A stretch of 64,000 nt of DNA. Source: Poritiphilus flavus. GTDB lineage: Bacteria; Bacteroidota; Bacteroidia; Flavobacteriales; Flavobacteriaceae. The stretch is taken from the NCBI RefSeq assembly GCF_009901585.1, contig NZ_WXYO01000005.1, positions 186,001 to 250,000 of the forward strand. The letters are read 5' to 3'. A program made the translations under genes and the position numbers. The notes beneath the pieces were generated by a model, which had not been told where the DNA came from, did not search any database, and was given only the letters and a program-made list of their open reading frames with translations. Shown here in pieces: positions 1 to 64,000 of the stretch (positions are counted from its first letter, which is position 1; each line of letters begins with the position of its first letter).

Positions 1-2
1 TT

Positions 3-578
3 TTCTACACCTATCTTGTGGACGCACTTGTACGCAGGGACTTTGACTTTAACGGCGAGACAGAGATATTGTACAATGGGGAATTGAGCAATGTCCAGGC
101 GATTCAAAATGCGGCCAAAGCCTATGTATATGGTTTTGAGTTCGGATTAGACGCATTCCTTACCCAAAACCTCTCCTTGAAATCTAACCTGACACTTACT
201 AAAGGTATAGAAGAAGACGACAGTGGGATAGACTCGGCGGCAAGGCACGCGGCGCCTACTTTTGGGGATCTCCACCTGATTTGGAAAGACCAGCGCCTGA
301 AAGCGGATCTGTTTCTGAACTACAATGGTGAGATCGATTTTGATGACCTCGCGTTGTCTGAGCGGAACAAGCCTTTTCTATACACCGAAGACGACAATGG
401 TGACCCTTTTTCACCCTCCTGGTACACCTTGAATTTCAGGTCGCAATACCAGATCAGCAATGCGCTAAGTACTACCCTGAGCCTGGAAAACATCACCAAC
501 CAAAGATACCGGCCGTATTCTTCCGGTATAGCTTCTGCAGGGACCAACCTTATCCTCAGTGTAGATTACTCCTTCTAA
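3..578 (+). CDS. TonB-dependent receptor, C-terminal part (cut by window start)
   Basis: This frame is open from the first bases of the window and ends in aromatic-terminated beta-strand sequence (final residues SVDYSF), as expected for an outer-membrane barrel. Alternating strands and the phrase SLENITNQRYRPYSSGI match the last strands of TonB-dependent receptors, where a 'NLFD..Y..'-type turn precedes the terminal strand. Only about 190 residues are present, so plug, TonB box and substrate class cannot be seen. The in-frame GTG at 18 is internal rather than a start. The family imports siderophores, glycans or other large nutrients across the outer membrane using TonB energy. The identification as a barrel end is fairly sure; the substrate is unknown. 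Confidence 0.8.
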   Translation, partial: FYTYLVDALVRRDFDFNGETEILYNGELSNVQAIQNAAKAYVYGFEFGLDAFLTQNLSLKSNLTLTKGIEEDDSGIDSAARHAAPTFGDLHLIWKDQRLKADLFLNYNGEIDFDDLALSERNKPFLYTEDDNGDPFSPSWYTLNFRSQYQISNALSTTLSLENITNQRYRPYSSGIASAGTNLILSVDYSF

Positions 579-611
579 AAACGGGGCTCTAAATCTTGAG
601 CATCCTGGGAT

Positions 612-956
612 TTAATTGTCGTCCGTAGCATCTTTGATTTCCTCTTTCACCTCTGTGGCTACCTCTTTGAGATCTTCCTTAACCTCTTTGAGATCTTCAG
701 CGGTTTCTTTGCCTGCCTCCTTTAGCTGCTCCCCCGCCTCTTTTACATTTTCCATGGCGTCCTTGCCTGCTTCCTGCAGTTCACGTCCGGCTTCCTGAAG
801 CTCTTCGCCTGCCTCTTCCAGGGCTTCACCGGCTTCCTCCAGAGCTGCCCCCGCTTCTTCAGTGGCTTCCTGGGCATTTTTGGCACAGCCCTCGCAGGAA
901 ACCAGGCTAAAGCTCATCGCCATCAATGTGATTAGTACTAATACAGATTTCTTCAT
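612..956 (-). CDS. Repetitive, highly charged alpha-helical lipoprotein
   Basis: This 114-residue protein starts with a lipoprotein signal peptide (MKKSVLVLITLMAMSFSLVSC, lipidation cysteine about residue 21). The mature part is almost entirely Glu/Ala/Lys-rich helix. It is built from roughly seven-residue units of the form EEAGEAL, EEAGEEL, QEAGREL, followed by looser copies, then a KEVKEDLKEVATEVKEE tail. No enzymatic motif is visible. The periodicity suggests an amphipathic helix or coiled coil on the periplasmic or outer-membrane surface, similar in composition to LEA-like or apolipoprotein-like helices, but homology is not claimed. It is transcribed divergently from ileS. Repeated DNA such as GCTTCC/GCCTCTTCC units shows growth by internal duplication. 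Function is unknown. Confidence 0.8.
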   Translation of the reverse strand: MKKSVLVLITLMAMSFSLVSCEGCAKNAQEATEEAGAALEEAGEALEEAGEELQEAGRELQEAGKDAMENVKEAGEQLKEAGKETAEDLKEVKEDLKEVATEVKEEIKDATDDN

Positions 957-1102
957 GTTTTTTTGATTTTAAGCTTACCTACATTTGATTGGGGCCAGTA
1001 CAAAAATTCAAGAAAACCAGTTGCCTCTATATCAGCGCCTAAAAAGGCCTGGATTCCCATGGTGTTTTTGCCTAAACCCCTGTAAATTCCATCTAAATTT
1101 AC

Positions 1103-1110
1103 TAATTTTG
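1103..1110 (+). promoter_or_regulatory. Promoter -7 box of ileS
   Basis: TAATTTTG matches the Bacteroidota -7 consensus TAnnTTTG. The predicted transcript start is about five bases after the G, giving a leader of roughly 30 nt before the ileS ATG. No convincing TTG -33 element lies at the usual distance. Confidence 0.55.
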
Positions 1111-1144
1111 CGGTCTTTAAAATGTGCCACTCCAAGTGTAGCTT

Positions 1145-4100
1145 ATGAAGTTTGCGGAATACAAAGGACTGGATTTACCAAAAGTAGCAGAAGAGATACT
1201 GCATTTTTGGAAAGAAAAGGCCGTGTTTGAACAAAGTGTTTCTTCCCGGGAAGGCAAGGAGCCTTTTGTCTTCTACGAAGGCCCTCCATCGGCTAATGGA
1301 ATGCCCGGTATTCATCATGTAATGGCACGAACCATCAAGGATATTTTCCCAAGGTATAAGACCATGAAGGGATACCAGGTGAAGCGGAAGGCTGGCTGGG
1401 ATACCCATGGATTGCCCATTGAGCTGGGAGTGGAAAAAGAACTTGGGATTACCAAGGAAGATATCGGTAAGAAAATATCAGTAGCGGAGTACAACGAGGC
1501 TTGTAAAAAGGCCGTTATGCGTTATACCGATGTTTGGAATGATATGACCGAGCGCGTGGGCTATTGGGTAGACATGGACGACCCCTATATCACCTACGAA
1601 CCCAAGTATATGGAATCTGTATGGTGGTTGCTCAAGCAGATCTATGACAAAGGCCTTTTGTACAAAGGTTACACCATCCAACCCTATTCGCCAAAGGCGG
1701 GAACCGGACTTAGTTCTCATGAACTGAATCAGCCCGGAACCTATCAGGATATAACGGATACTACTGCAATAGCGCAATTTAAAGCTAAAAAAGACAGCCT
1801 TCCTGAATTTCTAAGCGCTACAGGAAGCGATATACATTTCCTGGCATGGACCACCACTCCGTGGACCCTACCCAGTAATACGGCCCTGACCGTTGGGCCA
1901 AAGATTGAATATGTACTGGTAAGGACTTTCAATCAATATACTTTTGAAGCCGTGGCTGTGGTTCTGGCCAAAACCCTGGTTGAGAAAGTATTTTCCGGGC
2001 GATTTTTTGAAGTTGAAGATGAAGGAGAATTGGCTTCATATGCTGAAAATGACAAAAAGATCCCGTATTTCATTCATAGCAGCTTTAAGGGGAAAGAGCT
2101 TGTTGGAATTTCTTATGAGCAGCTTCTGGATTATGCACAACCCTATCAGAATCCGGAAAACGCGTTCCGCGTAATTGCAGGGGATTTCGTTACCACCGAA
2201 GACGGTACCGGGATAGTTCACACAGCACCTACCTTTGGTGCAGACGATATGCAGGTCGCTCAAAAAGCGAAGCCAGCCGTTCCACCAATGCTCGTACTGG
2301 ACGAACATGGAAACCCCGTACCTCTGGTAGACCTGCAGGGAAGATTCCGGCCGGAGATGAAAGAGCTGGCTGGCAAATATGTCAAGAATGAGTACTACGA
2401 GGAGGGTACTGCCCCGGAAAGGTCTGTGGATGTAGAGATTGCCATAAGGCTCAAAGAAGAGAACAAAGCATTTAAAGTAGAAAAGTACGTTCACAGCTAC
2501 CCGAATTGCTGGCGTACGGATAAACCCATACTCTATTATCCGCTGGATTCCTGGTTCATCAAGGTCACGGAAGTGAAGGACCGCATGTACGAACTGAACC
2601 AGACCATCAACTGGAAACCCAAAGCCACCGGGGACGGACGCTTCGGAAACTGGCTTGCCAATGCCAACGACTGGAACCTCTCCAGGTCCAGGTATTGGGG
2701 GATACCATTACCTATCTGGCGAACCGAAGACCGCAAAGAAGAAATTATCATCGGTTCCGTGGAAGAGCTGAAGAATGAAATGAAGAAGGCAGTAGAGGCC
2801 GGAGTAATGGAAAGTGAGGTATTCTCGGATTTCGAAGTTGGGAATATGAGTGATGCCAACTATGATAAAATCGATCTTCACAAGAATATCGTGGATGAGA
2901 TCGTGCTGGTCTCAGCCTCCGGAAAACCCATGAGGCGGGAGAACGATCTGATAGACGTTTGGTTTGACAGTGGTTCCATGCCTTATGCGCAATGGCACTA
3001 CCCTTTCGAAAACCAGGACCTGATCGATAAGAATATCACCTTTCCCGCAAACTTTATCGCCGAAGGGGTGGATCAGACCAGGGGATGGTTCTATACCCTG
3101 CATGCCATAGCCACTATGGTTTTTGACTCTGTGGCTTACCGCAATGTGGTATCTAATGGCCTGGTGTTGGATAAGGACGGCAAAAAGATGTCTAAACGAC
3201 TCGGAAATGCGGCAGATCCCTTCGAGACCATGGATGAGCACGGTGCAGATGCCACCAGGTGGTACCTGATATCCAATGCCAATCCGTGGGATAATTTAAA
3301 GTTCGATATAGAAGGTATCGTTGAGGTAAAAAGGAAGTTCTTTGGAACCCTGTACAATACGTATTCCTTTTTCGCCCTCTACGCCAATATAGATGCTTTT
3401 ACCTATAAGGAGGAGGCTATACCTCTAAAAGACAGGCCGGAAATAGACCAGTGGATCCTTTCCGAATTGCACAGCCTTGTTCAAATTGTGGATGCGGCTT
3501 ATGCGGATTATGAACCTACCCGTGCGGCCCGTTCCATTTCTGATTTTGTTCAGGAAAAACTGAGTAACTGGTATGTACGGCTGAGCAGGAGGCGGTTCTG
3601 GAAAGGCGACTATCAACAGGATAAGATCGCGGCCTATCAAACCTTGTACAGCTGTCTGGAAACCATTGCCAAACTGATGGCTCCTGTAGCGCCATTCTAT
3701 GCGGACAGGCTTTATAAGGACCTGATCGCTGCAAGTGGGAAAGAGCCTTTTGAAAGTGTGCACCTGGCAGATTTTCCGAAATCCGATAAGGCGATGATCA
3801 ACCCTGCCCTTGAAAGCAAGATGCAAAAGGCCCAGGATATAGCGTCTTTAGTGTTTTCGATCAGGCAAAAACAGAAGATCAAGGTCAGGCAACCCCTACA
3901 TAAGATCATGATCCCTGTGCTGGACGAGACCCAGAAACAAGAGATCGAGGCGGTAAGCGGACTGATCAAGTCCGAAGTCAATGTTAAGGAGATAGAATTG
4001 CTGGACGATGCATCCGGTATCCTGGTAAAACAGATCAAACCCAACTTTAAAGTTCTGGGGCCAAGGTTCGGAAAAGATATGAAATTAGTGGCTCAGGCGA

Positions 4101-4546
4101 TCGCTAAACTGGACCAGGAAGACATCAAAAAAATTGAACAGCAGGGCGAAATAACGCTGGAGATAGAAAATAAAAGTATTATATTACAGTTAGAGGAAGT
4201 AGAAATATCTTCTCAGGACATAGAAGGATGGCTGGTGGCTAGTTCAGGCCCGCTGACTGTAGCCCTGGATATCACAATCGATGAAGACCTGAGGAAAGAG
4301 GGCATTGCCAGGGAACTGGTTAACCGGATTCAAAATCTGAGAAAAGAATCAGGTTTTGAGGTGACGGACAAAATCAATATCAAAATATTGAAAGACGGAA
4401 CTGTAGAAAAAGCGGTGGCAAGTAATATGGATTACATCAAAACCGAAACCTTAACTGCAGAACTGGATTTTGAAGAAAGACTGGAAAGAGGTACGGAGAT
4501 TACCTTTGATGAAGTAAATACGAAATTGTTTATTCAAAAACACTAA
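1145..4546 (+). CDS. ileS: Isoleucyl-tRNA synthetase
   Basis: This enzyme charges tRNA-Ile with isoleucine in the cytoplasm and edits misactivated valine. The 1133-residue length fits the long-type bacterial/eukaryotic-like class I enzyme. The ATP-binding GPPSANG/GIHH signature (HIGH motif) is at residues 46-58 and KMSKR is at 681-685. The editing (CP1) insertion lies between them, with motifs such as WTTTPWTLPSNTAL. The anticodon-binding and C-terminal domains follow (RPEIDQWILSEL, SDFVQEKLSNWYVRLSRRRFW). The ATG at 1145 gives a normal N terminus and sits 34 bp after a TAnnTTTG box. The DksA-like gene begins 4 bp downstream, so the two are probably cotranscribed. Confidence 0.98.
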   Translation: MKFAEYKGLDLPKVAEEILHFWKEKAVFEQSVSSREGKEPFVFYEGPPSANGMPGIHHVMARTIKDIFPRYKTMKGYQVKRKAGWDTHGLPIELGVEKELGITKEDIGKKISVAEYNEACKKAVMRYTDVWNDMTERVGYWVDMDDPYITYEPKYMESVWWLLKQIYDKGLLYKGYTIQPYSPKAGTGLSSHELNQPGTYQDITDTTAIAQFKAKKDSLPEFLSATGSDIHFLAWTTTPWTLPSNTALTVGPKIEYVLVRTFNQYTFEAVAVVLAKTLVEKVFSGRFFEVEDEGELASYAENDKKIPYFIHSSFKGKELVGISYEQLLDYAQPYQNPENAFRVIAGDFVTTEDGTGIVHTAPTFGADDMQVAQKAKPAVPPMLVLDEHGNPVPLVDLQGRFRPEMKELAGKYVKNEYYEEGTAPERSVDVEIAIRLKEENKAFKVEKYVHSYPNCWRTDKPILYYPLDSWFIKVTEVKDRMYELNQTINWKPKATGDGRFGNWLANANDWNLSRSRYWGIPLPIWRTEDRKEEIIIGSVEELKNEMKKAVEAGVMESEVFSDFEVGNMSDANYDKIDLHKNIVDEIVLVSASGKPMRRENDLIDVWFDSGSMPYAQWHYPFENQDLIDKNITFPANFIAEGVDQTRGWFYTLHAIATMVFDSVAYRNVVSNGLVLDKDGKKMSKRLGNAADPFETMDEHGADATRWYLISNANPWDNLKFDIEGIVEVKRKFFGTLYNTYSFFALYANIDAFTYKEEAIPLKDRPEIDQWILSELHSLVQIVDAAYADYEPTRAARSISDFVQEKLSNWYVRLSRRRFWKGDYQQDKIAAYQTLYSCLETIAKLMAPVAPFYADRLYKDLIAASGKEPFESVHLADFPKSDKAMINPALESKMQKAQDIASLVFSIRQKQKIKVRQPLHKIMIPVLDETQKQEIEAVSGLIKSEVNVKEIELLDDASGILVKQIKPNFKVLGPRFGKDMKLVAQAIAKLDQEDIKKIEQQGEITLEIENKSIILQLEEVEISSQDIEGWLVASSGPLTVALDITIDEDLRKEGIARELVNRIQNLRKESGFEVTDKINIKILKDGTVEKAVASNMDYIKTETLTAELDFEERLERGTEITFDEVNTKLFIQKH

Positions 4547-4550
4547 AACA

Positions 4551-4934
4551 ATGGCAAAAGATTTAAAAGTTAGATATTCGGATAAGGAGTTAGAAGAATT
4601 CCGCGTACTCATAGAGGAAAAGATCGAAAAAGCCAAAAGCCATTTAGAATTATTGAAGAGCTCCTATATGAATGACGGGAATAACGGTACGGATGATACC
4701 GCCCCGACATTTAAAGCATTTGAAGAGGGGTCTGAAACCATGAGTAAAGAGGCAAATACTCAGTTGGCTATTCGGCAGGAGAAGTTTATACGCGATCTCA
4801 AGAACGCTCTTTTGCGAATTGAGAACAAAACATACGGAATATGCCGGGTAACCGGAAAACTCATCAATAAGGAACGGCTGAAGTTAGTTCCCCACGCCAC
4901 ACTCAGCATTGAGGCGAAAAACATGCAAAAGTAG
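4551..4934 (+). CDS. DksA/TraR-like protein with degenerate zinc finger
   Basis: The 127-residue product has the N-terminal coiled coil and C-terminal globular tail of the DksA/TraR family, which binds RNA polymerase through its secondary channel and tunes transcription, often with ppGpp. The C-terminal motif YGICRVTGKLINKERL followed by PHATLSIEAK aligns with the zinc-finger region of DksA. Only one of the four cysteines remains; the others are Thr, Ser and Ala, so a classic zinc site is absent. Bacteroidota commonly carry such zinc-less forms. The gene starts 4 bp after ileS and ends just before a strong terminator, making it the last gene of that unit. Confidence 0.9.
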   Translation: MAKDLKVRYSDKELEEFRVLIEEKIEKAKSHLELLKSSYMNDGNNGTDDTAPTFKAFEEGSETMSKEANTQLAIRQEKFIRDLKNALLRIENKTYGICRVTGKLINKERLKLVPHATLSIEAKNMQK

Positions 4935-4942
4935 AACCGCAC

Positions 4943-4966
4943 AACGCCTCCATGAGGCGTTTTTTT
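4943..4966 (+). terminator. Intrinsic terminator after ileS-dksA-like operon
   Basis: A perfect 8-bp stem (AACGCCTC with GAGGCGTT) closes a 3-nt loop and runs into seven T residues. The stem lies 9 bp after the stop of the DksA-like gene. It overlaps the ATG at 4952, which argues against that codon as the start of the next gene. Confidence 0.9.
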
Positions 4967-5596
4967 ATGAAAAGGGGAGCTATAGTACTTTTATTCCTGA
5001 TCTTTTCCAACGGACTATTGGGGCAAAAGCTAATTGAGAAAAAGCTGATCAGCCCCGGGATAAGATCGGTTCAGGTAGATACTGCCAACTGTTTCGAAGT
5101 GGAACTGCAGAACTCGGCCAGCGAAGAATTGACTGTTGAGGCAAGCATTGAAGGCGAATACAGCAAAGACCTTTTGGTTAAAATAAGTGAAGAAGGCACA
5201 ACCCTTAAGGTCAGCGCGGGATTTCAACCCAATTTCAGGAACCCTAATGACAAGCTAAGCGCTCACAAGGTGGTTTCTATTGCCCTGATCGTTCGTATTC
5301 CACAATTCAGGCAGGTGAAGGTCTACGGGACCAACAGCAACATCACGGTAAGCGGAAATTACAAAGCGCTTTCAGTAACTCTTGATGATGGCAGGTGCAT
5401 ACTGAACAATGTGGGCTACGACACCGCGGTAACCACTGCAAGCGGGGATATTCTGGTTTACAGTGAGGCCGGTATTGTAGACGCCCTGTCCAAGTTCGGT
5501 ACGGTAAAGGACACGCGGATCCCGCCTGGGGACAATCGGTATTTGCTCCGTACCACTTCAGGTAATGTAACGATTAGTAAAACGGACAAACTCTAA
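4967..5596 (+). CDS. Secreted DUF2807-like (auto-transporter adhesin head type) protein
   Basis: The protein is about 209 residues. It begins with a signal peptide (MKRGAIVLLFLIFSNGLLGQ), followed by a beta-rich domain with repeated short strands. Phrases such as VYGTNSNITVSGNYKALSV and ATTASGDILVYSEAG resemble the GIN/DUF2807 beta-solenoid fold common in Bacteroidota surface proteins. No catalytic motif is visible. The longer frame from 4952 was not used, because that ATG lies inside the upstream terminator hairpin; 4967 directly precedes the signal peptide. No promoter box was recognised, so transcription may depend on readthrough or an atypical promoter. The family role is uncertain and the assignment rests on fold-level resemblance only. 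Confidence 0.7.
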   Translation: MKRGAIVLLFLIFSNGLLGQKLIEKKLISPGIRSVQVDTANCFEVELQNSASEELTVEASIEGEYSKDLLVKISEEGTTLKVSAGFQPNFRNPNDKLSAHKVVSIALIVRIPQFRQVKVYGTNSNITVSGNYKALSVTLDDGRCILNNVGYDTAVTTASGDILVYSEAGIVDALSKFGTVKDTRIPPGDNRYLLRTTSGNVTISKTDKL

Positions 5597-5619
5597 GTTA
5601 TTTGTGAATGATGAGATTC

Positions 5620-5652
5620 TTGACGGCTATTGCCTAATAATCCCTATTTTTG
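5620..5652 (+). promoter_or_regulatory. Promoter of lspA (-33 TTG, -7 TATTTTTG)
   Basis: A TTG at 5620-5622 and TATTTTTG at 5645-5652 are separated by 22 bp, within the 17-23 bp expected for flavobacterial promoters. The predicted transcript start is near 5657. This rules out the TTG at 5630 as the lspA start and leaves a leader of only about 9-15 nt. Confidence 0.6.
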
Positions 5653-5671
5653 CCCAATCCATTTTATGCTC

Positions 5672-6370
5672 ATGCGTCTAAGATATTCCCTGCTGCTTAT
5701 TGTACTTGTACTGCTGATAGACCAGATCACCAAAATATACGTGAAAACTCATTTTGTTTTGGGGGAACCGGTGGAGGTATTCAGCTGGTTCAAAATACTT
5801 TTTATTGAGAACGAAGGAGCAGCCTGGGGCACAAAATTGAGTGATATCCTGCCCATTTCGGACTCTGCCGGAAAACTGATCCTCACCATTTTCAGACTTT
5901 TTGCCATAGTAGGGATCGGGTACTGGCTTTATGATATTGTGGCCAAAAAGGCATCCAAAACGCTTATAATTTCGGTCTCCCTGATCTTTGCCGGAGCCTT
6001 TGGAAATATTATCGATTCTGTTTTTTACGGGGTGATCTTTGACGATAGCTACAATCAGGTAGCAACCTTGTTTTCGGATGAACCCTATGGCAGTATTTTC
6101 TACGGAAAGGTGGTAGATATGTTATACTTCCCGATGATAGATACCACCTGGCCGGAATGGATGCCGTTCATCGGAGGAAACGACTTTCGCTTCTTTGAGC
6201 CCGTTTTTAATATTGCAGACACCGCAATAAGTACCGGCGTAGGCATACTGATCGTCTTTAATAAGAAGGCTTTTGGAAAGAAGGAAAAGGATAAGGAAGT
6301 GATTTCAGAACAATCCGTCCAGGAAGAACAGCAGGAACAACAAGAGCAGCAGGAGCCTCAGAATATATAA
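5672..6370 (+). CDS. lspA: Lipoprotein signal peptidase (signal peptidase II)
   Basis: This inner-membrane aspartyl protease removes signal peptides from lipid-modified prolipoproteins, a step all lipoproteins in this window require. The two catalytic aspartates are in GNIID (D115) and FNIAD (D183), and four hydrophobic segments are evident. The protein is about 232 residues, longer than the roughly 160 of E. coli LspA. The extra length comes from an insertion between the two motifs (FDDSYNQVATLFSDEPYG region) and a Gln/Glu-rich tail, both usual in Flavobacteria. ATG codons at 5666 and 5672 are both possible. The 3' end overlaps the convergent cyclo-ligase gene by 13 bp. Confidence 0.95.
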   Translation: MRLRYSLLLIVLVLLIDQITKIYVKTHFVLGEPVEVFSWFKILFIENEGAAWGTKLSDILPISDSAGKLILTIFRLFAIVGIGYWLYDIVAKKASKTLIISVSLIFAGAFGNIIDSVFYGVIFDDSYNQVATLFSDEPYGSIFYGKVVDMLYFPMIDTTWPEWMPFIGGNDFRFFEPVFNIADTAISTGVGILIVFNKKAFGKKEKDKEVISEQSVQEEQQEQQEQQEPQNI

Positions 6371-6918
6371 GTTTCCTTAGGAGTAACACAGTAGTTCATG
6401 GGGATGTCCGACTCCTGTAATTCGGGAATGGCTTCCTCAGCTTCGAACAAAGAAAGACCAATCTTGATCACATCCGGTCTGCATTGCCGGAGAAAGTTGT
6501 CGTAAAACCCCTTCCCGTAACCCAGTCTGTTACCAGACTTATCAAAGGCCAAAAGCGGCATAAAGACCACATCTATTTTTTCAACAGGTACTTCCAGGCC
6601 CGCCACAGGTTCCGGGACGTTCCAGCTGTTCTTTTTCAATACCGTATTGTCTGTAAGAAGGAAATGCCGGAGTTCAGACCTGCCTTCGATTTTGGGGATC
6701 ACAATGTTTTTGTCCTTACCCTGAAGTACAGAGAGCAGGAAAGAAGTGTTGACTTCTTTCTTCTCTTCAATCTGTAAAAAAATGTGGTAGAAATGAAGGT
6801 CCCAGATAGGGAGGTCTAATAGCTTGTTAGTTAAAACTAAACTGGCGCTGTTAAGCGCCTGTAAAGAAAGTTTTTCTCTTAGTTTAGCATACTGCGACCT
6901 AAGATCTTTTTTAAGCAT
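6358..6918 (-). CDS. 5-formyltetrahydrofolate cyclo-ligase
   Basis: This 186-residue cytoplasmic enzyme uses ATP to turn 5-formyl-THF into 5,10-methenyl-THF, salvaging folate. It carries an N-terminal basic helix (KKDLRSQYAKLRE) and the characteristic nucleotide/substrate loop GNRLGYGKGFYDNFL near the C terminus, both hallmarks of the 5-FTHF cyclo-ligase family (YgfA/Fau/MTHFS). Length is normal for bacteria. The gene runs leftward and its stop overlaps the lspA 3' end by 13 bp. A 28-codon membrane-peptide frame ends 43 bp upstream on the same strand. In E. coli the homologous gene lies downstream of 6S RNA, which makes the non-coding sequence upstream here worth a covariance search. Confidence 0.95.
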   Translation of the reverse strand: MLKKDLRSQYAKLREKLSLQALNSASLVLTNKLLDLPIWDLHFYHIFLQIEEKKEVNTSFLLSVLQGKDKNIVIPKIEGRSELRHFLLTDNTVLKKNSWNVPEPVAGLEVPVEKIDVVFMPLLAFDKSGNRLGYGKGFYDNFLRQCRPDVIKIGLSLFEAEEAIPELQESDIPMNYCVTPKETYIF

Positions 6919-6961
6919 CAGGGTCTGTTAAACTCTGGGTGGGGAACTATTTACTTCAAAT

Positions 6962-7048
6962 TTAATCTTTTGCGGTGACCGCAAAATAAATCTTAATAAA
7001 CAGCATCAGAATAAGGTACATACCCAAGGTAATAAGATAGTTGTCCAT
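6962..7048 (-). CDS. Possible 28-residue single-pass membrane peptide
   Basis: A short frame on the minus strand starts with ATG at 7048 and ends with TAA at 6962. It encodes MDNYLITLGMYLILMLF followed by IKIYFAVTAKD. Residues 5-24 are almost continuously hydrophobic, enough for one transmembrane helix, with charged residues at both ends. It lies 43 bp upstream of the folate cyclo-ligase gene in the same direction, so it may be a cotranscribed small protein or a leader peptide. A perfect 8-bp hairpin overlaps its last codons. I do not recognise the family. Chance hydrophobic frames of this size do occur, so confidence is limited. Confidence 0.4.
   Translation of the reverse strand: MDNYLITLGMYLILMLFIKIYFAVTAKD
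6968..6986. promoter_or_regulatory. Perfect hairpin between small ORF and folate cyclo-ligase gene
   Basis: TTTTGCGG and CCGCAAAA form a perfect 8-bp inverted repeat around a 3-nt loop, overlapping the 3' end of the 28-codon frame. On the minus strand it would sit 50 nt before the cyclo-ligase start, as a leader hairpin or weak attenuator. There is no long T tract on either strand, so it is not a typical terminator. Confidence 0.45.
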
Positions 7049-7466
7049 ATTTGTGCTAGTTTTTGATGTTATAAATGTAAATAAAAAAAATATATAAATC
7101 CCCATAAAATGCCCTTATTCATCGATGAAATGCACAAATTTGGAATTTTTTTAACATTCAGCTAACCAAAAAGTAACTAAAATTTTAAGCGGTTTAAATG
7201 TAAGACATTGATAATCAAAAAGTTAAATAAAAACACTACAAAAACCGGTTTTAGCCATCCGGCAAACGACCCTGTTGAAATACACAGATCAGCGGACATA
7301 GAGACCTGCAAAACTCGCCTGGTGGGGATGGATAAAACGCGTTAAATCAGCTAATAAGAGAGCGGTCATTTCCGATCTTAATCCAGGAATAAAGAGCATT
7401 TTGTCGAATTTTATGGAATCCGCGTTAAAAACGTCCGGGCTAGTGCGTTGGAATGCCCTGGAAATT
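7049..7466. other. Mostly non-coding gap between the folate cyclo-ligase side and uvrC
   Basis: No convincing gene was found in this stretch. The left half (about 7049-7240) is very AT-rich. The right half (about 7240-7440) has the base composition of the genes, yet it is broken by stops in all frames. It contains the 12-bp palindrome AAAACCGGTTTT at 7241-7252, plus CCATCC near 7255 and GGATGG near 7326 that could close a structured RNA of about 75 nt. It could be a non-coding RNA on either strand, a decayed gene, or simply divergent promoter DNA. Confidence 0.5.
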
Positions 7467-7474
7467 TATCTTTG
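7448..7474 (+). promoter_or_regulatory. Promoter of uvrC (-33 TTG, -7 TATCTTTG)
   Basis: TTG at 7448-7450 and TATCTTTG at 7467-7474 are 16 bp apart, close to the flavobacterial optimum. The predicted start is near 7479, leaving a leader of about 25 nt before the uvrC ATG at 7504. Confidence 0.6.
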
Positions 7475-7503
7475 TTAGAGCGCTACACACTTGAATAGAG
7501 CGA

Positions 7504-9291
7504 ATGCCTGAACTTTCAATCGAAATACAGCTAAGTACACTTCCCGATAATCCCGGGGTTTACCAATTCTATGACTCTGAGGGAAAAATACTCTACGTAG
7601 GCAAGGCTAAGAACCTTAAGAAAAGGGTCTCCTCCTATTTTGCCAAAACTCATGAATATGGCAAAACCAGGGTCCTGGTTAAGAAGATCAGCCTGATCAA
7701 GCATATCGTGGTCCCTACGGAATCAGATGCGCTACTGTTGGAGAATAACCTGATCAAAAAGTATCAGCCGCGTTACAACGTACAGTTGAAAGACGACAAA
7801 TCTTACCCCTGGATCTGTATTAAGAATGAGCGTTTTCCAAGAATATTCCCGACGCGCAAATTGATCCGGGACGGTTCTGAATACTTCGGCCCTTACACCA
7901 GGATGACGACCGTTAAAACCCTCCTGGATCTCATAAAGAGCGTCTATCCTTTGCGTACCTGCAATTACGATCTCTCCGAAGAGAAAATTAAGGCTGGCAA
8001 ATACAAGGTTTGCCTGGAGTACCACCTTGGGAATTGCAAGGGGCCTTGTGAGGGTCTGCAAAGTGCTGAAGAATATCACAATCAGATTGCGGATATTCGG
8101 GAGATCATCAAGGGAAATTTTAAAACCTCCCTGGCCTACTTCCGAAAGCGCATGAAGTCCTTGGCCGCAGAAATGAAGTTCGAGGAGGCACAACGGATCA
8201 AGGATAAAATAGAAGTACTGGAGAATTACCAGGTAAAGTCCACCATTGTCAATCCGAAGATCAACAATGTGGATGTATTCAGCATAATTTCCGATGAGGC
8301 ATTTGCCTATGTCAATTTTTTACAGCTTTCCCATGGTTCCATTATCCGTTCCCATACCATGGAAATCAAAAAGAAGCTGGACGAAACAGACGAAGAGCTT
8401 TTGCAACTGGCGGTAGTGGAGATCAGGCAACGATTCGACTCCCAATCCAGGGAATTGTATGTGCCTTTTCCCATAGCTGTTTCAGAGGATATAAAGCTTA
8501 CCTTGCCCAAACTTGGCGATAAGAAAAAGATATTGGACCTTTCCGAACGAAACGCCAGGTTTTTCAGGCAGGAACGCTTCAAACAGGTGAAAATAACCGA
8601 TCCGGACCGGCATACCAACCGTATCATGGCGCAAATGCAAAAAGACCTGAGATTGTCTGCCGAACCCAGGCATATTGAGTGTTTTGACAATTCCAATATG
8701 CAGGGAAGTCACCCCGTAGCGGCCTGTGTGGTTTTCCGCAACGGGAAACCTGCCAAAAAAGAGTACCGCCATTTCAATATCAAAACTGTTGAGGGGCCGG
8801 ATGATTTTGCCTCCATGGAAGAAGTGGTTTTCAGAAGGTACAGACGTTTGCTTAACGAAGGAGAATCACTACCGCAGCTGGTGGTAATAGACGGTGGAAA
8901 AGGACAGTTGTCTTCGGCACTCAAAAGCCTGGACATTCTTGGGCTCAGAGGAAAGATCGCCATCATTGGGATTGCCAAAAGGCTTGAAGAGATCTATTTT
9001 CCTGAAGACCCCATCCCTCTATACCTCGATAAAAAATCAGAATCTTTAAAGATCATACAGCAGTTGAGGAATGAAGCTCACCGTTTTGGAATAAGCTTTC
9101 ACAGGAACAAGAGAAGCAAGGCGGCCATTAATTCTGAACTGGAAAGTATTGAGGGCATAGGAGAGAAAACCGCCAACGAGCTTTTGCAGCGCTTCAAGTC
9201 TGTAAAAAGGATCAAAGAAGCGAGTATGGAAGATCTTTCAAAAACGGTCGGGATGGCGAAGGCGAAAAAAATCTATGAGAACTTTCACTAA
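7504..9291 (+). CDS. uvrC: UvrABC system protein C (excinuclease subunit)
   Basis: UvrC makes the dual incisions flanking bulky DNA lesions during nucleotide excision repair, after UvrA and UvrB have loaded. The 595-residue protein shows the N-terminal GIY-YIG nuclease (NPGVYQFYDSEGKILYVGKA, residues about 13-32), the cysteine cluster (CNYDL, CLEYHLGNCKGPCEG), the UvrB-binding UVR helix near residues 205-235, the RNase H-like second nuclease (ECFDNSNMQGSHPVA, VVIDGGKGQLSSAL) and C-terminal helix-hairpin-helix motifs (LESIEGIGEKTANELLQRF). Length is typical. The patatin-barrel gene starts only 6 bp after the stop, so the two probably share a transcript. Confidence 0.98.
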   Translation: MPELSIEIQLSTLPDNPGVYQFYDSEGKILYVGKAKNLKKRVSSYFAKTHEYGKTRVLVKKISLIKHIVVPTESDALLLENNLIKKYQPRYNVQLKDDKSYPWICIKNERFPRIFPTRKLIRDGSEYFGPYTRMTTVKTLLDLIKSVYPLRTCNYDLSEEKIKAGKYKVCLEYHLGNCKGPCEGLQSAEEYHNQIADIREIIKGNFKTSLAYFRKRMKSLAAEMKFEEAQRIKDKIEVLENYQVKSTIVNPKINNVDVFSIISDEAFAYVNFLQLSHGSIIRSHTMEIKKKLDETDEELLQLAVVEIRQRFDSQSRELYVPFPIAVSEDIKLTLPKLGDKKKILDLSERNARFFRQERFKQVKITDPDRHTNRIMAQMQKDLRLSAEPRHIECFDNSNMQGSHPVAACVVFRNGKPAKKEYRHFNIKTVEGPDDFASMEEVVFRRYRRLLNEGESLPQLVVIDGGKGQLSSALKSLDILGLRGKIAIIGIAKRLEEIYFPEDPIPLYLDKKSESLKIIQQLRNEAHRFGISFHRNKRSKAAINSELESIEGIGEKTANELLQRFKSVKRIKEASMEDLSKTVGMAKAKKIYENFH

Positions 9292-9297
9292 AGGCGA

Positions 9298-11556
9298 ATG
9301 AGGCAGATGAAAAAAATAGCGTCCTTTCTTGTGGCTCTTTTATTTGCTTCGCTGCTTATGGGTCAGGAGCAGCAGCCTAAGGTAGGGCTGGTCTTAAGTG
9401 GAGGAGGGGCCAAAGGCATCGCGCATATAGGGGCTTTAAAAGTGATCGAAGAAGCTGGGGTACAGGTCGATTATATAGGAGGAACAAGTATGGGCGCCAT
9501 TGTCGGGGCGTTATATGCATCCGGCTATTCAGCGAAAGAGCTGGATTCCATTTTCAGAAATACGGATTTTACTAATCTTATACAGGACAATCTGCCGAGA
9601 AGCGCAAAGACCTTTTACGAAAAAGAGGATTCAGAAAGGTACGCCTTGACCCTGCCGTTCAACAATTTCAAAATTTCCTTTCCGGAGGCTATCTCAGGAG
9701 GGCAGAACATTTATAACGAACTGGTCCGTTTGCTGTATCACGTAAAGGATATTGATGAATTCGACAGTCTTCCTATACCTTTCTTCTGTATTGCCACGGA
9801 TATTGAGAAAGGAGAACAGGTTTTGCTTGACAAAGGATACCTTCCGGAAGCCATCATGGCCAGCGGTACTTTTCCCTCCCTTTTTGAACCTACTGAGGTG
9901 GATGGGAAAGTGCTGATAGATGGGGGTGTTCTCAACAACTATCCGGTGATGGAGGTACGGGATATGGGAGCGGATATCATCATAGGAGTGGATGTGCAAC
10001 ACGGGTTGCGGGACCGGGAGTCCCTTTCCTCCGCAACTGAGATACTGCTCCAGATCAACAATTTCCGGACGGTGCGGGACATGCAGGAAAAGTCCGGACA
10101 GACCGATATTTATATCAGGCCTGATATGGAGTCCTTTTCCGTTATAGATTTTGACCGTAAAGAGGAGATCATGCAGAATGGGGAAGCCGCGGCAATGACC
10201 CAGTCCGATGCCCTTCAGGCCCTGGCGGCAAAGCAGCAAAAAAAGCCGAAACCCCAGCCTATAATCACAAAAGATACCATCATCATAAACCGACTAATAC
10301 TTCGAGGTAACAACAACTACACTCGCGGTTATGTAAAGGGAAAACTGCGTTTTAACCTGGCGGAGCGCATTACCTTTGAAAAGCTGCAACAGGGGATAAG
10401 CAACCTTGCCGCTACAGGCAACTTTAAGACCATAAGATACGAATTGGTCTCTAATGGTCTGGGGGAAGATCTTATCCTGAAATTGCGCGAAGATCCTAAC
10501 AAAACCCTGATCAGGATCGGCGCCCACTACGACGATCTGTATAAAAGTGGTGCCCTTATCAACCTGACCAAAAAGAATGTGCTGCTGGATGACGACGTAG
10601 CCTCTTTTGATTTCATCCTCGGAGACAATGTACGCTATAATCTGCAGTACTATGTGGATAAAGGTTTTTACTGGAGTTTTGGTATCAATTCGCGCTTTAA
10701 TGACTTCAGCAGGGAGATAGACTTCAGTGTGATCCAGTCTAATTTTGATGTGATCGAAGATCCGAACATCAGTAAATTGAACCTGGACGTGTCTGACTTT
10801 ACCAACCAGATATACCTGCAAACCGTGTTACAGGAAGAATTCGCCTTTAGCATTGGTTTGGAGCACAAATTTCTGAAGTACAGTACAACCACCTTAAACG
10901 AACCACCTGAAGACGAATTGGAATCCTTCCAGCCGGAAGGGGACTTTCGCACTTTTTTCGAAAAGAGCAATTATTTCAGCACCTACGGTAAGTTGATCCT
11001 TGACACTTACGATGACCGGTATTTTCCAACCCGGGGTCTGTATTTTAACGGGGATTTCCATTTCTATCTTTTTTCCTCGGATTTTAACGACAACTTTAAA
11101 GAGTTTTCTATCGCCAAAGCCAGGATGGGGACTGCCTTCCCAATATTTCCGAATCTCTCCATCAATATTGAAACAGAGGGTGGTTTCAAACTGGGGACCT
11201 CCAATGTCACCGCCCTGGATTTTGTGCTTGGAGGATATGGGAACAACCTGATAAATAACTTCGTTCCTTTTCTGGGATACGACTTTTTAAGCCTTCCAGG
11301 GAACAGTTATGTGAAAGCGTATGGAAGGCTGGATTTGGAGTTCGCCCCGAAAAATCATGTGATCTTCGCCGCAAATTTTGCCAATGTAGACGATGATATT
11401 TTCAGGACCGGGGAGTGGTTCACGGCCCCTGATTTTTCAGGTTATGGCGTGGGTTATGGCTGGGAGTCCTTTTTTGGCCCGGTACAGGTACTGTATTCCT
11501 GGTCGCCAGAGGTGCAGGACGGAAATTTCTTTTTCAGTGTGGGGTACTGGTTTTAA
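9298..11556 (+). CDS. Patatin-like phospholipase with POTRA and beta-barrel (type Vd autotransporter-like)
   Basis: The 752-residue protein has a signal peptide (to about residue 22) followed by a patatin lipase domain. The oxyanion loop is GGGAKG (residues 35-40), the nucleophile Ser64 lies in GGTSMG, and the catalytic Asp208 lies in DGGVLNNYP. A POTRA-like segment follows at about 325-400 (RLILRGNNNYTRGYVKGKLRF). A 16-strand-type outer-membrane barrel then extends to the final aromatic FFFSVGYWF. This architecture matches PlpD-type Vd secretion or Bacteroidota patatin-BamA fusions, placing the lipase at the cell surface or periplasmic face. Substrate and release of the lipase domain are unknown. 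The ATG at 9307 is an equally good start. Confidence 0.93.
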   Translation: MRQMKKIASFLVALLFASLLMGQEQQPKVGLVLSGGGAKGIAHIGALKVIEEAGVQVDYIGGTSMGAIVGALYASGYSAKELDSIFRNTDFTNLIQDNLPRSAKTFYEKEDSERYALTLPFNNFKISFPEAISGGQNIYNELVRLLYHVKDIDEFDSLPIPFFCIATDIEKGEQVLLDKGYLPEAIMASGTFPSLFEPTEVDGKVLIDGGVLNNYPVMEVRDMGADIIIGVDVQHGLRDRESLSSATEILLQINNFRTVRDMQEKSGQTDIYIRPDMESFSVIDFDRKEEIMQNGEAAAMTQSDALQALAAKQQKKPKPQPIITKDTIIINRLILRGNNNYTRGYVKGKLRFNLAERITFEKLQQGISNLAATGNFKTIRYELVSNGLGEDLILKLREDPNKTLIRIGAHYDDLYKSGALINLTKKNVLLDDDVASFDFILGDNVRYNLQYYVDKGFYWSFGINSRFNDFSREIDFSVIQSNFDVIEDPNISKLNLDVSDFTNQIYLQTVLQEEFAFSIGLEHKFLKYSTTTLNEPPEDELESFQPEGDFRTFFEKSNYFSTYGKLILDTYDDRYFPTRGLYFNGDFHFYLFSSDFNDNFKEFSIAKARMGTAFPIFPNLSINIETEGGFKLGTSNVTALDFVLGGYGNNLINNFVPFLGYDFLSLPGNSYVKAYGRLDLEFAPKNHVIFAANFANVDDDIFRTGEWFTAPDFSGYGVGYGWESFFGPVQVLYSWSPEVQDGNFFFSVGYWF

Positions 11557-11682
11557 CGGCTTGTACATTCCAATTATTCCCTACTTCTATTAACGGATTT
11601 TTTGATGGTTTTTTCCGATATTTGTCCAATAGCGAACTCCGAATGCTAAATCTGAGAATTGATATAACGGCTCACCTCAGGG

Positions 11683-11728
11683 CCATGTGGTAGACCCCTC
11701 CAACTTTAGCGGGTTTAAGTCCGCATGG
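11683..11728 (+). promoter_or_regulatory. Long hairpin in the hppD leader
   Basis: CCATGTGG (11683-11690) pairs with CCGCATGG (11721-11728), and TAGACCC (11691-11697) pairs with GGGTTTA (11711-11717). This gives 15 pairs including two G-U, interrupted only by a 3-nt bulge (11718-11720). The loop is CTCCAACTTTAGC. It ends 39 nt before the hppD ATG and lacks a T tract, so it is not a normal terminator. It may be a 5'-UTR regulatory structure or a protein-binding RNA element. Confidence 0.55.
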
Positions 11729-11767
11729 TATACTGTTATTCAACATCAATTCTAAAGAAAACATATC

Positions 11768-12910
11768 ATGGCAACACTAGATAAAACTTCATTACAACTA
11801 CCAAAAGAAAATCCGGAAGCGGAAGATTTTTTACCACTACTGGGAACAGATCACGTGGAACTGTATGTGGGCAATGCCAAACAGGCAGCTCACTACTATA
11901 TGGCGGCCTGGGGGTTTCAACCACTGGCTTATGCCGGCCTGGAAACAGGGCTTAAAGACAGGGTATCCTACGTGCTTCAACAGGACAAGATCAGGCTTGT
12001 ACTTACTTCTCCCCTGAAATCGGGAGGGGATATTAACAGGCATATAGATGCTCACGGTGACGGCGTAAAAGCCATTGCCCTCTGGGTAGACGATGCAACC
12101 AAAAGCTATAAGGAAACAACCCAAAGAGGGGCCGAAAGCTATATGGAGCCTACCACCATTAAGGATGATCAGGGCGAAGTTGTGCTTTCTGGCATACATA
12201 CTTATGGGGAAACGGTTCACATTTTTGTGGAAAGATCTAACTATTCAGGGGTCTTTATGCCGGGCTATCGCAAATGGGAACCGCATTACAGGCCTTCGGA
12301 TGTAGGTTTGAAATACATTGACCACATGGTGGGAAATGTCGGTTGGAACGAAATGAACAAATGGTGCGAGTTCTATGCGCATGTTATGGGCTTTGCCCAA
12401 TTGGTCTCCTTTGATGACAAGGACATTTCAACTGAATATACCGCATTGATGAGCAAGGTGATGAGCAACGGCAACGGTAGGATCAAGTTTCCGATCAATG
12501 AGCCGGCAGACGGCCGCAAGAAGTCTCAGATTGAGGAGTACATTGAGTTCTACAATGGGGCCGGGGTACAGCATATGGCCCTCGCGACGGACAACATTAT
12601 AGAAACGGTTTCAGCTTTGAGGGATCGTGGCGTGGAATTTCTTACCGTTCCTGCCACCTATTACGAAGATGTGCTGGATAGAGTGGGTGAGATAGACGAA
12701 GATCTTGCCCCGCTGAGGGATTTGGGCATCTTGATAGACCGGGATGACGAGGGCTACCTGCTACAGATCTTTACCAAGCCTATACTGGACAGACCAACGA
12801 TGTTTATTGAGATCATTCAACGCAAAGGCGCTAAGTCTTTCGGGAAGGGAAATTTCAAGGCGTTATTCGAGGCTATTGAGCGCGAACAGGCCTCCAGAGG
12901 GACTTTATAA
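11768..12910 (+). CDS. hppD: 4-hydroxyphenylpyruvate dioxygenase
   Basis: This non-haem Fe(II) enzyme converts 4-hydroxyphenylpyruvate to homogentisate in tyrosine breakdown. The 380-residue length is typical. Two vicinal-oxygen-chelate domains are visible, beginning near DHVELYVGNAKQAAHYY and IDHMVGNVGWNEMNKW. The expected iron ligands are His186 (IDHMVGN), His269 (QHMALAT) and Glu348 (MFIEII), followed by the family C-terminal signature (GNFKALFEAIEREQASRGTL). Homogentisate 1,2-dioxygenase, often adjacent, is not in this window. Tryptophan 2,3-dioxygenase lies 1.3 kb downstream. The gene is preceded by a strong hairpin and has no strict TAnnTTTG box that I can see. Confidence 0.97.
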   Translation: MATLDKTSLQLPKENPEAEDFLPLLGTDHVELYVGNAKQAAHYYMAAWGFQPLAYAGLETGLKDRVSYVLQQDKIRLVLTSPLKSGGDINRHIDAHGDGVKAIALWVDDATKSYKETTQRGAESYMEPTTIKDDQGEVVLSGIHTYGETVHIFVERSNYSGVFMPGYRKWEPHYRPSDVGLKYIDHMVGNVGWNEMNKWCEFYAHVMGFAQLVSFDDKDISTEYTALMSKVMSNGNGRIKFPINEPADGRKKSQIEEYIEFYNGAGVQHMALATDNIIETVSALRDRGVEFLTVPATYYEDVLDRVGEIDEDLAPLRDLGILIDRDDEGYLLQIFTKPILDRPTMFIEIIQRKGAKSFGKGNFKALFEAIEREQASRGTL

Positions 12911-13017
12911 AGCCACTTTTCTTAAGGATTTGCAAAATTTAAATTAGCAAGCATAAAGTATTGTTAAGATCAGAGTTAAAGAACGTTAAAACGGATTCTG
13001 TAAAGCTTTTCTTGTAT
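12911..13017. other. Non-coding spacer after hppD
   Basis: The gap between hppD and the DUF3108 gene is 424 bp in total. This first part is AT-rich and holds no open frame or terminator that I can recognise. The middle part (13018-13131) contains the promoter, hairpin and terminator of a probable small RNA. The last part (13132-13334) is AT-rich, with only imperfect promoter-like boxes before the DUF3108 gene. Confidence 0.5.
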
Positions 13018-13025
13018 TAAATTTG
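13018..13025 (+). promoter_or_regulatory. Promoter -7 box of candidate small RNA
   Basis: TAAATTTG is a full match to TAnnTTTG. A CTG at 12998-13000, 17 bp upstream, may stand in for the TTG -33 element. The predicted transcript start near 13030 falls at the foot of the 5' hairpin of the candidate RNA. Confidence 0.5.
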
Positions 13026-13029
13026 TAAC

Positions 13030-13131
13030 ACATAAGGGGTGGTTCCCTTATTACTTTAAGTATTGGTTTTTCATAATTTAAAGTTTGGTTGGTTATTTAG
13101 GAAAAGCCCCGACGCCCGTCGGGGCTTTTTT
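13030..13131 (+). ncRNA. Candidate free-standing small RNA of about 100 nt
   Basis: Between hppD and the DUF3108 gene a complete small transcription unit can be read. A TAAATTTG promoter box is followed by a 5' hairpin (ATAAGGG at 13032-13038 with CCCTTAT at 13045-13051, loop GTGGTT). Then comes an AT-rich single-stranded middle of about 50 nt containing TTTGGTTGGTTATTT, and a strong GC terminator ending at about 13131. There is no ATG in the unit. Hairpin, unstructured middle and terminator is the usual build of a trans-acting bacterial sRNA. It could instead be the distal 3' UTR and terminator of hppD, or a member of an RNA family already described for Flavobacteria. Nothing here shows its target. 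Confidence 0.5.
13102..13131 (+). terminator. Strong intrinsic terminator
   Basis: AAAAGCCCCGACG pairs with CGTCGGGGCTTTT around a tiny loop, followed by T residues. It terminates the candidate small RNA and probably also hppD transcripts. Confidence 0.9.
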
Positions 13132-13334
13132 TATACCAATCTCTTGTGAAACGGCCATTGTAGCGGTGTTAGTAGTAGATTCAGGGTAAGGATCAATACG
13201 AAAATCGACTATTATTATAGCTTTTTAACGACTGTAAGGCATTGTGCACAATACTTTGGAATAAAATTTGTTTAAATAACACTTAGCTAATACAAGTTGA
13301 AGAGCATTTAGTAATTTTAAACCAAAATTTTGCC

Positions 13335-14117
13335 ATGATGAAAAGGTATTTAACGATACTTTTCGCGTTCCTGACGCTATCCCTGACGGCCCAGGACAAT
13401 ATCAGAGCATTTAAGCCGGGCGAATGGCTGAAGTTCCGGCTGCACTACGGTATTTTGAATGCCAGTTATGCTACGCTTCAGGTATACTCGGCGAAAATAG
13501 ATAGTGTTCCGGTATATCACGTGGTGGGAAAAGGCAAGACCACGGGTTTTGCCAGTTTGTTCTTTAAGGTAGACGACACCTATGAGAGTTATTTTGGCAA
13601 AGAAGATGGAAAACCCTATAAATTCATCCGTAAAATATACGAGGGTGGCTATACCAAGGATATAGAGATCAATTTTGATCACGACAGTGATACGGCCATT
13701 CTCAACGATAAGAAGAACAACAAAAAGTTCAACTTCACTTTCAAAGACAGTATTCAGGATCTGATCTCCGCCTTTTATTACCTGCGTAACAACTACAAAT
13801 TAGAAGACCTGGTCATTGGGGAGGATATAGAGCTGGCAATGCTGTATGACGATGATGGCATTTTTAAGTTCAGACTCAGGTACCTCGGTAAGGAGGTACT
13901 TAAGACCAAATACGGTAAGGTAGAGTGTCTGAAGTTCAGACCATTTGTACAATCCGGCCGTGTCTTTAAAGAGCAGGAGAGCTTGTCATTATGGGTCTCT
14001 AACGACAAGAACAAGATTCCGATCCGGGTTAAGGCGGATCTGGCCGTTGGTTCTATCAAAGCGGACCTGGACGGTTATAACGGCCTGAAGAACCAGTTCA
14101 AAATTATCATGGACTAA
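13335..14117 (+). CDS. Secreted DUF3108 protein
   Basis: The 260-residue protein starts with a signal peptide (MMKRYLTILFAFLTLSLTAQ). It continues with the features of the DUF3108 family: FKPGEWLKFRLHYGILNASYATLQV at the start and the VECLKFRPFVQSGR segment later, followed by LSLWVSNDKNKIPIRVKADLAVGSIKADL. Members are periplasmic or secreted beta-rich proteins of unknown function, widespread in Bacteroidota. ATGs at 13335 and 13338 are equivalent. A GC hairpin without T tract lies just after the stop (14121-14145). It stands between hppD and the tryptophan dioxygenase operon, but nothing links it to amino-acid catabolism. Confidence 0.88.
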   Translation: MMKRYLTILFAFLTLSLTAQDNIRAFKPGEWLKFRLHYGILNASYATLQVYSAKIDSVPVYHVVGKGKTTGFASLFFKVDDTYESYFGKEDGKPYKFIRKIYEGGYTKDIEINFDHDSDTAILNDKKNNKKFNFTFKDSIQDLISAFYYLRNNYKLEDLVIGEDIELAMLYDDDGIFKFRLRYLGKEVLKTKYGKVECLKFRPFVQSGRVFKEQESLSLWVSNDKNKIPIRVKADLAVGSIKADLDGYNGLKNQFKIIMD

Positions 14118-14120
14118 GGA

Positions 14121-14145
14121 TTGCCCCGGCTAAATTCCCGGGCAA
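14121..14145 (+). terminator. Possible weak terminator after DUF3108 gene
   Basis: TTGCCC and GGGCAA form a 6-bp stem, extended by two more G-C pairs beyond one mismatch. No T tract follows directly, so it may be a processing or weak termination hairpin only. Confidence 0.35.
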
Positions 14146-14220
14146 CCAATCTCCTTCAAACACCTTTTTTCTTGTGTAAACCTTATGATCTTTAAGGCTC
14201 AGACTTTTGTTTATTTGCCT

Positions 14221-14228
14221 TAAATTTG
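14221..14228 (+). promoter_or_regulatory. Promoter -7 box of the TDO-M23-pgi operon
   Basis: TAAATTTG matches TAnnTTTG exactly and overlaps the TTG at 14226. The coding start is therefore the ATG at 14247, about 14 nt after the predicted transcript start. Confidence 0.55.
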
Positions 14229-14246
14229 GGCAAACCTAAGGATCCA

Positions 14247-15218
14247 ATGAAAAACAAGGAGCGCATTGAGGCCCAGATCTCAAAACTGGAAGAAAAGTAC
14301 AAGGATTCCGGCCAGGATATGAGTTCTTATCTCGATGGGTTACTGTATCAGCGTTACCTGACCTACTGGGATTACATTCACCTGGACACTCTATTGAGCC
14401 TGCAGGTTCCCAGAACCCACTTTCCGGATGAAGAGATCTTCATTATGTATCATCAGATCACGGAACTCTATTTCAAACTCATCCTGCACGAGCAAAAGCA
14501 GATCGTGGACGATAAATCGCAAAACCCAGATTTCTTTACGGAAAAGCTGAACAGGATAAACAACTACTATAAAGCCCTGATATCCTCATTTAGTATCATG
14601 GTCCGTGGAATGGAGCGGGAGCAATTTCTGCAGTATCGGATGGCCCTCTTACCAGCTAGTGGTTTTCAGTCTGCACAATACCGTATGATAGAGATCTATG
14701 CCACAGGCCTGGAGAATCTGGTTCACCACACAGACCGTCCCCGGTTTTCAGAATCTAACAGTATTGAGGAGCTTTACGAACACATTTATTGGAAAAAAGG
14801 AGCAACAGACCTGGCTACAGGGGAGAAGACCCTCACACTTAAGCAATTTGAGTATCGCTATACGCCCAGGTTTATCCGGACTGCAAAACAGTTGAAAGGG
14901 AATACCATATACCACAAATACCTTAATTTACCTCTTGAGAGTCAACATAATAAAGCGCTCGTAGATGCGTTAAAAAAGATGGATGTCAATGCGAACGTAA
15001 ACTGGCCTTTGGTACATATGGGCTCTGCTCACAGATACCTGAATAAAGAAGACCAGGAAATAGAGGCAACCGGAGGAACAAATTGGAAAGAATACCTGCC
15101 TCCAAGTTTTCAAAAAGTCGTATTTTATCCGAGCTTACACACAAATACAGAGTTAAATAATTGGGGAAAGCAATGGGTAGACCATATCTTTAACCCCGAA
15201 AAAATAGAAAACGAGTAA
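14247..15218 (+). CDS. Tryptophan 2,3-dioxygenase
   Basis: This haem enzyme opens the indole ring of L-tryptophan to N-formylkynurenine, the first step of the kynurenine route. The 323-residue product shows family motifs SSYLDGLLYQRYLTYWDYIHLDTLLSLQ, YHQITELYFKLILHEQKQI and the C-terminal VHMGSAHRYL. By alignment with characterised TDOs, His257 is the probable axial haem ligand. The start was set at ATG 14247, because the longer frame begins inside the promoter box. Its stop codon overlaps the ATG of the M23 peptidase gene by one base, suggesting translational coupling within a three-gene operon with pgi. Confidence 0.93.
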   Translation: MKNKERIEAQISKLEEKYKDSGQDMSSYLDGLLYQRYLTYWDYIHLDTLLSLQVPRTHFPDEEIFIMYHQITELYFKLILHEQKQIVDDKSQNPDFFTEKLNRINNYYKALISSFSIMVRGMEREQFLQYRMALLPASGFQSAQYRMIEIYATGLENLVHHTDRPRFSESNSIEELYEHIYWKKGATDLATGEKTLTLKQFEYRYTPRFIRTAKQLKGNTIYHKYLNLPLESQHNKALVDALKKMDVNANVNWPLVHMGSAHRYLNKEDQEIEATGGTNWKEYLPPSFQKVVFYPSLHTNTELNNWGKQWVDHIFNPEKIENE

Positions 15219-16501
15219 TGCAAAAATTCTGGGGCGCCCTACTAACAGTAGCTATACTGTTTTCCTGTAATGAAGAAAAACCAAAACCAAAGGAGGATCC
15301 GGTAAAGGAGATTGCACAAATCACTGAACCTGAAACCCGGGAGGAATTTGGTTTCAATCTTGAAGACTTCAACATTGTTCAGGACACCGTCCGCAGAGGG
15401 GATAGCTTTGGAGAGCTGATGCTCGAAAACAAGGTGGACTACCCCAAGATCGCCAAGGTTTCAGAATCATTCCGAGATACTTTTGACGTACGCAAGATAA
15501 GAGTTGGCAAACCTTATCTCATTCTAAAATCCAAGGATACCACAGAAGCGGCCCAGATCTTCATTTATCAGAACGACGTGGTCAACTATACCGTGGTAGA
15601 CTTCAGAAAGGATGATGTGGTGGCTTACAAGCAGAAGAAGGATGTAAAATACGTTCAGAGAGAGGCCTCCGGGGTAATCAAGACCAGTCTTTCCGATGCC
15701 ATCCTGGAACAGGGAATAGACTATTACATCACGCATGAACTTTCTGAGATCTACGCCTGGACCATAGATTTTTTCAGGCTCCAGAAAGGGGATAAATTCA
15801 AAGTGATCTACAAGGAAAAATATGTCAATGATTCCATCTACGCCGGGTCATCTCCCATTGAAGCAGCATACTTTGAGCACAACGGAAGGCCGCTATACGC
15901 CTTTGCCTATGAGAACGATTCCCTTAAAAACATCATGGAGTATTTTGATGATGAGGCCAATAACCTCAGGCGGACTTTCCTTAGGGCACCAGTAAAATTC
16001 AGTCGGATCTCCTCGAGATACAACTTAAAAAGACGTATACGCTATTATGGCTATAAGGTTAGACCTCATAAGGGAACAGATTATGCCGCACCAATTGGCA
16101 CTCCTATCATGGCCACGGCAGATGGGGTGGTTACGGAGTCTACCCGAAGAGGAGGGAATGGAAAGTATGTAAAGATCCGGCATAACGGCACTTACAGTAC
16201 CCAGTACCTGCATATGAGGAATCAGAATGTAAAGCGTGGGGATAATGTAAAACAAGGGGATGTCATTGGCTGGATCGGGATGACCGGAAATACCGGCGGC
16301 CCTCATGTTTGTTACCGCTTCTGGAAAAACGGCAGGCAGGTAGATCCTCTGCGCGAAGAATTGCCAGCGGCAGATCCGCTACCGGAACCCTTAAGGCCCG
16401 CCTATTACGCTTATATTGACCCGGTAAAGGCTCAATTGGATTGCATAGAATTTCCGGAAGAAGAAGAGCCGGTGGAAGATCTCTTAACACTCAACGAATA
16501 A
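15218..16501 (+). CDS. M23-family metallopeptidase lipoprotein
   Basis: The 427-residue protein begins with a lipoprotein signal ([11 protein letters not shown], lipid Cys near residue 17). It contains a LysM/OapA-like stretch ([18 protein letters not shown]) and a C-terminal lysostaphin-type M23 domain with the zinc ligands in [10 protein letters not shown] and TQYLHM. Enzymes of this type cut peptide cross-links in peptidoglycan or regulate amidases, acting in the periplasm. It overlaps the upstream dioxygenase gene by 1 bp and is followed within 2 bp by pgi, so all three are cotranscribed. Metabolic enzymes and a wall hydrolase share the operon without an obvious common pathway. Confidence 0.94.
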
Positions 16502-16502
16502 A

Positions 16503-18140
16503 ATGCCTCTCGAGAACACTAACCCAACGACTACCGAAGCCTGGAAAAAACTTAAAGCACATTATGATCTGAACAGGGACCTGAACTTAAAGTCCCTTTT
16601 CAGCAGTAATGAGGCCAGGGCCAAAAAGTTTAGCCTGAGCTGGAACGACTTCTTCCTCGATTACTCCAAGAACCGGATCACCGAAGAAACGTTTGAACTG
16701 CTTTTGGAATTAGCAGAGCAAACGGGTCTGGAACAAGCCATTAAAAGCTATTTTGAAGGAGATCCGATCAATCAGACAGAGGGCAGAGCCGTACTGCACA
16801 CCGCCTTAAGGGCTGGTAAGGACGATGAGATCCTTGTTGACGGTATCAATGTGATACCCGAGGTATACAGTGTCAGGGAGAAGATCAGGGTTTTCACGGA
16901 TTCGGTTATCTCAGGCGAAAAAAAGGGGTATACCGGAAAAGCCTTTACTGATGTGGTCAATATCGGGATTGGAGGCTCCGACCTGGGGCCGGCCATGGTT
17001 GCCGAAGCCCTGAAATTCTACAAAAACCACTTACGTACTCATTTTGTAAGTAATGTGGATGGGGATCATGTTCACGAGATCCTAAAGGAACTGCATCCTG
17101 AAACAACCCTTTTCGTGGTGGTTTCCAAAACCTTTACCACCCAGGAAACCCTAAGCAATGCTTTAACCATTAAGAAATGGTTTCTAAAACACGCCTCAGA
17201 AGCTGACATTGCCTCACATTTTGCAGCGGTTTCTACAAACACTGAAAAAATAGCCGAATTCGGCATCGCCGAGCAGAATGTATTTCCGATGTGGGATTGG
17301 GTAGGCGGCAGGTTCTCACTCTGGAGTGCCGTAGGACTATCCATTGCACTAGCGGTAGGTTATAAGAATTTTGCTTCCCTTCTGGAAGGAGCGAACGGGA
17401 TGGATATGCACTTTAGATCCGCTTCCTTTGATCAGAACATGCCGGTAATCCTGGCGCTACTCAGTGTCTGGTACAACAATTTCCACGGAGCGGAAACCGA
17501 GGCAATTATACCTTATACCCAGTACCTCAGCCGTTTTTCAGCTTACCTGCAGCAAGGTATCATGGAAAGCAACGGCAAAAGCGTAGACCGGGCAGGCCAC
17601 CGGGTCCCCTACGAAACCGGGACCATAATATGGGGGGAGCCGGGAACGAATTCCCAGCACGCCTTTTTCCAGCTGATCCATCAGGGAACCAAATTGATCC
17701 CGACGGATTTTATTGGCTTCAAAGAATCCCTCCACGGGGATGAAGACCACCACAACAAATTAATGGCCAACTTCTTCGCCCAAACCGAAGCCCTGATGAA
17801 CGGAAAGACAGAAGATGAGGTTTTGAGCGAGCTAAAGGCGGCAGGGATGTCCGAAGAGCAGTTGAATAGTCTTTTACCCTTCAAGGTTTTTGAAGGAAAT
17901 AAGCCCACCAATACCTTACTTATAGACAAACTCACTCCAAAAAGCCTGGGGACCCTTATCGCCCTGTATGAGCACAAGATTTTCGTTCAGGGGGTGGTCT
18001 GGAACATCTTCAGCTACGACCAGTGGGGTGTGGAATTGGGAAAACAACTGGCTTCAAATATCCTCAAAGAGATCACTTCTTCCGAAAAAGGTAATCACGA
18101 CGCCTCTACATTACAACTTTTGCAATATTTTAAGAAATAA
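16503..18140 (+). CDS. pgi: Glucose-6-phosphate isomerase
   Basis: This cytoplasmic glycolytic enzyme interconverts glucose-6-phosphate and fructose-6-phosphate. The 545-residue length is normal for the long-type enzyme. Signatures include [47 protein letters not shown] and the C-terminal [19 protein letters not shown]. It starts 1 bp after the M23 peptidase stop and ends the operon; no clear terminator follows. Its product supplies fructose-6-phosphate to GlmS, encoded 34 kb away, a general metabolic link only. Confidence 0.98.
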
Positions 18141-18209
18141 TCCCCTTTTCTAACAGTTTTTGGAGCGGTGGATAACTTCTTGTTTTTCAATGTATTTTAT
18201 GAAAATTTT

Positions 18210-18239
18210 ATGTTAAATTTAACGCAGCTAATTTAACAT
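18210..18239. promoter_or_regulatory. Inverted repeat upstream of TonB receptor
   Basis: ATGTTAAATT (18210-18219) and AATTTAACAT (18230-18239) are perfect 10-bp arms separated by 10 bp. They lie about 100 bp before the receptor ATG and upstream of a near-consensus box (CACTTTTG, 18270-18277). The arrangement suits a dimeric regulator spanning two helical turns. Confidence 0.45.
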
Positions 18240-18310
18240 TGTCTTAACGCGGAGGTGGTCTGAATACAGCACTTTTGCAGAACAAAAATGATAAACTAAA
18301 TACAACGAAA

Positions 18311-21010
18311 ATGAGAAAATTCTACGCTTTAATCGTGGCTTTTCTGGTAAGTTCATCGGCTTTCGCACAAGGCACAATTACAGGAAAAGTTACAGACGGA
18401 GAATTAGGAGGCCCGCTACCCGGAGCGAATGTAGTCGTTCAGGGAACTGACAACGGGGTTTCTACAGATTTTGATGGGAACTTCACTATTGAAGTATCTC
18501 AAAGCTCGGGAACATTGGTAATCTCTTACATCGGTTTTGTAAGCGCAAGGGTCGGATTCTCCGGTCCGGGCGACGTAGGTACCGTTGCACTGCAACCAGA
18601 CGCTGAAGAACTGGAAGGCGTTGTGGTAACCGGAATACTGGATATCGCAAAAGACCGCGAAACTCCGGTAGCCGTTTCTACCATCAGGGCCACAGAGATC
18701 CAGGAAAAACTGGGCTCCCAGGAATTACCTGAGATCCTGAGATCTACCCCTTCCATTTACGCTACCAAAACCGGGGGCGGATTCGGAGACGGTCGTATCA
18801 ACATTCGCGGATTTGATTCCCAGAACACGGCGATCATGATCAACGGTATCCCGGTAAACGATATGGAAAACGGCCGGGTATTCTGGAGTAACTGGGCAGG
18901 CCTAAGCGATGTAACCACCGCTATGCAGGTACAGCGCGGGCTGGGTTCTTCAAAACTGGCGATCTCTTCTGTTGGAGGTACCATCAACATCATCACAAAA
19001 TCTACCGAAAAAGAAGAAGGTGGGGCCGTAACCTTTAGCGGGGGTAATAACGGTTACTTAAAAACCAACGTTTCTTACAACTCAGGAAAATCTGATAAAG
19101 GTTTTGCCACTTCCATTCTTTTGGGAAGAACATCCGGAGACGGATACATTCAAGGTACAAGATTCGAAGGTTACAACTACTTTATCGGTCTGGGATATGA
19201 GCCTAATGACAGGCATAACTTCCAGTTCATCCTTACAGGAGCTCCTCAGGTACACAACCAAAGAACTTCCAGCTTCTTTAATGTGGCTACTATCGAAGAT
19301 CACCTGCAATACGGGGCGCGTTACAACTTCAACCACGGCTTCCTTAACGGAGAGCAATTTGGATGGAGAAGGAACTTCTATCACAAGCCAATCGCTTCCT
19401 TCAACTGGGAGTGGAAGGTAAATGATAAGTCTACCCTTTCTTCTTCCGTTTACGCTTCTTTCGGACGAGGTGGAGGAACAGGCGATATTGGGGTTGGACC
19501 AAACTTTGGTTTCGCGAGCAGCAGCCGATACAGGATCCCATCAAACGGACAGGTAGATTACGATCTTATCTCCAGGTACAATTCAGGGGAAGAAGTTACT
19601 TTCTACGATGGCAACCAATATCAGATCGCACCAAACGCACAGGGTGAGACCATCATTACAAGCTTTGGAGATGGTATCATCAGAAGGGCTTCTATCAATT
19701 CACACAACTGGTTCGGTGCTATCGCCAACTTCCATACGGAAATCAATGAAAAGTGGAATTGGGATATTGGGGTCGACCTGAGATCTTACAAAGGGATTCA
19801 CTACAGAAGGGTAGACAACCTTCTTGGCGCTGACGGTTACTTTGATGACGACGACATCAACAACCCGGAAAATACTATCAGGGCGGATGGTGTAATTGAG
19901 TCTGATTTTTCCTCTATCGTGAATGTATTCAAGGATATTGATGCTGAACCGAAAATAGATTACTACAATGATGGTCTGGTAAGATGGGGAGGAGTTTTCG
20001 GACAGTTAGAATACTCAGACGGAACGGTTTCGGCTTTCCTTCAGGGAGGATTGTCTTCCCAGGGATTCAAAAGGATCGACTACTTTAACTACCTGGATTC
20101 TGATCCGGCTCAGGAAACCGATTGGGAGAACATCCTTGGTGGAAACATCAAAGGTGGTGTTAACTACAATATTAACGAGGCGAATAACGTATTTGTCAAT
20201 GCCGGATACTATTCCAAGCAGCCCTTGTTTGATGCGGTTTACCTTAACTTCGACAATCAGCTGAATCCGGACCTTGTCAATGAGAAGATCCTTGGCCTCG
20301 AGGCCGGATACGGTCTTAACCTGGAGAACTTTAGGGCAAAGGTCAATATCTACAGGACTTCCTGGAAAGACAGATTCCAGGATCTGAGTATCACTACTGA
20401 TGCCGGAGACGAAGGTACTGCGAACATCAACGGCATTGAGCAGATCCATACCGGATTGGAGATCGAAGCGGATTACCGGGCTTCTCAGGTGATCAGTTTC
20501 CGTGGAATGCTTTCCATCGGTAACTGGGAATACGGAGGAAATGCCTCAGGTGCTGCTTTTGACGATGAAAGGAACCTGGTTGATCCGGAGGTAACCTTAT
20601 TCCTTGACAATGTAAAAGTTGGGGATGCGGCTCAGTTCACTTCCTTCCTGGAAATGAATGTGCGGCCTATGGAAAACCTTAAGCTAAGCGGTAGCGTTTT
20701 TACAGCCTCCAGGTTGTTTGCGCAAATTGCTGCGGAAGACTTTGATTTTGAGGATAACGAGGGATCACTCAGGCTTCCAAGTTACAGCTATATGGATGTT
20801 GGGGCCTACTATACGTTTAACTTTGGAAACGATCAGGCTATCAGTATCGCGGCCAACGTAAATAACCTTTTTGATACGGAGTACATTGCTGAATCTTTGA
20901 CAAATAATTTTGACGGAGGTAATGGAACCTTTAGAGGAATTGACACCAGCAACAAGGTATTCTTCGGATTTGGAAGGACCTTTAACGTAAGCGCGCGTTA
21001 TACTTTTTAG
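18311..21010 (+). CDS. TonB-dependent receptor with carboxypeptidase-D-like N-terminal domain
   Basis: The 899-residue outer-membrane receptor has a signal peptide (MRKFYALIVAFLVSSSAFAQ) and an N-terminal CarboxypepD_reg-like domain (GTITGKVTDGELGGPLPGAN). A TonB-box-like segment (LEGVVVTGI) is followed by the plug (INIRGFDSQNTAIMINGIP...GGTINIITK) and a barrel ending in ARYTF. Such proteins import nutrients using TonB energy. No SusD partner is encoded next to it, so glycan import is not indicated and the substrate is unknown. The ATG at 18311 directly starts the signal peptide; the TTG at 18275 overlaps a promoter-like box. A strong terminator follows. Confidence 0.93.
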   Translation: MRKFYALIVAFLVSSSAFAQGTITGKVTDGELGGPLPGANVVVQGTDNGVSTDFDGNFTIEVSQSSGTLVISYIGFVSARVGFSGPGDVGTVALQPDAEELEGVVVTGILDIAKDRETPVAVSTIRATEIQEKLGSQELPEILRSTPSIYATKTGGGFGDGRINIRGFDSQNTAIMINGIPVNDMENGRVFWSNWAGLSDVTTAMQVQRGLGSSKLAISSVGGTINIITKSTEKEEGGAVTFSGGNNGYLKTNVSYNSGKSDKGFATSILLGRTSGDGYIQGTRFEGYNYFIGLGYEPNDRHNFQFILTGAPQVHNQRTSSFFNVATIEDHLQYGARYNFNHGFLNGEQFGWRRNFYHKPIASFNWEWKVNDKSTLSSSVYASFGRGGGTGDIGVGPNFGFASSSRYRIPSNGQVDYDLISRYNSGEEVTFYDGNQYQIAPNAQGETIITSFGDGIIRRASINSHNWFGAIANFHTEINEKWNWDIGVDLRSYKGIHYRRVDNLLGADGYFDDDDINNPENTIRADGVIESDFSSIVNVFKDIDAEPKIDYYNDGLVRWGGVFGQLEYSDGTVSAFLQGGLSSQGFKRIDYFNYLDSDPAQETDWENILGGNIKGGVNYNINEANNVFVNAGYYSKQPLFDAVYLNFDNQLNPDLVNEKILGLEAGYGLNLENFRAKVNIYRTSWKDRFQDLSITTDAGDEGTANINGIEQIHTGLEIEADYRASQVISFRGMLSIGNWEYGGNASGAAFDDERNLVDPEVTLFLDNVKVGDAAQFTSFLEMNVRPMENLKLSGSVFTASRLFAQIAAEDFDFEDNEGSLRLPSYSYMDVGAYYTFNFGNDQAISIAANVNNLFDTEYIAESLTNNFDGGNGTFRGIDTSNKVFFGFGRTFNVSARYTF

Positions 21011-21035
21011 ACCAACCACTTCATTATAAATGAGA

Positions 21036-21068
21036 AAATCCCCTGACGGCAGCGTCAGGGGATTTTTT
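21036..21068 (+). terminator. Intrinsic terminator after TonB receptor
   Basis: AAATCCCCTGACG pairs perfectly with CGTCAGGGGATTT around the 4-nt loop GCAG, followed by further T residues. Confidence 0.92.
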
Positions 21069-21110
21069 ATTGCCAAAAAGTAGTACATTTAGCTTGCTAA
21101 ATATAAAACC

Positions 21111-21548
21111 ATGGAATTGTTTCAAAATGTTCATTCTTACCTGGCCTATATAGTTCTCGCTATACTGATTATCGCCTTTGTAAATGCCTTAATAGGATAC
21201 GCCTCCAACAAAGATTTTGCTTTGGAAAAGGATTTCCGTATCAGCCTTTTTGCCTTGATACTGTCTCATATACAACTTTTGCTGGGACTTATCCTGTACT
21301 TTGTTTCTACAAATGGTCTTAAGGCTATCCAGGAACTTGGTATGGGGGGGATGAATTCAGCTGCCCGATTATTGGCCCTGGAGCATCCTGTCACCAATGT
21401 CCTGGCCGTCGTATTTATTACAATAGGCTGGTCTCGTCACAAAAAAACGGACAATTCCAAAAAGAAATTCGGAAGGATCGCGCTCTTCTATGGCATTGGA
21501 TTGGTCCTCATCCTGAGCAGGATCCCATGGGCACAATGGTTCAATTGA
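21111..21548 (+). CDS. Four-helix integral membrane protein, unknown function
   Basis: The 145-residue protein shows four hydrophobic segments (about residues 10-28, 44-64, 83-102 and 124-142) and little else. Histidines fall near the membrane edges (H8 in NVHSYLAY, one in LILSHIQLLLG, one in LEHPVTNVL, one in SRHKK). This explains why relatives are sometimes labelled cytochrome b, but no CXXCH or established haem motif is present. An imperfect promoter box TACATTTA lies at 21084-21091. The DUF1080 gene follows after 14 bp on the same strand, suggesting cotranscription. No function is proposed. Confidence 0.75.
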   Translation: MELFQNVHSYLAYIVLAILIIAFVNALIGYASNKDFALEKDFRISLFALILSHIQLLLGLILYFVSTNGLKAIQELGMGGMNSAARLLALEHPVTNVLAVVFITIGWSRHKKTDNSKKKFGRIALFYGIGLVLILSRIPWAQWFN

Positions 21549-21562
21549 TAAACACCTAAAAA

Positions 21563-22162
21563 ATGAATAAAATACTAAGGGCGGCTCTGCCCATTCTCTG
21601 TCTTTGTCCCTTTCTCCTGGGAGCCCAGGAAATCGCTTTGTTCAACGGGAAAGACCTCCAGGGGTGGAAGGCCTACGGCACTGAAAAATGGTATGTGGAA
21701 GAAGGTTTGCTGATCTCTGAAAGTGGCCCAGATGCCCAGTATGGCTACCTGGCCACAGAGGAGCACTATAAGGATTTTGAGGTAAACCTGGAGTTCCTGC
21801 AGGAAGCGGATGGTAATAGTGGAGTGTTTATTCGTTCCACTATTGAAGGCACTAAGGTTAGTGGCTGGCAGGTAGAAGTGGCCCCTCCAGGGCATCACAC
21901 TGGTGGGGTATACGAATCTTATGGTAGAGGCTGGCTGATAAAACCGGATGCGGAAAAGGAGAAAGTGCTAAAGGAAGGCCAATGGAACCAGATGAAGATC
22001 CGCGTAAAGGGCAACAAACTCACCTCCTGGCTCAACGGCGAAGAAATGGTTTCCATTGAAGACGAAAAGATAGGCGCCGGCGAAGGCTCCATAGCCTTAC
22101 AGATACACGATGGAGGTGGTATTAAGGTCAAATGGCGCAACATCAATCTAAAGAAACTATAG
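21563..22162 (+). CDS. Secreted DUF1080 (3-keto-disaccharide hydrolase-like) protein
   Basis: A signal peptide (LRAALPILCLCPFLLGAQ) leads into a single DUF1080 domain. Family features are ALFNGKDLQGWKAYG, a W.V..G.L..E strand pair, FLQEADGNSGVFIRSTIEG and the closing IALQIHDGGGIKVKWRNI. The fold is a concanavalin-like beta-sandwich. Several members act on 3-keto-glycosides, but many are uncharacterised. The 199-residue length corresponds to a stand-alone domain. It follows the four-helix membrane protein by 14 bp and is convergent with the EEP nuclease gene, whose stop lies 4 bp away. An extracellular or periplasmic location is likely. Confidence 0.9.
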   Translation: MNKILRAALPILCLCPFLLGAQEIALFNGKDLQGWKAYGTEKWYVEEGLLISESGPDAQYGYLATEEHYKDFEVNLEFLQEADGNSGVFIRSTIEGTKVSGWQVEVAPPGHHTGGVYESYGRGWLIKPDAEKEKVLKEGQWNQMKIRVKGNKLTSWLNGEEMVSIEDEKIGAGEGSIALQIHDGGGIKVKWRNINLKKL

Positions 22163-22166
22163 GGGC

Positions 22167-23231
22167 TTAATTCACCCTCTTCAACAGCTGAATATATACC
22201 GGAAAATGGTCGCTATACCCTCCGGAATAGACCCCACCGGCGTAGGTCCTGAAAGGATACCCCTTGTATTTTCCCTCCTGAATTACCAGATAATCCGGTT
22301 TAAAGATCCGCGCTCGCCAGAAGGCATAGGTGGTAAAGCTCGTATCCAAAAGGGAACGGGTAAAGAAGATCTGGTCAAACAAACTCCATTCGTCCCGGTA
22401 CGCTAGGGAACCATCGCCTTGTCTGTAAAGCTTTTCCATAGGATTGTACAACCCATCTTCCTCATCACTTACCCTGATGGCACTGGTTCTGAGCACATCT
22501 TTAAAACTGCTGTCCGTAGGGTTGTCATTATAATCCCCCATACTGATAATTTTCGCTTCGGGTTCCAGTTGCTGTAACGAATCTATAATGTGTTTGTTCA
22601 ATTTAGCCGCTGCTACACGGTTGGGTTGACTACGGAGGGCGCCTCCGCTTCTGGAGGGCCAATGATTAACGATCAGGTATAAATGTTCATCGTCTAACCA
22701 TCCGCTTACAACCAACTGATCCCTGGTATAATCCCGCCTGCCTTTCCGGTCTGAAAGTAACAGTCGAATACTTTGGAACGAAGCCGGGATAAACGCATCC
22801 TGGCGGTATAGCAAAGCCACATCAATTCCGCGTTCGTCCGGGGAATCAAAGTGAATGATATTGTAATTATGTGGTTTCAGCAGCGGATGCCCGATGAGTT
22901 CCAGCAAAACCTGGTAATTCTCTACCTCGCATAGGCCGATCAGATCGGCTGGATTCTGGCTGACTTCCCTTCCGATTTCCGAAAGTACTTTAGCCACGGA
23001 ATTAATTTTGCGCTTAAACCGTTCTGCGGTCCATCGGTCCTTTCCTTCCGCCGTTCGATGATCGTCATGGGTTAGGGGATCGTCATGGATGTCGAACAAA
23101 TTTTCCACATTGTAAAAAGCGATGGTACGCAAGTGAAATTGCTGGTCTGACTGCGCCTCGATAAAAGAGGGATGCAAAATTGACAGGAACAGCAATAAGG
23201 GGTAAGGAGAACATGGTATCATAAAGGTCAT
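22167..23231 (-). CDS. Secreted endonuclease/exonuclease/phosphatase (EEP) family protein
   Basis: The 354-residue protein has an N-terminal hydrophobic signal, then the full EEP signature set: FYNVENLFD, GLCEVENYQVL, LIVNHWPSRSGG, GDYNDNPTD and the terminal GGYSDHFPVYIQL. These supply the Mg-binding Asn/Glu, the catalytic His and the final Asp-His pair. Members hydrolyse phosphodiesters or phosphomonoesters, including secreted DNases. Export implies a substrate outside the cytoplasm. It is transcribed divergently from a TonB receptor/DUF5689-lamin-tail lipoprotein operon only about 100 bp away, which suggests a joint role in scavenging a phosphorylated polymer such as extracellular DNA. That is inference. 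Start at 23231 or 23222. Confidence 0.92.
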   Translation of the reverse strand: MTFMIPCSPYPLLLFLSILHPSFIEAQSDQQFHLRTIAFYNVENLFDIHDDPLTHDDHRTAEGKDRWTAERFKRKINSVAKVLSEIGREVSQNPADLIGLCEVENYQVLLELIGHPLLKPHNYNIIHFDSPDERGIDVALLYRQDAFIPASFQSIRLLLSDRKGRRDYTRDQLVVSGWLDDEHLYLIVNHWPSRSGGALRSQPNRVAAAKLNKHIIDSLQQLEPEAKIISMGDYNDNPTDSSFKDVLRTSAIRVSDEEDGLYNPMEKLYRQGDGSLAYRDEWSLFDQIFFTRSLLDTSFTTYAFWRARIFKPDYLVIQEGKYKGYPFRTYAGGVYSGGYSDHFPVYIQLLKRVN

Positions 23232-23329
23232 AACAACAGCTTGATTTGTACAAACCTAAGATATAAGCTGCCGCTGCAAGGAACTTTCAGCCAGCCGGAA
23301 TACTTTTAGCCTCGCTTAACCTACAAAGC

Positions 23330-26083
23330 ATGAGATTCTTTAGATACCGTAAAGCGGTCTTTTGGCTGATGGCCATGATCAACCTATTCACAGGCTTTGG
23401 TCAAAAAACCGTAATTCAAGGGGTGTTACTTGAGGAGCACTCCTTGGCAGTCATCGTCGGAGCACAAGTCCAGGTGGAGGGAACGGATTCAATGGCACAA
23501 AGTAACACTCAGGGACACTTTAAACTGGAAGCAGATCTGAACGGTACCCAAATACTGCTTGTTTCATCTAAGGAGTTTATAACATTGCGCATCCCGTTAA
23601 ATTCAGGGGAGGTCCTGATTGATCTGGGTTCCGTCTTCATGGCAAGGGACGGTGTTAGGGCACAGGCGGACCAGATGATCGCACTCTCCGAAATACAGTT
23701 GTTACAGGAAGATGATATCGTGACCAATCCGGAAATCCTCAGGGCTACCAGGGACGCATTCCTAACCCGGGCGGCCTTTGATTTCAGACAGGGCTTTTTT
23801 AGGATCAGGGGTTATGATTCCCGACAATCGGAAGTGTTGTTTAACGGTAGTCCTATGAACAGGTTGATCAATGGCAGGCCCGACTGGAACCACTGGGGAG
23901 GGCTAAACGACGTTACCCGGAACCAGGATCTGTCTTACGGCATTGGACCTTCCGCATACGGATTCGGAGGATTACTCGGAATCACTAATACAGATACCCG
24001 TATCTCGAATTTAAGGCCTGGGGCACGCTTGAGTTCTTCATTCTCTAATAGGACCTATACCGGAAGAGTGATGTTCAGCTATAGCTCGAGCAAATCGGCC
24101 GGTCCGTTGAAATTTGCCTTTTCCTCATCCCGTAGATGGGGGGACGAAGGGTTTGTAAACGGAACCCTTTACGATGCCTATTCATTTTTTGGCGGGCTGG
24201 AATTAGCCGTAAACAAACAAAACACGGTACTTTTGAACGCTTTTTTGTCAAATAATCGCAGAGGTCGCTCAGCACCACTAACTGCTGAAGTCTTTGAGCT
24301 GCTGGGAAATCGCTATAACCCTTATTGGGGGGATCAGGCCGGGACAGCGAGGAATTCGAGGGTACGCACCGTCGAAGAACCATTTTTTAGTTTCCACCAT
24401 TTCTACAGGGGAAAGTGGCTCAGTTTCACCAACGGTATTGTTTTTCAAAAGGGTACCCGGTCTTCAAGCCGTTTGGCTTATTTCAATGCACCCAACCCGG
24501 ATCCTGCCTACTACCGTTACCTGCCCAGTTATTATATCAATAGTTCCTTCGGAGCAAATTTCTTTAGCTCACTACAAGCTACAGAAGCATTTTTATTGAA
24601 TCCTCAAATAGACTGGGCCATGCTCTATCAGGCAAATAAAAATGAAAACAGTGCTGGCCGGGCTTTTTACCTCTTACAGGATGATGTGGTTCAGACCGAG
24701 ACCTTGTCGATAAGCAGCCTGATAAACATAAAGATCTCCAACAAGCTGAGTGCCGATATGAACGGGGTATACAAACAGTCGAACTCTGCCAACTTTGCCA
24801 GGATTGCTGATCTGCTCGGGGCGAAATTCCACACAGACGTCGATCCTTTTTCCGATACCAGAAATGATATAAACGGAGACCTGGAGAGACTACAGGACGA
24901 CGTCTTTGGGTATTCCTATGATTTTAATAGTGTTCAAAAGAAGGCCTTTGCCCAACTTAAATGGGACAGTAGGAAATGGGAGGCCTTTTTGGCCGGCGGA
25001 TACGAACGACGGGATTTTCAGCGCACAGGCCACTTTCAAAATGAGCGTTACCCGGAAGCATCTCTGGGAAGAAGCGAAGGCTTGTCTTTTACAGGCCTGG
25101 GATTTAAGGCAGGCCTAAGCCATGATTTCAATGGGAGGCATCGCTTTGGCATGAATTTTTTGCGCCGTTGGGAACCACCAACCTTAGGTCAGGTCTTCCT
25201 CGATCCAAGGGAACGCAATGCATTGGTATCAGGAGCAGACAACGAGAAGCAAACCGCTATGGAATTGAATTACCTGTTCCGTACCCCATTATTAACCGGG
25301 AGGATATCGGGATTTTATACCCGTTTTCAAGAAGGAACGGAGCGCAATTTCTTTTATGTGGATACTGGTCTGGGTTCCGATTTCGTACAGGAAGTTAGCA
25401 ACGGACTCGATAGACTCCATATGGGTGTGGAATTCGGGGCTAACTACAATTTCTCAAATTCCGTGAAGCTTACATTCGTCGCAGCAATTGGCAAATACCG
25501 ATATGCCAGCAACCCGGGTCTGACATTGAATTTTGACAACAGCAGCCCGGAGGAATCGCTTCTCCCGGGAGCCGATCAGGTAGATTTGGGCGAAGCCCGT
25601 CTTAAAGGCCTGAATCTCCCAGCCGGCCCTCAGCAGGCATACTCCGTTGGATTTGAATATAGGGATCCCAAGTTTTGGTGGGTCGGTATTAGCGCCAATT
25701 ATTTGGGACATAATTACACAGCCATCTCAAAAATAAATCGAACTGAAAGCTTTTTCCTCAATCCCGATACCGGTGAACCCTTTCAGAATATCCGGGAGGA
25801 GACCCTGGCTGCCCTGCTACAGCAAACCAGGCTCGAAGATGCATACTTTTTGAACCTTGTTGGGGGAAAATCCTGGCGGATCAAACAGAAATACATCAGC
25901 CTGTTTCTAAGCCTTAATAATCTTTTTGACACTGTCTTTAGAACGGGAGGCTTTGAACAAAGCAGAAATGGCAATTACGGACAATTGTTACAGGACAATC
26001 TAAGCGGAACCCCCTTGTTTGGAAACAAATACTGGTACAGTTTCGGGAGGACCTACTTCCTCAATCTGGCACTAAACTTCTGA
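23330..26083 (+). CDS. TonB-dependent receptor paired with DUF5689/lamin-tail lipoprotein
   Basis: This 917-residue receptor has a signal peptide ending near FGQ (residue about 25) and a divergent carboxypeptidase-D-like domain (VIQGVLLEEHSLAVIVGAQV). The plug (FFRIRGYDSRQSEVLFNGSP, then GGLLGITNTDTR) is followed by a barrel that terminates in FLNLALNF. The DUF5689 lipoprotein gene begins 3 bp after the stop, the spacing usual for a receptor and its surface lipoprotein partner. The partner is not SusD-like. With the divergent secreted EEP gene, this looks like an uptake unit for a nucleic-acid-derived or phosphorylated compound. The substrate is unproven. Confidence 0.92.
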   Translation: MRFFRYRKAVFWLMAMINLFTGFGQKTVIQGVLLEEHSLAVIVGAQVQVEGTDSMAQSNTQGHFKLEADLNGTQILLVSSKEFITLRIPLNSGEVLIDLGSVFMARDGVRAQADQMIALSEIQLLQEDDIVTNPEILRATRDAFLTRAAFDFRQGFFRIRGYDSRQSEVLFNGSPMNRLINGRPDWNHWGGLNDVTRNQDLSYGIGPSAYGFGGLLGITNTDTRISNLRPGARLSSSFSNRTYTGRVMFSYSSSKSAGPLKFAFSSSRRWGDEGFVNGTLYDAYSFFGGLELAVNKQNTVLLNAFLSNNRRGRSAPLTAEVFELLGNRYNPYWGDQAGTARNSRVRTVEEPFFSFHHFYRGKWLSFTNGIVFQKGTRSSSRLAYFNAPNPDPAYYRYLPSYYINSSFGANFFSSLQATEAFLLNPQIDWAMLYQANKNENSAGRAFYLLQDDVVQTETLSISSLINIKISNKLSADMNGVYKQSNSANFARIADLLGAKFHTDVDPFSDTRNDINGDLERLQDDVFGYSYDFNSVQKKAFAQLKWDSRKWEAFLAGGYERRDFQRTGHFQNERYPEASLGRSEGLSFTGLGFKAGLSHDFNGRHRFGMNFLRRWEPPTLGQVFLDPRERNALVSGADNEKQTAMELNYLFRTPLLTGRISGFYTRFQEGTERNFFYVDTGLGSDFVQEVSNGLDRLHMGVEFGANYNFSNSVKLTFVAAIGKYRYASNPGLTLNFDNSSPEESLLPGADQVDLGEARLKGLNLPAGPQQAYSVGFEYRDPKFWWVGISANYLGHNYTAISKINRTESFFLNPDTGEPFQNIREETLAALLQQTRLEDAYFLNLVGGKSWRIKQKYISLFLSLNNLFDTVFRTGGFEQSRNGNYGQLLQDNLSGTPLFGNKYWYSFGRTYFLNLALNF

Positions 26084-26086
26084 TCT

Positions 26087-27433
26087 ATGAGGAGCTGGTA
26101 CTTTCTTATACTTATTCAATGCTTTTCCTGTATTCAGTTGGAAGATTCGGATTTTTCCGTACCGGATTGCGAACGGCGATCCAACACAATCATAGGGTTT
26201 AATGAGCTAAAAGAGTATTATAAAGGAGAGACCATCCAGATACTGGAAGAACTGGCTATAGAAGGGTACGTAATATCTTCGGACAGGGAAGGTAATTTTT
26301 TTGGGGAAGTTTATATTCAGGATCGAGCTACCGATCCGGAGCATGGGATAAAACTGGTGATGGATCTCAGGGATACCTACCTTCTGTACGACACTGGGAC
26401 TAAAGTAACTGTGCTGTTAAAAGACCTTTACCTGGGCAAGTCCGATGACGAATACGCGATTGGAGGTGTTTTCTCATCCTTCGGGAACCTCTATGTAAAT
26501 AGACTACCAGCAAGAAAAGCAACACAACAGATCGTCCCCAACTGCGATGAGAAACTGGAAATAAAGCCTCATAATGTGCAGATTCCGGATATCAATGATG
26601 CGATGATAGGTACTCTTTTGCAACTGCCAGATGTTGAGTTCTTAGAAGAAGAGCTGGGTCTCTCCTTCGCTTTGGCTCAAGAAGAAACCAAAAGGACACT
26701 AAAAGATTGTTGGGGGAATACACTCACGCTTTTAAACAGCGGATATGCGGATTTTCAGGCTGAACCAATTCCTGATGGGAGCGGTACGGTGACCGGTGTT
26801 TTGAAAAAAGACGGGACAGCCTATCAGCTCGTAATTAGGGATTTGAAAGATATTGAATTCGAAGACAGAAGATGTGTAGATCGCAAGGATGAATTCTCCT
26901 CTGATCAGCTGTTTTTTTCGGAACTGGCAGATCCGAACAACAATGCTAAAGCCCGGTTTATTGAACTATACAATTCGGACAGTGAAGCCCTGGATCTGCA
27001 AGGATGGAAAATCCGTCGTTATACCAATGACAACAGGGGAATCAGCTCCGAAACTTCGCTTTCCGGAATGATCATTGGCCCAGAAACTGCCTTGGTAATC
27101 GCGGCAGACGCAGCTGAATTTAAGCAGATCTACGGATTTGAGCCGGATATGGAGGCAGGTTTGAACAGCCCGGCGGATTCTAATGGCGATGACAATATGG
27201 AATTGATAGACCCACTTGGTAACCGAATTGATATTTTCGGGTTTATCGGGGAGGACGGTTCCGGGACCCAGCATGAATTTGAAGACGGCAGGGCCATTAG
27301 GAAGCCAGGGATTAACAAGGGAAATTCAGTCTTTAGCTTTGATGAGTGGACGGTTTACAATGATACAGGGGCTGAGGGCACCATTAAATTACCCCAAAAT
27401 GCTCCTGAAGACTTTTCACCTGGAATTCGATAG
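26087..27433 (+). CDS. Surface lipoprotein with DUF5689 and lamin-tail (LTD) domains
   Basis: The 448-residue protein has a lipoprotein signal (FLILIQCFSC) and an N-terminal DUF5689 region (residues about 35-145; IEGYVISSDREGNFFGEVYIQD, VTVLLKDLYLG), which looks OB-fold-like. A middle strand-rich part follows, then a C-terminal lamin-tail domain (FFSELADPNNNAKARFIELYN, LQGWKIRRYT, GPETALVIAAD). Lamin-tail domains in bacteria often accompany secreted nucleases and are thought to bind DNA or surfaces. It follows the TonB receptor by 3 bp and ends 2 bp from the convergent response-regulator gene. It is probably the extracellular binding partner of the receptor. Confidence 0.88.
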   Translation: MRSWYFLILIQCFSCIQLEDSDFSVPDCERRSNTIIGFNELKEYYKGETIQILEELAIEGYVISSDREGNFFGEVYIQDRATDPEHGIKLVMDLRDTYLLYDTGTKVTVLLKDLYLGKSDDEYAIGGVFSSFGNLYVNRLPARKATQQIVPNCDEKLEIKPHNVQIPDINDAMIGTLLQLPDVEFLEEELGLSFALAQEETKRTLKDCWGNTLTLLNSGYADFQAEPIPDGSGTVTGVLKKDGTAYQLVIRDLKDIEFEDRRCVDRKDEFSSDQLFFSELADPNNNAKARFIELYNSDSEALDLQGWKIRRYTNDNRGISSETSLSGMIIGPETALVIAADAAEFKQIYGFEPDMEAGLNSPADSNGDDNMELIDPLGNRIDIFGFIGEDGSGTQHEFEDGRAIRKPGINKGNSVFSFDEWTVYNDTGAEGTIKLPQNAPEDFSPGIR

Positions 27434-27435
27434 GC

Positions 27436-27840
27436 TTATTGGACCTCTGTGCTTAAGATATTCTCCAGGTCTTCTGCCGTCAGTGGTTTCAAAATATAGT
27501 TACTGATCACCTTGGTGTCTTTTATGCGGATCAGGTCCCTGGGATCTACGGATGAGCTAATCACATAGATCAGGGTTTTTTCAGGATCAAAGGCGGGAAG
27601 GGTGATAAAGTCCGCCAGGAAATCCCAGCCGTTCATGATGGGCATATTAAGATCGAGGAATATTACAGATGGCAGGGCCTGCCCATTCTTATCTAATGCT
27701 TTTAGGCCAAGTAGCGCATCACTCCCGTTTTCGTATACGGATATCTCCTCGCAAAAACCCGCTTCTTTTATCATGCGTTTGGCACCATATACAAAAATTG
27801 GATCGTCATCTATGATGCAAACAGTTTCAATGGTATTCAT
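27436..27840 (-). CDS. Receiver-only response regulator
   Basis: The 134-residue protein consists of one CheY-like receiver domain. It shows the acidic pocket IIDDDPIF (residues 9-16), the phosphoacceptor Asp63 in FLDLNMP, the switch Ser in VISSS and the conserved Lys in YILKPL. It has no output domain, so it should act by protein-protein contact or as a phosphorelay step, like Rcp1-type regulators paired with PAS/phytochrome kinases. ATG 27840 gives the canonical receiver N terminus; the longer frame from 27891 is inside the kinase gene. It overlaps the kinase 3' end by 14 bp, so translation is probably coupled. Confidence 0.93.
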   Translation of the reverse strand: MNTIETVCIIDDDPIFVYGAKRMIKEAGFCEEISVYENGSDALLGLKALDKNGQALPSVIFLDLNMPIMNGWDFLADFITLPAFDPEKTLIYVISSSVDPRDLIRIKDTKVISNYILKPLTAEDLENILSTEVQ

Positions 27841-29686
27841 TTTGATTGGTTTTGGTTGATTCAAATTCCAGCAAAAAGGTGGTGCCCACACCTACCTCGC
27901 TGCTCACACGGATCTTTCCGTTCATGGATTCTACCTGATTCTTGGTAATGAATAGTCCGATACCCTTGGCGTCCGGATGCTTGTGAAAGGTTTTATACAT
28001 GCCGAATATCTGGTTTCCATGGCGTTGCAGATCTATTCCCAGCCCGTTGTCTTTAAAGCTAACTTCAACACGCTCCTCTTGCATTTTCGAACGGATTTCC
28101 AAAACCAGGGGACGCTCCTCGGAGCGGTACTTCAGGCTATTTGTAAAGAGGTTCAGGAAAATACTGTCCAGATAGGCGGGTATTGCTTTTACAAAAATGT
28201 CTTCGGCAACATCTATAATACAATTCGCTTCCTGGTCCTTGAGCATAAGGCCCAGGTTTTTCTCAACCGTTTTGAGCGTATTGTATAGATTGACTGGTTT
28301 AAGTTTTTCACTGGCACCAGTTTTTAGTTTCACTACTTCGTTGAGGTGTTTTACCGTTTCATTCAGGCTTTCAGTGGCATCCTCAAGCATACTGAGCAGG
28401 TGGTGTTTCTCATCTTCGTCTTGTTCTTTAGAGAGAAATCCCGAAAGCATGGATAGATTACTGGAATGCGATCGCAAATTGTGCGAGACAATATGGGCGA
28501 AGTTCAGCAGACTTTTATTTTGTTCGCTGCTAATATCCAGCAGGTCTTTCAGTTTTTTCTCGGCTAGCTTTTCTTTGGTGATGTCCCAGTTGGTACCGAT
28601 CATTCGGACCGGATTGCCATACTCATCCCGCTTAACCACAGATTCTGCCCTGATATAGCGGACTTCCTCACCAGGCCAAAGTACCCGAAACTCTGTCTTA
28701 AATTCCTTATCACCTCGCAAGGCCATTTCAAGTTCTTCATTACAGCGATCCTTGTCTTCCGGGTGTACGCAGGACTCCCAGGCCTCTACCACTCCGGTAA
28801 AAGCTGTTTTATCAACACCGTAGATCCGGTACATATGATCATCCCATACCAAATTGTTGTTTACTAGGTCGTAATCCCATATCCCGATCTCCGAGGCGTT
28901 AGTAGCTATGGCCATTCGATCGGAAAGTTCCTGGTACTTTAGTTCAACTTTCTTCTTTTCATCAATATCCTGGAAGGTGCCATAGAGACGAAGACATTTA
29001 CCGTTTACTATTTCTGTTTCACCTTTTGCACGCACCCAGAGTTCGCGTCCCTTGGCCGTGATGATCTGTAGTTCAGCATCCCAGGGTTTTCCCTCGCTGA
29101 TCCCTTCGCTTACCAATTGGGTGATCTTTTCCCGATGTTCCCCGGGCTTATAAAAATTGATGCCTGATTCCAGGGTAGGTACAAAATCCATATCCACTTC
29201 GTGGATCTGCTTGGTCATGTCTGTCCAGTAAATGGTGTTGGTTACCAGGTCGCATTCCCAGCCACCGATCCTGGCTACGCTTTTTGCTTTGATCAGTAGT
29301 TCTTCTTTGCGTTTTTCTTCAGTGATGTCTTCCATCACCATGATGAGACCACCGATGGAACCATGGACATTTTTCCATGGGTTTATTTTCCATTTCAGCC
29401 AGCGAATGTGACCTTCTTCTGAAACGAATTTCGTTCCGTTACTGCTGTCCGGTTCGCCCTTGAGCGCTTTGGCATGTATTTGCCTCAGTTCCGGAGGGGT
29501 GTTGGGAAGGATGTCGTAGAAGGATTTCCCTTCAATGTCATCATCCTTTATATTAAAGGTCTTTAGCCATACTTCCGAATGGCTGATAAAACGCATTTTG
29601 GTATCAACAATAGACACCGCGGCCGGTGAGTCTTTTATCAAAAAATTTGTGCTTAGGGTTTCCAATTTATCGGGGATTTTGATCAA
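27827..29686 (-). CDS. Soluble multi-PAS sensor histidine kinase
   Basis: The 619-residue protein has three PAS/PAC modules (about residues 14-130, 140-255 and 260-385), each closing with PAC-type signatures such as GLIMVMEDITEEK, LYGTFQDIDEK and IGTNWDITKEK. The dimerisation/phosphoacceptor helix carries His402 in VSHNLRSH, and an HATPase_c domain follows (NLFTNSLKY, DNGLGIDL, KGIGLFITKNQVE). There are no transmembrane segments, so it should sense a cytoplasmic cue such as redox, light or a small molecule through its PAS domains. Its cognate partner is most likely the overlapping receiver-only protein. No further output gene is adjacent. Confidence 0.95.
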   Translation of the reverse strand: MIKIPDKLETLSTNFLIKDSPAAVSIVDTKMRFISHSEVWLKTFNIKDDDIEGKSFYDILPNTPPELRQIHAKALKGEPDSSNGTKFVSEEGHIRWLKWKINPWKNVHGSIGGLIMVMEDITEEKRKEELLIKAKSVARIGGWECDLVTNTIYWTDMTKQIHEVDMDFVPTLESGINFYKPGEHREKITQLVSEGISEGKPWDAELQIITAKGRELWVRAKGETEIVNGKCLRLYGTFQDIDEKKKVELKYQELSDRMAIATNASEIGIWDYDLVNNNLVWDDHMYRIYGVDKTAFTGVVEAWESCVHPEDKDRCNEELEMALRGDKEFKTEFRVLWPGEEVRYIRAESVVKRDEYGNPVRMIGTNWDITKEKLAEKKLKDLLDISSEQNKSLLNFAHIVSHNLRSHSSNLSMLSGFLSKEQDEDEKHHLLSMLEDATESLNETVKHLNEVVKLKTGASEKLKPVNLYNTLKTVEKNLGLMLKDQEANCIIDVAEDIFVKAIPAYLDSIFLNLFTNSLKYRSEERPLVLEIRSKMQEERVEVSFKDNGLGIDLQRHGNQIFGMYKTFHKHPDAKGIGLFITKNQVESMNGKIRVSSEVGVGTTFLLEFESTKTNQNEYH

Positions 29687-29853
29687 TATTTTTTATAACG
29701 TAAGAAAATACCTAAAAATTATATAGTTAGAGGACGACTTTTTTTGAAAACTGCTCTCAAATACCAACCCGGTACCTTAACAGGTATTATAATGGTTGTT
29801 TTAGAGGGATATCTTTTTATGCACAGGGCAGATTTTCGTACATTTAAAACTCT

Positions 29854-30336
29854 ATGGAAAAACAAAAGGATCGATTTTTTGCCGCAGTTCGCGATGGGGA
29901 TGCTCAAACCGTTGAAACACTGTTAAAGGAAGATAATTCGCTGGTGAATGCAAAAGATCCCAGGGGGTCTACCCCCCTTATCCTGGCCTCTTACTACAAC
30001 CATTTAAAGGTGGTAAAACTTTTGCTGGAAAACCGTGCGCTAATTGATGAGAAAGACGCTTCGGGAAACACTGCTTTGATGGGAGTTTGCTTTAAAGGTT
30101 TTGAGGAAGTGGCCGATCTGCTGATAAATTCCGGAGCTGATGTCAATGCTCATAATGGGATGGGGGCCAGCTGCCTGATATTCGCCGCCACTTTTAACAG
30201 AGAGGGGATAGCCCGTTTATTGCTCTCCAAAGGGGCTGATATTAACGCCAGAGATGCCCGTGGAAATACCGCACTTGATCATGCAAAAATACAGGGGGCT
30301 TCAGCGATGATAGATCTTTTGGAGTTAAATCAGTAA
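29854..30336 (+). CDS. Ankyrin-repeat protein
   Basis: The 160-residue protein is almost entirely ankyrin repeats. About four 33-residue units are visible, each with the GSTPLILAS / GNTALMGVC / GASCLIFAA / GNTALDHAK helix start and a DLLINSGADVNAHN-type hairpin. No signal peptide is visible, so it should be cytoplasmic, acting as a protein-binding scaffold. An imperfect promoter box TACATTTA lies at 29839-29846. The omega-amidase-like gene starts 4 bp after its stop, so they form a two-gene operon. Whether the ankyrin protein regulates the amidase is not known. Confidence 0.93.
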   Translation: MEKQKDRFFAAVRDGDAQTVETLLKEDNSLVNAKDPRGSTPLILASYYNHLKVVKLLLENRALIDEKDASGNTALMGVCFKGFEEVADLLINSGADVNAHNGMGASCLIFAATFNREGIARLLLSKGADINARDARGNTALDHAKIQGASAMIDLLELNQ

Positions 30337-30340
30337 ACCT

Positions 30341-31123
30341 ATGGGAGAATTGCAAAAACTCAAGGTGGCCCTGATCCAGACTACCCTCGTCTGGGAAGAT
30401 CCACAGGAAAACCGCAACCGTTTTTCCAAATGGATTAGCGATCTTGACCAGGATACCGATCTGGTAATCCTACCTGAGATGTTTACCACCGGATTCACAA
30501 TGTCTCCCACAAACGTCCACGTTTCTGAAGGACCCGGGACACTGTCGTGGATGAAGGAATTAGCCTCGGCTAATGAGTTGGCTATCATCGGAAGTATGGT
30601 ACATACCGAAGAGGGTAAACACTATAACAGGCTTTGGTTCTGCAAACCGGATGGAAGCCATGCTTCATATGATAAAAGACACACCTTTACCCTTGCGGGA
30701 GAAGATAAGGTGTATACCGCCGGCCAAAAGAAATTGATAGAGACCTATAAGGGTTTCAGCATCTGCCCGCTGATATGCTACGACCTTCGGTTCCCGGTGT
30801 GGTCAAGAAACACTGAGGATTATGACCTGCTCTTATATGTTGCGAACTGGCCTGAACCCAGGGTCAACGCGTGGGATGCACTGTTAAAAGCCCGTGCCAT
30901 TGAAAATATGGCCTACTGCATAGGGGTGAACCGAGTAGGGCAAGACCCTAACGGCAATAGCTATGTAGGGCATTCTTCAGTTTACGACTGCCTGGGAGAA
31001 CAACTTGCATTTTCAGATAAAGAACAGGTTCTGTATGCCTCACTTGAAAAGGAAAGCCTGATGGCAACACGGGATAAACTGAGATTTTTGGCAGATAGGG
31101 ACTCCTTTACTCTGCAATTGTAA
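30341..31123 (+). CDS. Nitrilase-superfamily amidase (omega-amidase/YafV-like)
   Basis: The 260-residue protein carries the complete Glu-Lys-Cys triad of the carbon-nitrogen hydrolase superfamily: Glu46 in LPEMF, Lys112 in YDKRHTF and Cys146 in ICYDLRFP. The closing GVNRVGQDPNGNSYVGHS is typical of the Nit2/YafV branch. These hydrolyse alpha-ketoglutaramate or alpha-ketosuccinamate to the keto acid and ammonia, repairing products of glutamine transamination. It is the second gene after the ankyrin protein. Its last 17 bp overlap the 3' end of the convergent Ig-like lipoprotein gene. Cytoplasmic. Confidence 0.94.
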   Translation: MGELQKLKVALIQTTLVWEDPQENRNRFSKWISDLDQDTDLVILPEMFTTGFTMSPTNVHVSEGPGTLSWMKELASANELAIIGSMVHTEEGKHYNRLWFCKPDGSHASYDKRHTFTLAGEDKVYTAGQKKLIETYKGFSICPLICYDLRFPVWSRNTEDYDLLLYVANWPEPRVNAWDALLKARAIENMAYCIGVNRVGQDPNGNSYVGHSSVYDCLGEQLAFSDKEQVLYASLEKESLMATRDKLRFLADRDSFTLQL

Positions 31124-32726
31124 AGGTTTGTTCCAATTCCCAGTTGGCCCGTACTTCCAAGGTTTGAGGATAGTAAACAACCCGTTCAGGCTGAACTTTT
31201 CTGAGGTAATTCCCGGTATCCCAGCGCCCGTTGGCATTCTGATCAAAAATAACCCGGATAAGGTAATTCCCTGGATCCAGGGTATTAAATTCAAGAATCC
31301 CGGGTTCAGCACTAATCTCCTCCCGAAGAACGTCCCCGCGTTCACTGGTGAGCTGTACCAGCATCGGGAAACTGACCGCGCCAGTAACATTCAACCTTAG
31401 ATTCCCGTAATCCGCGTAACTGCCCGTAGAAAGCCTGTATGATGTGGTATCGTTCGTAGCTTCGAAAAAGTCTGTGACAGCTCCAGGCAAGAGGTTTATG
31501 GCGTAGGTGGTATTCGGAAGTTTTTCAAAATCAAGCGCAATTCGGTTTAAGACGGTATCCAGGTTCATGCCAAGGGTCAATAAAGTGGAGTCCTGATCGA
31601 TCATGGACACCTTAGATGTATCTATGCTGGATATGGGAATGTTGGAACGCAGGTAAATATCATCCTCAAAATTAATGGCCCGGGAATGACTAAGACTTAA
31701 TAAAAGCGAATCCGCCGCTAATTTTCTGGTTTTTATGGTAAAAGTGTCAATCAATTCGCGTTTGTCATTAGAAACCTTAAAAACTATTGAATCAACCTCA
31801 AAGGGTGTAAACCAGAAGTTCAGGGTATCTTTTTCAGGATCTTTGGCGATGAGTGTTTTTATAGTGTCCGGGAGCACGGTTAAGGGCTCTATCTTGAGTT
31901 CCTCATCCTCTCCGTTGTAGCCAAAAATTATTCTGTTCGCCGCGGCGTAACTGGGCTGGGCCAGGCTGTAATCCGGAATTTCCTTGAAAAGGGTCAGCAA
32001 AAAGATAGAATCTGTAGGGAGTGTTAGTGTGTCCCTGAGGAAAGCAATTTTGTCTACCCCCTGATCAAAAACGTTGTTTTTACCCTCGTCTTTTATGGCT
32101 ATCATGGCATAATTTCCCTCTTTCAGGTACTTCAATTGCCAAATTACAGTGCTATCCAGCGTATTGGTCATGTAATTCGGGGGTTGTTTGTATATGGTAG
32201 AATCCGTATAGGCGGTGTCTATCTCATACAGCATAACGCTGATGAACTGATCTGCTTCTTTGTTCAGGGCGTCTTTAACTACTCCTGATATGCTTAGGGA
32301 ATCGATATAATCTCCCGTGGAAAAAACATAGGTCAGGAAAGGATTGGGATTCCGTTCGTTATTGTCTACAATGCTCTGGCCAAAATTTAAAGTGTAGGTG
32401 GTATTTTCCCGAAGCGTGTCCTTCAGGATAACCTCCACGTATTTGCTCGCTCCGCCCTGTGGACTGATCTGAGGAACGTACTTAAGCGGGGGAGAAATGA
32501 TCAATTGGTTCTGTACATCCTGTAGTTGAATGTACTCATCAAAATAGAGGCGGATCTTATCCGCGTCGAAATTCGTAGTAAGATTCTCAGGCTCAGCTCT
32601 TAGCAAAACGGGTGGAGTTACATCTTTTGGTCCTCCTGTAGGGGTTCCACGGCGGGCACATTGCTGAAATGCCAGAACAATTAAGGATAGGAAAAAAAGG
32701 GCAAGAACGCGTCTTATTAATGCCAT
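31107..32726 (-). CDS. Ig-like (SbsA-type) domain lipoprotein
   Basis: The 539-residue protein has a lipoprotein signal (LIVLAFQQC, lipid Cys near residue 23). It continues with the Bacteroidota-typical opening TPTGGPKDVTPPVLLRAEP and an SbsA-like Ig domain (FDADKIRLYFDEYIQLQDVQNQLIISPP, TYTLNFGQSIVDNNE). Further beta-rich segments follow, and a C-terminal LRVIFDQNANGRWDTGNYL region resembles a transthyretin-like strand set. It is thought to be an outer-membrane-anchored surface or periplasmic protein; the function is unknown. It overlaps the convergent amidase gene by 17 bp. The ComF-type gene lies 121 bp upstream on the same strand. Confidence 0.88.
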   Translation of the reverse strand: MALIRRVLALFFLSLIVLAFQQCARRGTPTGGPKDVTPPVLLRAEPENLTTNFDADKIRLYFDEYIQLQDVQNQLIISPPLKYVPQISPQGGASKYVEVILKDTLRENTTYTLNFGQSIVDNNERNPNPFLTYVFSTGDYIDSLSISGVVKDALNKEADQFISVMLYEIDTAYTDSTIYKQPPNYMTNTLDSTVIWQLKYLKEGNYAMIAIKDEGKNNVFDQGVDKIAFLRDTLTLPTDSIFLLTLFKEIPDYSLAQPSYAAANRIIFGYNGEDEELKIEPLTVLPDTIKTLIAKDPEKDTLNFWFTPFEVDSIVFKVSNDKRELIDTFTIKTRKLAADSLLLSLSHSRAINFEDDIYLRSNIPISSIDTSKVSMIDQDSTLLTLGMNLDTVLNRIALDFEKLPNTTYAINLLPGAVTDFFEATNDTTSYRLSTGSYADYGNLRLNVTGAVSFPMLVQLTSERGDVLREEISAEPGILEFNTLDPGNYLIRVIFDQNANGRWDTGNYLRKVQPERVVYYPQTLEVRANWELEQTFTIAE

Positions 32727-32847
32727 TGTATAAAACTATGTCGCAAAGAAACAATTAATTTACAGAATCTCAATCGGAGAGAATCCAAAAGAATTTTTAA
32801 AATTTGATATTCATTTTTGAACGTTCTGATGAAAGCGAAAACCAGGC

Positions 32848-33549
32848 CTAAGGTACCACAGCCATGGTGGCGATGAACAATTTTAGTCCCGGGGCTTTGT
32901 GCAATGCCTTGCCACATGCTTCCAGGGTACCTCCGGTGGTGATAACATCATCTACAAGAAGCACACTTTTGTCCTTAAGGATCTCGGGATCTGTAAGCTG
33001 GTAAAGCTCCTGTTTTCCCTGCCACCGATACCATCTGCTTTTTTGCGTCTGCGTTTTGGTATTCGCCGTTTTCAGAAGTAAGTTTTCCTCGTATTCCGCA
33101 TTGAGATGAAAGGCCAGTCTTTCTGCAAATAGCGCCACTTGATTATAACCGCGTTTTCGCAATTTTTTAGGATGTAAGGGAACCGGGATCACCATGTCAA
33201 TACCCTTGAGTTGCCCTTGGTTTTTTAACTGCTCTCCGAACCAGTCACCCAAAAATATACCGATCAGTTTTTGGTTCCGGTATTTGAGGTAATGTATGAG
33301 GTTTTTGGTGATTCCATGGGTGTGAAAAAACAGCATTGAGGCGGCCTTTGCAACCTTCACTCGTCCATAAAATATGCGATCTACCGAATTTTCTTCCAAA
33401 AAATCGTACCCGGTGAGTGGTAATTGATTCCGACAAAGAGTACACAAGGTTTTCTCTCCTCGATATAATCGAGCATTACATCCAAAACACAGGTGTGGCA
33501 CCATGATCGTGTTGATATCATTTACTATATTTGATAGCTTGGAATACAC
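32848..33549 (-). CDS. ComF-family phosphoribosyltransferase-like protein
   Basis: The 233-residue protein has the N-terminal four-cysteine zinc motif (CFGC near residue 21, CTLC some 15 residues on) and a C-terminal PRTase domain. The PRPP-binding loop is VLLVDDVITTGGTL, and IPVPLHPKKLRKRGYNQVALFAERL precedes it. ComF/GntX proteins support DNA uptake during natural transformation or DNA utilisation in bacteria where they were studied. Two starts are possible, 33549 or the Met just before VPHLCFGC. The 5' end is 42 bp from the divergent coiled-coil gene, so promoters overlap. No other competence gene is in the window. Confidence 0.93.
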   Translation of the reverse strand: MYSKLSNIVNDINTIMVPHLCFGCNARLYRGEKTLCTLCRNQLPLTGYDFLEENSVDRIFYGRVKVAKAASMLFFHTHGITKNLIHYLKYRNQKLIGIFLGDWFGEQLKNQGQLKGIDMVIPVPLHPKKLRKRGYNQVALFAERLAFHLNAEYEENLLLKTANTKTQTQKSRWYRWQGKQELYQLTDPEILKDKSVLLVDDVITTGGTLEACGKALHKAPGLKLFIATMAVVP

Positions 33550-33591
33550 AGTCTTTGCTATTGAACCTACTTATAACTTAGCCCTTATTGC

Positions 33592-34488
33592 ATGGATATT
33601 CAAGATAATAAATTCAACTATAAAATCATCCTTGCCGCTCTGGTTGCAGTGATAATTGGCATACTTATCGCCTTTTATTACAGCTATGCCCAGTCCAGGA
33701 CCCAAATCAGCTATCTGGAGGAGGAAAAAGGGCTTTTAGTCAAGGATCTTACCCTGATGAAAGCAGAGGTGGATCGTCTTTCTGCTCTCAACGAGGTTAA
33801 CGATATTGAATTACAGACTTCGCGCTACCGGGTACAGCAATTGTTGGACTCTGTAGGGCGTCTGAACTTTACCATAGACAAATTACGGGAGTACAAAAAG
33901 GAGTTGAGACAGCTTGAGGCCAAGCACGATAGCCTGAGGCTTAAAAACAACTTCCTGAAATATAACAATATGCTTCTCGCGGACAAGTACGAAGAGACCC
34001 GTAAGATGATCGAAGAATTAAGAGGTAAAAGTAGCTCTCTTGCAGAAGCGGAGGCCCTGCTTCGCAAAAAGAACAGGGAACTCAGCGATGAGCTACGTAT
34101 AAAAAGCTACCTGAAACTTCAGAATTCCGAAGGTAACGGCTTTAGGCTAAGAAGCGGTAGGCCTATCAAAACAAACAAAGCCTCTACCATTCAAAAACTA
34201 AGAGGATGTGTCACTATCATGGGTAACCCGAATGTGGGAAGTGAGGAAAAAGTGATCTACTTTCAGTTCCTCGGCCCTAATATGAACGTGATTGAAGACA
34301 ATGCCAATACCATCTCGGTAAACGGAAATATCTACAGTAAAAGAGTGGAACTTATTTTTATGGGGGAAGAGATCAACGTCTGTGATTTCATCTCAATACC
34401 TGAAGGTTCCCTGCAGGAAGGTACCTATACCCTGAATGTCTTTGAAGACGAAAAACTCCTGGCGACATCCGAGTTTCAATTGAAGTAA
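33592..34488 (+). CDS. Membrane-anchored coiled-coil protein, unknown function
   Basis: The 298-residue protein has one N-terminal membrane helix (residues about 11-30, ILAALVAVIIGILIAFYY). A long coiled coil rich in Leu, Glu and Lys (about 38-165) and a compact C-terminal beta-rich domain (about 195-298; LRGCVTIMGNPNVGSEEKVIYFQF, ending TSEFQLK) follow. It should be anchored in the inner membrane with the domain in the periplasm. I do not recognise a named family, though similar proteins are common in Flavobacteria. It is divergent from the ComF-type gene and 75 bp upstream of glyS, which has its own promoter. Confidence 0.75.
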   Translation: MDIQDNKFNYKIILAALVAVIIGILIAFYYSYAQSRTQISYLEEEKGLLVKDLTLMKAEVDRLSALNEVNDIELQTSRYRVQQLLDSVGRLNFTIDKLREYKKELRQLEAKHDSLRLKNNFLKYNNMLLADKYEETRKMIEELRGKSSSLAEAEALLRKKNRELSDELRIKSYLKLQNSEGNGFRLRSGRPIKTNKASTIQKLRGCVTIMGNPNVGSEEKVIYFQFLGPNMNVIEDNANTISVNGNIYSKRVELIFMGEEINVCDFISIPEGSLQEGTYTLNVFEDEKLLATSEFQLK

Positions 34489-34551
34489 AACCTGATTCCA
34501 ATAAAAGACAGATTTAAGCGCCTCCGGATCGTGTAAAATAGTATAAAATTC

Positions 34552-34559
34552 TATTTTTG
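34552..34559 (+). promoter_or_regulatory. Promoter -7 box of glyS, implying a leaderless mRNA
   Basis: TATTTTTG ends exactly 5 bases before the A of the glyS ATG (34564). With the usual spacing of the flavobacterial -7 element, transcription would begin at the start codon itself. Confidence 0.55.
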
Positions 34560-34563
34560 CGCA

Positions 34564-36111
34564 ATGGCAAATCAGGAAGACATTTTTAAGAAGGTAATAG
34601 CTCATGCCAAGGAGTATGGCTATGTGGTACAGTCCAGTGAGATCTACGACGGACTGAGCGCGGTTTACGACTATACCCAGAACGGCGCTGAACTCAAAAA
34701 GAATATCCGCGAATATTGGTGGAAAGCCATGGTACAGATGCACGAAAATATCGTGGGGATAGACGCCGCTATATTTATGCATCCTACCACCTGGAAAGCC
34801 TCGGGGCACGTAGATGCCTTTAACGACCCACTTATAGACAACAAGGACTCCAAAAAAAGATATCGGGCAGATGTATTGATCGAGGATCATGTAGCCAAGA
34901 TTGAAGCCAAGATCGACAAAGAAGTAAACAAGGCCGCCAAACGTTTTGGGGAAGCTTTTGATAAGGAGCAGTTCTTAAGCACCAATACCAGGGTTGTTGA
35001 ATACCGCAAAAAGGCTTCAGACATCCTTCAACGTATGGGGAGATCTCTGGAAGCTGAGGATCTGGATGATGTTAAAAAACTTATAGAAGAGCTTGGCATT
35101 GTATGCCCTGTTTCCGGTTCCAAGAACTGGACGGATGTCAAGCAATTCAACCTGATGTTCGGCACCAAATTAGGAGCTTCAGCGGAAACGGCCACGGACC
35201 TCTACCTAAGGCCCGAAACCGCCCAGGGGATCTTTGTGAATTTTCTCAATGTCCAAAAGTCAGGCCGATTAAAGATCCCATTCGGGATCGCCCAGATTGG
35301 AAAGGCGTTTAGAAATGAGATCGTCGCCAGGCAATTCATTTTCAGGATGCGTGAATTTGAGCAGATGGAAATGCAGTTTTTCATCAGACCAGGATCTCAA
35401 AAGGAGTGGTACGAAAAGTGGAAAGAAACCCGAATGAAATGGCATTTGAGCCTGGGAATGGGCGAGGAGAATTACCGTTTTCACGACCACGAAAAGCTCG
35501 CGCACTACGCGGATGCGGCAGCCGACATTGAATTCAAGTTTCCGTTTGGTTTTAAAGAATTGGAAGGGATACATTCCCGAACAGACTTCGATCTTAGAAG
35601 CCATGAAGAGTATTCCGGTAAAAAATTACAGTATTTTGATCCGGAGCTTAATGAGAGCTACGTTCCCTATGTTGTGGAAACCTCAATAGGCCTGGATCGT
35701 ATGTTTTTGGCCGTATTTTCTCATGCCCTACAGGAAGAGGAACTGGAAAATGGCAGTACCAGGACCGTCTTGCGCATCCCGGCAGTATTGGCACCTACCA
35801 AAGCAGCTGTATTGCCATTGGTAAAGAAAGACGGCCTTCCGGAAATTGCGCATAAAATTATAGCCGATCTGAAATGGGATTTCAATGTGATCTATGACGA
35901 AAAGGATGCTGTGGGAAGAAGATACCGAAGGCAGGATGCCGCGGGTACTCCCTTCTGTATCACTGTAGACCATCAGACCCTGGAGGATAATACAGTGACC
36001 ATACGCCACAGAGACTCCATGGAACAACTGCGGGTCAGTATAGATTCTCTGAGGAACCATATCGCCGCTGAAGTTGATATGAGTGCCTGGCTCAAAAAGA
36101 TAGACTCATAG
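34564..36111 (+). CDS. glyS: Glycyl-tRNA synthetase (homodimeric type)
   Basis: This class II synthetase attaches glycine to tRNA-Gly. The 515-residue product is the single-chain (alpha2) form. Motifs include DLYLRPETAQGIFVNFLNV, motif 2 FGIAQIGKAFRNEI...RMREFEQMEMQFF, motif 3 ETSIGLDRMFLAVF and a C-terminal anticodon-binding domain (VLPLVKKDGLPEIAHKI). The ATG lies 5 bases after the end of a TATTTTTG box, so the messenger may be leaderless. Its last 6 bp overlap the convergent TonB-receptor gene. Length is slightly longer than typical 460-500-residue forms owing to an N-terminal insertion around residues 85-150. Confidence 0.97.
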   Translation: MANQEDIFKKVIAHAKEYGYVVQSSEIYDGLSAVYDYTQNGAELKKNIREYWWKAMVQMHENIVGIDAAIFMHPTTWKASGHVDAFNDPLIDNKDSKKRYRADVLIEDHVAKIEAKIDKEVNKAAKRFGEAFDKEQFLSTNTRVVEYRKKASDILQRMGRSLEAEDLDDVKKLIEELGIVCPVSGSKNWTDVKQFNLMFGTKLGASAETATDLYLRPETAQGIFVNFLNVQKSGRLKIPFGIAQIGKAFRNEIVARQFIFRMREFEQMEMQFFIRPGSQKEWYEKWKETRMKWHLSLGMGEENYRFHDHEKLAHYADAAADIEFKFPFGFKELEGIHSRTDFDLRSHEEYSGKKLQYFDPELNESYVPYVVETSIGLDRMFLAVFSHALQEEELENGSTRTVLRIPAVLAPTKAAVLPLVKKDGLPEIAHKIIADLKWDFNVIYDEKDAVGRRYRRQDAAGTPFCITVDHQTLEDNTVTIRHRDSMEQLRVSIDSLRNHIAAEVDMSAWLKKIDS

Positions 36112-38184
36112 GTTATAAGTAAGCCGAATACCTGCGTAGTAGTTTCGATTGTTTCCCGGATAGAAAAAACGAGGTTCCCGGCCTCCAAAGCTGGGGGCAT
36201 TTATCAATACGGATCTTGCGTAACGAACGTCAAAGATATTGTTCACACCTAATTGCAGGCCAACTGAAAGGTCTTCAAACAGGTCTTGATCGTACCCTAT
36301 CCTGCTATTGAATATCCCAAAAGGTTCACTGGAAAGTGAATTGGAATCAGTAAGCGGGATCTTCCCCACATAGTTGTATCGCGCGCTCCAGAAGAGGTGT
36401 TTCCCTCTCAGGCGGAATCCCATATTCAAACGGTGTTTCGGAACACCCGTTAAGGGATTACCGGAGAAGTCTTCGCCATCATCAACAAAATCAATAAAAC
36501 TGTGGTCGTTTAAGGTGTAAGCCAGGAAAGGTGATAGGGAAAAATCCTTGTTCAGATCCAGCTTATAGTCAACCTGCAATTCTATTCCCTGATGCCTGGT
36601 TTCACCCGCGTTTCTACCGATAAACTGGTCTTCCCCCACCCGTTCTGCTACCAGCAGGTTCTTGATTTCCATCCGGTAGAGGGTAAGATCTATCCAAAGC
36701 TTGGTTTTAGGCCAGAACATGAACCGGGTACCAAGTTCATAATTTGTGCCGGTTTCCTGTTTGATATCCGGATTTATTACCCCATCCGGTGTCAGGGTCT
36801 CCTCCAGGCTCGGGTTAGAAAACCCCCGACTCAGATTGGCATAGATCCGGTAGCGATAATCCGGGGTATATACCAGGCTAAGGCTCGGCAAAAAGATCGT
36901 ATCGAAACTGCGGTCAGCGCTGCGGTTCCCTGCCCCGACAAAAAAGCGGTCCCTAAAATCGTAGGCCGTATGGTTAACATTCAGACCAAGTTGTGCCTGA
37001 AAGCTATCTGAGAGGGGGAGGGTTAAAGACCCGAATCCATTGAACTGCCGTCGGAACTCTTTGTTGTCGCTGATACGGTCTCCGAGCAGACTTCCGTTAC
37101 CGTTATTCTGTTCGTATAGGTTAGCAAAAGTGCCCCAGCGGTATTCATCTACATAAAACTCTCCTCCAAAAAGGTACTCCGCTGACCTGTTACCTAAATT
37201 AAAGTTTCCACTGAATCTTGTCCTGAAACCAAAACCGTTGGTGAATTCATCCAGAATATTGAAAGGCCTGGGTTCATAGTGATCCAGATAGGTGTAAAAT
37301 ACACTGCTGTTGTTCCGGAAATTCTCGCTGAAGTCAAAGCTGTGGGACAAACCGACCAGGGTGTATTTATTCGCCTCAAAACCTCTGGCCTGACGCCAGG
37401 TGAAAGCGGCCTGTCTCGGATTTTCCCTAAAAGCCGTTCCGCTTATCGAGCTGGGTATCTGGGCCGTGTAGTCTATGTAATTAAACAGCAAGGAGATGCT
37501 GCTTTTTTTGCTGATCTTATAGGCGGTATTTAAAAGAATACCATCTCTTTCGAATTCATTGTTCTCCCGGTAACCATCTGTCCTTACATGCCCGTAGCGA
37601 AGGCTCATGGAAAATGCTCCATCTGCATGAGTAAAGCTGAGGTTGTCTTTTATCAACCCATACGAGCCAAAAGAAAAACGGTTTTCCAATCGGGTAAAGT
37701 CTTCATCACCGAGCGGCGTATTGAGGAGTATGGCACCACCGAGATTGGTTCCGAAAGCGGTCGCCTTGGGGCCTTTGATGATCTCGATCGCCTCAAGGTT
37801 CTCAAGATCAAAAGCCTCAATAGTGGAAAAACCCGTACCGTTGGTGACCGGAATATCATTGTAGTATAGGCGCAGCTTGTCCGTCCCAAAAAGCGTCCTG
37901 GATCCTACTCCACGAATTGTGATCCTGTTGGTATTCAAAGCACCTGAGAGTACATAAACCCCGGATACCTGATTGATGGCAGATACTACGTCTATGGGAT
38001 TGTGATCTTCCAGGAATTTACCCCGGATCACCTGGGAAGGTGTAATACCAGTTGCTTTTTTATTTTGAACCGGATCTACAATAACCACCTCATCCAGGTA
38101 AGTGACGGAATCATTTTTTACCTCCTGGCTATGGCAGAAAAAAGTGAGACTGAGCAATACGGCGAAAGGAAAATAGTGCCTCAT
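36106..38184 (-). CDS. TonB-dependent receptor (siderophore-receptor-like)
   Basis: The 692-residue outer-membrane receptor has a signal peptide (to HSQ, residue about 20) and a TonB-box-like segment (VTYLDEVVIVDP). It has a plug without a carboxypeptidase-D domain (ITIRGVGSRTLFGTDKLRLYYND, IEIIKGPKATAFGTNLGGAI) and a barrel ending with RLTYNL. The size and plug resemble ferric-siderophore or metal receptors more than glycan receptors. A small outer-membrane barrel gene lies 28 bp upstream in the same direction, suggesting an operon. No Fur box could be recognised. The 3' end overlaps glyS by 6 bp. Confidence 0.92.
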   Translation of the reverse strand: MRHYFPFAVLLSLTFFCHSQEVKNDSVTYLDEVVIVDPVQNKKATGITPSQVIRGKFLEDHNPIDVVSAINQVSGVYVLSGALNTNRITIRGVGSRTLFGTDKLRLYYNDIPVTNGTGFSTIEAFDLENLEAIEIIKGPKATAFGTNLGGAILLNTPLGDEDFTRLENRFSFGSYGLIKDNLSFTHADGAFSMSLRYGHVRTDGYRENNEFERDGILLNTAYKISKKSSISLLFNYIDYTAQIPSSISGTAFRENPRQAAFTWRQARGFEANKYTLVGLSHSFDFSENFRNNSSVFYTYLDHYEPRPFNILDEFTNGFGFRTRFSGNFNLGNRSAEYLFGGEFYVDEYRWGTFANLYEQNNGNGSLLGDRISDNKEFRRQFNGFGSLTLPLSDSFQAQLGLNVNHTAYDFRDRFFVGAGNRSADRSFDTIFLPSLSLVYTPDYRYRIYANLSRGFSNPSLEETLTPDGVINPDIKQETGTNYELGTRFMFWPKTKLWIDLTLYRMEIKNLLVAERVGEDQFIGRNAGETRHQGIELQVDYKLDLNKDFSLSPFLAYTLNDHSFIDFVDDGEDFSGNPLTGVPKHRLNMGFRLRGKHLFWSARYNYVGKIPLTDSNSLSSEPFGIFNSRIGYDQDLFEDLSVGLQLGVNNIFDVRYARSVLINAPSFGGREPRFFYPGNNRNYYAGIRLTYNL

Positions 38185-38212
38185 TGAAAAATGCTAAGCC
38201 CAAAAGTAAGGA

Positions 38213-38731
38213 TTAAAAGCGAAATCCAACAGACAGCCCGGCACGATAAATGAAACTATCCTGAAAGTCTTCGGGGTTAATATTCCGCCCGATCCCTCCG
38301 TGGATCTCCAGGGAAAACTTTTGACTGCGTGTAACCCATTTATTGCCTAACCCAAGCCCCAGAGCAAAAGAGCTATAATCCAGGTTTCTCCCTCCCGGCT
38401 GGGTGTTATTGTCGCTTTCCTCACCCGTGTAATACAAACCGAAGGCCTCGGCGAAAAATCCGCTTCTAGGGCCGTATCCAAAATAGGCCCGAAAATTTGG
38501 TCCAATACCGAAGTTTCCGTTATAGTCTTCCGCATCGTTATCAAAATAAACCGTACCTCCTATACTGGTGTCTTCACTAAGGTAATACTCGTAGCTCCCT
38601 TCAACAGTGGTGTTTACCAGGAATAAACCCATATTCAATTTTAGTTCATGGTCATTAGCTAAGGTGGGATAAGCCTGGGCCTGCATCAAATAAGCGGATA
38701 GTATTAGTAAGCCAGTAAGAATTTTTTTCAT
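38213..38731 (-). CDS. Small outer-membrane beta-barrel protein
   Basis: The 172-residue protein has a signal peptide (MKKILTGLLILSAYLMQAQA) and alternating hydrophobic/polar strands with Gly/Tyr-rich turns. Examples are VEGSYEYYLSEDTSIGGTVYF and IGPNFRAYFGYGPRSGFFAEAFG; it ends in AGLSVGFRF with a terminal Phe. This fits an 8-strand porin-like or DUF3575-type barrel. It precedes the TonB-receptor gene by 28 bp and likely shares its transcript. The ligand is unknown. Confidence 0.82.
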   Translation of the reverse strand: MKKILTGLLILSAYLMQAQAYPTLANDHELKLNMGLFLVNTTVEGSYEYYLSEDTSIGGTVYFDNDAEDYNGNFGIGPNFRAYFGYGPRSGFFAEAFGLYYTGEESDNNTQPGGRNLDYSSFALGLGLGNKWVTRSQKFSLEIHGGIGRNINPEDFQDSFIYRAGLSVGFRF

Positions 38732-38816
38732 GCTAATTGAATTTCTCGGGCTGATATATACAATTTACGTTCCAAAAATGGAAAATAGCTTATGAAGAAC
38801 TACTCAAAAGGATATG

Positions 38817-39617
38817 CTAAAACGAAAAGCCAATCCCCTTTTTGAGTTTCTCATTGTACCTCGGTACGTCAAAACTGTACAGGTACGGGGCTTTGTGTGC
38901 TTTACCCGTAAGTTGTTTCTCATGCCTCTTGAGAATATTCAGCGCCAGCATTTTTCTTTGAAAATTTCCCCTGTCCAGGCTACGGTTTAACAAGACTTCA
39001 TAAAGGTTTTGAAGGTCTTGCATGGTAAATTTTTTCGACAATAAAGATAAACCGATAGGCAAATAGTTCAGTTGTGTTTGTACATGGGCAATGGCTTTTT
39101 GAAGGATGTGGCTATGGTCCAATATCAACTCCGGAAGGGCCTTTAAGGATTTCCATTCACATTGACTACTCATAAAATCGGGTTGCGGGCTTACCTTGTT
39201 GAGCTGAACCAGGGCAAAATAGCCCGTGGTAATAAAGCGATCCCGTAGGAAGGCTGAAACCTTATCCGGTTCTTTAAAAGGGTACTGCTTCAACATATTA
39301 TTAAGCATCGCGATCTCGGATTTACTGCTTACAGATCGCCTGTCCTGTCCGCCAAAGGTGTAAAACTGTTGCAGGAAGATAGACCCCAGTCCGGTACGTT
39401 CCTCAAGTATCCGGGTAGCGGCCGTGTCCAGGTCTTCCGATTTCCTGATAAATCCACCCGGTAGAGACCATAGATCCTGTCCCTTTCTTCGAAGCAGAAG
39501 TACTTTTAGCTCGTTGTCGTGATACCCCAGTATCACACAGTCAATAGAGTGTCCCGGGATTACATCATTCAGATGTGCTTCAAATTGGTGAACATGATCT
39601 TCCGATCTTAAGGCCAT
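38817..39617 (-). CDS. NUDIX-domain winged-helix transcriptional regulator (NrtR/AraR-like)
   Basis: The 266-residue protein has an N-terminal NUDIX-like domain (residues about 18-165) and a C-terminal winged helix (about 180-266; FTMQDLQNLYEVLLNR, NFQRKMLALNILKR). The NUDIX box reads GGFIRKSEDL...RILEERTGL, so the catalytic REUXEE core is altered. This is usual for regulators that sense a sugar or nucleotide rather than hydrolyse it. NrtR-type proteins control NAD metabolism and AraR of Bacteroides controls arabinose use. This gene is divergent from a GH3 glycosidase, with two matching palindromes between them, so it most likely represses that gene, and perhaps itself, in response to a sugar. 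Confidence 0.88.
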   Translation of the reverse strand: MALRSEDHVHQFEAHLNDVIPGHSIDCVILGYHDNELKVLLLRRKGQDLWSLPGGFIRKSEDLDTAATRILEERTGLGSIFLQQFYTFGGQDRRSVSSKSEIAMLNNMLKQYPFKEPDKVSAFLRDRFITTGYFALVQLNKVSPQPDFMSSQCEWKSLKALPELILDHSHILQKAIAHVQTQLNYLPIGLSLLSKKFTMQDLQNLYEVLLNRSLDRGNFQRKMLALNILKRHEKQLTGKAHKAPYLYSFDVPRYNEKLKKGIGFSF

Positions 39618-39633
39618 AAACAGCTAAATTTAA

Positions 39634-39650
39634 TGTGTCAGGTTGACACA
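39634..39650. promoter_or_regulatory. Operator site 1 between NUDIX regulator and GH3 gene
   Basis: TGTGTCA-GGT-TGACACA is a perfect inverted repeat with 7-bp arms. It occupies the -36 to -20 region of the predicted GH3 promoter and lies 17 bp from the regulator start codon. Confidence 0.7.
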
Positions 39651-39657
39651 ATAAGAA

Positions 39658-39665
39658 TAAATTTG
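39658..39665 (+). promoter_or_regulatory. Promoter -7 box of GH3 gene
   Basis: TAAATTTG lies between the two operator palindromes. The predicted transcript start is near 39670, giving a 25-nt leader that contains operator 2. Confidence 0.6.
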
Positions 39666-39671
39666 TATTAT

Positions 39672-39688
39672 TGTGTCAATTTTACAAA
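39672..39688. promoter_or_regulatory. Operator site 2 in the GH3 leader
   Basis: TGTGTCA-ATT-TTACAAA repeats the left arm of site 1 exactly and matches five of seven positions in the right arm. The site centres are 38 bp apart. It covers the predicted transcript start, a classical repression position. Confidence 0.6.
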
Positions 39689-39694
39689 ATAAAA

Positions 39695-41641
39695 ATGAAA
39701 AAGTTTTTCAAAATACTGTTGTACATCATCGGAGGGCTGGTTGTGATCGCCCTGCTAGTCTATGGTGGATTTAAGATCAAGTGGCACAGAGCCTCAAGTG
39801 CCAATATGGAACTGGCCGGAGAACTCGCTCCGGAACTCAATATCCAGGGGCTGAAGTTTCGGGACCTGAACAAAAACGGGAAACTGGACATCTATGAGGA
39901 TTTCAGGGAAAGTATCCCTGCCCGGGTAGAGGATCTGCTCTCCCAAATGACCCTTGAGGAAAAGGCGGGTTTGCTATTCATTCATATTCAGGTAATGGGT
40001 GAAGACGGGGAGCTCAATGAGATCCCTACCCTGGGCAATCCCTTTTCACTGATGCTGGAAAGTCCTTCTACCCAGATCTATCGAAAGAATATGAACCATT
40101 TCAATCTCATGGAATCCCCTTCTGCCCTGGCAACGGCTAACTGGGGCAACAGCCTTCAGGAGCTCGCTGAACGTACACGCTTAGGGATCCCGGTAACCAT
40201 CGCCACAGATCCCAGACACGGTAAGGGCTTCAATGTGGGTACCACTGTTGGCACCCGTTTTATTTCGCGTTGGCCTTCACCTCTTGGTTTAGGCGCTACC
40301 CGTGATTCAGCCCTGGTACGCGAATTTGGGGATATCGCCAGGCAGGAATACCTGGCTCTTGGATTCCGGCTCGCCTTGCATCCTATGGCAGACCTGGCTA
40401 CGGAACCCCGCTGGGCAAGGGTTAATGGTACCTTTGGCGAAGACGCCCACCTGAGTGCAAAACTTACAGAAGCTTATGTTTTAGGATTCCAGGGAGATAG
40501 TCTTGGTTCCAGCAGTGTGGCCTGTATGACCAAGCATTTTTCAGGCGGAGGCCCTCAGGAGGACGGCTGGGACGCTCATTTTGCATCCGGGGTTAACCAG
40601 GCCTATCCGGGGGATAATTTTGATTACCATCTCATTCCTTTTACCGACGGAGCCCTTAAAGCGAATACCGCCATGATCATGCCTTATTACGGCATTCCAA
40701 AAGAACAAACTTCGGAAGAAGTCGCTTTCGCCTTCAATAAGGATATCATTACCGGTCTGTTGCGGGATTCTTTGAACTACGACGGTGTTGTTTGTACCGA
40801 CTGGGGCCTGGTAACCGATATGTTCGTTAAAACCGCATCGGCCTGGGGTGTGGAACACCTAAGCGAAAAGGATCGGGTGAAAAAGATCCTGGATGCAGGC
40901 TGTGATATGTTCGGCGGTGAGTCAAGGCCGGAACTGGTTGTGGCTCTTGTTGAGGAAGGGCAAATTAGCGAAGAAAGATTGAATACTTCCGTAAGGAGAA
41001 TACTTCGTGAAAAATTCCGACTTGGCCTCTTCGAAAACGCATATGTTGATACCGAAAAACTCGGCGTAGTGGGTAACCCGGAGTTTGTTGAAAAGGGAAA
41101 AGAAGCACAGCGCAAATCTATGGTCCTGTTAAAGAACGAACAGGGCTTCCTGCCACTTTCAGGAGACAAAAAGATCTACCTTTCCGGAATGTCAGAAGGC
41201 CTGTCGGGGAAATTCCCGCAGATCGTTACGGACCCCGAGGATGCTGATATTATTGTTCAGAAGTTACAGACCCCTTTCTCTCCTCCGAAAGGAGACGATA
41301 TGCTGGAGCGTTTTATTCGCCAGGGAAGACTGGACTTTGAAGAGGAAGAACTCAAGGAAATTCTGGAGCTCACCAATTCCAAACCCACAGTCACGGTACT
41401 GAGTATTGAAAGGCCTCCCGTAGTCCCTGAGATCAACAAAGCCAGCAAGGCAGTGATCGCTGATTTTGAATGTGAAGATGAGATCATTTTGGAGTTGATC
41501 TACGGAAAATTCAATCCTTCCGGAAAATTACCTCTGGAGATACCTTCCTCTCCCGAAGCGGTTCAGAACCAACTTGAAGATGTACCCTATGACTCCAAAA
41601 ACCCACTATATCCCTATGGGCACGGTTTAACTTTTAATTAA
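39695..41641 (+). CDS. Membrane-anchored glycoside hydrolase family 3 enzyme
   Basis: The 648-residue protein starts with a hydrophobic anchor (residues 6-25). An EF-hand/dockerin-like loop (DLNKNGKLDIYED, about 56-68) and the two-domain GH3 core follow. The catalytic nucleophile is Asp369 in VVCTDWG, with substrate-binding ATDPRHGKG and ACMTKHFSGGGP upstream. The C-terminal domain ends at YPYGHGLTFN. GH3 enzymes release glucose, xylose or related sugars from beta-glycosides; the precise sugar cannot be told. The location is periplasmic or surface, anchored at the N terminus. ATG 39695 was chosen, since the TTG at 39671 lies at the transcript start and inside operator 2. Likely controlled by the divergent NUDIX regulator. 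Confidence 0.94.
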   Translation: MKKFFKILLYIIGGLVVIALLVYGGFKIKWHRASSANMELAGELAPELNIQGLKFRDLNKNGKLDIYEDFRESIPARVEDLLSQMTLEEKAGLLFIHIQVMGEDGELNEIPTLGNPFSLMLESPSTQIYRKNMNHFNLMESPSALATANWGNSLQELAERTRLGIPVTIATDPRHGKGFNVGTTVGTRFISRWPSPLGLGATRDSALVREFGDIARQEYLALGFRLALHPMADLATEPRWARVNGTFGEDAHLSAKLTEAYVLGFQGDSLGSSSVACMTKHFSGGGPQEDGWDAHFASGVNQAYPGDNFDYHLIPFTDGALKANTAMIMPYYGIPKEQTSEEVAFAFNKDIITGLLRDSLNYDGVVCTDWGLVTDMFVKTASAWGVEHLSEKDRVKKILDAGCDMFGGESRPELVVALVEEGQISEERLNTSVRRILREKFRLGLFENAYVDTEKLGVVGNPEFVEKGKEAQRKSMVLLKNEQGFLPLSGDKKIYLSGMSEGLSGKFPQIVTDPEDADIIVQKLQTPFSPPKGDDMLERFIRQGRLDFEEEELKEILELTNSKPTVTVLSIERPPVVPEINKASKAVIADFECEDEIILELIYGKFNPSGKLPLEIPSSPEAVQNQLEDVPYDSKNPLYPYGHGLTFN

Positions 41642-41686
41642 TGTCAATTAGCTGCTGAAAAAGTTTTAATGCCAAATGTCATTCCC

Positions 41687-41694
41687 TATTTTTG
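41687..41694 (+). promoter_or_regulatory. Promoter -7 box of exonuclease III gene
   Basis: TATTTTTG matches TAnnTTTG. The predicted start near 41699 gives a leader of about 12 nt before the TTG start codon at 41711. Confidence 0.55.
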
Positions 41695-41710
41695 AGGAAA
41701 ATTAGGGCAA

Positions 41711-42475
41711 TTGAAAATAGTATCTTACAATGTAAATGGCATCCGGGCCGCACTGAATAAAGGGTTTATTGAATGGCTGGGGTCGGTAGACCCGGACGTG
41801 GTTTGCCTCCAGGAGATCAAGGCACAAAAAGAGCAATTAGACCTTTCAGTATTTGAAAATGCAGGCTTCGGCCATCACTATTGGTATAGCGCTCAGAAGA
41901 AAGGATATAGTGGAGTAGCTGTACTGTCTAAAAATGAACCGGATAACATAGAGTTTGGTACCGGAATAGATTATATGGATCACGAAGGAAGGAACCTTCG
42001 GGCAGATTTTAACGGGGTTTCGGTTATGAGTTTGTACCTGCCATCCGGTACTAATATTGATCGGCTTGAGCACAAGTTGACGTATATGGCAGACTTCCAG
42101 AAGTACATTGACAACCTTAAAAAAGACTATCCCAATCTCATCATTTGCGGGGATTACAACATATGTCATCAGGCTATCGATATCCATGATCCGGTCCGGA
42201 ACAAGAATGTCTCCGGCTTTTTACCTGTTGAACGGGAATGGATAGGGAAGTTTATCGACAGTGGTTTTATCGATAGCTTCCGTCACTTCAACAAAGATCC
42301 CCACAACTACACCTGGTGGAGTTACAGAGCCAATGCCCGGGCCAACAATAAGGGTTGGAGATTGGATTATGGGATGGTAAGCAAACCCCTTGAAGAGCGA
42401 CTGAAACGCTCAGTAATTCTGTCTGAAGCTAAACACAGTGACCATTGCCCCATACTTTTAGAAATTGAAGCGTGA
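41711..42475 (+). CDS. xth: Exodeoxyribonuclease III / AP endonuclease
   Basis: This repair enzyme cuts DNA at abasic sites and removes 3' blocking groups. The 254-residue product has the whole EEP/ExoIII motif set: VSYNVNGIRAA, VVCLQEIKAQ, SGVAVLSK, GDYNICHQAID, WWSYRANARANNKGWRLDYG and KHSDHCPILLE. The start codon is TTG at 41711. It gives the standard N terminus beginning IVSYN directly, and no in-frame ATG precedes it after the promoter box. The gene stands alone, 70 bp after the GH3 gene. Confidence 0.96.
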   Translation: MKIVSYNVNGIRAALNKGFIEWLGSVDPDVVCLQEIKAQKEQLDLSVFENAGFGHHYWYSAQKKGYSGVAVLSKNEPDNIEFGTGIDYMDHEGRNLRADFNGVSVMSLYLPSGTNIDRLEHKLTYMADFQKYIDNLKKDYPNLIICGDYNICHQAIDIHDPVRNKNVSGFLPVEREWIGKFIDSGFIDSFRHFNKDPHNYTWWSYRANARANNKGWRLDYGMVSKPLEERLKRSVILSEAKHSDHCPILLEIEA

Positions 42476-42514
42476 ATTTATCCGTATCGAAACAAGGATA
42501 AGCACCGGAATTGT

Positions 42515-42522
42515 TAATTTTG
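42515..42522 (+). promoter_or_regulatory. Promoter -7 box of aldo/keto reductase gene
   Basis: TAATTTTG is a full match to TAnnTTTG, 25 bp before the ATG at 42548. The predicted leader is about 21 nt. Confidence 0.55.
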
Positions 42523-42547
42523 AAATCCAATTGAAGGGTAATACTTT

Positions 42548-43588
42548 ATGATTTATACTACACTACCGCACACCGATCTCGAGGTAAGTAAGATTTGTTT
42601 GGGAACGATGACCTGGGGCCGTCAGAATACTGAAGCCGAAGGGCATGAACAAATGGATTACGCTTTCGGACAGGGGGTGAACTTTTTTGATACCGCTGAA
42701 CTCTACCCTATACCACCGCATCCGGATCGATATGCGGACACCGAGAAAATAATCGGGACCTGGTTCAAAAAAACCGGGAACAGGGATAAGGTCATCCTCG
42801 CTTCCAAAATTGCCGGAAAGGCGGAGTTCACCAAGTTCATCAGGACCACTGGTTTTAAAAGAGAATCCATTATAGAGGCGGTAAACGGGAGTTTGTCCAG
42901 GCTGCAGACGGATTATATAGACCTTTATCAATTACATTGGCCTGAACGCAATACCAACTTCTTTGGTAAAAGAGGTTATAAGCACGACATCTCAGATCAT
43001 TGGCAGGACAATATTCACCAGGTACTGGAAACCTTGCGGGACCTGATCAATGAAGGCAAAATTAGGTATGTGGGCTTGTCTAATGAAACGCCCTGGGGAG
43101 TTATGCGCTTCCTGGAGGAGGGAAAAGTTCATGCCAGCCTGCCCAGAATGATCAGCATTCAGAATCCCTACAGCTTGTTGAACCGTCTTTTTGAAGTAGG
43201 GCTTTCGGAGATCTCCATGCGATCCAAAATTGGCCTTCTGGCTTATTCTCCCCTTGGATTTGGGGTATTGAGCGGAAAATACCTTGGTGGGATGAAACCA
43301 GCCAACGCCAGGATCACTTTATTCCCTCACTATAGCCGTTACAACAGCGAGAATACGCAAAGGGCCACACAAAAGTATTTTGACCTGGCCCAGGAGCACG
43401 GATTGTCACTGGCTCAAATGGCTCTGGCATTCGTCAGTACGAGGCCATTCCTCACCAGCAATATCATAGGTGCTACTTCCATGACACAACTCAAAGAGAA
43501 TATTGGAAGTATTGACGTAAAACTCTATGATGAGGTATTGCAGGGGATAGAGCGTATCCATGAGGAAATACCCAATCCGGCACCCTAA
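42548..43588 (+). CDS. Aldo/keto reductase (Tas-like)
   Basis: The 346-residue cytoplasmic NADPH-dependent oxidoreductase has an (alpha/beta)8 barrel. The catalytic tetrad is recognisable: Asp and Tyr in FFDTAELYP, Lys in ILASKIAG and His in YQLHWPE. The cofactor-binding C-terminal part includes LAQMALAFVSTRPFLTSNIIGAT. Length and the insertion TNFFGKRGYKHDISDHW after the His match the Tas subgroup of AKRs. The physiological substrate is unknown. Its last 4 bp overlap the convergent alpha/beta hydrolase gene. Confidence 0.95.
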   Translation: MIYTTLPHTDLEVSKICLGTMTWGRQNTEAEGHEQMDYAFGQGVNFFDTAELYPIPPHPDRYADTEKIIGTWFKKTGNRDKVILASKIAGKAEFTKFIRTTGFKRESIIEAVNGSLSRLQTDYIDLYQLHWPERNTNFFGKRGYKHDISDHWQDNIHQVLETLRDLINEGKIRYVGLSNETPWGVMRFLEEGKVHASLPRMISIQNPYSLLNRLFEVGLSEISMRSKIGLLAYSPLGFGVLSGKYLGGMKPANARITLFPHYSRYNSENTQRATQKYFDLAQEHGLSLAQMALAFVSTRPFLTSNIIGATSMTQLKENIGSIDVKLYDEVLQGIERIHEEIPNPAP

Positions 43589-44634
43589 AAGGCACCGCTG
43601 TCTACATCCTCAATAAAACTGATCACTCCATTAAAGTAGATCTTTTGATCGTCATATTGGGAGAGATGACTACCGTTTGGGCAGAAGAGGTAGCGACCGT
43701 TCTGCACCTCCTTGGACATCCACTCCATATGTTCAGGATCCATAGTATCGTACCTGGCGCCAATAACAAGGGTAGGGACGCTTAATTCTTTCAGCCTTTC
43801 GCGAATATCCCAGTCTTTCAGTGTCGCATCACCTGTTATCCCGAATTCGCTATAGCCCTGCATATGGACATATACCTGGTTGTTTGCATGGTTCAGGCAA
43901 CGCATAATGGCCTCCGGCCACTGCTCCAAAGGCTTGCGCAGTACATGTTTGGTATAATAATGTTCAAATAGCAATTCCCCGTATTTCGGGTTTTCAAAAT
44001 CCCCGGCTTCCTCCATGGCTTTGATCTCGACATAAACCTTGGGATCCATTTGGGGTCCAAGTACATTTTGGGCGTAGTCATTGTATTCCGGGATACTACT
44101 CATCATATTGGAGATCACCAGCCCTTTGAGGTTTTCCTGGTATTTCAGGGCATATTCCATAGCCAGCATACCGCCCCAGGACTGACCGAGAAGATAGAAG
44201 TTATCCTTGTTCAGACCAAGGGCTTGGCGGACCTGCTCTACCTCCTCTACAAAACGTTCGGTGGTCCAAAGGCTTAAATCGTCCGGTTTATCACTGTAGT
44301 ACGATCCCAATTGGTCGTAATAGATATACTCAATTTCTTCCTGGGGGAAATAGCCGTCTACACACTCGTATAGTTCATGGGTCATTCCAGGCCCTCCGTG
44401 AAGCAAGAGCACTTTTTTTGTCGGATTGTTGCCCATGCGTTTGGTCCACACCCGGAAAGTACCCAGTTCGGTCTCTATCGGGATCATTTTTATGCCGCCG
44501 GTATATTGGTCATCCCGGTTTTCAAAACTCCAATACTGGGATTGACTGGTTGCTTCAACGGCCGGATCAGTTTTGTGTTCTTTGCATGCGAAGAGGATGC
44601 CTAAGATCAGGCATGTTAGTACAAGATTTCTCAT
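43585..44634 (-). CDS. Proline-iminopeptidase-like alpha/beta hydrolase lipoprotein
   Basis: The 349-residue protein carries a lipoprotein signal (LTCLILGILFAC, lipid Cys near residue 17) followed by an alpha/beta-hydrolase. It shows the oxyanion motif LLHGGPGMTHE, the YYDQLGSYYSDKP segment typical of proline iminopeptidases, the nucleophile elbow GQSWGGML, and late Asp/His candidates (GARYDTMDPEHM, PNGSHLSQYD). Such enzymes remove N-terminal proline or cleave related amides. The lipid anchor places it outside the cytoplasm, useful for peptide scavenging. It lies 44 bp downstream of radA, in the same direction. Confidence 0.92.
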   Translation of the reverse strand: MRNLVLTCLILGILFACKEHKTDPAVEATSQSQYWSFENRDDQYTGGIKMIPIETELGTFRVWTKRMGNNPTKKVLLLHGGPGMTHELYECVDGYFPQEEIEYIYYDQLGSYYSDKPDDLSLWTTERFVEEVEQVRQALGLNKDNFYLLGQSWGGMLAMEYALKYQENLKGLVISNMMSSIPEYNDYAQNVLGPQMDPKVYVEIKAMEEAGDFENPKYGELLFEHYYTKHVLRKPLEQWPEAIMRCLNHANNQVYVHMQGYSEFGITGDATLKDWDIRERLKELSVPTLVIGARYDTMDPEHMEWMSKEVQNGRYLFCPNGSHLSQYDDQKIYFNGVISFIEDVDSGAF

Positions 44635-44678
44635 TTTAGGAAAGTTAGCTAGCCTTTAAGGTAGGGCTTTTTTGAATT

Positions 44679-46040
44679 TTAGCCGAAGAGATGCTGAACT
44701 ACCTCCTCTATCTTGGCAACCGGTACGATCTTTATCCCCGGATCTGCCAGGCTGATCTTGTTGTTTTCGGAGACGTAGATGGTGGTAAATCCCAGTTTAT
44801 CGGCTTCTGTAATTCGCTGCTCAACCCGCTGCACGGGTCTTACTTCCCCAGCCAGGCCGATCTCACCTGCAAAACATACCTGCTTCCCGATTCCAATATC
44901 AAAGTTACTGGACAAGACGGCTGCGATGACCGCCAGGTCTATGGCAGGGTCATCTACTGTAATACCCCCGGTAATATTCAGGAATACGTCTTTCGCGGCC
45001 AGTTTAAAGCCCGCCCGTTTTTCCAAAACAGCCAATAGCATATTAAGGCGCTTGGCGTGAAATCCCGTAGCAGACCTTTGTGGTGTTCCGTAAACAGCAG
45101 AACTAACCAATGCCTGAATTTCGATCAGAAGTGGTCTCATGCCCTCAACCGTGGCGGCGATGGCTGTGCCACTTAAAGGTTCCTTACTTTCAGAGATAAG
45201 TACTTCTGAGGGGTTGTTTACTTCCCGCAGACCGCTACCCTGCATTTCATAGATTCCAAGTTCTGCAGTGGATCCAAAGCGGTTTTTTAACGATCGCAAT
45301 ATTCTGTAAACATAATTCCGATCTCCCTCGAACTGCAACACAGTATCTACCATATGCTCCAGTATCTTGGGCCCGGCAATACTGCCGTCTTTGGTGATAT
45401 GGCCTACAAGTACAACCGGGGTATGGGTTTCTTTTGCAAATTTGATAAGCTCCGAAGTGCATTCCCTGATCTGGGAGATGCTACCGGCAGATGACTCTAT
45501 ATAATTGGAATGTAACGTCTGGATGGAATCGATGATCACCAGGTCTGGCTCCAGCTCAGTGATATGCCGGAAGATATTCTGAGTGTTCGTTTCTGTGAGG
45601 ATAAAGCAATTGTTGCTTGCAGGGAGTATCCTGTCTGCGCGCATTTTGATCTGTTTCTGACTTTCCTCACCAGAAACATAGAGCGTTTTGTGGGTTATTT
45701 TAAGGGCGATTTGAAGCAGAAGGGTACTTTTTCCGATACCCGGTTCTCCTCCTAATAGCACCAAAGATCCGGGAACCAGCCCTCCTCCAAGTACCCGGTT
45801 GAACTCCTGATCCATAAGATCTATCCGGCTTTCTTTTTCCGTGCTGATCTGATCAACCGAGACTGGTCTGCTCGATCTGGTCTTTGTTTCGGCAGAGGAC
45901 TTCCAGTCTTTTGGAGACGGGCTGCTCACCACCTCTTCAACGATGGTATTCCATTCCTTACAGGCCCCGCATTGCCCAGTCCATTTGGCGTATTGGGTTC
46001 CGCAATTCTGACAAAAGAAAGCAGTTTTGGTCTTGGCCAT
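44679..46040 (-). CDS. radA: DNA repair protein RadA
   Basis: RadA (Sms) is a RecA-related helicase that promotes branch migration in recombination. The 453-residue protein has the N-terminal C4 zinc finger (C10QNC...CGAC), Walker A GGEPGIGKST, Walker B LVIIDSIQTL, the RadA-specific KNRFG motif (SLKNRFGSTAE) and a C-terminal Lon-protease-like domain (FLNITGGITVDDPAIDLA, GEIGLAGEVRPV). Length is typical. It is the downstream gene of the panC-panD-flippase-pseudoesterase-radA series, 55 bp after the pseudoesterase stop. Confidence 0.98.
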   Translation of the reverse strand: MAKTKTAFFCQNCGTQYAKWTGQCGACKEWNTIVEEVVSSPSPKDWKSSAETKTRSSRPVSVDQISTEKESRIDLMDQEFNRVLGGGLVPGSLVLLGGEPGIGKSTLLLQIALKITHKTLYVSGEESQKQIKMRADRILPASNNCFILTETNTQNIFRHITELEPDLVIIDSIQTLHSNYIESSAGSISQIRECTSELIKFAKETHTPVVLVGHITKDGSIAGPKILEHMVDTVLQFEGDRNYVYRILRSLKNRFGSTAELGIYEMQGSGLREVNNPSEVLISESKEPLSGTAIAATVEGMRPLLIEIQALVSSAVYGTPQRSATGFHAKRLNMLLAVLEKRAGFKLAAKDVFLNITGGITVDDPAIDLAVIAAVLSSNFDIGIGKQVCFAGEIGLAGEVRPVQRVEQRITEADKLGFTTIYVSENNKISLADPGIKIVPVAKIEEVVQHLFG

Positions 46041-46095
46041 TTACCTCATTGGTTTAGGCCAAAGGTATGTAAAGTTCGTGAAGAAATCCGGTTCC

Positions 46096-47241
46096 TTAGA
46101 ACCCAAAATCCGCCTTAAGGGCATCAATTTTTTCCAGAGCCATTTCTTTGGTAAGAAAGTCTATTTCTTCCATCCCAAAAGCTTTTTCGAAAGTCCTCAG
46201 GGCTTTCTTTGGCTCTCCGAGTTCCTCGTAATACTCTCCTTCAAAGTAGAATCCCAGCATGGTTTCCGGATATTCTTTTTTGCAAAGTTCCGAGAGCGGT
46301 TTTAAAGACTCAAAATCGTCTTTTTTACGACATCCGGCATAAATCGCCATGATATCGTTCAGTTCTACGGATTTCCTGAAACCAAAAAGCTCCTCAATGC
46401 CCGCGTATTTGTTTTCCAGATACTGATAAACCGGTTCATCTGAGGTAAGGATCTCTGTTTTGTATTCCTTAGGGCTTATAGGTTTGAACATATTGAATAT
46501 CTGATCCCAGGCTTTCCCAATACCGTAGGTCGCTACCGAAACTTCATTGGCGGTGGGATAGGAATCAAAAGTATAACTGAAATTTTCCCGATCTATAACC
46601 TTTAGGGCCCTGTCCAGTTGAAGGATCGCAGGATCCGTTTTGTTTTCAGCTTTACCCAAGATGAGATGATAGAAGATCTGCTGATCGATATCACCCAGCC
46701 TGGCAGGTATCCGGCTTTCCATTTCAGGAGCCAGGAGAGGAGAAATACTGATGTAGGCGTTGAAAAGCGACTTTTCCTTAAACAGAAAGTAATTCGCAAA
46801 GTTCGCTGTTATGTCATATCCAACGATCATCTTAAAAGGTGCAATATTATAAGTGGTTTCGAGGTATGGGATAATCTCCATTCCCAGAAACTCAAAGAAA
46901 TTCTTTCCTTTTTCAGTTGGCAGACCGGTGTCTTCCTCATAGGCGCAATCCTCCCAGCGCAGGTCGTTTTTGTCCTGGTGGATACCTACCACAATTACTT
47001 CGGGCATTCCCTGGAAGGAACTGTGAAACCTGGAAATTGCTACAACCTGTTCAAAAAGGCGTTCCGCATCCAATACAACCACCAGGGGATATTTTTTTTC
47101 CGGAGAATAATCTGCCGGGAAGTAATAGGATACATCTCTACGCTCCTGCAGTTTAAAAGATTCGAAGATCTCCTGCTTTACCTGGGAAAAGCCAGGGGAA
47201 AAGCAAAAAATAGCCAGCAGAACTGTGATATAACGCGTCAT
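46096..47241 (-). CDS. Secreted esterase-fold protein lacking catalytic Ser/His (probable pseudoenzyme)
   Basis: The 381-residue protein has a signal peptide (to FSQ, residue about 20) and an alpha/beta-hydrolase fold of the esterase-D/IroE type (YPLVVVLDAERLF, VIVVGIHQDKNDLRWED, YLETTYNIAPFKMIVG). The nucleophile elbow, normally GHSxGG, reads GYDITAN. The usual catalytic-His position near EVSVATYGIGKAWDQIF shows no His. Hydrolase activity is therefore unlikely. A TPR-like helical C terminus follows (YFEGEYYEELGEPKKALRTFEKAF). It lies between the flippase gene (24 bp) and radA (55 bp). A binding or structural role is inferred, though a non-canonical active site cannot be excluded. Confidence 0.8.
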   Translation of the reverse strand: MTRYITVLLAIFCFSPGFSQVKQEIFESFKLQERRDVSYYFPADYSPEKKYPLVVVLDAERLFEQVVAISRFHSSFQGMPEVIVVGIHQDKNDLRWEDCAYEEDTGLPTEKGKNFFEFLGMEIIPYLETTYNIAPFKMIVGYDITANFANYFLFKEKSLFNAYISISPLLAPEMESRIPARLGDIDQQIFYHLILGKAENKTDPAILQLDRALKVIDRENFSYTFDSYPTANEVSVATYGIGKAWDQIFNMFKPISPKEYKTEILTSDEPVYQYLENKYAGIEELFGFRKSVELNDIMAIYAGCRKKDDFESLKPLSELCKKEYPETMLGFYFEGEYYEELGEPKKALRTFEKAFGMEEIDFLTKEMALEKIDALKADFGF

Positions 47242-47265
47242 AAGGTGGTTTTTAGATTTGAGAAA

Positions 47266-48231
47266 CTATCTGTTCCTGTTCAATAACGGTAAGACCAGAA
47301 AAGATATTGCACCAAAAACCACAACCATTAGGGTCTGTGCTGTCCACATGATCCAGCCATAGGCATCACCTGAAGTCTTACTGATGCCGTATACGGACAA
47401 AGCGGCAGCTACAACGATGGGGAAGAGACCAAGCCCTCCGTTAGTTGCTGCCATGGCAAAAGCCCCTGCTACAAAGGCGACAAGGAAGGCCCCTAGTGGC
47501 AATCCAGCTGTTTCAGGCACTGTAAATTTTATGACCCAAAACATAGCGATATAGCAAGCCCAGATAAAAAAGGAGTGAAATATGAAGGCGGCTTTACGCT
47601 TCATCTTAAATATACTCAATACACCTTCCAGCAAGCCCTTGAGAAAGGTCTTGACTTTTATCGCAAAAGACGAAGTGGATTTCTTGATCAGTCGGATGGC
47701 GATAAAGAGGCCAAGGACTCCAACCAGTAACAGCCCTAATGAACCTACAAGTCCGATGCCATTTTCTTCCAGGATACCGAGAATTACATCAGTCTGGAAC
47801 AACAATGCGGTGGTAATGACCAGCAGAAGCATGATCACGTCTACGATCCTTTCAGTAACAATAGTTCCAAAACCCTTTTCAAAAGGGACATTTTCATAGG
47901 TATTCAGCGCGGTTGCCCTAAGGAATTCTCCGGATCTCAGCACCAGAATATTGGCGAAATAGCTAATAAGTACTATGAGTAGATTATTCAGCAGTTTGGG
48001 CTTATACCCCAGGGGTTCCAGCAGGTAATTCCAGCGAATTGCCCTTGAAACATGACTTAAAATGCCAATAAATACGGATAGGGAGACCCATAACAGATCC
48101 GCGTTTTGTATGGATTCCAGAATTTTTTCCCGGTCTTCCGGGGAGGTTGAGAAGTAAGAATACAGTACCAACGCCACCCCAACCGCGATCGGAACTATGA
48201 TTTTAAGGGTTTTCTTCAGGGATGCTTTCAA
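47266..48231 (-). CDS. Flippase-like (LPG synthase TM-type, UPF0104) membrane protein
   Basis: The 321-residue polytopic protein contains about eight hydrophobic segments with the family motifs SHVSRAIRWNYLLEPLGYKP, FANILVLRSGEFLRATAL, GTIVTERIVDVIMLLL and AMAATNGGLGLFPIVVAA. It lacks the soluble C-terminal synthase domain of MprF, so it corresponds to the stand-alone flippase/YbhN-like type. It may move a lipid or isoprenoid-linked substrate across the inner membrane. It starts 2 bp after panD, clearly in the same operon, although no link to pantothenate synthesis is obvious. Confidence 0.9.
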   Translation of the reverse strand: MKASLKKTLKIIVPIAVGVALVLYSYFSTSPEDREKILESIQNADLLWVSLSVFIGILSHVSRAIRWNYLLEPLGYKPKLLNNLLIVLISYFANILVLRSGEFLRATALNTYENVPFEKGFGTIVTERIVDVIMLLLVITTALLFQTDVILGILEENGIGLVGSLGLLLVGVLGLFIAIRLIKKSTSSFAIKVKTFLKGLLEGVLSIFKMKRKAAFIFHSFFIWACYIAMFWVIKFTVPETAGLPLGAFLVAFVAGAFAMAATNGGLGLFPIVVAAALSVYGISKTSGDAYGWIMWTAQTLMVVVFGAISFLVLPLLNRNR

Positions 48232-48233
48232 AA

Positions 48234-48584
48234 TTAATTGAGCAAATTGGTTTCCTCATTGGGAAAAACCAAAGCCGGGTTGAACTTTTTGGCTTCCTCA
48301 ATGTCCATCCAGGCATAACAGATCAGTATCAGGACGTCGCCAACCGAGACTTTTCTCGCGGCTGCTCCGTTTAATGTAAGTTCACCACTGCCTCTTGGAC
48401 CTGGAATAACGTAGGTCTCAAGTCGTTCACCGTTGTTGTTATTCACAATCTGCACCTTTTCTCCATGTATTATATTGGCAGCATCCATAAGGTCTTCATC
48501 TATGGTGATGCTTCCGATATAGTTCAGGTCCGCGCCAGTGACCTTTACTCTGTGAATTTTAGATTTTACAACTTCTATTTGCAT
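48234..48584 (-). CDS. panD: Aspartate 1-decarboxylase
   Basis: PanD makes beta-alanine from L-aspartate for pantothenate and coenzyme A. The 116-residue proenzyme shows the self-cleavage site Gly24-Ser25 (NYIGSITID), where Ser25 becomes the pyruvoyl cofactor. Lys9 (VKSKIHR) and the conserved [20 protein letters not shown] also match. It lies 13 bp downstream of panC and 2 bp upstream of the flippase gene, in one leftward operon, so both enzymes feeding pantothenate synthesis are made together. Confidence 0.98.
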
Positions 48585-48597
48585 GGGACAAAGTTAA

Positions 48598-49446
48598 TTA
48601 ATTCAAGGCTATGTTATCGATGAGCCTAATACCTTCTGCATATACTGCTATAAAGGCTCTGTATTTGTTCTCTTTTTGTTTTCGCCTTATCGGTCTCAGT
48701 GTTTCCGCATCAGCAATCTCAAAATATTCCAGTTCAAGATCCGGATGAATGTTAAATTCGTTATCCACCCAATCCGAAACCTCAATAGCACTTTCCGTGC
48801 CAAATTTTACTTTGGCAGCCTGCAGGGTTTTATAGATGAAAGAAGCTTCTTTCCGCAGCCGTTTTGGCAGGCGTTCATTCCTTGAGCTCATGGCCAAACC
48901 GCTTGGTTCCCTGACAATTGGGCATCCCATGATCTCTATTGGGAGCTGCTTTTGAGAAACCAGTTTCCTAACAATCTGGAGCTGCTGATAATCTTTCTCA
49001 CCAAAATAGGCCCTGTCCGGAGAAACGGCCCTGAGCAAAGCTTCCACTATGGTGGCAACGCCGTCAAAATGGCCGGGACGATGTTTTCCTTCCATAACTT
49101 CTTCGATACCGTCGAAATTATAGGATACGGATTCAACGGATTCCGGATACATCTCCCGAATGCCTGGAGCGAAAATTAGGAGTTCCTCGGAGAGCTCGCT
49201 CAGCAATTTGCTGTCTTGCTCCATAGACCTCGGGTATTTATTCAGATCTTCCGGATTATTAAATTGAGTGGGATTGATGAAAATGCTAACCACCACCACA
49301 TCGTTTTCGCTGAGCGCTTGTCTAACGAGAGCCAGATGACCCTCATGCAGCGCTCCCATAGTAGGAACCATGCCTATGGTATTATTTTCGGACCTCATCA
49401 GCCTGAGCTGTGATTGGAGTTTCAATTTGGCATCAAATACCCTCAT
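48598..49446 (-). CDS. panC: Pantoate-beta-alanine ligase (pantothenate synthetase)
   Basis: PanC joins pantoate and beta-alanine with ATP to give pantothenate in the cytoplasm. The 282-residue product has the nucleotide motif VPTMGALHEGHLALV, SIFINPTQFNNPEDLNKYPR, YFGEKDYQQLQIV and LAMSSRNERL, all standard. It is the first gene of the panC-panD operon, and a minus-strand TAAGTTTG box (49466-49473) lies 20 bp upstream. It is divergent from the GT5-domain gene. panB was not seen in this window. Confidence 0.98.
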   Translation of the reverse strand: MRVFDAKLKLQSQLRLMRSENNTIGMVPTMGALHEGHLALVRQALSENDVVVVSIFINPTQFNNPEDLNKYPRSMEQDSKLLSELSEELLIFAPGIREMYPESVESVSYNFDGIEEVMEGKHRPGHFDGVATIVEALLRAVSPDRAYFGEKDYQQLQIVRKLVSQKQLPIEIMGCPIVREPSGLAMSSRNERLPKRLRKEASFIYKTLQAAKVKFGTESAIEVSDWVDNEFNIHPDLELEYFEIADAETLRPIRRKQKENKYRAFIAVYAEGIRLIDNIALN

Positions 49447-49465
49447 GTCAAATTATTAGAGCGAG

Positions 49466-49473
49466 CAAACTTA
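49466..49473 (-). promoter_or_regulatory. Promoter -7 box of panC operon
   Basis: On the minus strand this reads TAAGTTTG, matching TAnnTTTG. The predicted transcript starts near 49461, a leader of about 15 nt. Confidence 0.55.
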
Positions 49474-49504
49474 CTATAATTACTGCTATTCTGCATAATT
49501 TTTG

Positions 49505-49512
49505 TAATTTTG
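49505..49512 (+). promoter_or_regulatory. Promoter -7 box of GT5-domain gene
   Basis: TAATTTTG lies 37 bp before the ATG at 49549. It and the panC box form a compact divergent promoter pair. Confidence 0.55.
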
Positions 49513-49548
49513 CGGCTACGTTTGCCAGATAAACAAAATTTAACTTTT

Positions 49549-50358
49549 ATGAATGGTAAAAAGATATTGTTTGTATCTTCAGAATTAGTGCCCTACTTAC
49601 CAGAGAACGAAGTTTCCTTAATGTCATACGAAGCACCTAGAATGGTCAACAGCAATGGAGGCCAGATAAGGATATTCATGCCCAGGTACGGCAATATCAA
49701 CGAGAGGAGGCATCAACTTCATGAGGTGATCCGTCTATCCGGGATGAACCTGGTTATCAATGACATGGATATGCCCCTGATCATAAAAGTAGCTTCCATT
49801 CCCAGGGAGCGCATACAGGTTTACTTCATAGACAACGAAGAGTATTTTAAGCGCAAGGCAACTTTTACCAATGAAGATGGCGAACTGTTTCCGGACAATG
49901 ATGAACGTGCTATTTTCTTTGCGAAAGGAGTGGTGGAAACCGTAAAGAAATTGAATTGGTCTCCGGATATCATCCATATACATGGCTGGATGGCGTCACT
50001 ACTTCCGCTATACCTTAAGGTTTATTACGCGGATGAACCGCTTTTTGCAGACAGCAAAATTGTTACTTCGGTATACGGCAGTGGATACGAAGGCGAACTG
50101 GATGACCAGATGAAAAAGAAAGTCGCCTTTGACGGCATTTCCGAAGAGCATATCAGTAGCCTCGACGCGCCCAGCTATAATAATTTGTTAAAAGTTGCAG
50201 TAGATTTTTCGGATGCTGTTATTTTAGCCGCGGAAGACATTCCGGAAGATCTGAAACAATACATCACCAACCTTCAAAAGCCCGTGTTGCCTTATGTCTC
50301 TCTTCAGGAATTTGAAGAGGCATATGCCAATTTTTACAGCACAGAAGTCCTAAAGTAG
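49549..50358 (+). CDS. Glycogen/starch-synthase-like protein, N-terminal GT5 domain only
   Basis: The 269-residue protein matches the N-terminal Rossmann domain of glycogen/starch synthases: KKILFVSSELVPYLPENEVS, the shape of a KTGGL-containing start without that motif, PDIIHIHGWMASLLPLYLK, and ITNLQKPVLPYVS at the end. Full GT5 enzymes are about 480 residues and bind ADP-glucose mainly with the C-terminal domain, which is absent here. The ADP-glucose-binding KTGG-like loop reads LPENE/SLMSYEAPRMV. Catalysis is therefore doubtful. Bacteroidota often keep this short form next to panC and DUF4270/glmS, as here. ATG 49549 was chosen because it follows the promoter box by a normal distance. Confidence 0.85.
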   Translation: MNGKKILFVSSELVPYLPENEVSLMSYEAPRMVNSNGGQIRIFMPRYGNINERRHQLHEVIRLSGMNLVINDMDMPLIIKVASIPRERIQVYFIDNEEYFKRKATFTNEDGELFPDNDERAIFFAKGVVETVKKLNWSPDIIHIHGWMASLLPLYLKVYYADEPLFADSKIVTSVYGSGYEGELDDQMKKKVAFDGISEEHISSLDAPSYNNLLKVAVDFSDAVILAAEDIPEDLKQYITNLQKPVLPYVSLQEFEEAYANFYSTEVLK

Positions 50359-50483
50359 GCAACACATTACAACACATAATTGAGTTTATTAAAAAGTGAT
50401 TTGTATTTGATCGTGTCAAAGAGAAATGTAAGGAAAAGGAAATCCGTTTTCAAAATGAAGCGAGCAGAAAATTAAAGATTGAA

Positions 50484-52328
50484 ATGGTCAGGTTTTTATC
50501 GAAAAAGAAAAGTCTTTTACTCTTAGCAGGATTCCTTGCGATTTTGGTAGTGTCATGTGAAGAAGATCTGACTACCGTTGGAGATAACGTCATCGGAGGA
50601 GAACCCTTCACAACCGGGAGGGTCTCTTATGACGTATTCGCTTTTAACAAAAAAGTGGATGCCGTTCCTACCAATAGATTACCCATTTATCAGTTAGGAT
50701 TTTTTAACGACCCCATTTACGGGCGGACAGAGGCTCAGATTACTTCTCAAATAACATTAGCAAGCGGTGCCAACCCCAGGTTTGGTACATTCCCACAAAG
50801 TACTGAGGACATTGCCGATACCGATGATAGCGATGCGACTATTCAGGAGAATGAAACCGTGACAGAGGTTATTCTTTTTATACCTTTTTTGCAAAACCCT
50901 CGCGGAGACCGGGATGGGGACGGTGTTAAGGACGAAGTAGATAATGATCCCACAGACCCGAATAGTGACGAAGACGGGGATGGGCTTTCGGATAACCAGG
51001 AACGCCTGGCCGGTACAGACCCCTTTAACCCGGATACTGACGGAGACGGTATAGGAGATGCGGAAGACACCAGTACCGCAGTCAACCGTTTTCCTATAAA
51101 AAGAGATCTGGACAGCATTTACGGGATGGTGGAAAATGTTGAGAATTCCTTTAACCTCAGGGTTTCAAGGTCCACCTTCTTTTTAAGGGATTTGGATCCG
51201 GATACGAATTTTGAAGAATCACAGGAATTCTTTTCCACTCAACAATTTGCGCCTGCCTTTGTTTCTGACGAGCTCTTTAACGGGCCTGTCACTATTACCG
51301 ATGAAGAGACACTGATCTTCCAGGAAGACGATCCGGATACTGAAGAGGATGAATCCGAAGAAGCTCCGGAAAGATTCCAGCCCGGGATCAGGGTAGCCCT
51401 GGATACAGACTTCTTTCAGCAAAACATTATAGATAAGGAAGGCCAATCCGAATTATTGAGTATTTCCAATTTCCAGGAATTCTTTAGAGGTATACACCTG
51501 CAGATGACTCCTATTGACAGGGATATCATGGTGCTTTTGGATCTCACTGATGCCAGTATTACGATTACATACGAATTCGATGATCTGGACAATGGCGAGA
51601 TCATCCGGTCTGAAAGTAGCTTTGTGCTGAATTTCCTGACCAGTGGTAATGCCGCTAACCCAATTCTCGGAAACGCTGTCAACACTTATATAAATGAGGA
51701 TTATCCGGCTGAAATATTAAACCAGTTGGATACAGGTGAAAATGCTTCCCGTATTTACCTCAAAGGGGATTCCGGTTCGTTTGCTGAGATAAGGCTCTTC
51801 GCCGAAGACGAGGCTGGAGGAGCGGATTTTATCAATCAAATAAAGGCCAATAACTGGATCATTAACGAAGCTAATTTGGTTTTCCACGTAGACAGGGCCG
51901 CGCTAAATGCGGCGGGAACGGTCTATGAACCTTTTAGACTATACCTTTATAATACGGAAAACAACTTTCCCCTTTATAATCCGGATACCGAAAATACCTT
52001 TGCCGATTCGGCATTTGGGGTATTCCTAAATTACGATGCGCTTCTGGAAGAGGTAGATGAGAACAACGCAAAATACACGATTCGCATTACCGATCACATC
52101 AATAATATTATCATCAGGGATTCCACCAATGCCACCCTCGGGCTTGCCGTTACTCCTGATATTCGGATAACCGGGGCTCAGAACGCCATGTTGTCCGGAG
52201 GTGTAGAACGGGAACTGCCCGTAGGATCGAATATCAGCCCTCTCAGCACCGTACTTTTCGGAAGCAATATTCCAAATGAAGACGAGCGAAAACTAAAGCT
52301 GGAAATTTTCTTTACAGAGACAAACTAA
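50484..52328 (+). CDS. DUF4270 lipoprotein with calcium-binding (thrombospondin type 3-like) insert
   Basis: The 614-residue protein has a lipoprotein signal ([12 protein letters not shown], lipid Cys near residue 25). The DUF4270 hallmark follows: [38 protein letters not shown]. Residues about 140-195 are a DxDxDG-rich insert ([46 protein letters not shown]), as in thrombospondin type 3 or OmpA-linker repeats, expected to bind calcium. A long beta-rich remainder follows. It lies between the GT5-domain gene (125 bp) and glmS (116 bp), all rightward. Outer-membrane or surface location is likely; the function is unknown. Confidence 0.9.
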
Positions 52329-52401
52329 GCCATTACTGCATACCACATCGAGAAAATTACCGTTATGTCGCTATAAAGGCATCAAAATGGTTTACTTCTT
52401 G

Positions 52402-52409
52402 TAAATTTG
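52402..52409 (+). promoter_or_regulatory. Promoter -7 box of glmS
   Basis: TAAATTTG matches TAnnTTTG. The predicted leader is about 31 nt, too short to hold a glmS ribozyme. Confidence 0.55.
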
Positions 52410-52444
52410 AGGACCTTATTTAACTATAATAAAGTGCATTAACT

Positions 52445-54292
52445 ATGTGTGGAATTGTTGGATATATCGGGCACCGGGATGCCTACCCTATTATAATAAA
52501 AGGATTACAGCGACTGGAATACCGAGGTTATGACAGTGCCGGAATCGCGTTATACGATGGTACGGATATCAATCTGTCCAAGACCAAGGGAAAGGTTGAT
52601 GACCTGAAGAATAAGTCGGAAAGCAGCATCTCCCTGAAGGGAAGCCTCGGAATAGGGCATACCCGATGGGCGACACACGGAATTCCGAATGACATAAATT
52701 CCCACCCTCACTACTCCAATTCCGGAGATCTGGTGATCATCCACAACGGTATCATTGAGAATTACGAGGCCATAAAAAAGGAGTTAACCACCAGGGGTTA
52801 CACCTTTGAGTCGGATACGGACACTGAGGTGCTGGTAAATCTGATTGAGGAAGTAAAGAATAAAGAGGAGGTAAAACTTGGAAAGGCCGTTCAAATCGCG
52901 CTTAACCAGGTTATCGGGGCTTATGCTATTGCTGTTTTTGACAAGCAGAAGCCAGATGAGATCGTTGTAGCCAAACTGGGAAGCCCGCTAGCCATAGGTA
53001 TAGGGAAGGATGAGTTTTTTGTGGCTTCGGATGCCTCTCCTTTTATTGAATTCACCAATAACGCCGTATACCTTGAAGATGAAGAGATGGCGATCATCAG
53101 GTTGGGGAAAGAGATAAAACTAAGAAAGATCAAGGATGACTCTATAGCCTATCCACTGGTACAGGAACTACAGATGAACCTGGAAGAAATTGAGAAGGGA
53201 GGATATGATCATTTCATGCTCAAGGAGATCTACGAACAACCCAGGGCCATTAAAGATACTTACCGCGGTCGACTCAGAGCGGCTCAGGGGATCATTAAGA
53301 TGGCGGGTGTAGATGAGAACCTGGAAAAATTTCTCAATGCCAACCGGATAATAATAGTTGCCTGTGGCACTTCATGGCACGCCGGATTGGTTGCGGAGTA
53401 TATTTTTGAGGATCTGGCACGGATCCCCGTGGAAGTGGAGTACGCCTCGGAATTCAGATACAGAAATCCGGTAATTACGGACAAAGACGTCCTCATTGCT
53501 ATTTCCCAATCAGGGGAAACTGCAGATACGCTTGCGGCAATAAAACTGGCCAAAGAACGGGGCGCTTTTGTATTTGGAGTTTGTAATGTAGTTGGCTCTT
53601 CCATTGCGCGTGAAACCCATGCTGGAGCTTATACCCACGCCGGACCTGAAATTGGAGTGGCTTCTACCAAAGCTTTTACCACCCAGATCACGGTGCTTAC
53701 TTTGCTGGCCTTAAAACTGGCCAAGGAGAAAGGAGAGTTTTCAGAATCCAAGTTCCACGAGTTTCTTTCAGAGCTGGAGAATATCCCGTCAAAAGTACAG
53801 ACCACCCTGGCCTCTAATCCTTTGGTTGAAGTAATCGCACAGGCTTATAAAGACTCAGACAATTGCCTTTACCTGGGAAGAGGTTATAACTTCCCGGTTG
53901 CCCTGGAAGGTGCCTTAAAACTCAAAGAAATTAGTTATATCCATGCGGAAGGCTACCCGGCGGCGGAAATGAAGCACGGGCCTATCGCCCTCATAGACGA
54001 TCAGATGCCAGTAATAGTAATTGCACCTAAAAAGGGACATTACGAAAAGGTAGTCAGTAATATACAGGAGATCAAATCCCGGAAGGGCAAGATCATCGCC
54101 ATCGTTACCGCTGGTGACCGACAGGTGACGGATCTGGCCGATCATGTGATTGAAGTTCCCGAGACTATAGAAAGCCTTTCCCCCTTGTTGACCACAATAC
54201 CCTTGCAATTGCTGTCGTATCACATTGCAGTGATGCGCGGATGCAATGTGGATCAGCCAAGGAATCTGGCAAAATCCGTGACGGTAGAGTAA
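52445..54292 (+). CDS. glmS: Glutamine-fructose-6-phosphate aminotransferase (isomerizing)
   Basis: GlmS makes glucosamine-6-phosphate, the entry to peptidoglycan and LPS amino sugars. The 615-residue enzyme has the N-terminal glutaminase with Cys2 nucleophile (MCGIVGYIGHRDAYPI, YRGYDSAGIAL, HTRWATHG). Two SIS isomerase domains follow (VACGTSWHAGLVAEY, ISQSGETADTLAA, CLYLGRGYNFPVALEGALKLKEISY), with the C-terminal LAKSVTVE. All signatures and the length are canonical. It has its own promoter box and a terminator, and no glmS-type ribozyme is visible upstream. Confidence 0.99.
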   Translation: MCGIVGYIGHRDAYPIIIKGLQRLEYRGYDSAGIALYDGTDINLSKTKGKVDDLKNKSESSISLKGSLGIGHTRWATHGIPNDINSHPHYSNSGDLVIIHNGIIENYEAIKKELTTRGYTFESDTDTEVLVNLIEEVKNKEEVKLGKAVQIALNQVIGAYAIAVFDKQKPDEIVVAKLGSPLAIGIGKDEFFVASDASPFIEFTNNAVYLEDEEMAIIRLGKEIKLRKIKDDSIAYPLVQELQMNLEEIEKGGYDHFMLKEIYEQPRAIKDTYRGRLRAAQGIIKMAGVDENLEKFLNANRIIIVACGTSWHAGLVAEYIFEDLARIPVEVEYASEFRYRNPVITDKDVLIAISQSGETADTLAAIKLAKERGAFVFGVCNVVGSSIARETHAGAYTHAGPEIGVASTKAFTTQITVLTLLALKLAKEKGEFSESKFHEFLSELENIPSKVQTTLASNPLVEVIAQAYKDSDNCLYLGRGYNFPVALEGALKLKEISYIHAEGYPAAEMKHGPIALIDDQMPVIVIAPKKGHYEKVVSNIQEIKSRKGKIIAIVTAGDRQVTDLADHVIEVPETIESLSPLLTTIPLQLLSYHIAVMRGCNVDQPRNLAKSVTVE

Positions 54293-54316
54293 AACTTAAA
54301 GAATAGACATAAAATG

Positions 54317-54347
54317 GGGTCCATTCCTAGGGGTGGGCCCTTTTTTT
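54317..54347 (+). terminator. Intrinsic terminator after glmS
   Basis: GGGTCCATTCC pairs with GGGGTGGGCCC (11 pairs, three of them G-U) around a two-base TA loop, followed by seven T residues. It lies 25 bp after the glmS stop. Confidence 0.85.
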
Positions 54348-54392
54348 ATTGCAGATTTCCAATTTAGGACGGGGTTTCATTGTCAAACTATT

Positions 54393-54408
54393 ATTATGCA
54401 TGCATAAT
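54393..54408. promoter_or_regulatory. 16-bp perfect palindrome upstream of TonB receptor
   Basis: ATTATGCATGCATAAT is identical to its reverse complement. It lies after the glmS terminator and about 90 bp before the receptor ATG, where a regulator binding site is expected. Confidence 0.5.
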
Positions 54409-54497
54409 TTTTTTTGATTTTTCATTCAGGATTTAAAAAAATCGGTATCTTGCCGGTGACTTGGTAACTCAAGAAACTAAACTAAATTAAGACAAGA

Positions 54498-57248
54498 ATG
54501 AGAAAAATTTTCCTACTTGCCTTTATTCTATTTGGAATCGGGGCTTATGGACAGACTGTTGTGAATGGTAATGTGTCTGATGCAAATGGAGAACCTGTCC
54601 CGGGAGCGAATATCGTGATCGTTGGGAAGGCGATAGGAACGACTACAGACTTTGACGGGAATTTTGTTTTGGAAACCTCTGAAGTCCCTCCTTTTCAATT
54701 GCGGGTCACAAGTATAGGATACTCTGAAACTACGGCTGACGTAACTGAGAATAATCAAACGCTATCCATTACGCTTACAGAAACCCAGACCTTTTTGGAC
54801 GAGGTGGTGATCTCTGCCTCCCGGACCCCGGAACGGATCTTTGAATCTCCGGTATCAGTAGAGCGTTTCGGACTTAAGGAAATAAAGAATACTACTGCGG
54901 AATCCTTCTACGGAGGCCTGCAAAACCTCAAAGGTGTAGATATCAATACCAACAGTTTAACTTTCCAGTCGATCAACACCAGAGGTTTCGCCACTTTTGC
55001 GAATAACCGTTTTTTGCAGCTGGTTGATGGAATGGATAACTCTGCCCCTGGTTTGAACTTTGTACTGGGTAACCTGGTGGGGATGTCTGAGCTTGAGGTG
55101 CAAAGTGTTGAAATACTACCGGGAGCGTCTTCCGCGCTTTACGGTGCGGGCGCCTTTAACGGGATACTGTTTATGAACAGTAAAAACCCCTTCGATTTTC
55201 AAGGGATCAGTGCTTATTTCAAAACAGGGATCACTTCTCAGGAAGCGGCTGGAGACAATAACTACTACGATTTTGGGATACGGGCGGCCCACGCCTTCAA
55301 CGAGAAACTGGCCATTAAAGCCAACTTCTCTTACCTGAGGGGTGAAGACTGGCATGCGGTAAGAACAGACGACGTATTGAATCCGGGCTTTACAAGATCC
55401 AACCCTGCTTTTGACGGCTTGAATATCTATGGAGATGAGGTAGGTATAACATTGAATTTTGATGATGCCGCAGGCTTGCCATCGGGCACTGTAGGCTCCG
55501 CCTTCGTGACCCGGACCGGTTATGCTGAAGAAGACCTGGTAAATTATAACGCGGAGAGTGTAAAAACGGATTTTTCCGTGCACTACCGCCCTTTCGCGGA
55601 CGATTTTGAGATCGTTTACAACGGTCGCGTTGGCCGGGGTAACACCATATACCAGGGTGCAAACAGGTACTCCGTCAAGAACTTTATCCTGCAACAACAC
55701 AAGATAGAGTTTAGAAACAATAATTTCTTCCTTCGCGGATATATCACCACTGAAGACGCCGGGGATTCTTATGATACCAGGTTTACGGCAATCAATATTA
55801 ACAGGAGATGGAAGTCCGATGAGCAGTGGTTTACAGATTATGCAACAACTTTTATTGGTGCCCGGCTTGGTATTGGTACAGGGGTAATGCTGGATGAGGA
55901 AACAGCCCATGCCGCAGCCCGTGCAGCTGCGGATACCGGAAGGCTGGTTCCCGGAACCCCGGAGTTCCAGAGAGCTTTCGACAGGGTTACTGCAGATGGT
56001 GACCTTGCCACTGGATCCAGGTTTATAGACAATACAAAGTTCAGGCATGTAGATGCGAACTACAATTTTAGTCACCTTACCAGTGAATTTGCCGATGTAC
56101 AGATCGGGGGCTCTTTCAGGGAGTACGAACTAAATTCTTCCGGAACCATCTTTACCGATTTGGATGGACCCATTACCTACAATGAATTTGGAGCCTACCT
56201 CCAGGTTCAAAAGAAATTAGCAGACGAAAGACTAAAATTTACTGGCTCTGTCCGTTATGATAAAAATGAATTCTTTGATGGCTTCTTTTCACCAAGGCTT
56301 TCACTTATATACAACTTTGGACAAGACAGGAATCAGAACTTCAGAGTTTCAGTACAGCAGGGATTCCGGAACCCGACCACTCAGGACTTGTTTATTGGCC
56401 TGAATGCCGGTAGGGCTATATTGGTAGGTTCTGCCCCGGATAACCTGGATAGGGATGTACGAACATTTCCACTATCCGGCCCCGGAGCCGATCTCATAGG
56501 TGCTACCTCAGTAGATATTGTCGGTAGAGCCGCTTACGAAAATGCCTATTCCAGAAGTTCTGTGGAAGCGGGCAACCCTACTGCGGTTAACACTCCACTT
56601 ATTAAACCAGAGGAAATTACAGCTTACGAAGCAGGGTATAGAGCACAGTTCGGAAAAATGGCCATAGACCTTAGCGGATACTATAACAGATACCAAAATT
56701 TCATCGCCAATTCCACCGTATTGGTACCACTTTACGGAGAGGCAGGAGACGGAGGCCTTTCGCTACTTGCACTGCAAAACGGGGATTTCTTCCCTTACCA
56801 GGTATACACAAATTCCCTGGCAGATGTAGAATCTTATGGCGGTACAGTTGGGGTTGATGCCAAGATATTCGGGAATTTTGATATCGGAGTAAATTATACC
56901 TATGCCAAACTGGAGTTCAATCAGGCGGCCTTCCCGGATTTCGAGACCAATTTCAACACCCCGGAACACAAGGTTAAAGCCTCTTTCGGGAATACGGAGC
57001 TGTTCAAAAACTTTGGCTTCAATATCAATTACAGATGGAGCGATACCTATTTGTGGCAGGCTACATTTGAAGATGGTATGATCGATGCTTATACCGTGCT
57101 GGATGCTCAGATCAACTATTCTGTACCAAGCATTAAGTCCGTTTTCAAAGCGGGTGGATCCAACATATTGGGAGAGGAGTATTTCTCTGCTATCGGTACC
57201 GGAGCAGTAGGATCCATTTTCTACGTATCCTGGACAGTAAATCCTTAA
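54498..57248 (+). CDS. TonB-dependent receptor with carboxypeptidase-D-like domain
   Basis: The 916-residue receptor has a signal peptide (MRKIFLLAFILFGIGAYGQ) and a CarboxypepD_reg-like domain (VVNGNVSDANGEPVPGANI, residues about 20-105). The TonB-box-like segment LDEVVISASRTPER is followed by the plug (SINTRGFATFANNRFLQLVDG, VEILPGASSALYGAGAFNGIL) and a barrel ending GSIFYVSWTVNP. The final residue is Pro rather than an aromatic, slightly unusual for a barrel end. No SusD-like partner is adjacent. Substrate unknown. It is flanked by strong terminators on both sides and so is monocistronic, with a 16-bp palindrome upstream as a possible operator. Confidence 0.93.
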   Translation: MRKIFLLAFILFGIGAYGQTVVNGNVSDANGEPVPGANIVIVGKAIGTTTDFDGNFVLETSEVPPFQLRVTSIGYSETTADVTENNQTLSITLTETQTFLDEVVISASRTPERIFESPVSVERFGLKEIKNTTAESFYGGLQNLKGVDINTNSLTFQSINTRGFATFANNRFLQLVDGMDNSAPGLNFVLGNLVGMSELEVQSVEILPGASSALYGAGAFNGILFMNSKNPFDFQGISAYFKTGITSQEAAGDNNYYDFGIRAAHAFNEKLAIKANFSYLRGEDWHAVRTDDVLNPGFTRSNPAFDGLNIYGDEVGITLNFDDAAGLPSGTVGSAFVTRTGYAEEDLVNYNAESVKTDFSVHYRPFADDFEIVYNGRVGRGNTIYQGANRYSVKNFILQQHKIEFRNNNFFLRGYITTEDAGDSYDTRFTAININRRWKSDEQWFTDYATTFIGARLGIGTGVMLDEETAHAAARAAADTGRLVPGTPEFQRAFDRVTADGDLATGSRFIDNTKFRHVDANYNFSHLTSEFADVQIGGSFREYELNSSGTIFTDLDGPITYNEFGAYLQVQKKLADERLKFTGSVRYDKNEFFDGFFSPRLSLIYNFGQDRNQNFRVSVQQGFRNPTTQDLFIGLNAGRAILVGSAPDNLDRDVRTFPLSGPGADLIGATSVDIVGRAAYENAYSRSSVEAGNPTAVNTPLIKPEEITAYEAGYRAQFGKMAIDLSGYYNRYQNFIANSTVLVPLYGEAGDGGLSLLALQNGDFFPYQVYTNSLADVESYGGTVGVDAKIFGNFDIGVNYTYAKLEFNQAAFPDFETNFNTPEHKVKASFGNTELFKNFGFNINYRWSDTYLWQATFEDGMIDAYTVLDAQINYSVPSIKSVFKAGGSNILGEEYFSAIGTGAVGSIFYVSWTVNP

Positions 57249-57274
57249 AAAATAGCATTTAAAACACAATAAGA

Positions 57275-57301
57275 GCCCCGGATTTCCGGGGCATTTTTTT
57301 T
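57275..57301 (+). terminator. Intrinsic terminator after TonB receptor
   Basis: GCCCCGG pairs with CCGGGGC around the ATTT loop, followed by A and eight T residues. Confidence 0.9.
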
Positions 57302-57347
57302 GATAAAAAAACCGCTCTAAAGCGTTCCTATTTCAAATGGAATCTCC

Positions 57348-57355
57348 TATCTTTG
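57348..57355 (+). promoter_or_regulatory. Promoter -7 box of atpD-atpC
   Basis: TATCTTTG matches TAnnTTTG. The predicted leader to the atpD ATG at 57438 is about 78 nt, longer than for the other genes here. Confidence 0.55.
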
Positions 57356-57392
57356 CAGCCGGAAAAAACAAACATTCCAGCGTCCTTTGTAG

Positions 57393-58946
<1,554 letters not shown>

Positions 58947-59012
58947 TAGGTTGCATTGGCAGTAGGTTTTACCAGGCCTTTTGCTGCTATGTCAACCAAC
59001 AATTGAAGAAGT

Positions 59013-59291
59013 ATGTATTTAGAAATCGTATCACCAGAAGCTACCCTATTTGCAGGAGAGGTGAATTCAGTAACCGTTCCTGGTGTCGATGGGGAATTTC
59101 AGATGTTGAATAACCACGCCCCTATCGTTTCCCTCTTGCAGTCTGGAAATGTGAAGTTCGATGGGGATTTTACGATAGAGGAAGAGCACGAGAATAAGTT
59201 TTCTAAGGACGATAAAGGCAAAACAGTTCTAAGTATAAGCAGTGGGACTGTAGAGATGAATAATAACAAGGTAATTGTGCTTGCGGATTAG
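59013..59291 (+). CDS. atpC: ATP synthase F1 epsilon subunit, short form
   Basis: The 92-residue protein contains only the N-terminal beta-sandwich of epsilon (LEIVSPEATLFAGEVNSVTVPGVDGEFQMLNNHAPIVSLL, a familiar signature, then SISSGTVEMNNNKVIVLAD). It stops before the two C-terminal helices that in E. coli (about 139 residues) inhibit ATP hydrolysis. The stop is followed by an intact terminator, so truncation by a frameshift seems unlikely. Short epsilon subunits are frequent in Bacteroidota. It lies 66 bp after atpD and should be cotranscribed with it. Regulation of reverse ATPase activity must differ from the enterobacterial model. Confidence 0.96.
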   Translation: MYLEIVSPEATLFAGEVNSVTVPGVDGEFQMLNNHAPIVSLLQSGNVKFDGDFTIEEEHENKFSKDDKGKTVLSISSGTVEMNNNKVIVLAD

Positions 59292-59315
59292 GCAAGTACT
59301 ACCTCAATGAATAGG

Positions 59316-59344
59316 AACCCGCTGTGAAAACAGCGGGTTTTTTA
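59316..59344 (+). terminator. Intrinsic terminator after atpC
   Basis: AACCCGCTG pairs with CAGCGGGTT around a TGAAAA loop, with a T tract following. It abuts the 3' end of the convergent GNAT gene. Confidence 0.9.
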
Positions 59345-59884
59345 TTGAAGTTGAATTAAGCACCATTGACGGCCGTCTGCCTGGTACAATTTCAGATCTG
59401 AAAAACCTACACTGTAATGTGCTTGTAGAGAACGCTCATTCCGGGCGTCTACCTCAGTAATGATGCGCCCATACCTATCTGCTGTCGCCTCTTGCATGGT
59501 CTTATACAGCATTCTGAAAATTCCCTTTTTCCTATAGTCCTTATCCACACAGATCTGTCCCATTACGATATAGCTTTCAGCTGCAGGTATAACCGTTTCA
59601 ATTTCAGCGAACATAGGTTTTAGCACCTCAATTTTCTGGGAAAATGCAGGATCCATACAAAGCGCATAGGCTACCACGGTATCGCGGTGTTTTGCGATGA
59701 TATGCGGGCATGCCTCATTCATTTCTTCCAGCAGATCCAGACTATGCGAAACCGTAACAAATCCTTCCTGCTGTCGCTCTTCCTCTGAAACATTTGCAAA
59801 CAAATTGCGTTTCTGAAGATCCAGGATCTGTTCCAGGTCTTTTCCGCTTTTGGCTCTATCGTAAACTATTTCCATTTTCATCAT
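59342..59884 (-). CDS. GNAT-family N-acetyltransferase
   Basis: The 180-residue protein has the GNAT fold. The acetyl-CoA binding segment is YIVMGQICVDKDYRKKGIFRMLYKTMQEA, with the pyrophosphate loop RKKGIFR, and the closing strand pair is ARNERSLQAHYSVGFSDL. The acceptor is unknown; GNAT enzymes acetylate amines on proteins, antibiotics or metabolites. It is monocistronic, convergent with atpC and divergent from bioF with about 50 bp between starts. ATG codons at 59884, 59881 and 59875 are all possible. Confidence 0.9.
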   Translation of the reverse strand: MMKMEIVYDRAKSGKDLEQILDLQKRNLFANVSEEERQQEGFVTVSHSLDLLEEMNEACPHIIAKHRDTVVAYALCMDPAFSQKIEVLKPMFAEIETVIPAAESYIVMGQICVDKDYRKKGIFRMLYKTMQEATADRYGRIITEVDARNERSLQAHYSVGFSDLKLYQADGRQWCLIQLQ

Positions 59885-59925
59885 AGCTTAGCAGCTGTGA
59901 AGTTAAGATTTAATGCGCTATATGC

Positions 59926-59933
59926 TAAATTTG
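59926..59933 (+). promoter_or_regulatory. Promoter -7 box of bioF, implying a leaderless mRNA
   Basis: TAAATTTG ends 5 bases before the A of the bioF ATG (59938), so the predicted transcript start coincides with the start codon. A TTA at 59903-59905, 20 bp upstream, may serve as the -33 element. Confidence 0.6.
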
Positions 59934-59937
59934 CCAT

Positions 59938-61104
59938 ATGACCGACTTCCCGGATAAACTTAACAAATTGCTTGAGCAACGCAAGGCAGAAGATTCGCTG
60001 AGAAGCCTGGAAACTGCTAAACGGCTGGTAGATTTTTCGTCCAACGATTATCTGGGGCTTGCAAGAAATCCGAACTTATTTCACCAAAGTTCCGGACTAC
60101 TGGAAACTATGAAGATAGAAGAAAGCGGGGCTACGGCTTCGCGTCTCCTGTCCGGGAACCACCGTCTTTATCAGGAATTAGAGTCCCTGCTATGCCGATT
60201 TTATAAAGCCGAAGCAGCCCTGGTTTTCAATTCGGGATACGATGCCAATATAGGGCTGTTCTCTTCGGTTCTGCAGAGGAATGACCTGGTTTTCTTTGAT
60301 GAACTGATCCACGCCAGTATTCGTGATGGGATAATGATGAGCCATGCGAAGAGTTATAAATTCACACATAACGACCTTCAGGATTTAAGGCAGAAAATCA
60401 CTCGCAGTCTTAATCCTGGCAGTAAAAAGGGAGCTCATACGATCTACGTGGTTACGGAATCCGTTTTTTCCATGGATGGGGACAGCCCAGCACTCTCGGA
60501 ACTGACGGAACTCTGCCAGGAGTTTGGCTGTTACCTTATTGTGGACGAAGCCCATGCAATAGGTGTTATGGGTACAGGAAGAGGCGTATTGCTACATCAG
60601 TCTTTGGAAAACAAGGTCTTTGCGCGCGTTGTAACCTTTGGTAAAGCCATGGGATGCCACGGAGCCGCCGTGCTGGGTTCCGGATCCCTAAAATCGTACC
60701 TCACAAATTTTGCCCGTAGTCTGATTTACAGTACAGGCTTGCCACCGCACTCCCTGGCCACAATTCTAAAGGCACATGAGTTTATTGTAAGTAAGGAGGC
60801 CTCTGAAGCCAGGAAGTCACTCCTGGAAAACACGGGCTTCTTTGACCAGCAAATTAAGGCTAAAGACCTGCGAGCGAGGGTAATCCCAAGTGATTCGGCC
60901 ATAAGATCCTGCATTATCCCCGGGAATAAGCGTGTCAGGCAAATTTCAAAAGAGCTGGCCGATGCGGGTTTTGATGTAAGGCCCATACTTTCACCTACCG
61001 TAGCAGCAGGTACGGAAAGGTTACGATTTTGCCTTCACAGTTACAATACGCAAGCGGAAATCAACGGGGTTTTGACTATCTTGGCTGCCGCTTTACAAAA
61101 ATGA
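59938..61104 (+). CDS. bioF: 8-amino-7-oxononanoate synthase
   Basis: BioF condenses pimeloyl-ACP/CoA with alanine in the first committed ring-building step of biotin synthesis. The 388-residue PLP enzyme shows DFSSNDYLGLARNP, ATASRLLSGNHRLYQELE, LVFNSGYDANIGLFSSV, IVDEAHAIGVMGTGRG and the PLP lysine K236 in TFGKAMGCHGA. Related alpha-oxoamine synthases are possible, but the neighbours bioD and bioA settle the assignment. Its stop overlaps the next gene by 4 bp (ATGA). The -7 box abuts the start codon, so the message may be leaderless. Confidence 0.96.
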   Translation: MTDFPDKLNKLLEQRKAEDSLRSLETAKRLVDFSSNDYLGLARNPNLFHQSSGLLETMKIEESGATASRLLSGNHRLYQELESLLCRFYKAEAALVFNSGYDANIGLFSSVLQRNDLVFFDELIHASIRDGIMMSHAKSYKFTHNDLQDLRQKITRSLNPGSKKGAHTIYVVTESVFSMDGDSPALSELTELCQEFGCYLIVDEAHAIGVMGTGRGVLLHQSLENKVFARVVTFGKAMGCHGAAVLGSGSLKSYLTNFARSLIYSTGLPPHSLATILKAHEFIVSKEASEARKSLLENTGFFDQQIKAKDLRARVIPSDSAIRSCIIPGNKRVRQISKELADAGFDVRPILSPTVAAGTERLRFCLHSYNTQAEINGVLTILAAALQK

Positions 61105-61490
61105 CCAGAATGGGAAGTGAGTTTTACACCCTTGCTGCGTTTGAATACGTAGCTGATGTGCAGATCATCAAAGGAAAACTGGAATCCGAAGGGATACCGG
61201 TATTCCTAAGGGACGAAAACACCCTTAATACGGATCCCTTGATCAGCAGTGCCATAGGCGGGGTAAAGCTTCAGGTTTATACCACTGATAAGGACAGGGC
61301 CATAGAGATTTACAATGAGGTTAGAAGCTATGCTCTGGACGATGACGGCAATCCCATAGTTTGTCCTAACTGTAAAGCTCAAAAGTCTGAGGTATACTAT
61401 AAAAGACAGGGGTTATTTTATAAATTATTCCCTTTTTTCGAACCTAAAAAATACCGTTGCACCAACTGCAACATGATCACAAAAGCCTGA
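61101..61490 (+). CDS. DUF2007 protein with C-terminal zinc ribbon
   Basis: The 129-residue protein has a DUF2007 (putative signal-transducing) domain (YTLAAFEYVADVQIIKGKLESEGIPVFLRDEN, VKLQVYTTDKDRAIEIYNE). A four-cysteine zinc ribbon (CPNC ... CTNC) follows, with a hydrophobic FYKLFPFF patch between the pairs. DUF2007 domains resemble PII-like folds; the function is not known. ATG 61101 overlaps the bioF stop by 4 bp and bioD starts 2 bp after its end, so it is translated within the biotin operon. A role in biotin synthesis is unproven. The longer frame from 61029 lies inside bioF and was rejected. Confidence 0.88.
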   Translation: MTRMGSEFYTLAAFEYVADVQIIKGKLESEGIPVFLRDENTLNTDPLISSAIGGVKLQVYTTDKDRAIEIYNEVRSYALDDDGNPIVCPNCKAQKSEVYYKRQGLFYKLFPFFEPKKYRCTNCNMITKA

Positions 61491-61492
61491 GC

Positions 61493-62110
61493 ATGAAACG
61501 AATTTTTGTTACCGGAATATCTACTGAAGTTGGGAAAACCGTCGCCTCCGCTATAATCACCGAGGCCCTGGAGGCGGATTACTGGAAACCCATTCAGGCC
61601 GGAGACCTGGACAATTCCGATAGCCATAAGGTGGCAAGATGGATATCCAATTCAAAAACGGTAATACACCCGAACAGTTATGCCCTGCACACCCCTATGA
61701 GTCCACATGCAGCGGCTGATATAGACAACATCCTTATAGACCTGAAAAACATAACAGAACCTCAAACGGATAATCATTTGGTTATTGAAGGTGCCGGAGG
61801 CCTGTTGGTACCGCTGAATGACGAAGATACCATTCTTGACCTGATCAGGCCGGAATACAAGGTGGTTGTAGTATCCAGGCACTATCTGGGCAGTATTAAC
61901 CACAGTTTATTAACCATTGGTTGGCTTGAAAGACTAGGTTTTGAAGTGAATTTGTTGTTCAGCGGAGATGAACATCCGAGCACTGAAAGTATTATCCGGA
62001 AAAAGACCAAAGCCAGGCTTATCGGGCGGATAGACGAAGAAGCTGCTTTTAACAAGCAGTTGGTAAAAGAATACGCCCAAAGATTGCTGCCTGCACTACA
62101 GTCTTTATAG
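61493..62110 (+). CDS. bioD: Dethiobiotin synthetase
   Basis: BioD closes the ureido ring of dethiobiotin from 7,8-diaminopelargonic acid, CO2 and ATP. The 205-residue product has the P-loop variant FVTGISTEVGKTVAS, YWKPIQAG, PHAAA, VIEGAGGLLVPL and the late VVVSRHYLGSINHSLLT segment. ATG 61493 gives the standard N terminus (MKRIFVTGI). It starts 2 bp after the DUF2007 gene. Its final 6 bp overlap the minus-strand glycosyltransferase gene, which separates it from bioA. Confidence 0.97.
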   Translation: MKRIFVTGISTEVGKTVASAIITEALEADYWKPIQAGDLDNSDSHKVARWISNSKTVIHPNSYALHTPMSPHAAADIDNILIDLKNITEPQTDNHLVIEGAGGLLVPLNDEDTILDLIRPEYKVVVVSRHYLGSINHSLLTIGWLERLGFEVNLLFSGDEHPSTESIIRKKTKARLIGRIDEEAAFNKQLVKEYAQRLLPALQSL

Positions 62111-63607
62111 GCGTTTGTAGATGGTAGCCTTACCTATTTGCTCCACAAATTGGTAGTGGACCTTTAGATACTTTTCAAAATAAGCATAAACTTCTTCCTT
62201 GTTTTCGGCATTGAACGGGATCCTTTCACCTTTGGTAACAATAATTTCCGGGGCTTTGCTATTCAGAATAAATTGCAACTCTTCAAGGCTGCTCCCACGG
62301 GGATTACGCATATAAGGAAACAACTGATCCCGCATGAGGTTAGAAGGATGTGTGGTGGCTTTTGTAGGAGGGTTTTGTCCGAGGTACCAATAGCCGATAT
62401 GAAATTCCATGAACCAGATATTCTGTACATCCGGGAATTGAGCTGACAGGTATTTGGGAACTTCGATCCCCTCCCCATTGTACAAAGTATTTTTCTTCAA
62501 ATAATTATTTGCGATGGCGTAGTATTCCAGGTAGCTTTCCGTAGGGGTGAGTAGTGCGAGAAAAAGCAGCGTCTTCCCTACTTTCTCGGTGGAAAAGAAA
62601 GAGAAGTAAAATACAAAAGAGAGCAGCAGCAGTATCAAAAAGGGATACAGTTGGATAAGGTAATGCCCGTTGACCTTTCCAACCTTGTAAAACGAGAAAA
62701 GAATACCGGAACAAGCGGCAAGCAGGAACAAAAGATGCCATTGATCCGGAATAGCTTTCTTTTTAATATTCCATCGAACAAATAATCCGATCAGGACAAC
62801 AATAATGGCAATTGGCACCAGGGTATCCGTTCTTTCAGAAAACGGAATCCTGCCATAAGCAATGGACGCGCTGATCACGGATTCCCACCATATCGCACCA
62901 TAGCCGTGGAAGTAGTACATGGTAAAAAGTATTGCTGCCGGCAAGATGATCCCGATACCCAAAAGGGACATTACCGACAGGGTCTTTAAAACGCCCTGCC
63001 GTAGATATGCCTGATAGCAATAGACCAGCACCAAAAGCAATATGGCGTAAGACAGATTTAATTTGGTCATAAATGCACCCCCCAGTAAGACTGCTGCCAA
63101 TAGCAACCTGGCAATATTTGTAGAGGAAGATCGTGTCAGCTGGTAATAACCGGCCAGGAAGAAGGCCATAGAAATATGTTCAGACATTACCCCCTGTAAG
63201 CTTCCGAACAAACTACTGAGAACCACAAAAAGAACGGAAGACCAGAAACCTAATTTAGGGCTATGTACCCTTTTTCCAATCTTGTATAGGTAAAGTGCTC
63301 CGAGGACCACCACCGCCACTCCTGCCAGGCGGAGCGCGACAAAACTTTTTCCAAAAAGCCCGATAATACCGGCGAAAAAAAGGAATACCAGCGGAGGTTT
63401 AAGGTCCCAAAGTTCAGTATAAGGGAAGTGCCCATCCAGCCAGGACTGCCCCATCAGGATAAAAGTGCTCTCATCCAGATCGATGTAGTCCCTAAAGAAA
63501 AACGGGAACCGTATGAAAAAAGCAATGCAAAAAAGGATGAGAAATACCCGCTTAGCCGTAAGTTTGTGGTAATCGGGAGTTAATGCTGTTATAATCTTAT
63601 CAATCAT
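62105..63607 (-). CDS. GT39/ArnT-like polytopic glycosyltransferase
   Basis: The roughly 500-residue membrane protein has the N-terminal signature of lipid-phosphosugar-dependent transferases (PMT/ArnT type). DYIDLDESTFILMGQSWLDG carries the catalytic acidic pair after the first helix, and FPYTELWDLKPPLVF follows. About ten further membrane helices and a soluble C-terminal part (IWFMEFHIGYWYLG, IIVTKGERIPFNAENK) complete it. It probably transfers a sugar from a polyprenyl donor at the periplasmic face. The gene is minus-strand, exactly filling the space between bioD and bioA with overlaps at both ends. ATG 63607 is preferred; a GTG at 63625 would lie inside bioA. Confidence 0.88.
   Translation of the reverse strand: MIDKIITALTPDYHKLTAKRVFLILFCIAFFIRFPFFFRDYIDLDESTFILMGQSWLDGHFPYTELWDLKPPLVFLFFAGIIGLFGKSFVALRLAGVAVVVLGALYLYKIGKRVHSPKLGFWSSVLFVVLSSLFGSLQGVMSEHISMAFFLAGYYQLTRSSSTNIARLLLAAVLLGGAFMTKLNLSYAILLLVLVYCYQAYLRQGVLKTLSVMSLLGIGIILPAAILFTMYYFHGYGAIWWESVISASIAYGRIPFSERTDTLVPIAIIVVLIGLFVRWNIKKKAIPDQWHLLFLLAACSGILFSFYKVGKVNGHYLIQLYPFLILLLLSFVFYFSFFSTEKVGKTLLFLALLTPTESYLEYYAIANNYLKKNTLYNGEGIEVPKYLSAQFPDVQNIWFMEFHIGYWYLGQNPPTKATTHPSNLMRDQLFPYMRNPRGSSLEELQFILNSKAPEIIVTKGERIPFNAENKEEVYAYFEKYLKVHYQFVEQIGKATIYKRL
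63559..63566 (+). promoter_or_regulatory. Possible bioA promoter inside the antisense glycosyltransferase gene
   Basis: TAAGTTTG on the plus strand matches TAnnTTTG. It lies 40 bp before the bioA ATG (63606), within the 5' coding part of the minus-strand glycosyltransferase. The predicted leader is about 35 nt. Confidence 0.5.
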
Positions 63608-64000
63608 GAAAGGCGAGGTAAGCACATATCAACGAGAGAAAGATAACAAGGAAAATTCATTTAATGCAGGCGGATCAAAAAATCTCTCTGATAGGGATCA
63701 GCGACATCTCTGGCATCCGCTTACCCAGCACAAGACACATCCTAAAACCCTGGGCATTGTAAAAGCCAAAGGAGTAGTTCTCCGGGACGAGCATGGCAAA
63801 GAATATATAGACGGTATATCTTCCTGGTATACTGCGATGTACGGGCATTGTAATGATCATATCCTGGCGCGGGTCCAGGAACAAATGCAGGAGCTGGACC
63901 AAATAGTTTTTAGTGGATTTACCCATGAGCCGGCTGTGAGGCTCTCGGAAGAACTAATGTCCATACTTCCTGAGAATCAACAAAAGCTATTTTTCTCAGA
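63606..64000 (+). CDS. bioA: Adenosylmethionine-8-amino-7-oxononanoate aminotransferase, N-terminal part (cut by window end)
   Basis: BioA transaminates 7-keto-8-aminopelargonate to diaminopelargonate, between the BioF and BioD steps. About 130 residues are visible and run off the window. After a 28-residue non-conserved N terminus comes the family start RDQRHLWHPLTQHKTHPKTL, then VVLRDEHGKEYIDGISSWYTAMYGHCN and SGFTHEPAVRLSEELM, typical of BioA substrate and cofactor pockets. The PLP lysine lies beyond the window. ATG 63606 is the only in-frame start, and it overlaps the ATG of the opposite-strand glycosyltransferase within one CATG. It completes bioF-bioD-bioA. Confidence 0.95.
   Translation, partial: MKGEVSTYQREKDNKENSFNAGGSKNLSDRDQRHLWHPLTQHKTHPKTLGIVKAKGVVLRDEHGKEYIDGISSWYTAMYGHCNDHILARVQEQMQELDQIVFSGFTHEPAVRLSEELMSILPENQQKLFFS

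Follow-up and report, generated by a model that had tools for sequence, protein, structure and literature searches.

The window analysed here, a stretch of 64,000 nucleotides, carries a putative Nudix-type regulator gene on the minus strand and, diverging from it on the plus strand, a gene for a GH3 glycosidase. Their start codons are 77 bp apart, and two candidate operators lie in between:

38817..39617, minus strand: regulator, 266 residues, with a Nudix-like domain and an NrtR/AraR-type winged helix; ATG at 39615-39617
39634..39650, no strand assigned: operator 1, TGTGTCAGGTTGACACA (TGTGTCA-GGT-TGACACA; GTGT-N7-ACAC), over the -33 region of the GH3 promoter
39672..39688, no strand assigned: operator 2, TGTGTCAATTTTACAAA (TGTGTCA-ATT-TTACAAA), 6 bp before the GH3 ATG
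39695..41641, plus strand: GH3 glycosidase, the presumed target, 648 residues, with a hydrophobic N-terminus; ATG at 39695

Operator 1 is a perfect 7-3-7 inverted repeat about a 3-bp centre and has the exact GTGT-N7-ACAC form; operator 2, also with a 3-bp centre, reads GTGT-N7-ACAA, its arms match at 5/7 positions, and it is extended outwards by TTAT...ATAA. The coordinates, the sequences and the 38-bp distance between centres that the earlier note gave for these TGTGTCA palindromes were all confirmed, as was its description of the first as a perfect inverted repeat (7/7 arm positions). Beyond the regulator, and likewise on the minus strand, lies a TonB-dependent receptor gene (36106-38184; top NCBIfam match PqqU, below the cut-off), separated from the regulator gene by a gene for a 172-residue protein (38213-38731); the order of these three genes is collinear in loci L093, L095 and L096.

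The regulator and its GH3 partner

The regulator has Pfam matches above the cut-offs to NUDIX (40.5 bits) and NrtR_WHD (64 bits, its best match), and also matches AraR_C. Its nearest solved sequence is that of BtAraR (5bs6, E 3e-32). The predicted fold of the AlphaFold2 model (mean pLDDT 82.7) is closest to AraR (Foldseek E 3.2e-21; Z 22.4, rmsd 2.9, 211 residues), with Shewanella NrtR next (Z 19.6), in a Z ranking by VIA-align that re-ranks Foldseek matches only. The Nudix box is degraded: REUXEE reads RILEER in the window, with two of the three glutamates lost, and in the GH3-paired regulators the first glutamate is replaced by Ile or Val (12/12) and the third by Arg (12/12). These residue counts, and those given below, cover 12 of the 13 GH3-paired proteins, L097 (from the genome of L042) being left out. 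The earlier note had described the neighbour of the GH3 gene as a NUDIX/winged-helix protein of the NrtR/AraR class with a degraded catalytic box, which the Pfam matches, the box residues and the fold match all bear out. On the two predicted domains, the impaired Nudix signature and the palindromic site in the neighbouring promoter, the protein is assigned to the NrtR superfamily. In a tree of 44 regulators, all 13 GH3-paired proteins fall into one group of 17 (support 98/92), the other members being L096, L098, L099 and L104. The clade is new, but it belongs to a kind of regulator already known and is not categorically new. A paralogous group of Nudix regulators (L107, that is G000:C13:54000-73999, and L168-L171) has its own conserved single operator with a TGTAAYAAANTGAGACA core; in three relatives there are, in all, four places where a member lies no more than about 8 kb from other GH3 genes, and in L171 regulator and GH3 gene are divergent with a mixed operator.

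The protein might be a classical NrtR, responsive to ADP-ribose and controlling NAD metabolism, with the GH3 gene as a chance neighbour. It shares the two-domain fold of Shewanella oneidensis NrtR (PDB 3gz5/3gz6), as the Z score of 19.6 and the top-ranking NrtR_WHD domain would lead one to expect of such a protein. However, its score against the NCBIfam NtrR equivalog is 105, against a cut-off of 400, no NAD gene was found among the six neighbours in the window and 15 neighbours in relatives scanned by Pfam, and the link to GH3 is conserved. We consider a classical NrtR to be very unlikely.

The closer comparison is with BtAraR (BT0354), the L-arabinose repressor of Bacteroides thetaiotaomicron (PDB 5bs6/5dd4/5deq). 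The available text on this protein describes tandem AraR operators and a regulon that includes glycosidases, gives GTGT-N7-ACAC as the crystallised operator (Table 2), and names Lys179, Arg180, Asn181 and Lys184 as DNA contacts that are absolutely conserved in AraR (PMC4666351). The regulator described here resembles BtAraR in joining a sensor with a broken Nudix box to a winged helix, in the geometry of operator 1, in the tandem operators upstream of the target, and in having a glycosidase as target. The counterparts of the sugar-site residues Arg86 (11/12) and His131 (12/12) are also kept in the GH3-paired regulators; all such counterparts come from a sequence alignment, with the numbering offset inferred from Gly47-Gly48-Phe49 of the paper. 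Unlike BtAraR, however, most of these proteins (9/12) have Trp in place of Arg34, which contacts O4 of arabinose, with Arg present in 1/12, that of the window. The intercalating Arg180 is replaced by Gly, Ser or Ala in the 12 proteins; Lys179 is replaced by Arg, Asn181 is kept, and Lys184 is Arg or Lys. Since Arg34 and Arg180 are not conserved, the AraR mechanism cannot be transferred in full, and the clade probably reads the same half-site as AraR through somewhat different contacts. The targets also differ, being GH3 or GH20 genes and not araMPRDAB, as does the loop after the Nudix box (residues about 94-125), which is longer than that of AraR and differs in length among family members. In the model (numbered without Met1) helices are predicted at 98-110 and 116-124, and the long loop might cover the ligand pocket. 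Bacteroides XylR (BT0791), an NrtR-family xylose regulator, is likewise a Nudix-type sugar regulator of Bacteroidota, but has a xylRBAE operon according to the available text of PMC3878776.

Both GH3 domains are present in the enzyme (Glyco_hydro_3, 138 bits; Glyco_hydro_3_C, 58.6 bits), and its nearest solved structure is a beta-glucosidase, 9ul7 (E 1.3e-154), which was named in none of the matches listed in a search of the literature on GH3 substrates. By inspection of its hydrophobic N-terminus, the protein is probably anchored in the membrane, facing the periplasm. A search for the arabinose isomerase domain AraA_N (PF02610, E 1e-10) was negative for the window's genome and for 15 of the 16 others searched; the single match among the 17 (G272 C12:45356) lies more than 300 kb from that genome's regulator, and 5 of 14 control genomes were positive in the same search. 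Because Trp mostly takes the place of Arg34 and 16 of the 17 genomes gave no arabinose isomerase match, arabinose is unlikely as the inducer, and it has become a weaker candidate among the pentoses on the ligand list of the earlier note. The clade probably senses another sugar, and as a guess a hexose or an N-acetylhexosamine would be a better starting point.

Conservation of the operator pair

Counted singly, neither site is significant, and either alone could be due to chance. With up to three mismatches the motif occurs three times in the window against 1.83 expected, a number equalled in 25 of 100 shuffles; the window holds six perfect 7-3-7 repeats of any sequence; and the 5.0-Mb genome has one perfect motif match and, with up to two mismatches, six sites against eight for a reversed control pattern. 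Such single-site counts, no higher than the controls in window or genome, are what AT-rich promoter DNA would give if its inverted repeats arose by chance. The pair, however, stands apart. When the spaced pair was scored, with a template drawn up after the sites had already been seen, all 500 dinucleotide shuffles of the 77 bp between the start codons fell short of the window's value. The same was true (0/500 as high) at each of the ten loci, from nine genera and with the window included, at which pair and spacing are conserved, making an origin by chance extremely unlikely.

These loci come from a regulator protein search of 397 family genomes, drawn evenly from a larger group, 43 of which had matches at E <= 1e-40; 30 family loci were examined (L001, L002, L037-L064). 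To count as a GH3 pair, a locus needed a divergent GH3 with 45% identity or more to that of the window; 13 pairs resulted, with the window included. The tallies combine several locus scans, with L042 counted as a miss and the GH20 locus L044 kept apart. Ten of the 13 pairs carry two sites whose centres are separated by 35-39 bp (L001, L002, L037, L038, L039, L040, L045, L046, L047 and L050). Of the others, L051 has two sites at 52 bp, L048 one, and L042, where regulator and GH3 are 54% and 46% identical to those of the window, none. Pair scores computed within 35-40 bp were equalled by shuffles at these three loci (49/500, 8/500 and 228/500, respectively), that of L051 being unremarkable because its 52-bp spacing lies outside the tested range. 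Orthologous regulator/GH3 pairs without the motif were what the earlier note had named as speaking against its reading; the motif is present in 12/13 pairs and two sites in 11/13. At three more loci, excluded from the pair count, the regulator lies beside a distant GH3 (25-26% identical), with one site in L056 and none in L052 or L053.

In weight-matrix scoring with the scored locus left out of training, both sites in all ten two-site loci exceeded the 99.99th percentile of the background (0.8), a background taken from site-holding loci, the maximum of which is not a null value. The weakest is operator 2 of L045 (score 10.4), which is absent from the training set. The 25 training sites, among them the single site of L048, that of L041 and both of L044, were condensed by hand to the consensus TATTATTGTGTCAnnnTnACACAATAA. 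For this scoring, and for the -7 box counts below, L044 was included and the siteless L042 left out. Since pair and spacing are conserved in relatives, we judge from this comparison that the pair is real and functional.

Comparison of the loci further indicates that the predicted operator goes with the regulator clade rather than with the enzyme. In G135 (L044, L099) the place of GH3 opposite the orthologous regulator is taken by a GH20 gene, and two sites are again found 38 bp apart. In G117 (L041, L096) the paired GH3 has gone from a locus otherwise collinear with that of the window, the genome having no GH3 match at E 1e-60, and one site is left. Conversely, the second GH3 of G391, 68% identical to that of the window, is unpaired; its contig gave no regulator match, its gene cluster is a different one, and the 12 kb inspected there hold no site. 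There is one counterexample, G239 (L043, L098), in which a regulator of the same group is adjoined by neither GH3 nor site.

Sites elsewhere in the genomes

A sequence-only profile, R1, was built from the 25 sites, and 150 first-look candidates were scored per genome, out of 2387 in the window's genome and 1239 to 7745 in the others searched; many real second operators are so weak that sites like them would escape the genome pattern with up to two mismatches. Of the 150 candidates scored in the genome of the window, none but the two known sites, both in the training set, fell below E 0.1: operator 2 is the top match (E 7e-5), and operator 1 is matched on both strands. Four non-significant rows followed (E 0.5 to 1.7; C11:379306, C13:61819, C13:63918 and C16:3915), of which C13:63918 precedes a paralogous regulator.

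Fifteen of the 17 genomes with a close regulator homologue have an R1 match at E <= 0.1, as do 6 of 20 control genomes (family genomes without a regulator match at E 1e-40), in which the best E is 0.0084. The strongest sites outside the trained loci, at G040 C1:2723135 (E 3.4e-5), G267 C16:318332 (E 1.6e-4) and G327 C1:356669 (E 9.2e-4), are stronger than any in the controls; each has the full GTGT-N7-ACAC core and is followed, after 11-12 bp, by the predicted ATG of a further GH3-type gene, identified by Pfam in G267 and by BLAST in G040 (85% identical to that of G267) and G327 (37%). G327 has a regulator without an adjoining GH3, and its remote site has arms identical to those of operator 1. 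Among the weaker matches, G117 C1:2655318 (E 0.006), G239 C76 (0.0125) and G239 C144 (0.05) have no GH3 within 1.5 kb, nor do the nine control loci that were fetched; further weak matches are G245 C2:128666 (0.018), G119 C4:375154 (0.02) and G040 C1:1673645 (0.06). The genome search for a regulon that the earlier note had proposed therefore had a divided outcome: among the candidates scored, the window's own genome yielded no additional operator, a difference from BtAraR, and the motif stands before other GH3 genes in three relatives.

These results also bear on whether the sites serve some other factor, such as the second Nudix regulator of the window's genome (C13:64033) or a sugar regulator encoded elsewhere, with the adjacent regulator as a bystander. 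The operator of the paralogous group is similar (TGTAAYAAANTGAGACA core), and cross-binding is possible. Yet the TGTGTCA pair follows the clade of the adjacent regulator, being kept with GH20, persisting as one site where GH3 is missing and absent from the unpaired GH3, and the 20 control genomes hold no comparable site. We regard service to another factor as improbable.

Two minor observations concern the surrounding genes. The weaker G117 site (L143) precedes a gene that by eye resembles those of ThuA-type proteins. In L100 and L102 (genomes G267 and G040) a GH20-type gene lies 3' of GH3 in the same direction, beside the twin operators; GH20 was called by Pfam for L100 and L099 and by clustering for L102.

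The GH3 promoter and the proposed switch

For Flavobacterium psychrophilum, the available text of PMC9723704 gives TAnnTTTG, located at -12 to -5, as the sigma-A box and 24 nt as the median length of the leader. Two elements of this kind lie between the operator centres:

39658..39665, plus strand: TAAATTTG, the -7 box of the earlier note, a perfect consensus; predicted start near 39670
39666..39673, plus strand: TATTATTG (TAnnATTG), a conserved -7-like element; predicted start near 39678

The first is unsupported by conservation as the -7 box, TAnnTTTG being found at that position in 1/12 loci, that of the window. A box opening with TA, TAnn(A/T)TTG, precedes operator 2 in 12/13 loci, against 1/12 with TA at that position before operator 1 (Fisher p 3e-5, only a guide as the loci are related and not independent), and L045, with the weakest operator 2, has a perfect TATATTTG there. 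The last TG of the conserved element forms the first letters of operator 2, which thus overlaps the probable -7 box. The earlier note had placed the sites on either side of a -7 box, with the second over the start; the consensus fit of its box stands, but the conserved box overlaps operator 2 instead. Operator 1 lies over the -33 region in either register. With operator 2 over the -7 box and operator 1 over the -33 region, the arrangement would suit repression by blocking of RNA polymerase. In most of the loci scored, 0-15 bp separate the end of operator 2 from the predicted start codon (about 36 bp in L039). Genuine operators might instead be used by the regulator for activation, but a site that overlaps a -7-like box and ends near the start codon is better placed for repression, and we consider activation distinctly improbable.

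Conservation, the clade link and the AraR-like predicted fold and geometry thus support the earlier reading of the sites as operators of a Nudix-type protein, most likely a repressor. We consider it highly likely, with a probability of about 0.85, that the locus encodes a dedicated local switch in which the regulator represses GH3 via the two operators until a sugar binds; the binding, the repression, the autoregulation and the identity of the sugar we infer. The regulator would bind as a dimer to each operator. Without sugar, the dimer on operator 2 would cover the -7 box and start, and that on operator 1 the -33 region, so that GH3 is off. Sugar in the Nudix pocket would turn the DNA-binding domains and free the promoter. 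The inducer would most likely be a monosaccharide product of the GH3 enzyme, with a hexose or aminosugar preferred to arabinose. The spacing of 35-39 bp corresponds to about 3.5 helical turns, which would put the dimers on nearly opposite faces, and cooperation by contact is therefore not obvious. With just 77 bp between the two genes, the regulator probably also controls its own gene; no conserved box was recognised by eye for that gene's promoter in the sequences inspected. We give even odds to a more specific picture, that the clade has become, in this bacterial family, a near one-promoter switch in which one of the two operators is fused with the -7 box, the operators are kept through exchange of partners (GH3, other GH3 types, GH20), and a non-arabinose sugar is sensed via a pocket with, mostly, Trp for Arg34.

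Accounts of polysaccharide sensing in Bacteroidota usually centre on hybrid two-component systems and sigma/anti-sigma pairs. For sugar switches of the Nudix type outside gut Bacteroides, the locus offers a defined candidate operator together with a regulator and a target, and a literature search, largely of papers outside subscription, found no Nudix regulator of a GH3 gene among the matches listed. Partner exchange and operator loss provide a natural experiment, and the list of ligands to consider is short. Finding the effector would show how one Nudix pocket shifts its specificity and would help to assign substrates to this GH3 subtype. At L120, L123, L130, L046 and L048 the operator core lies 0-12 bp upstream of the predicted start codon, so that part of it would fall in the mRNA leader.
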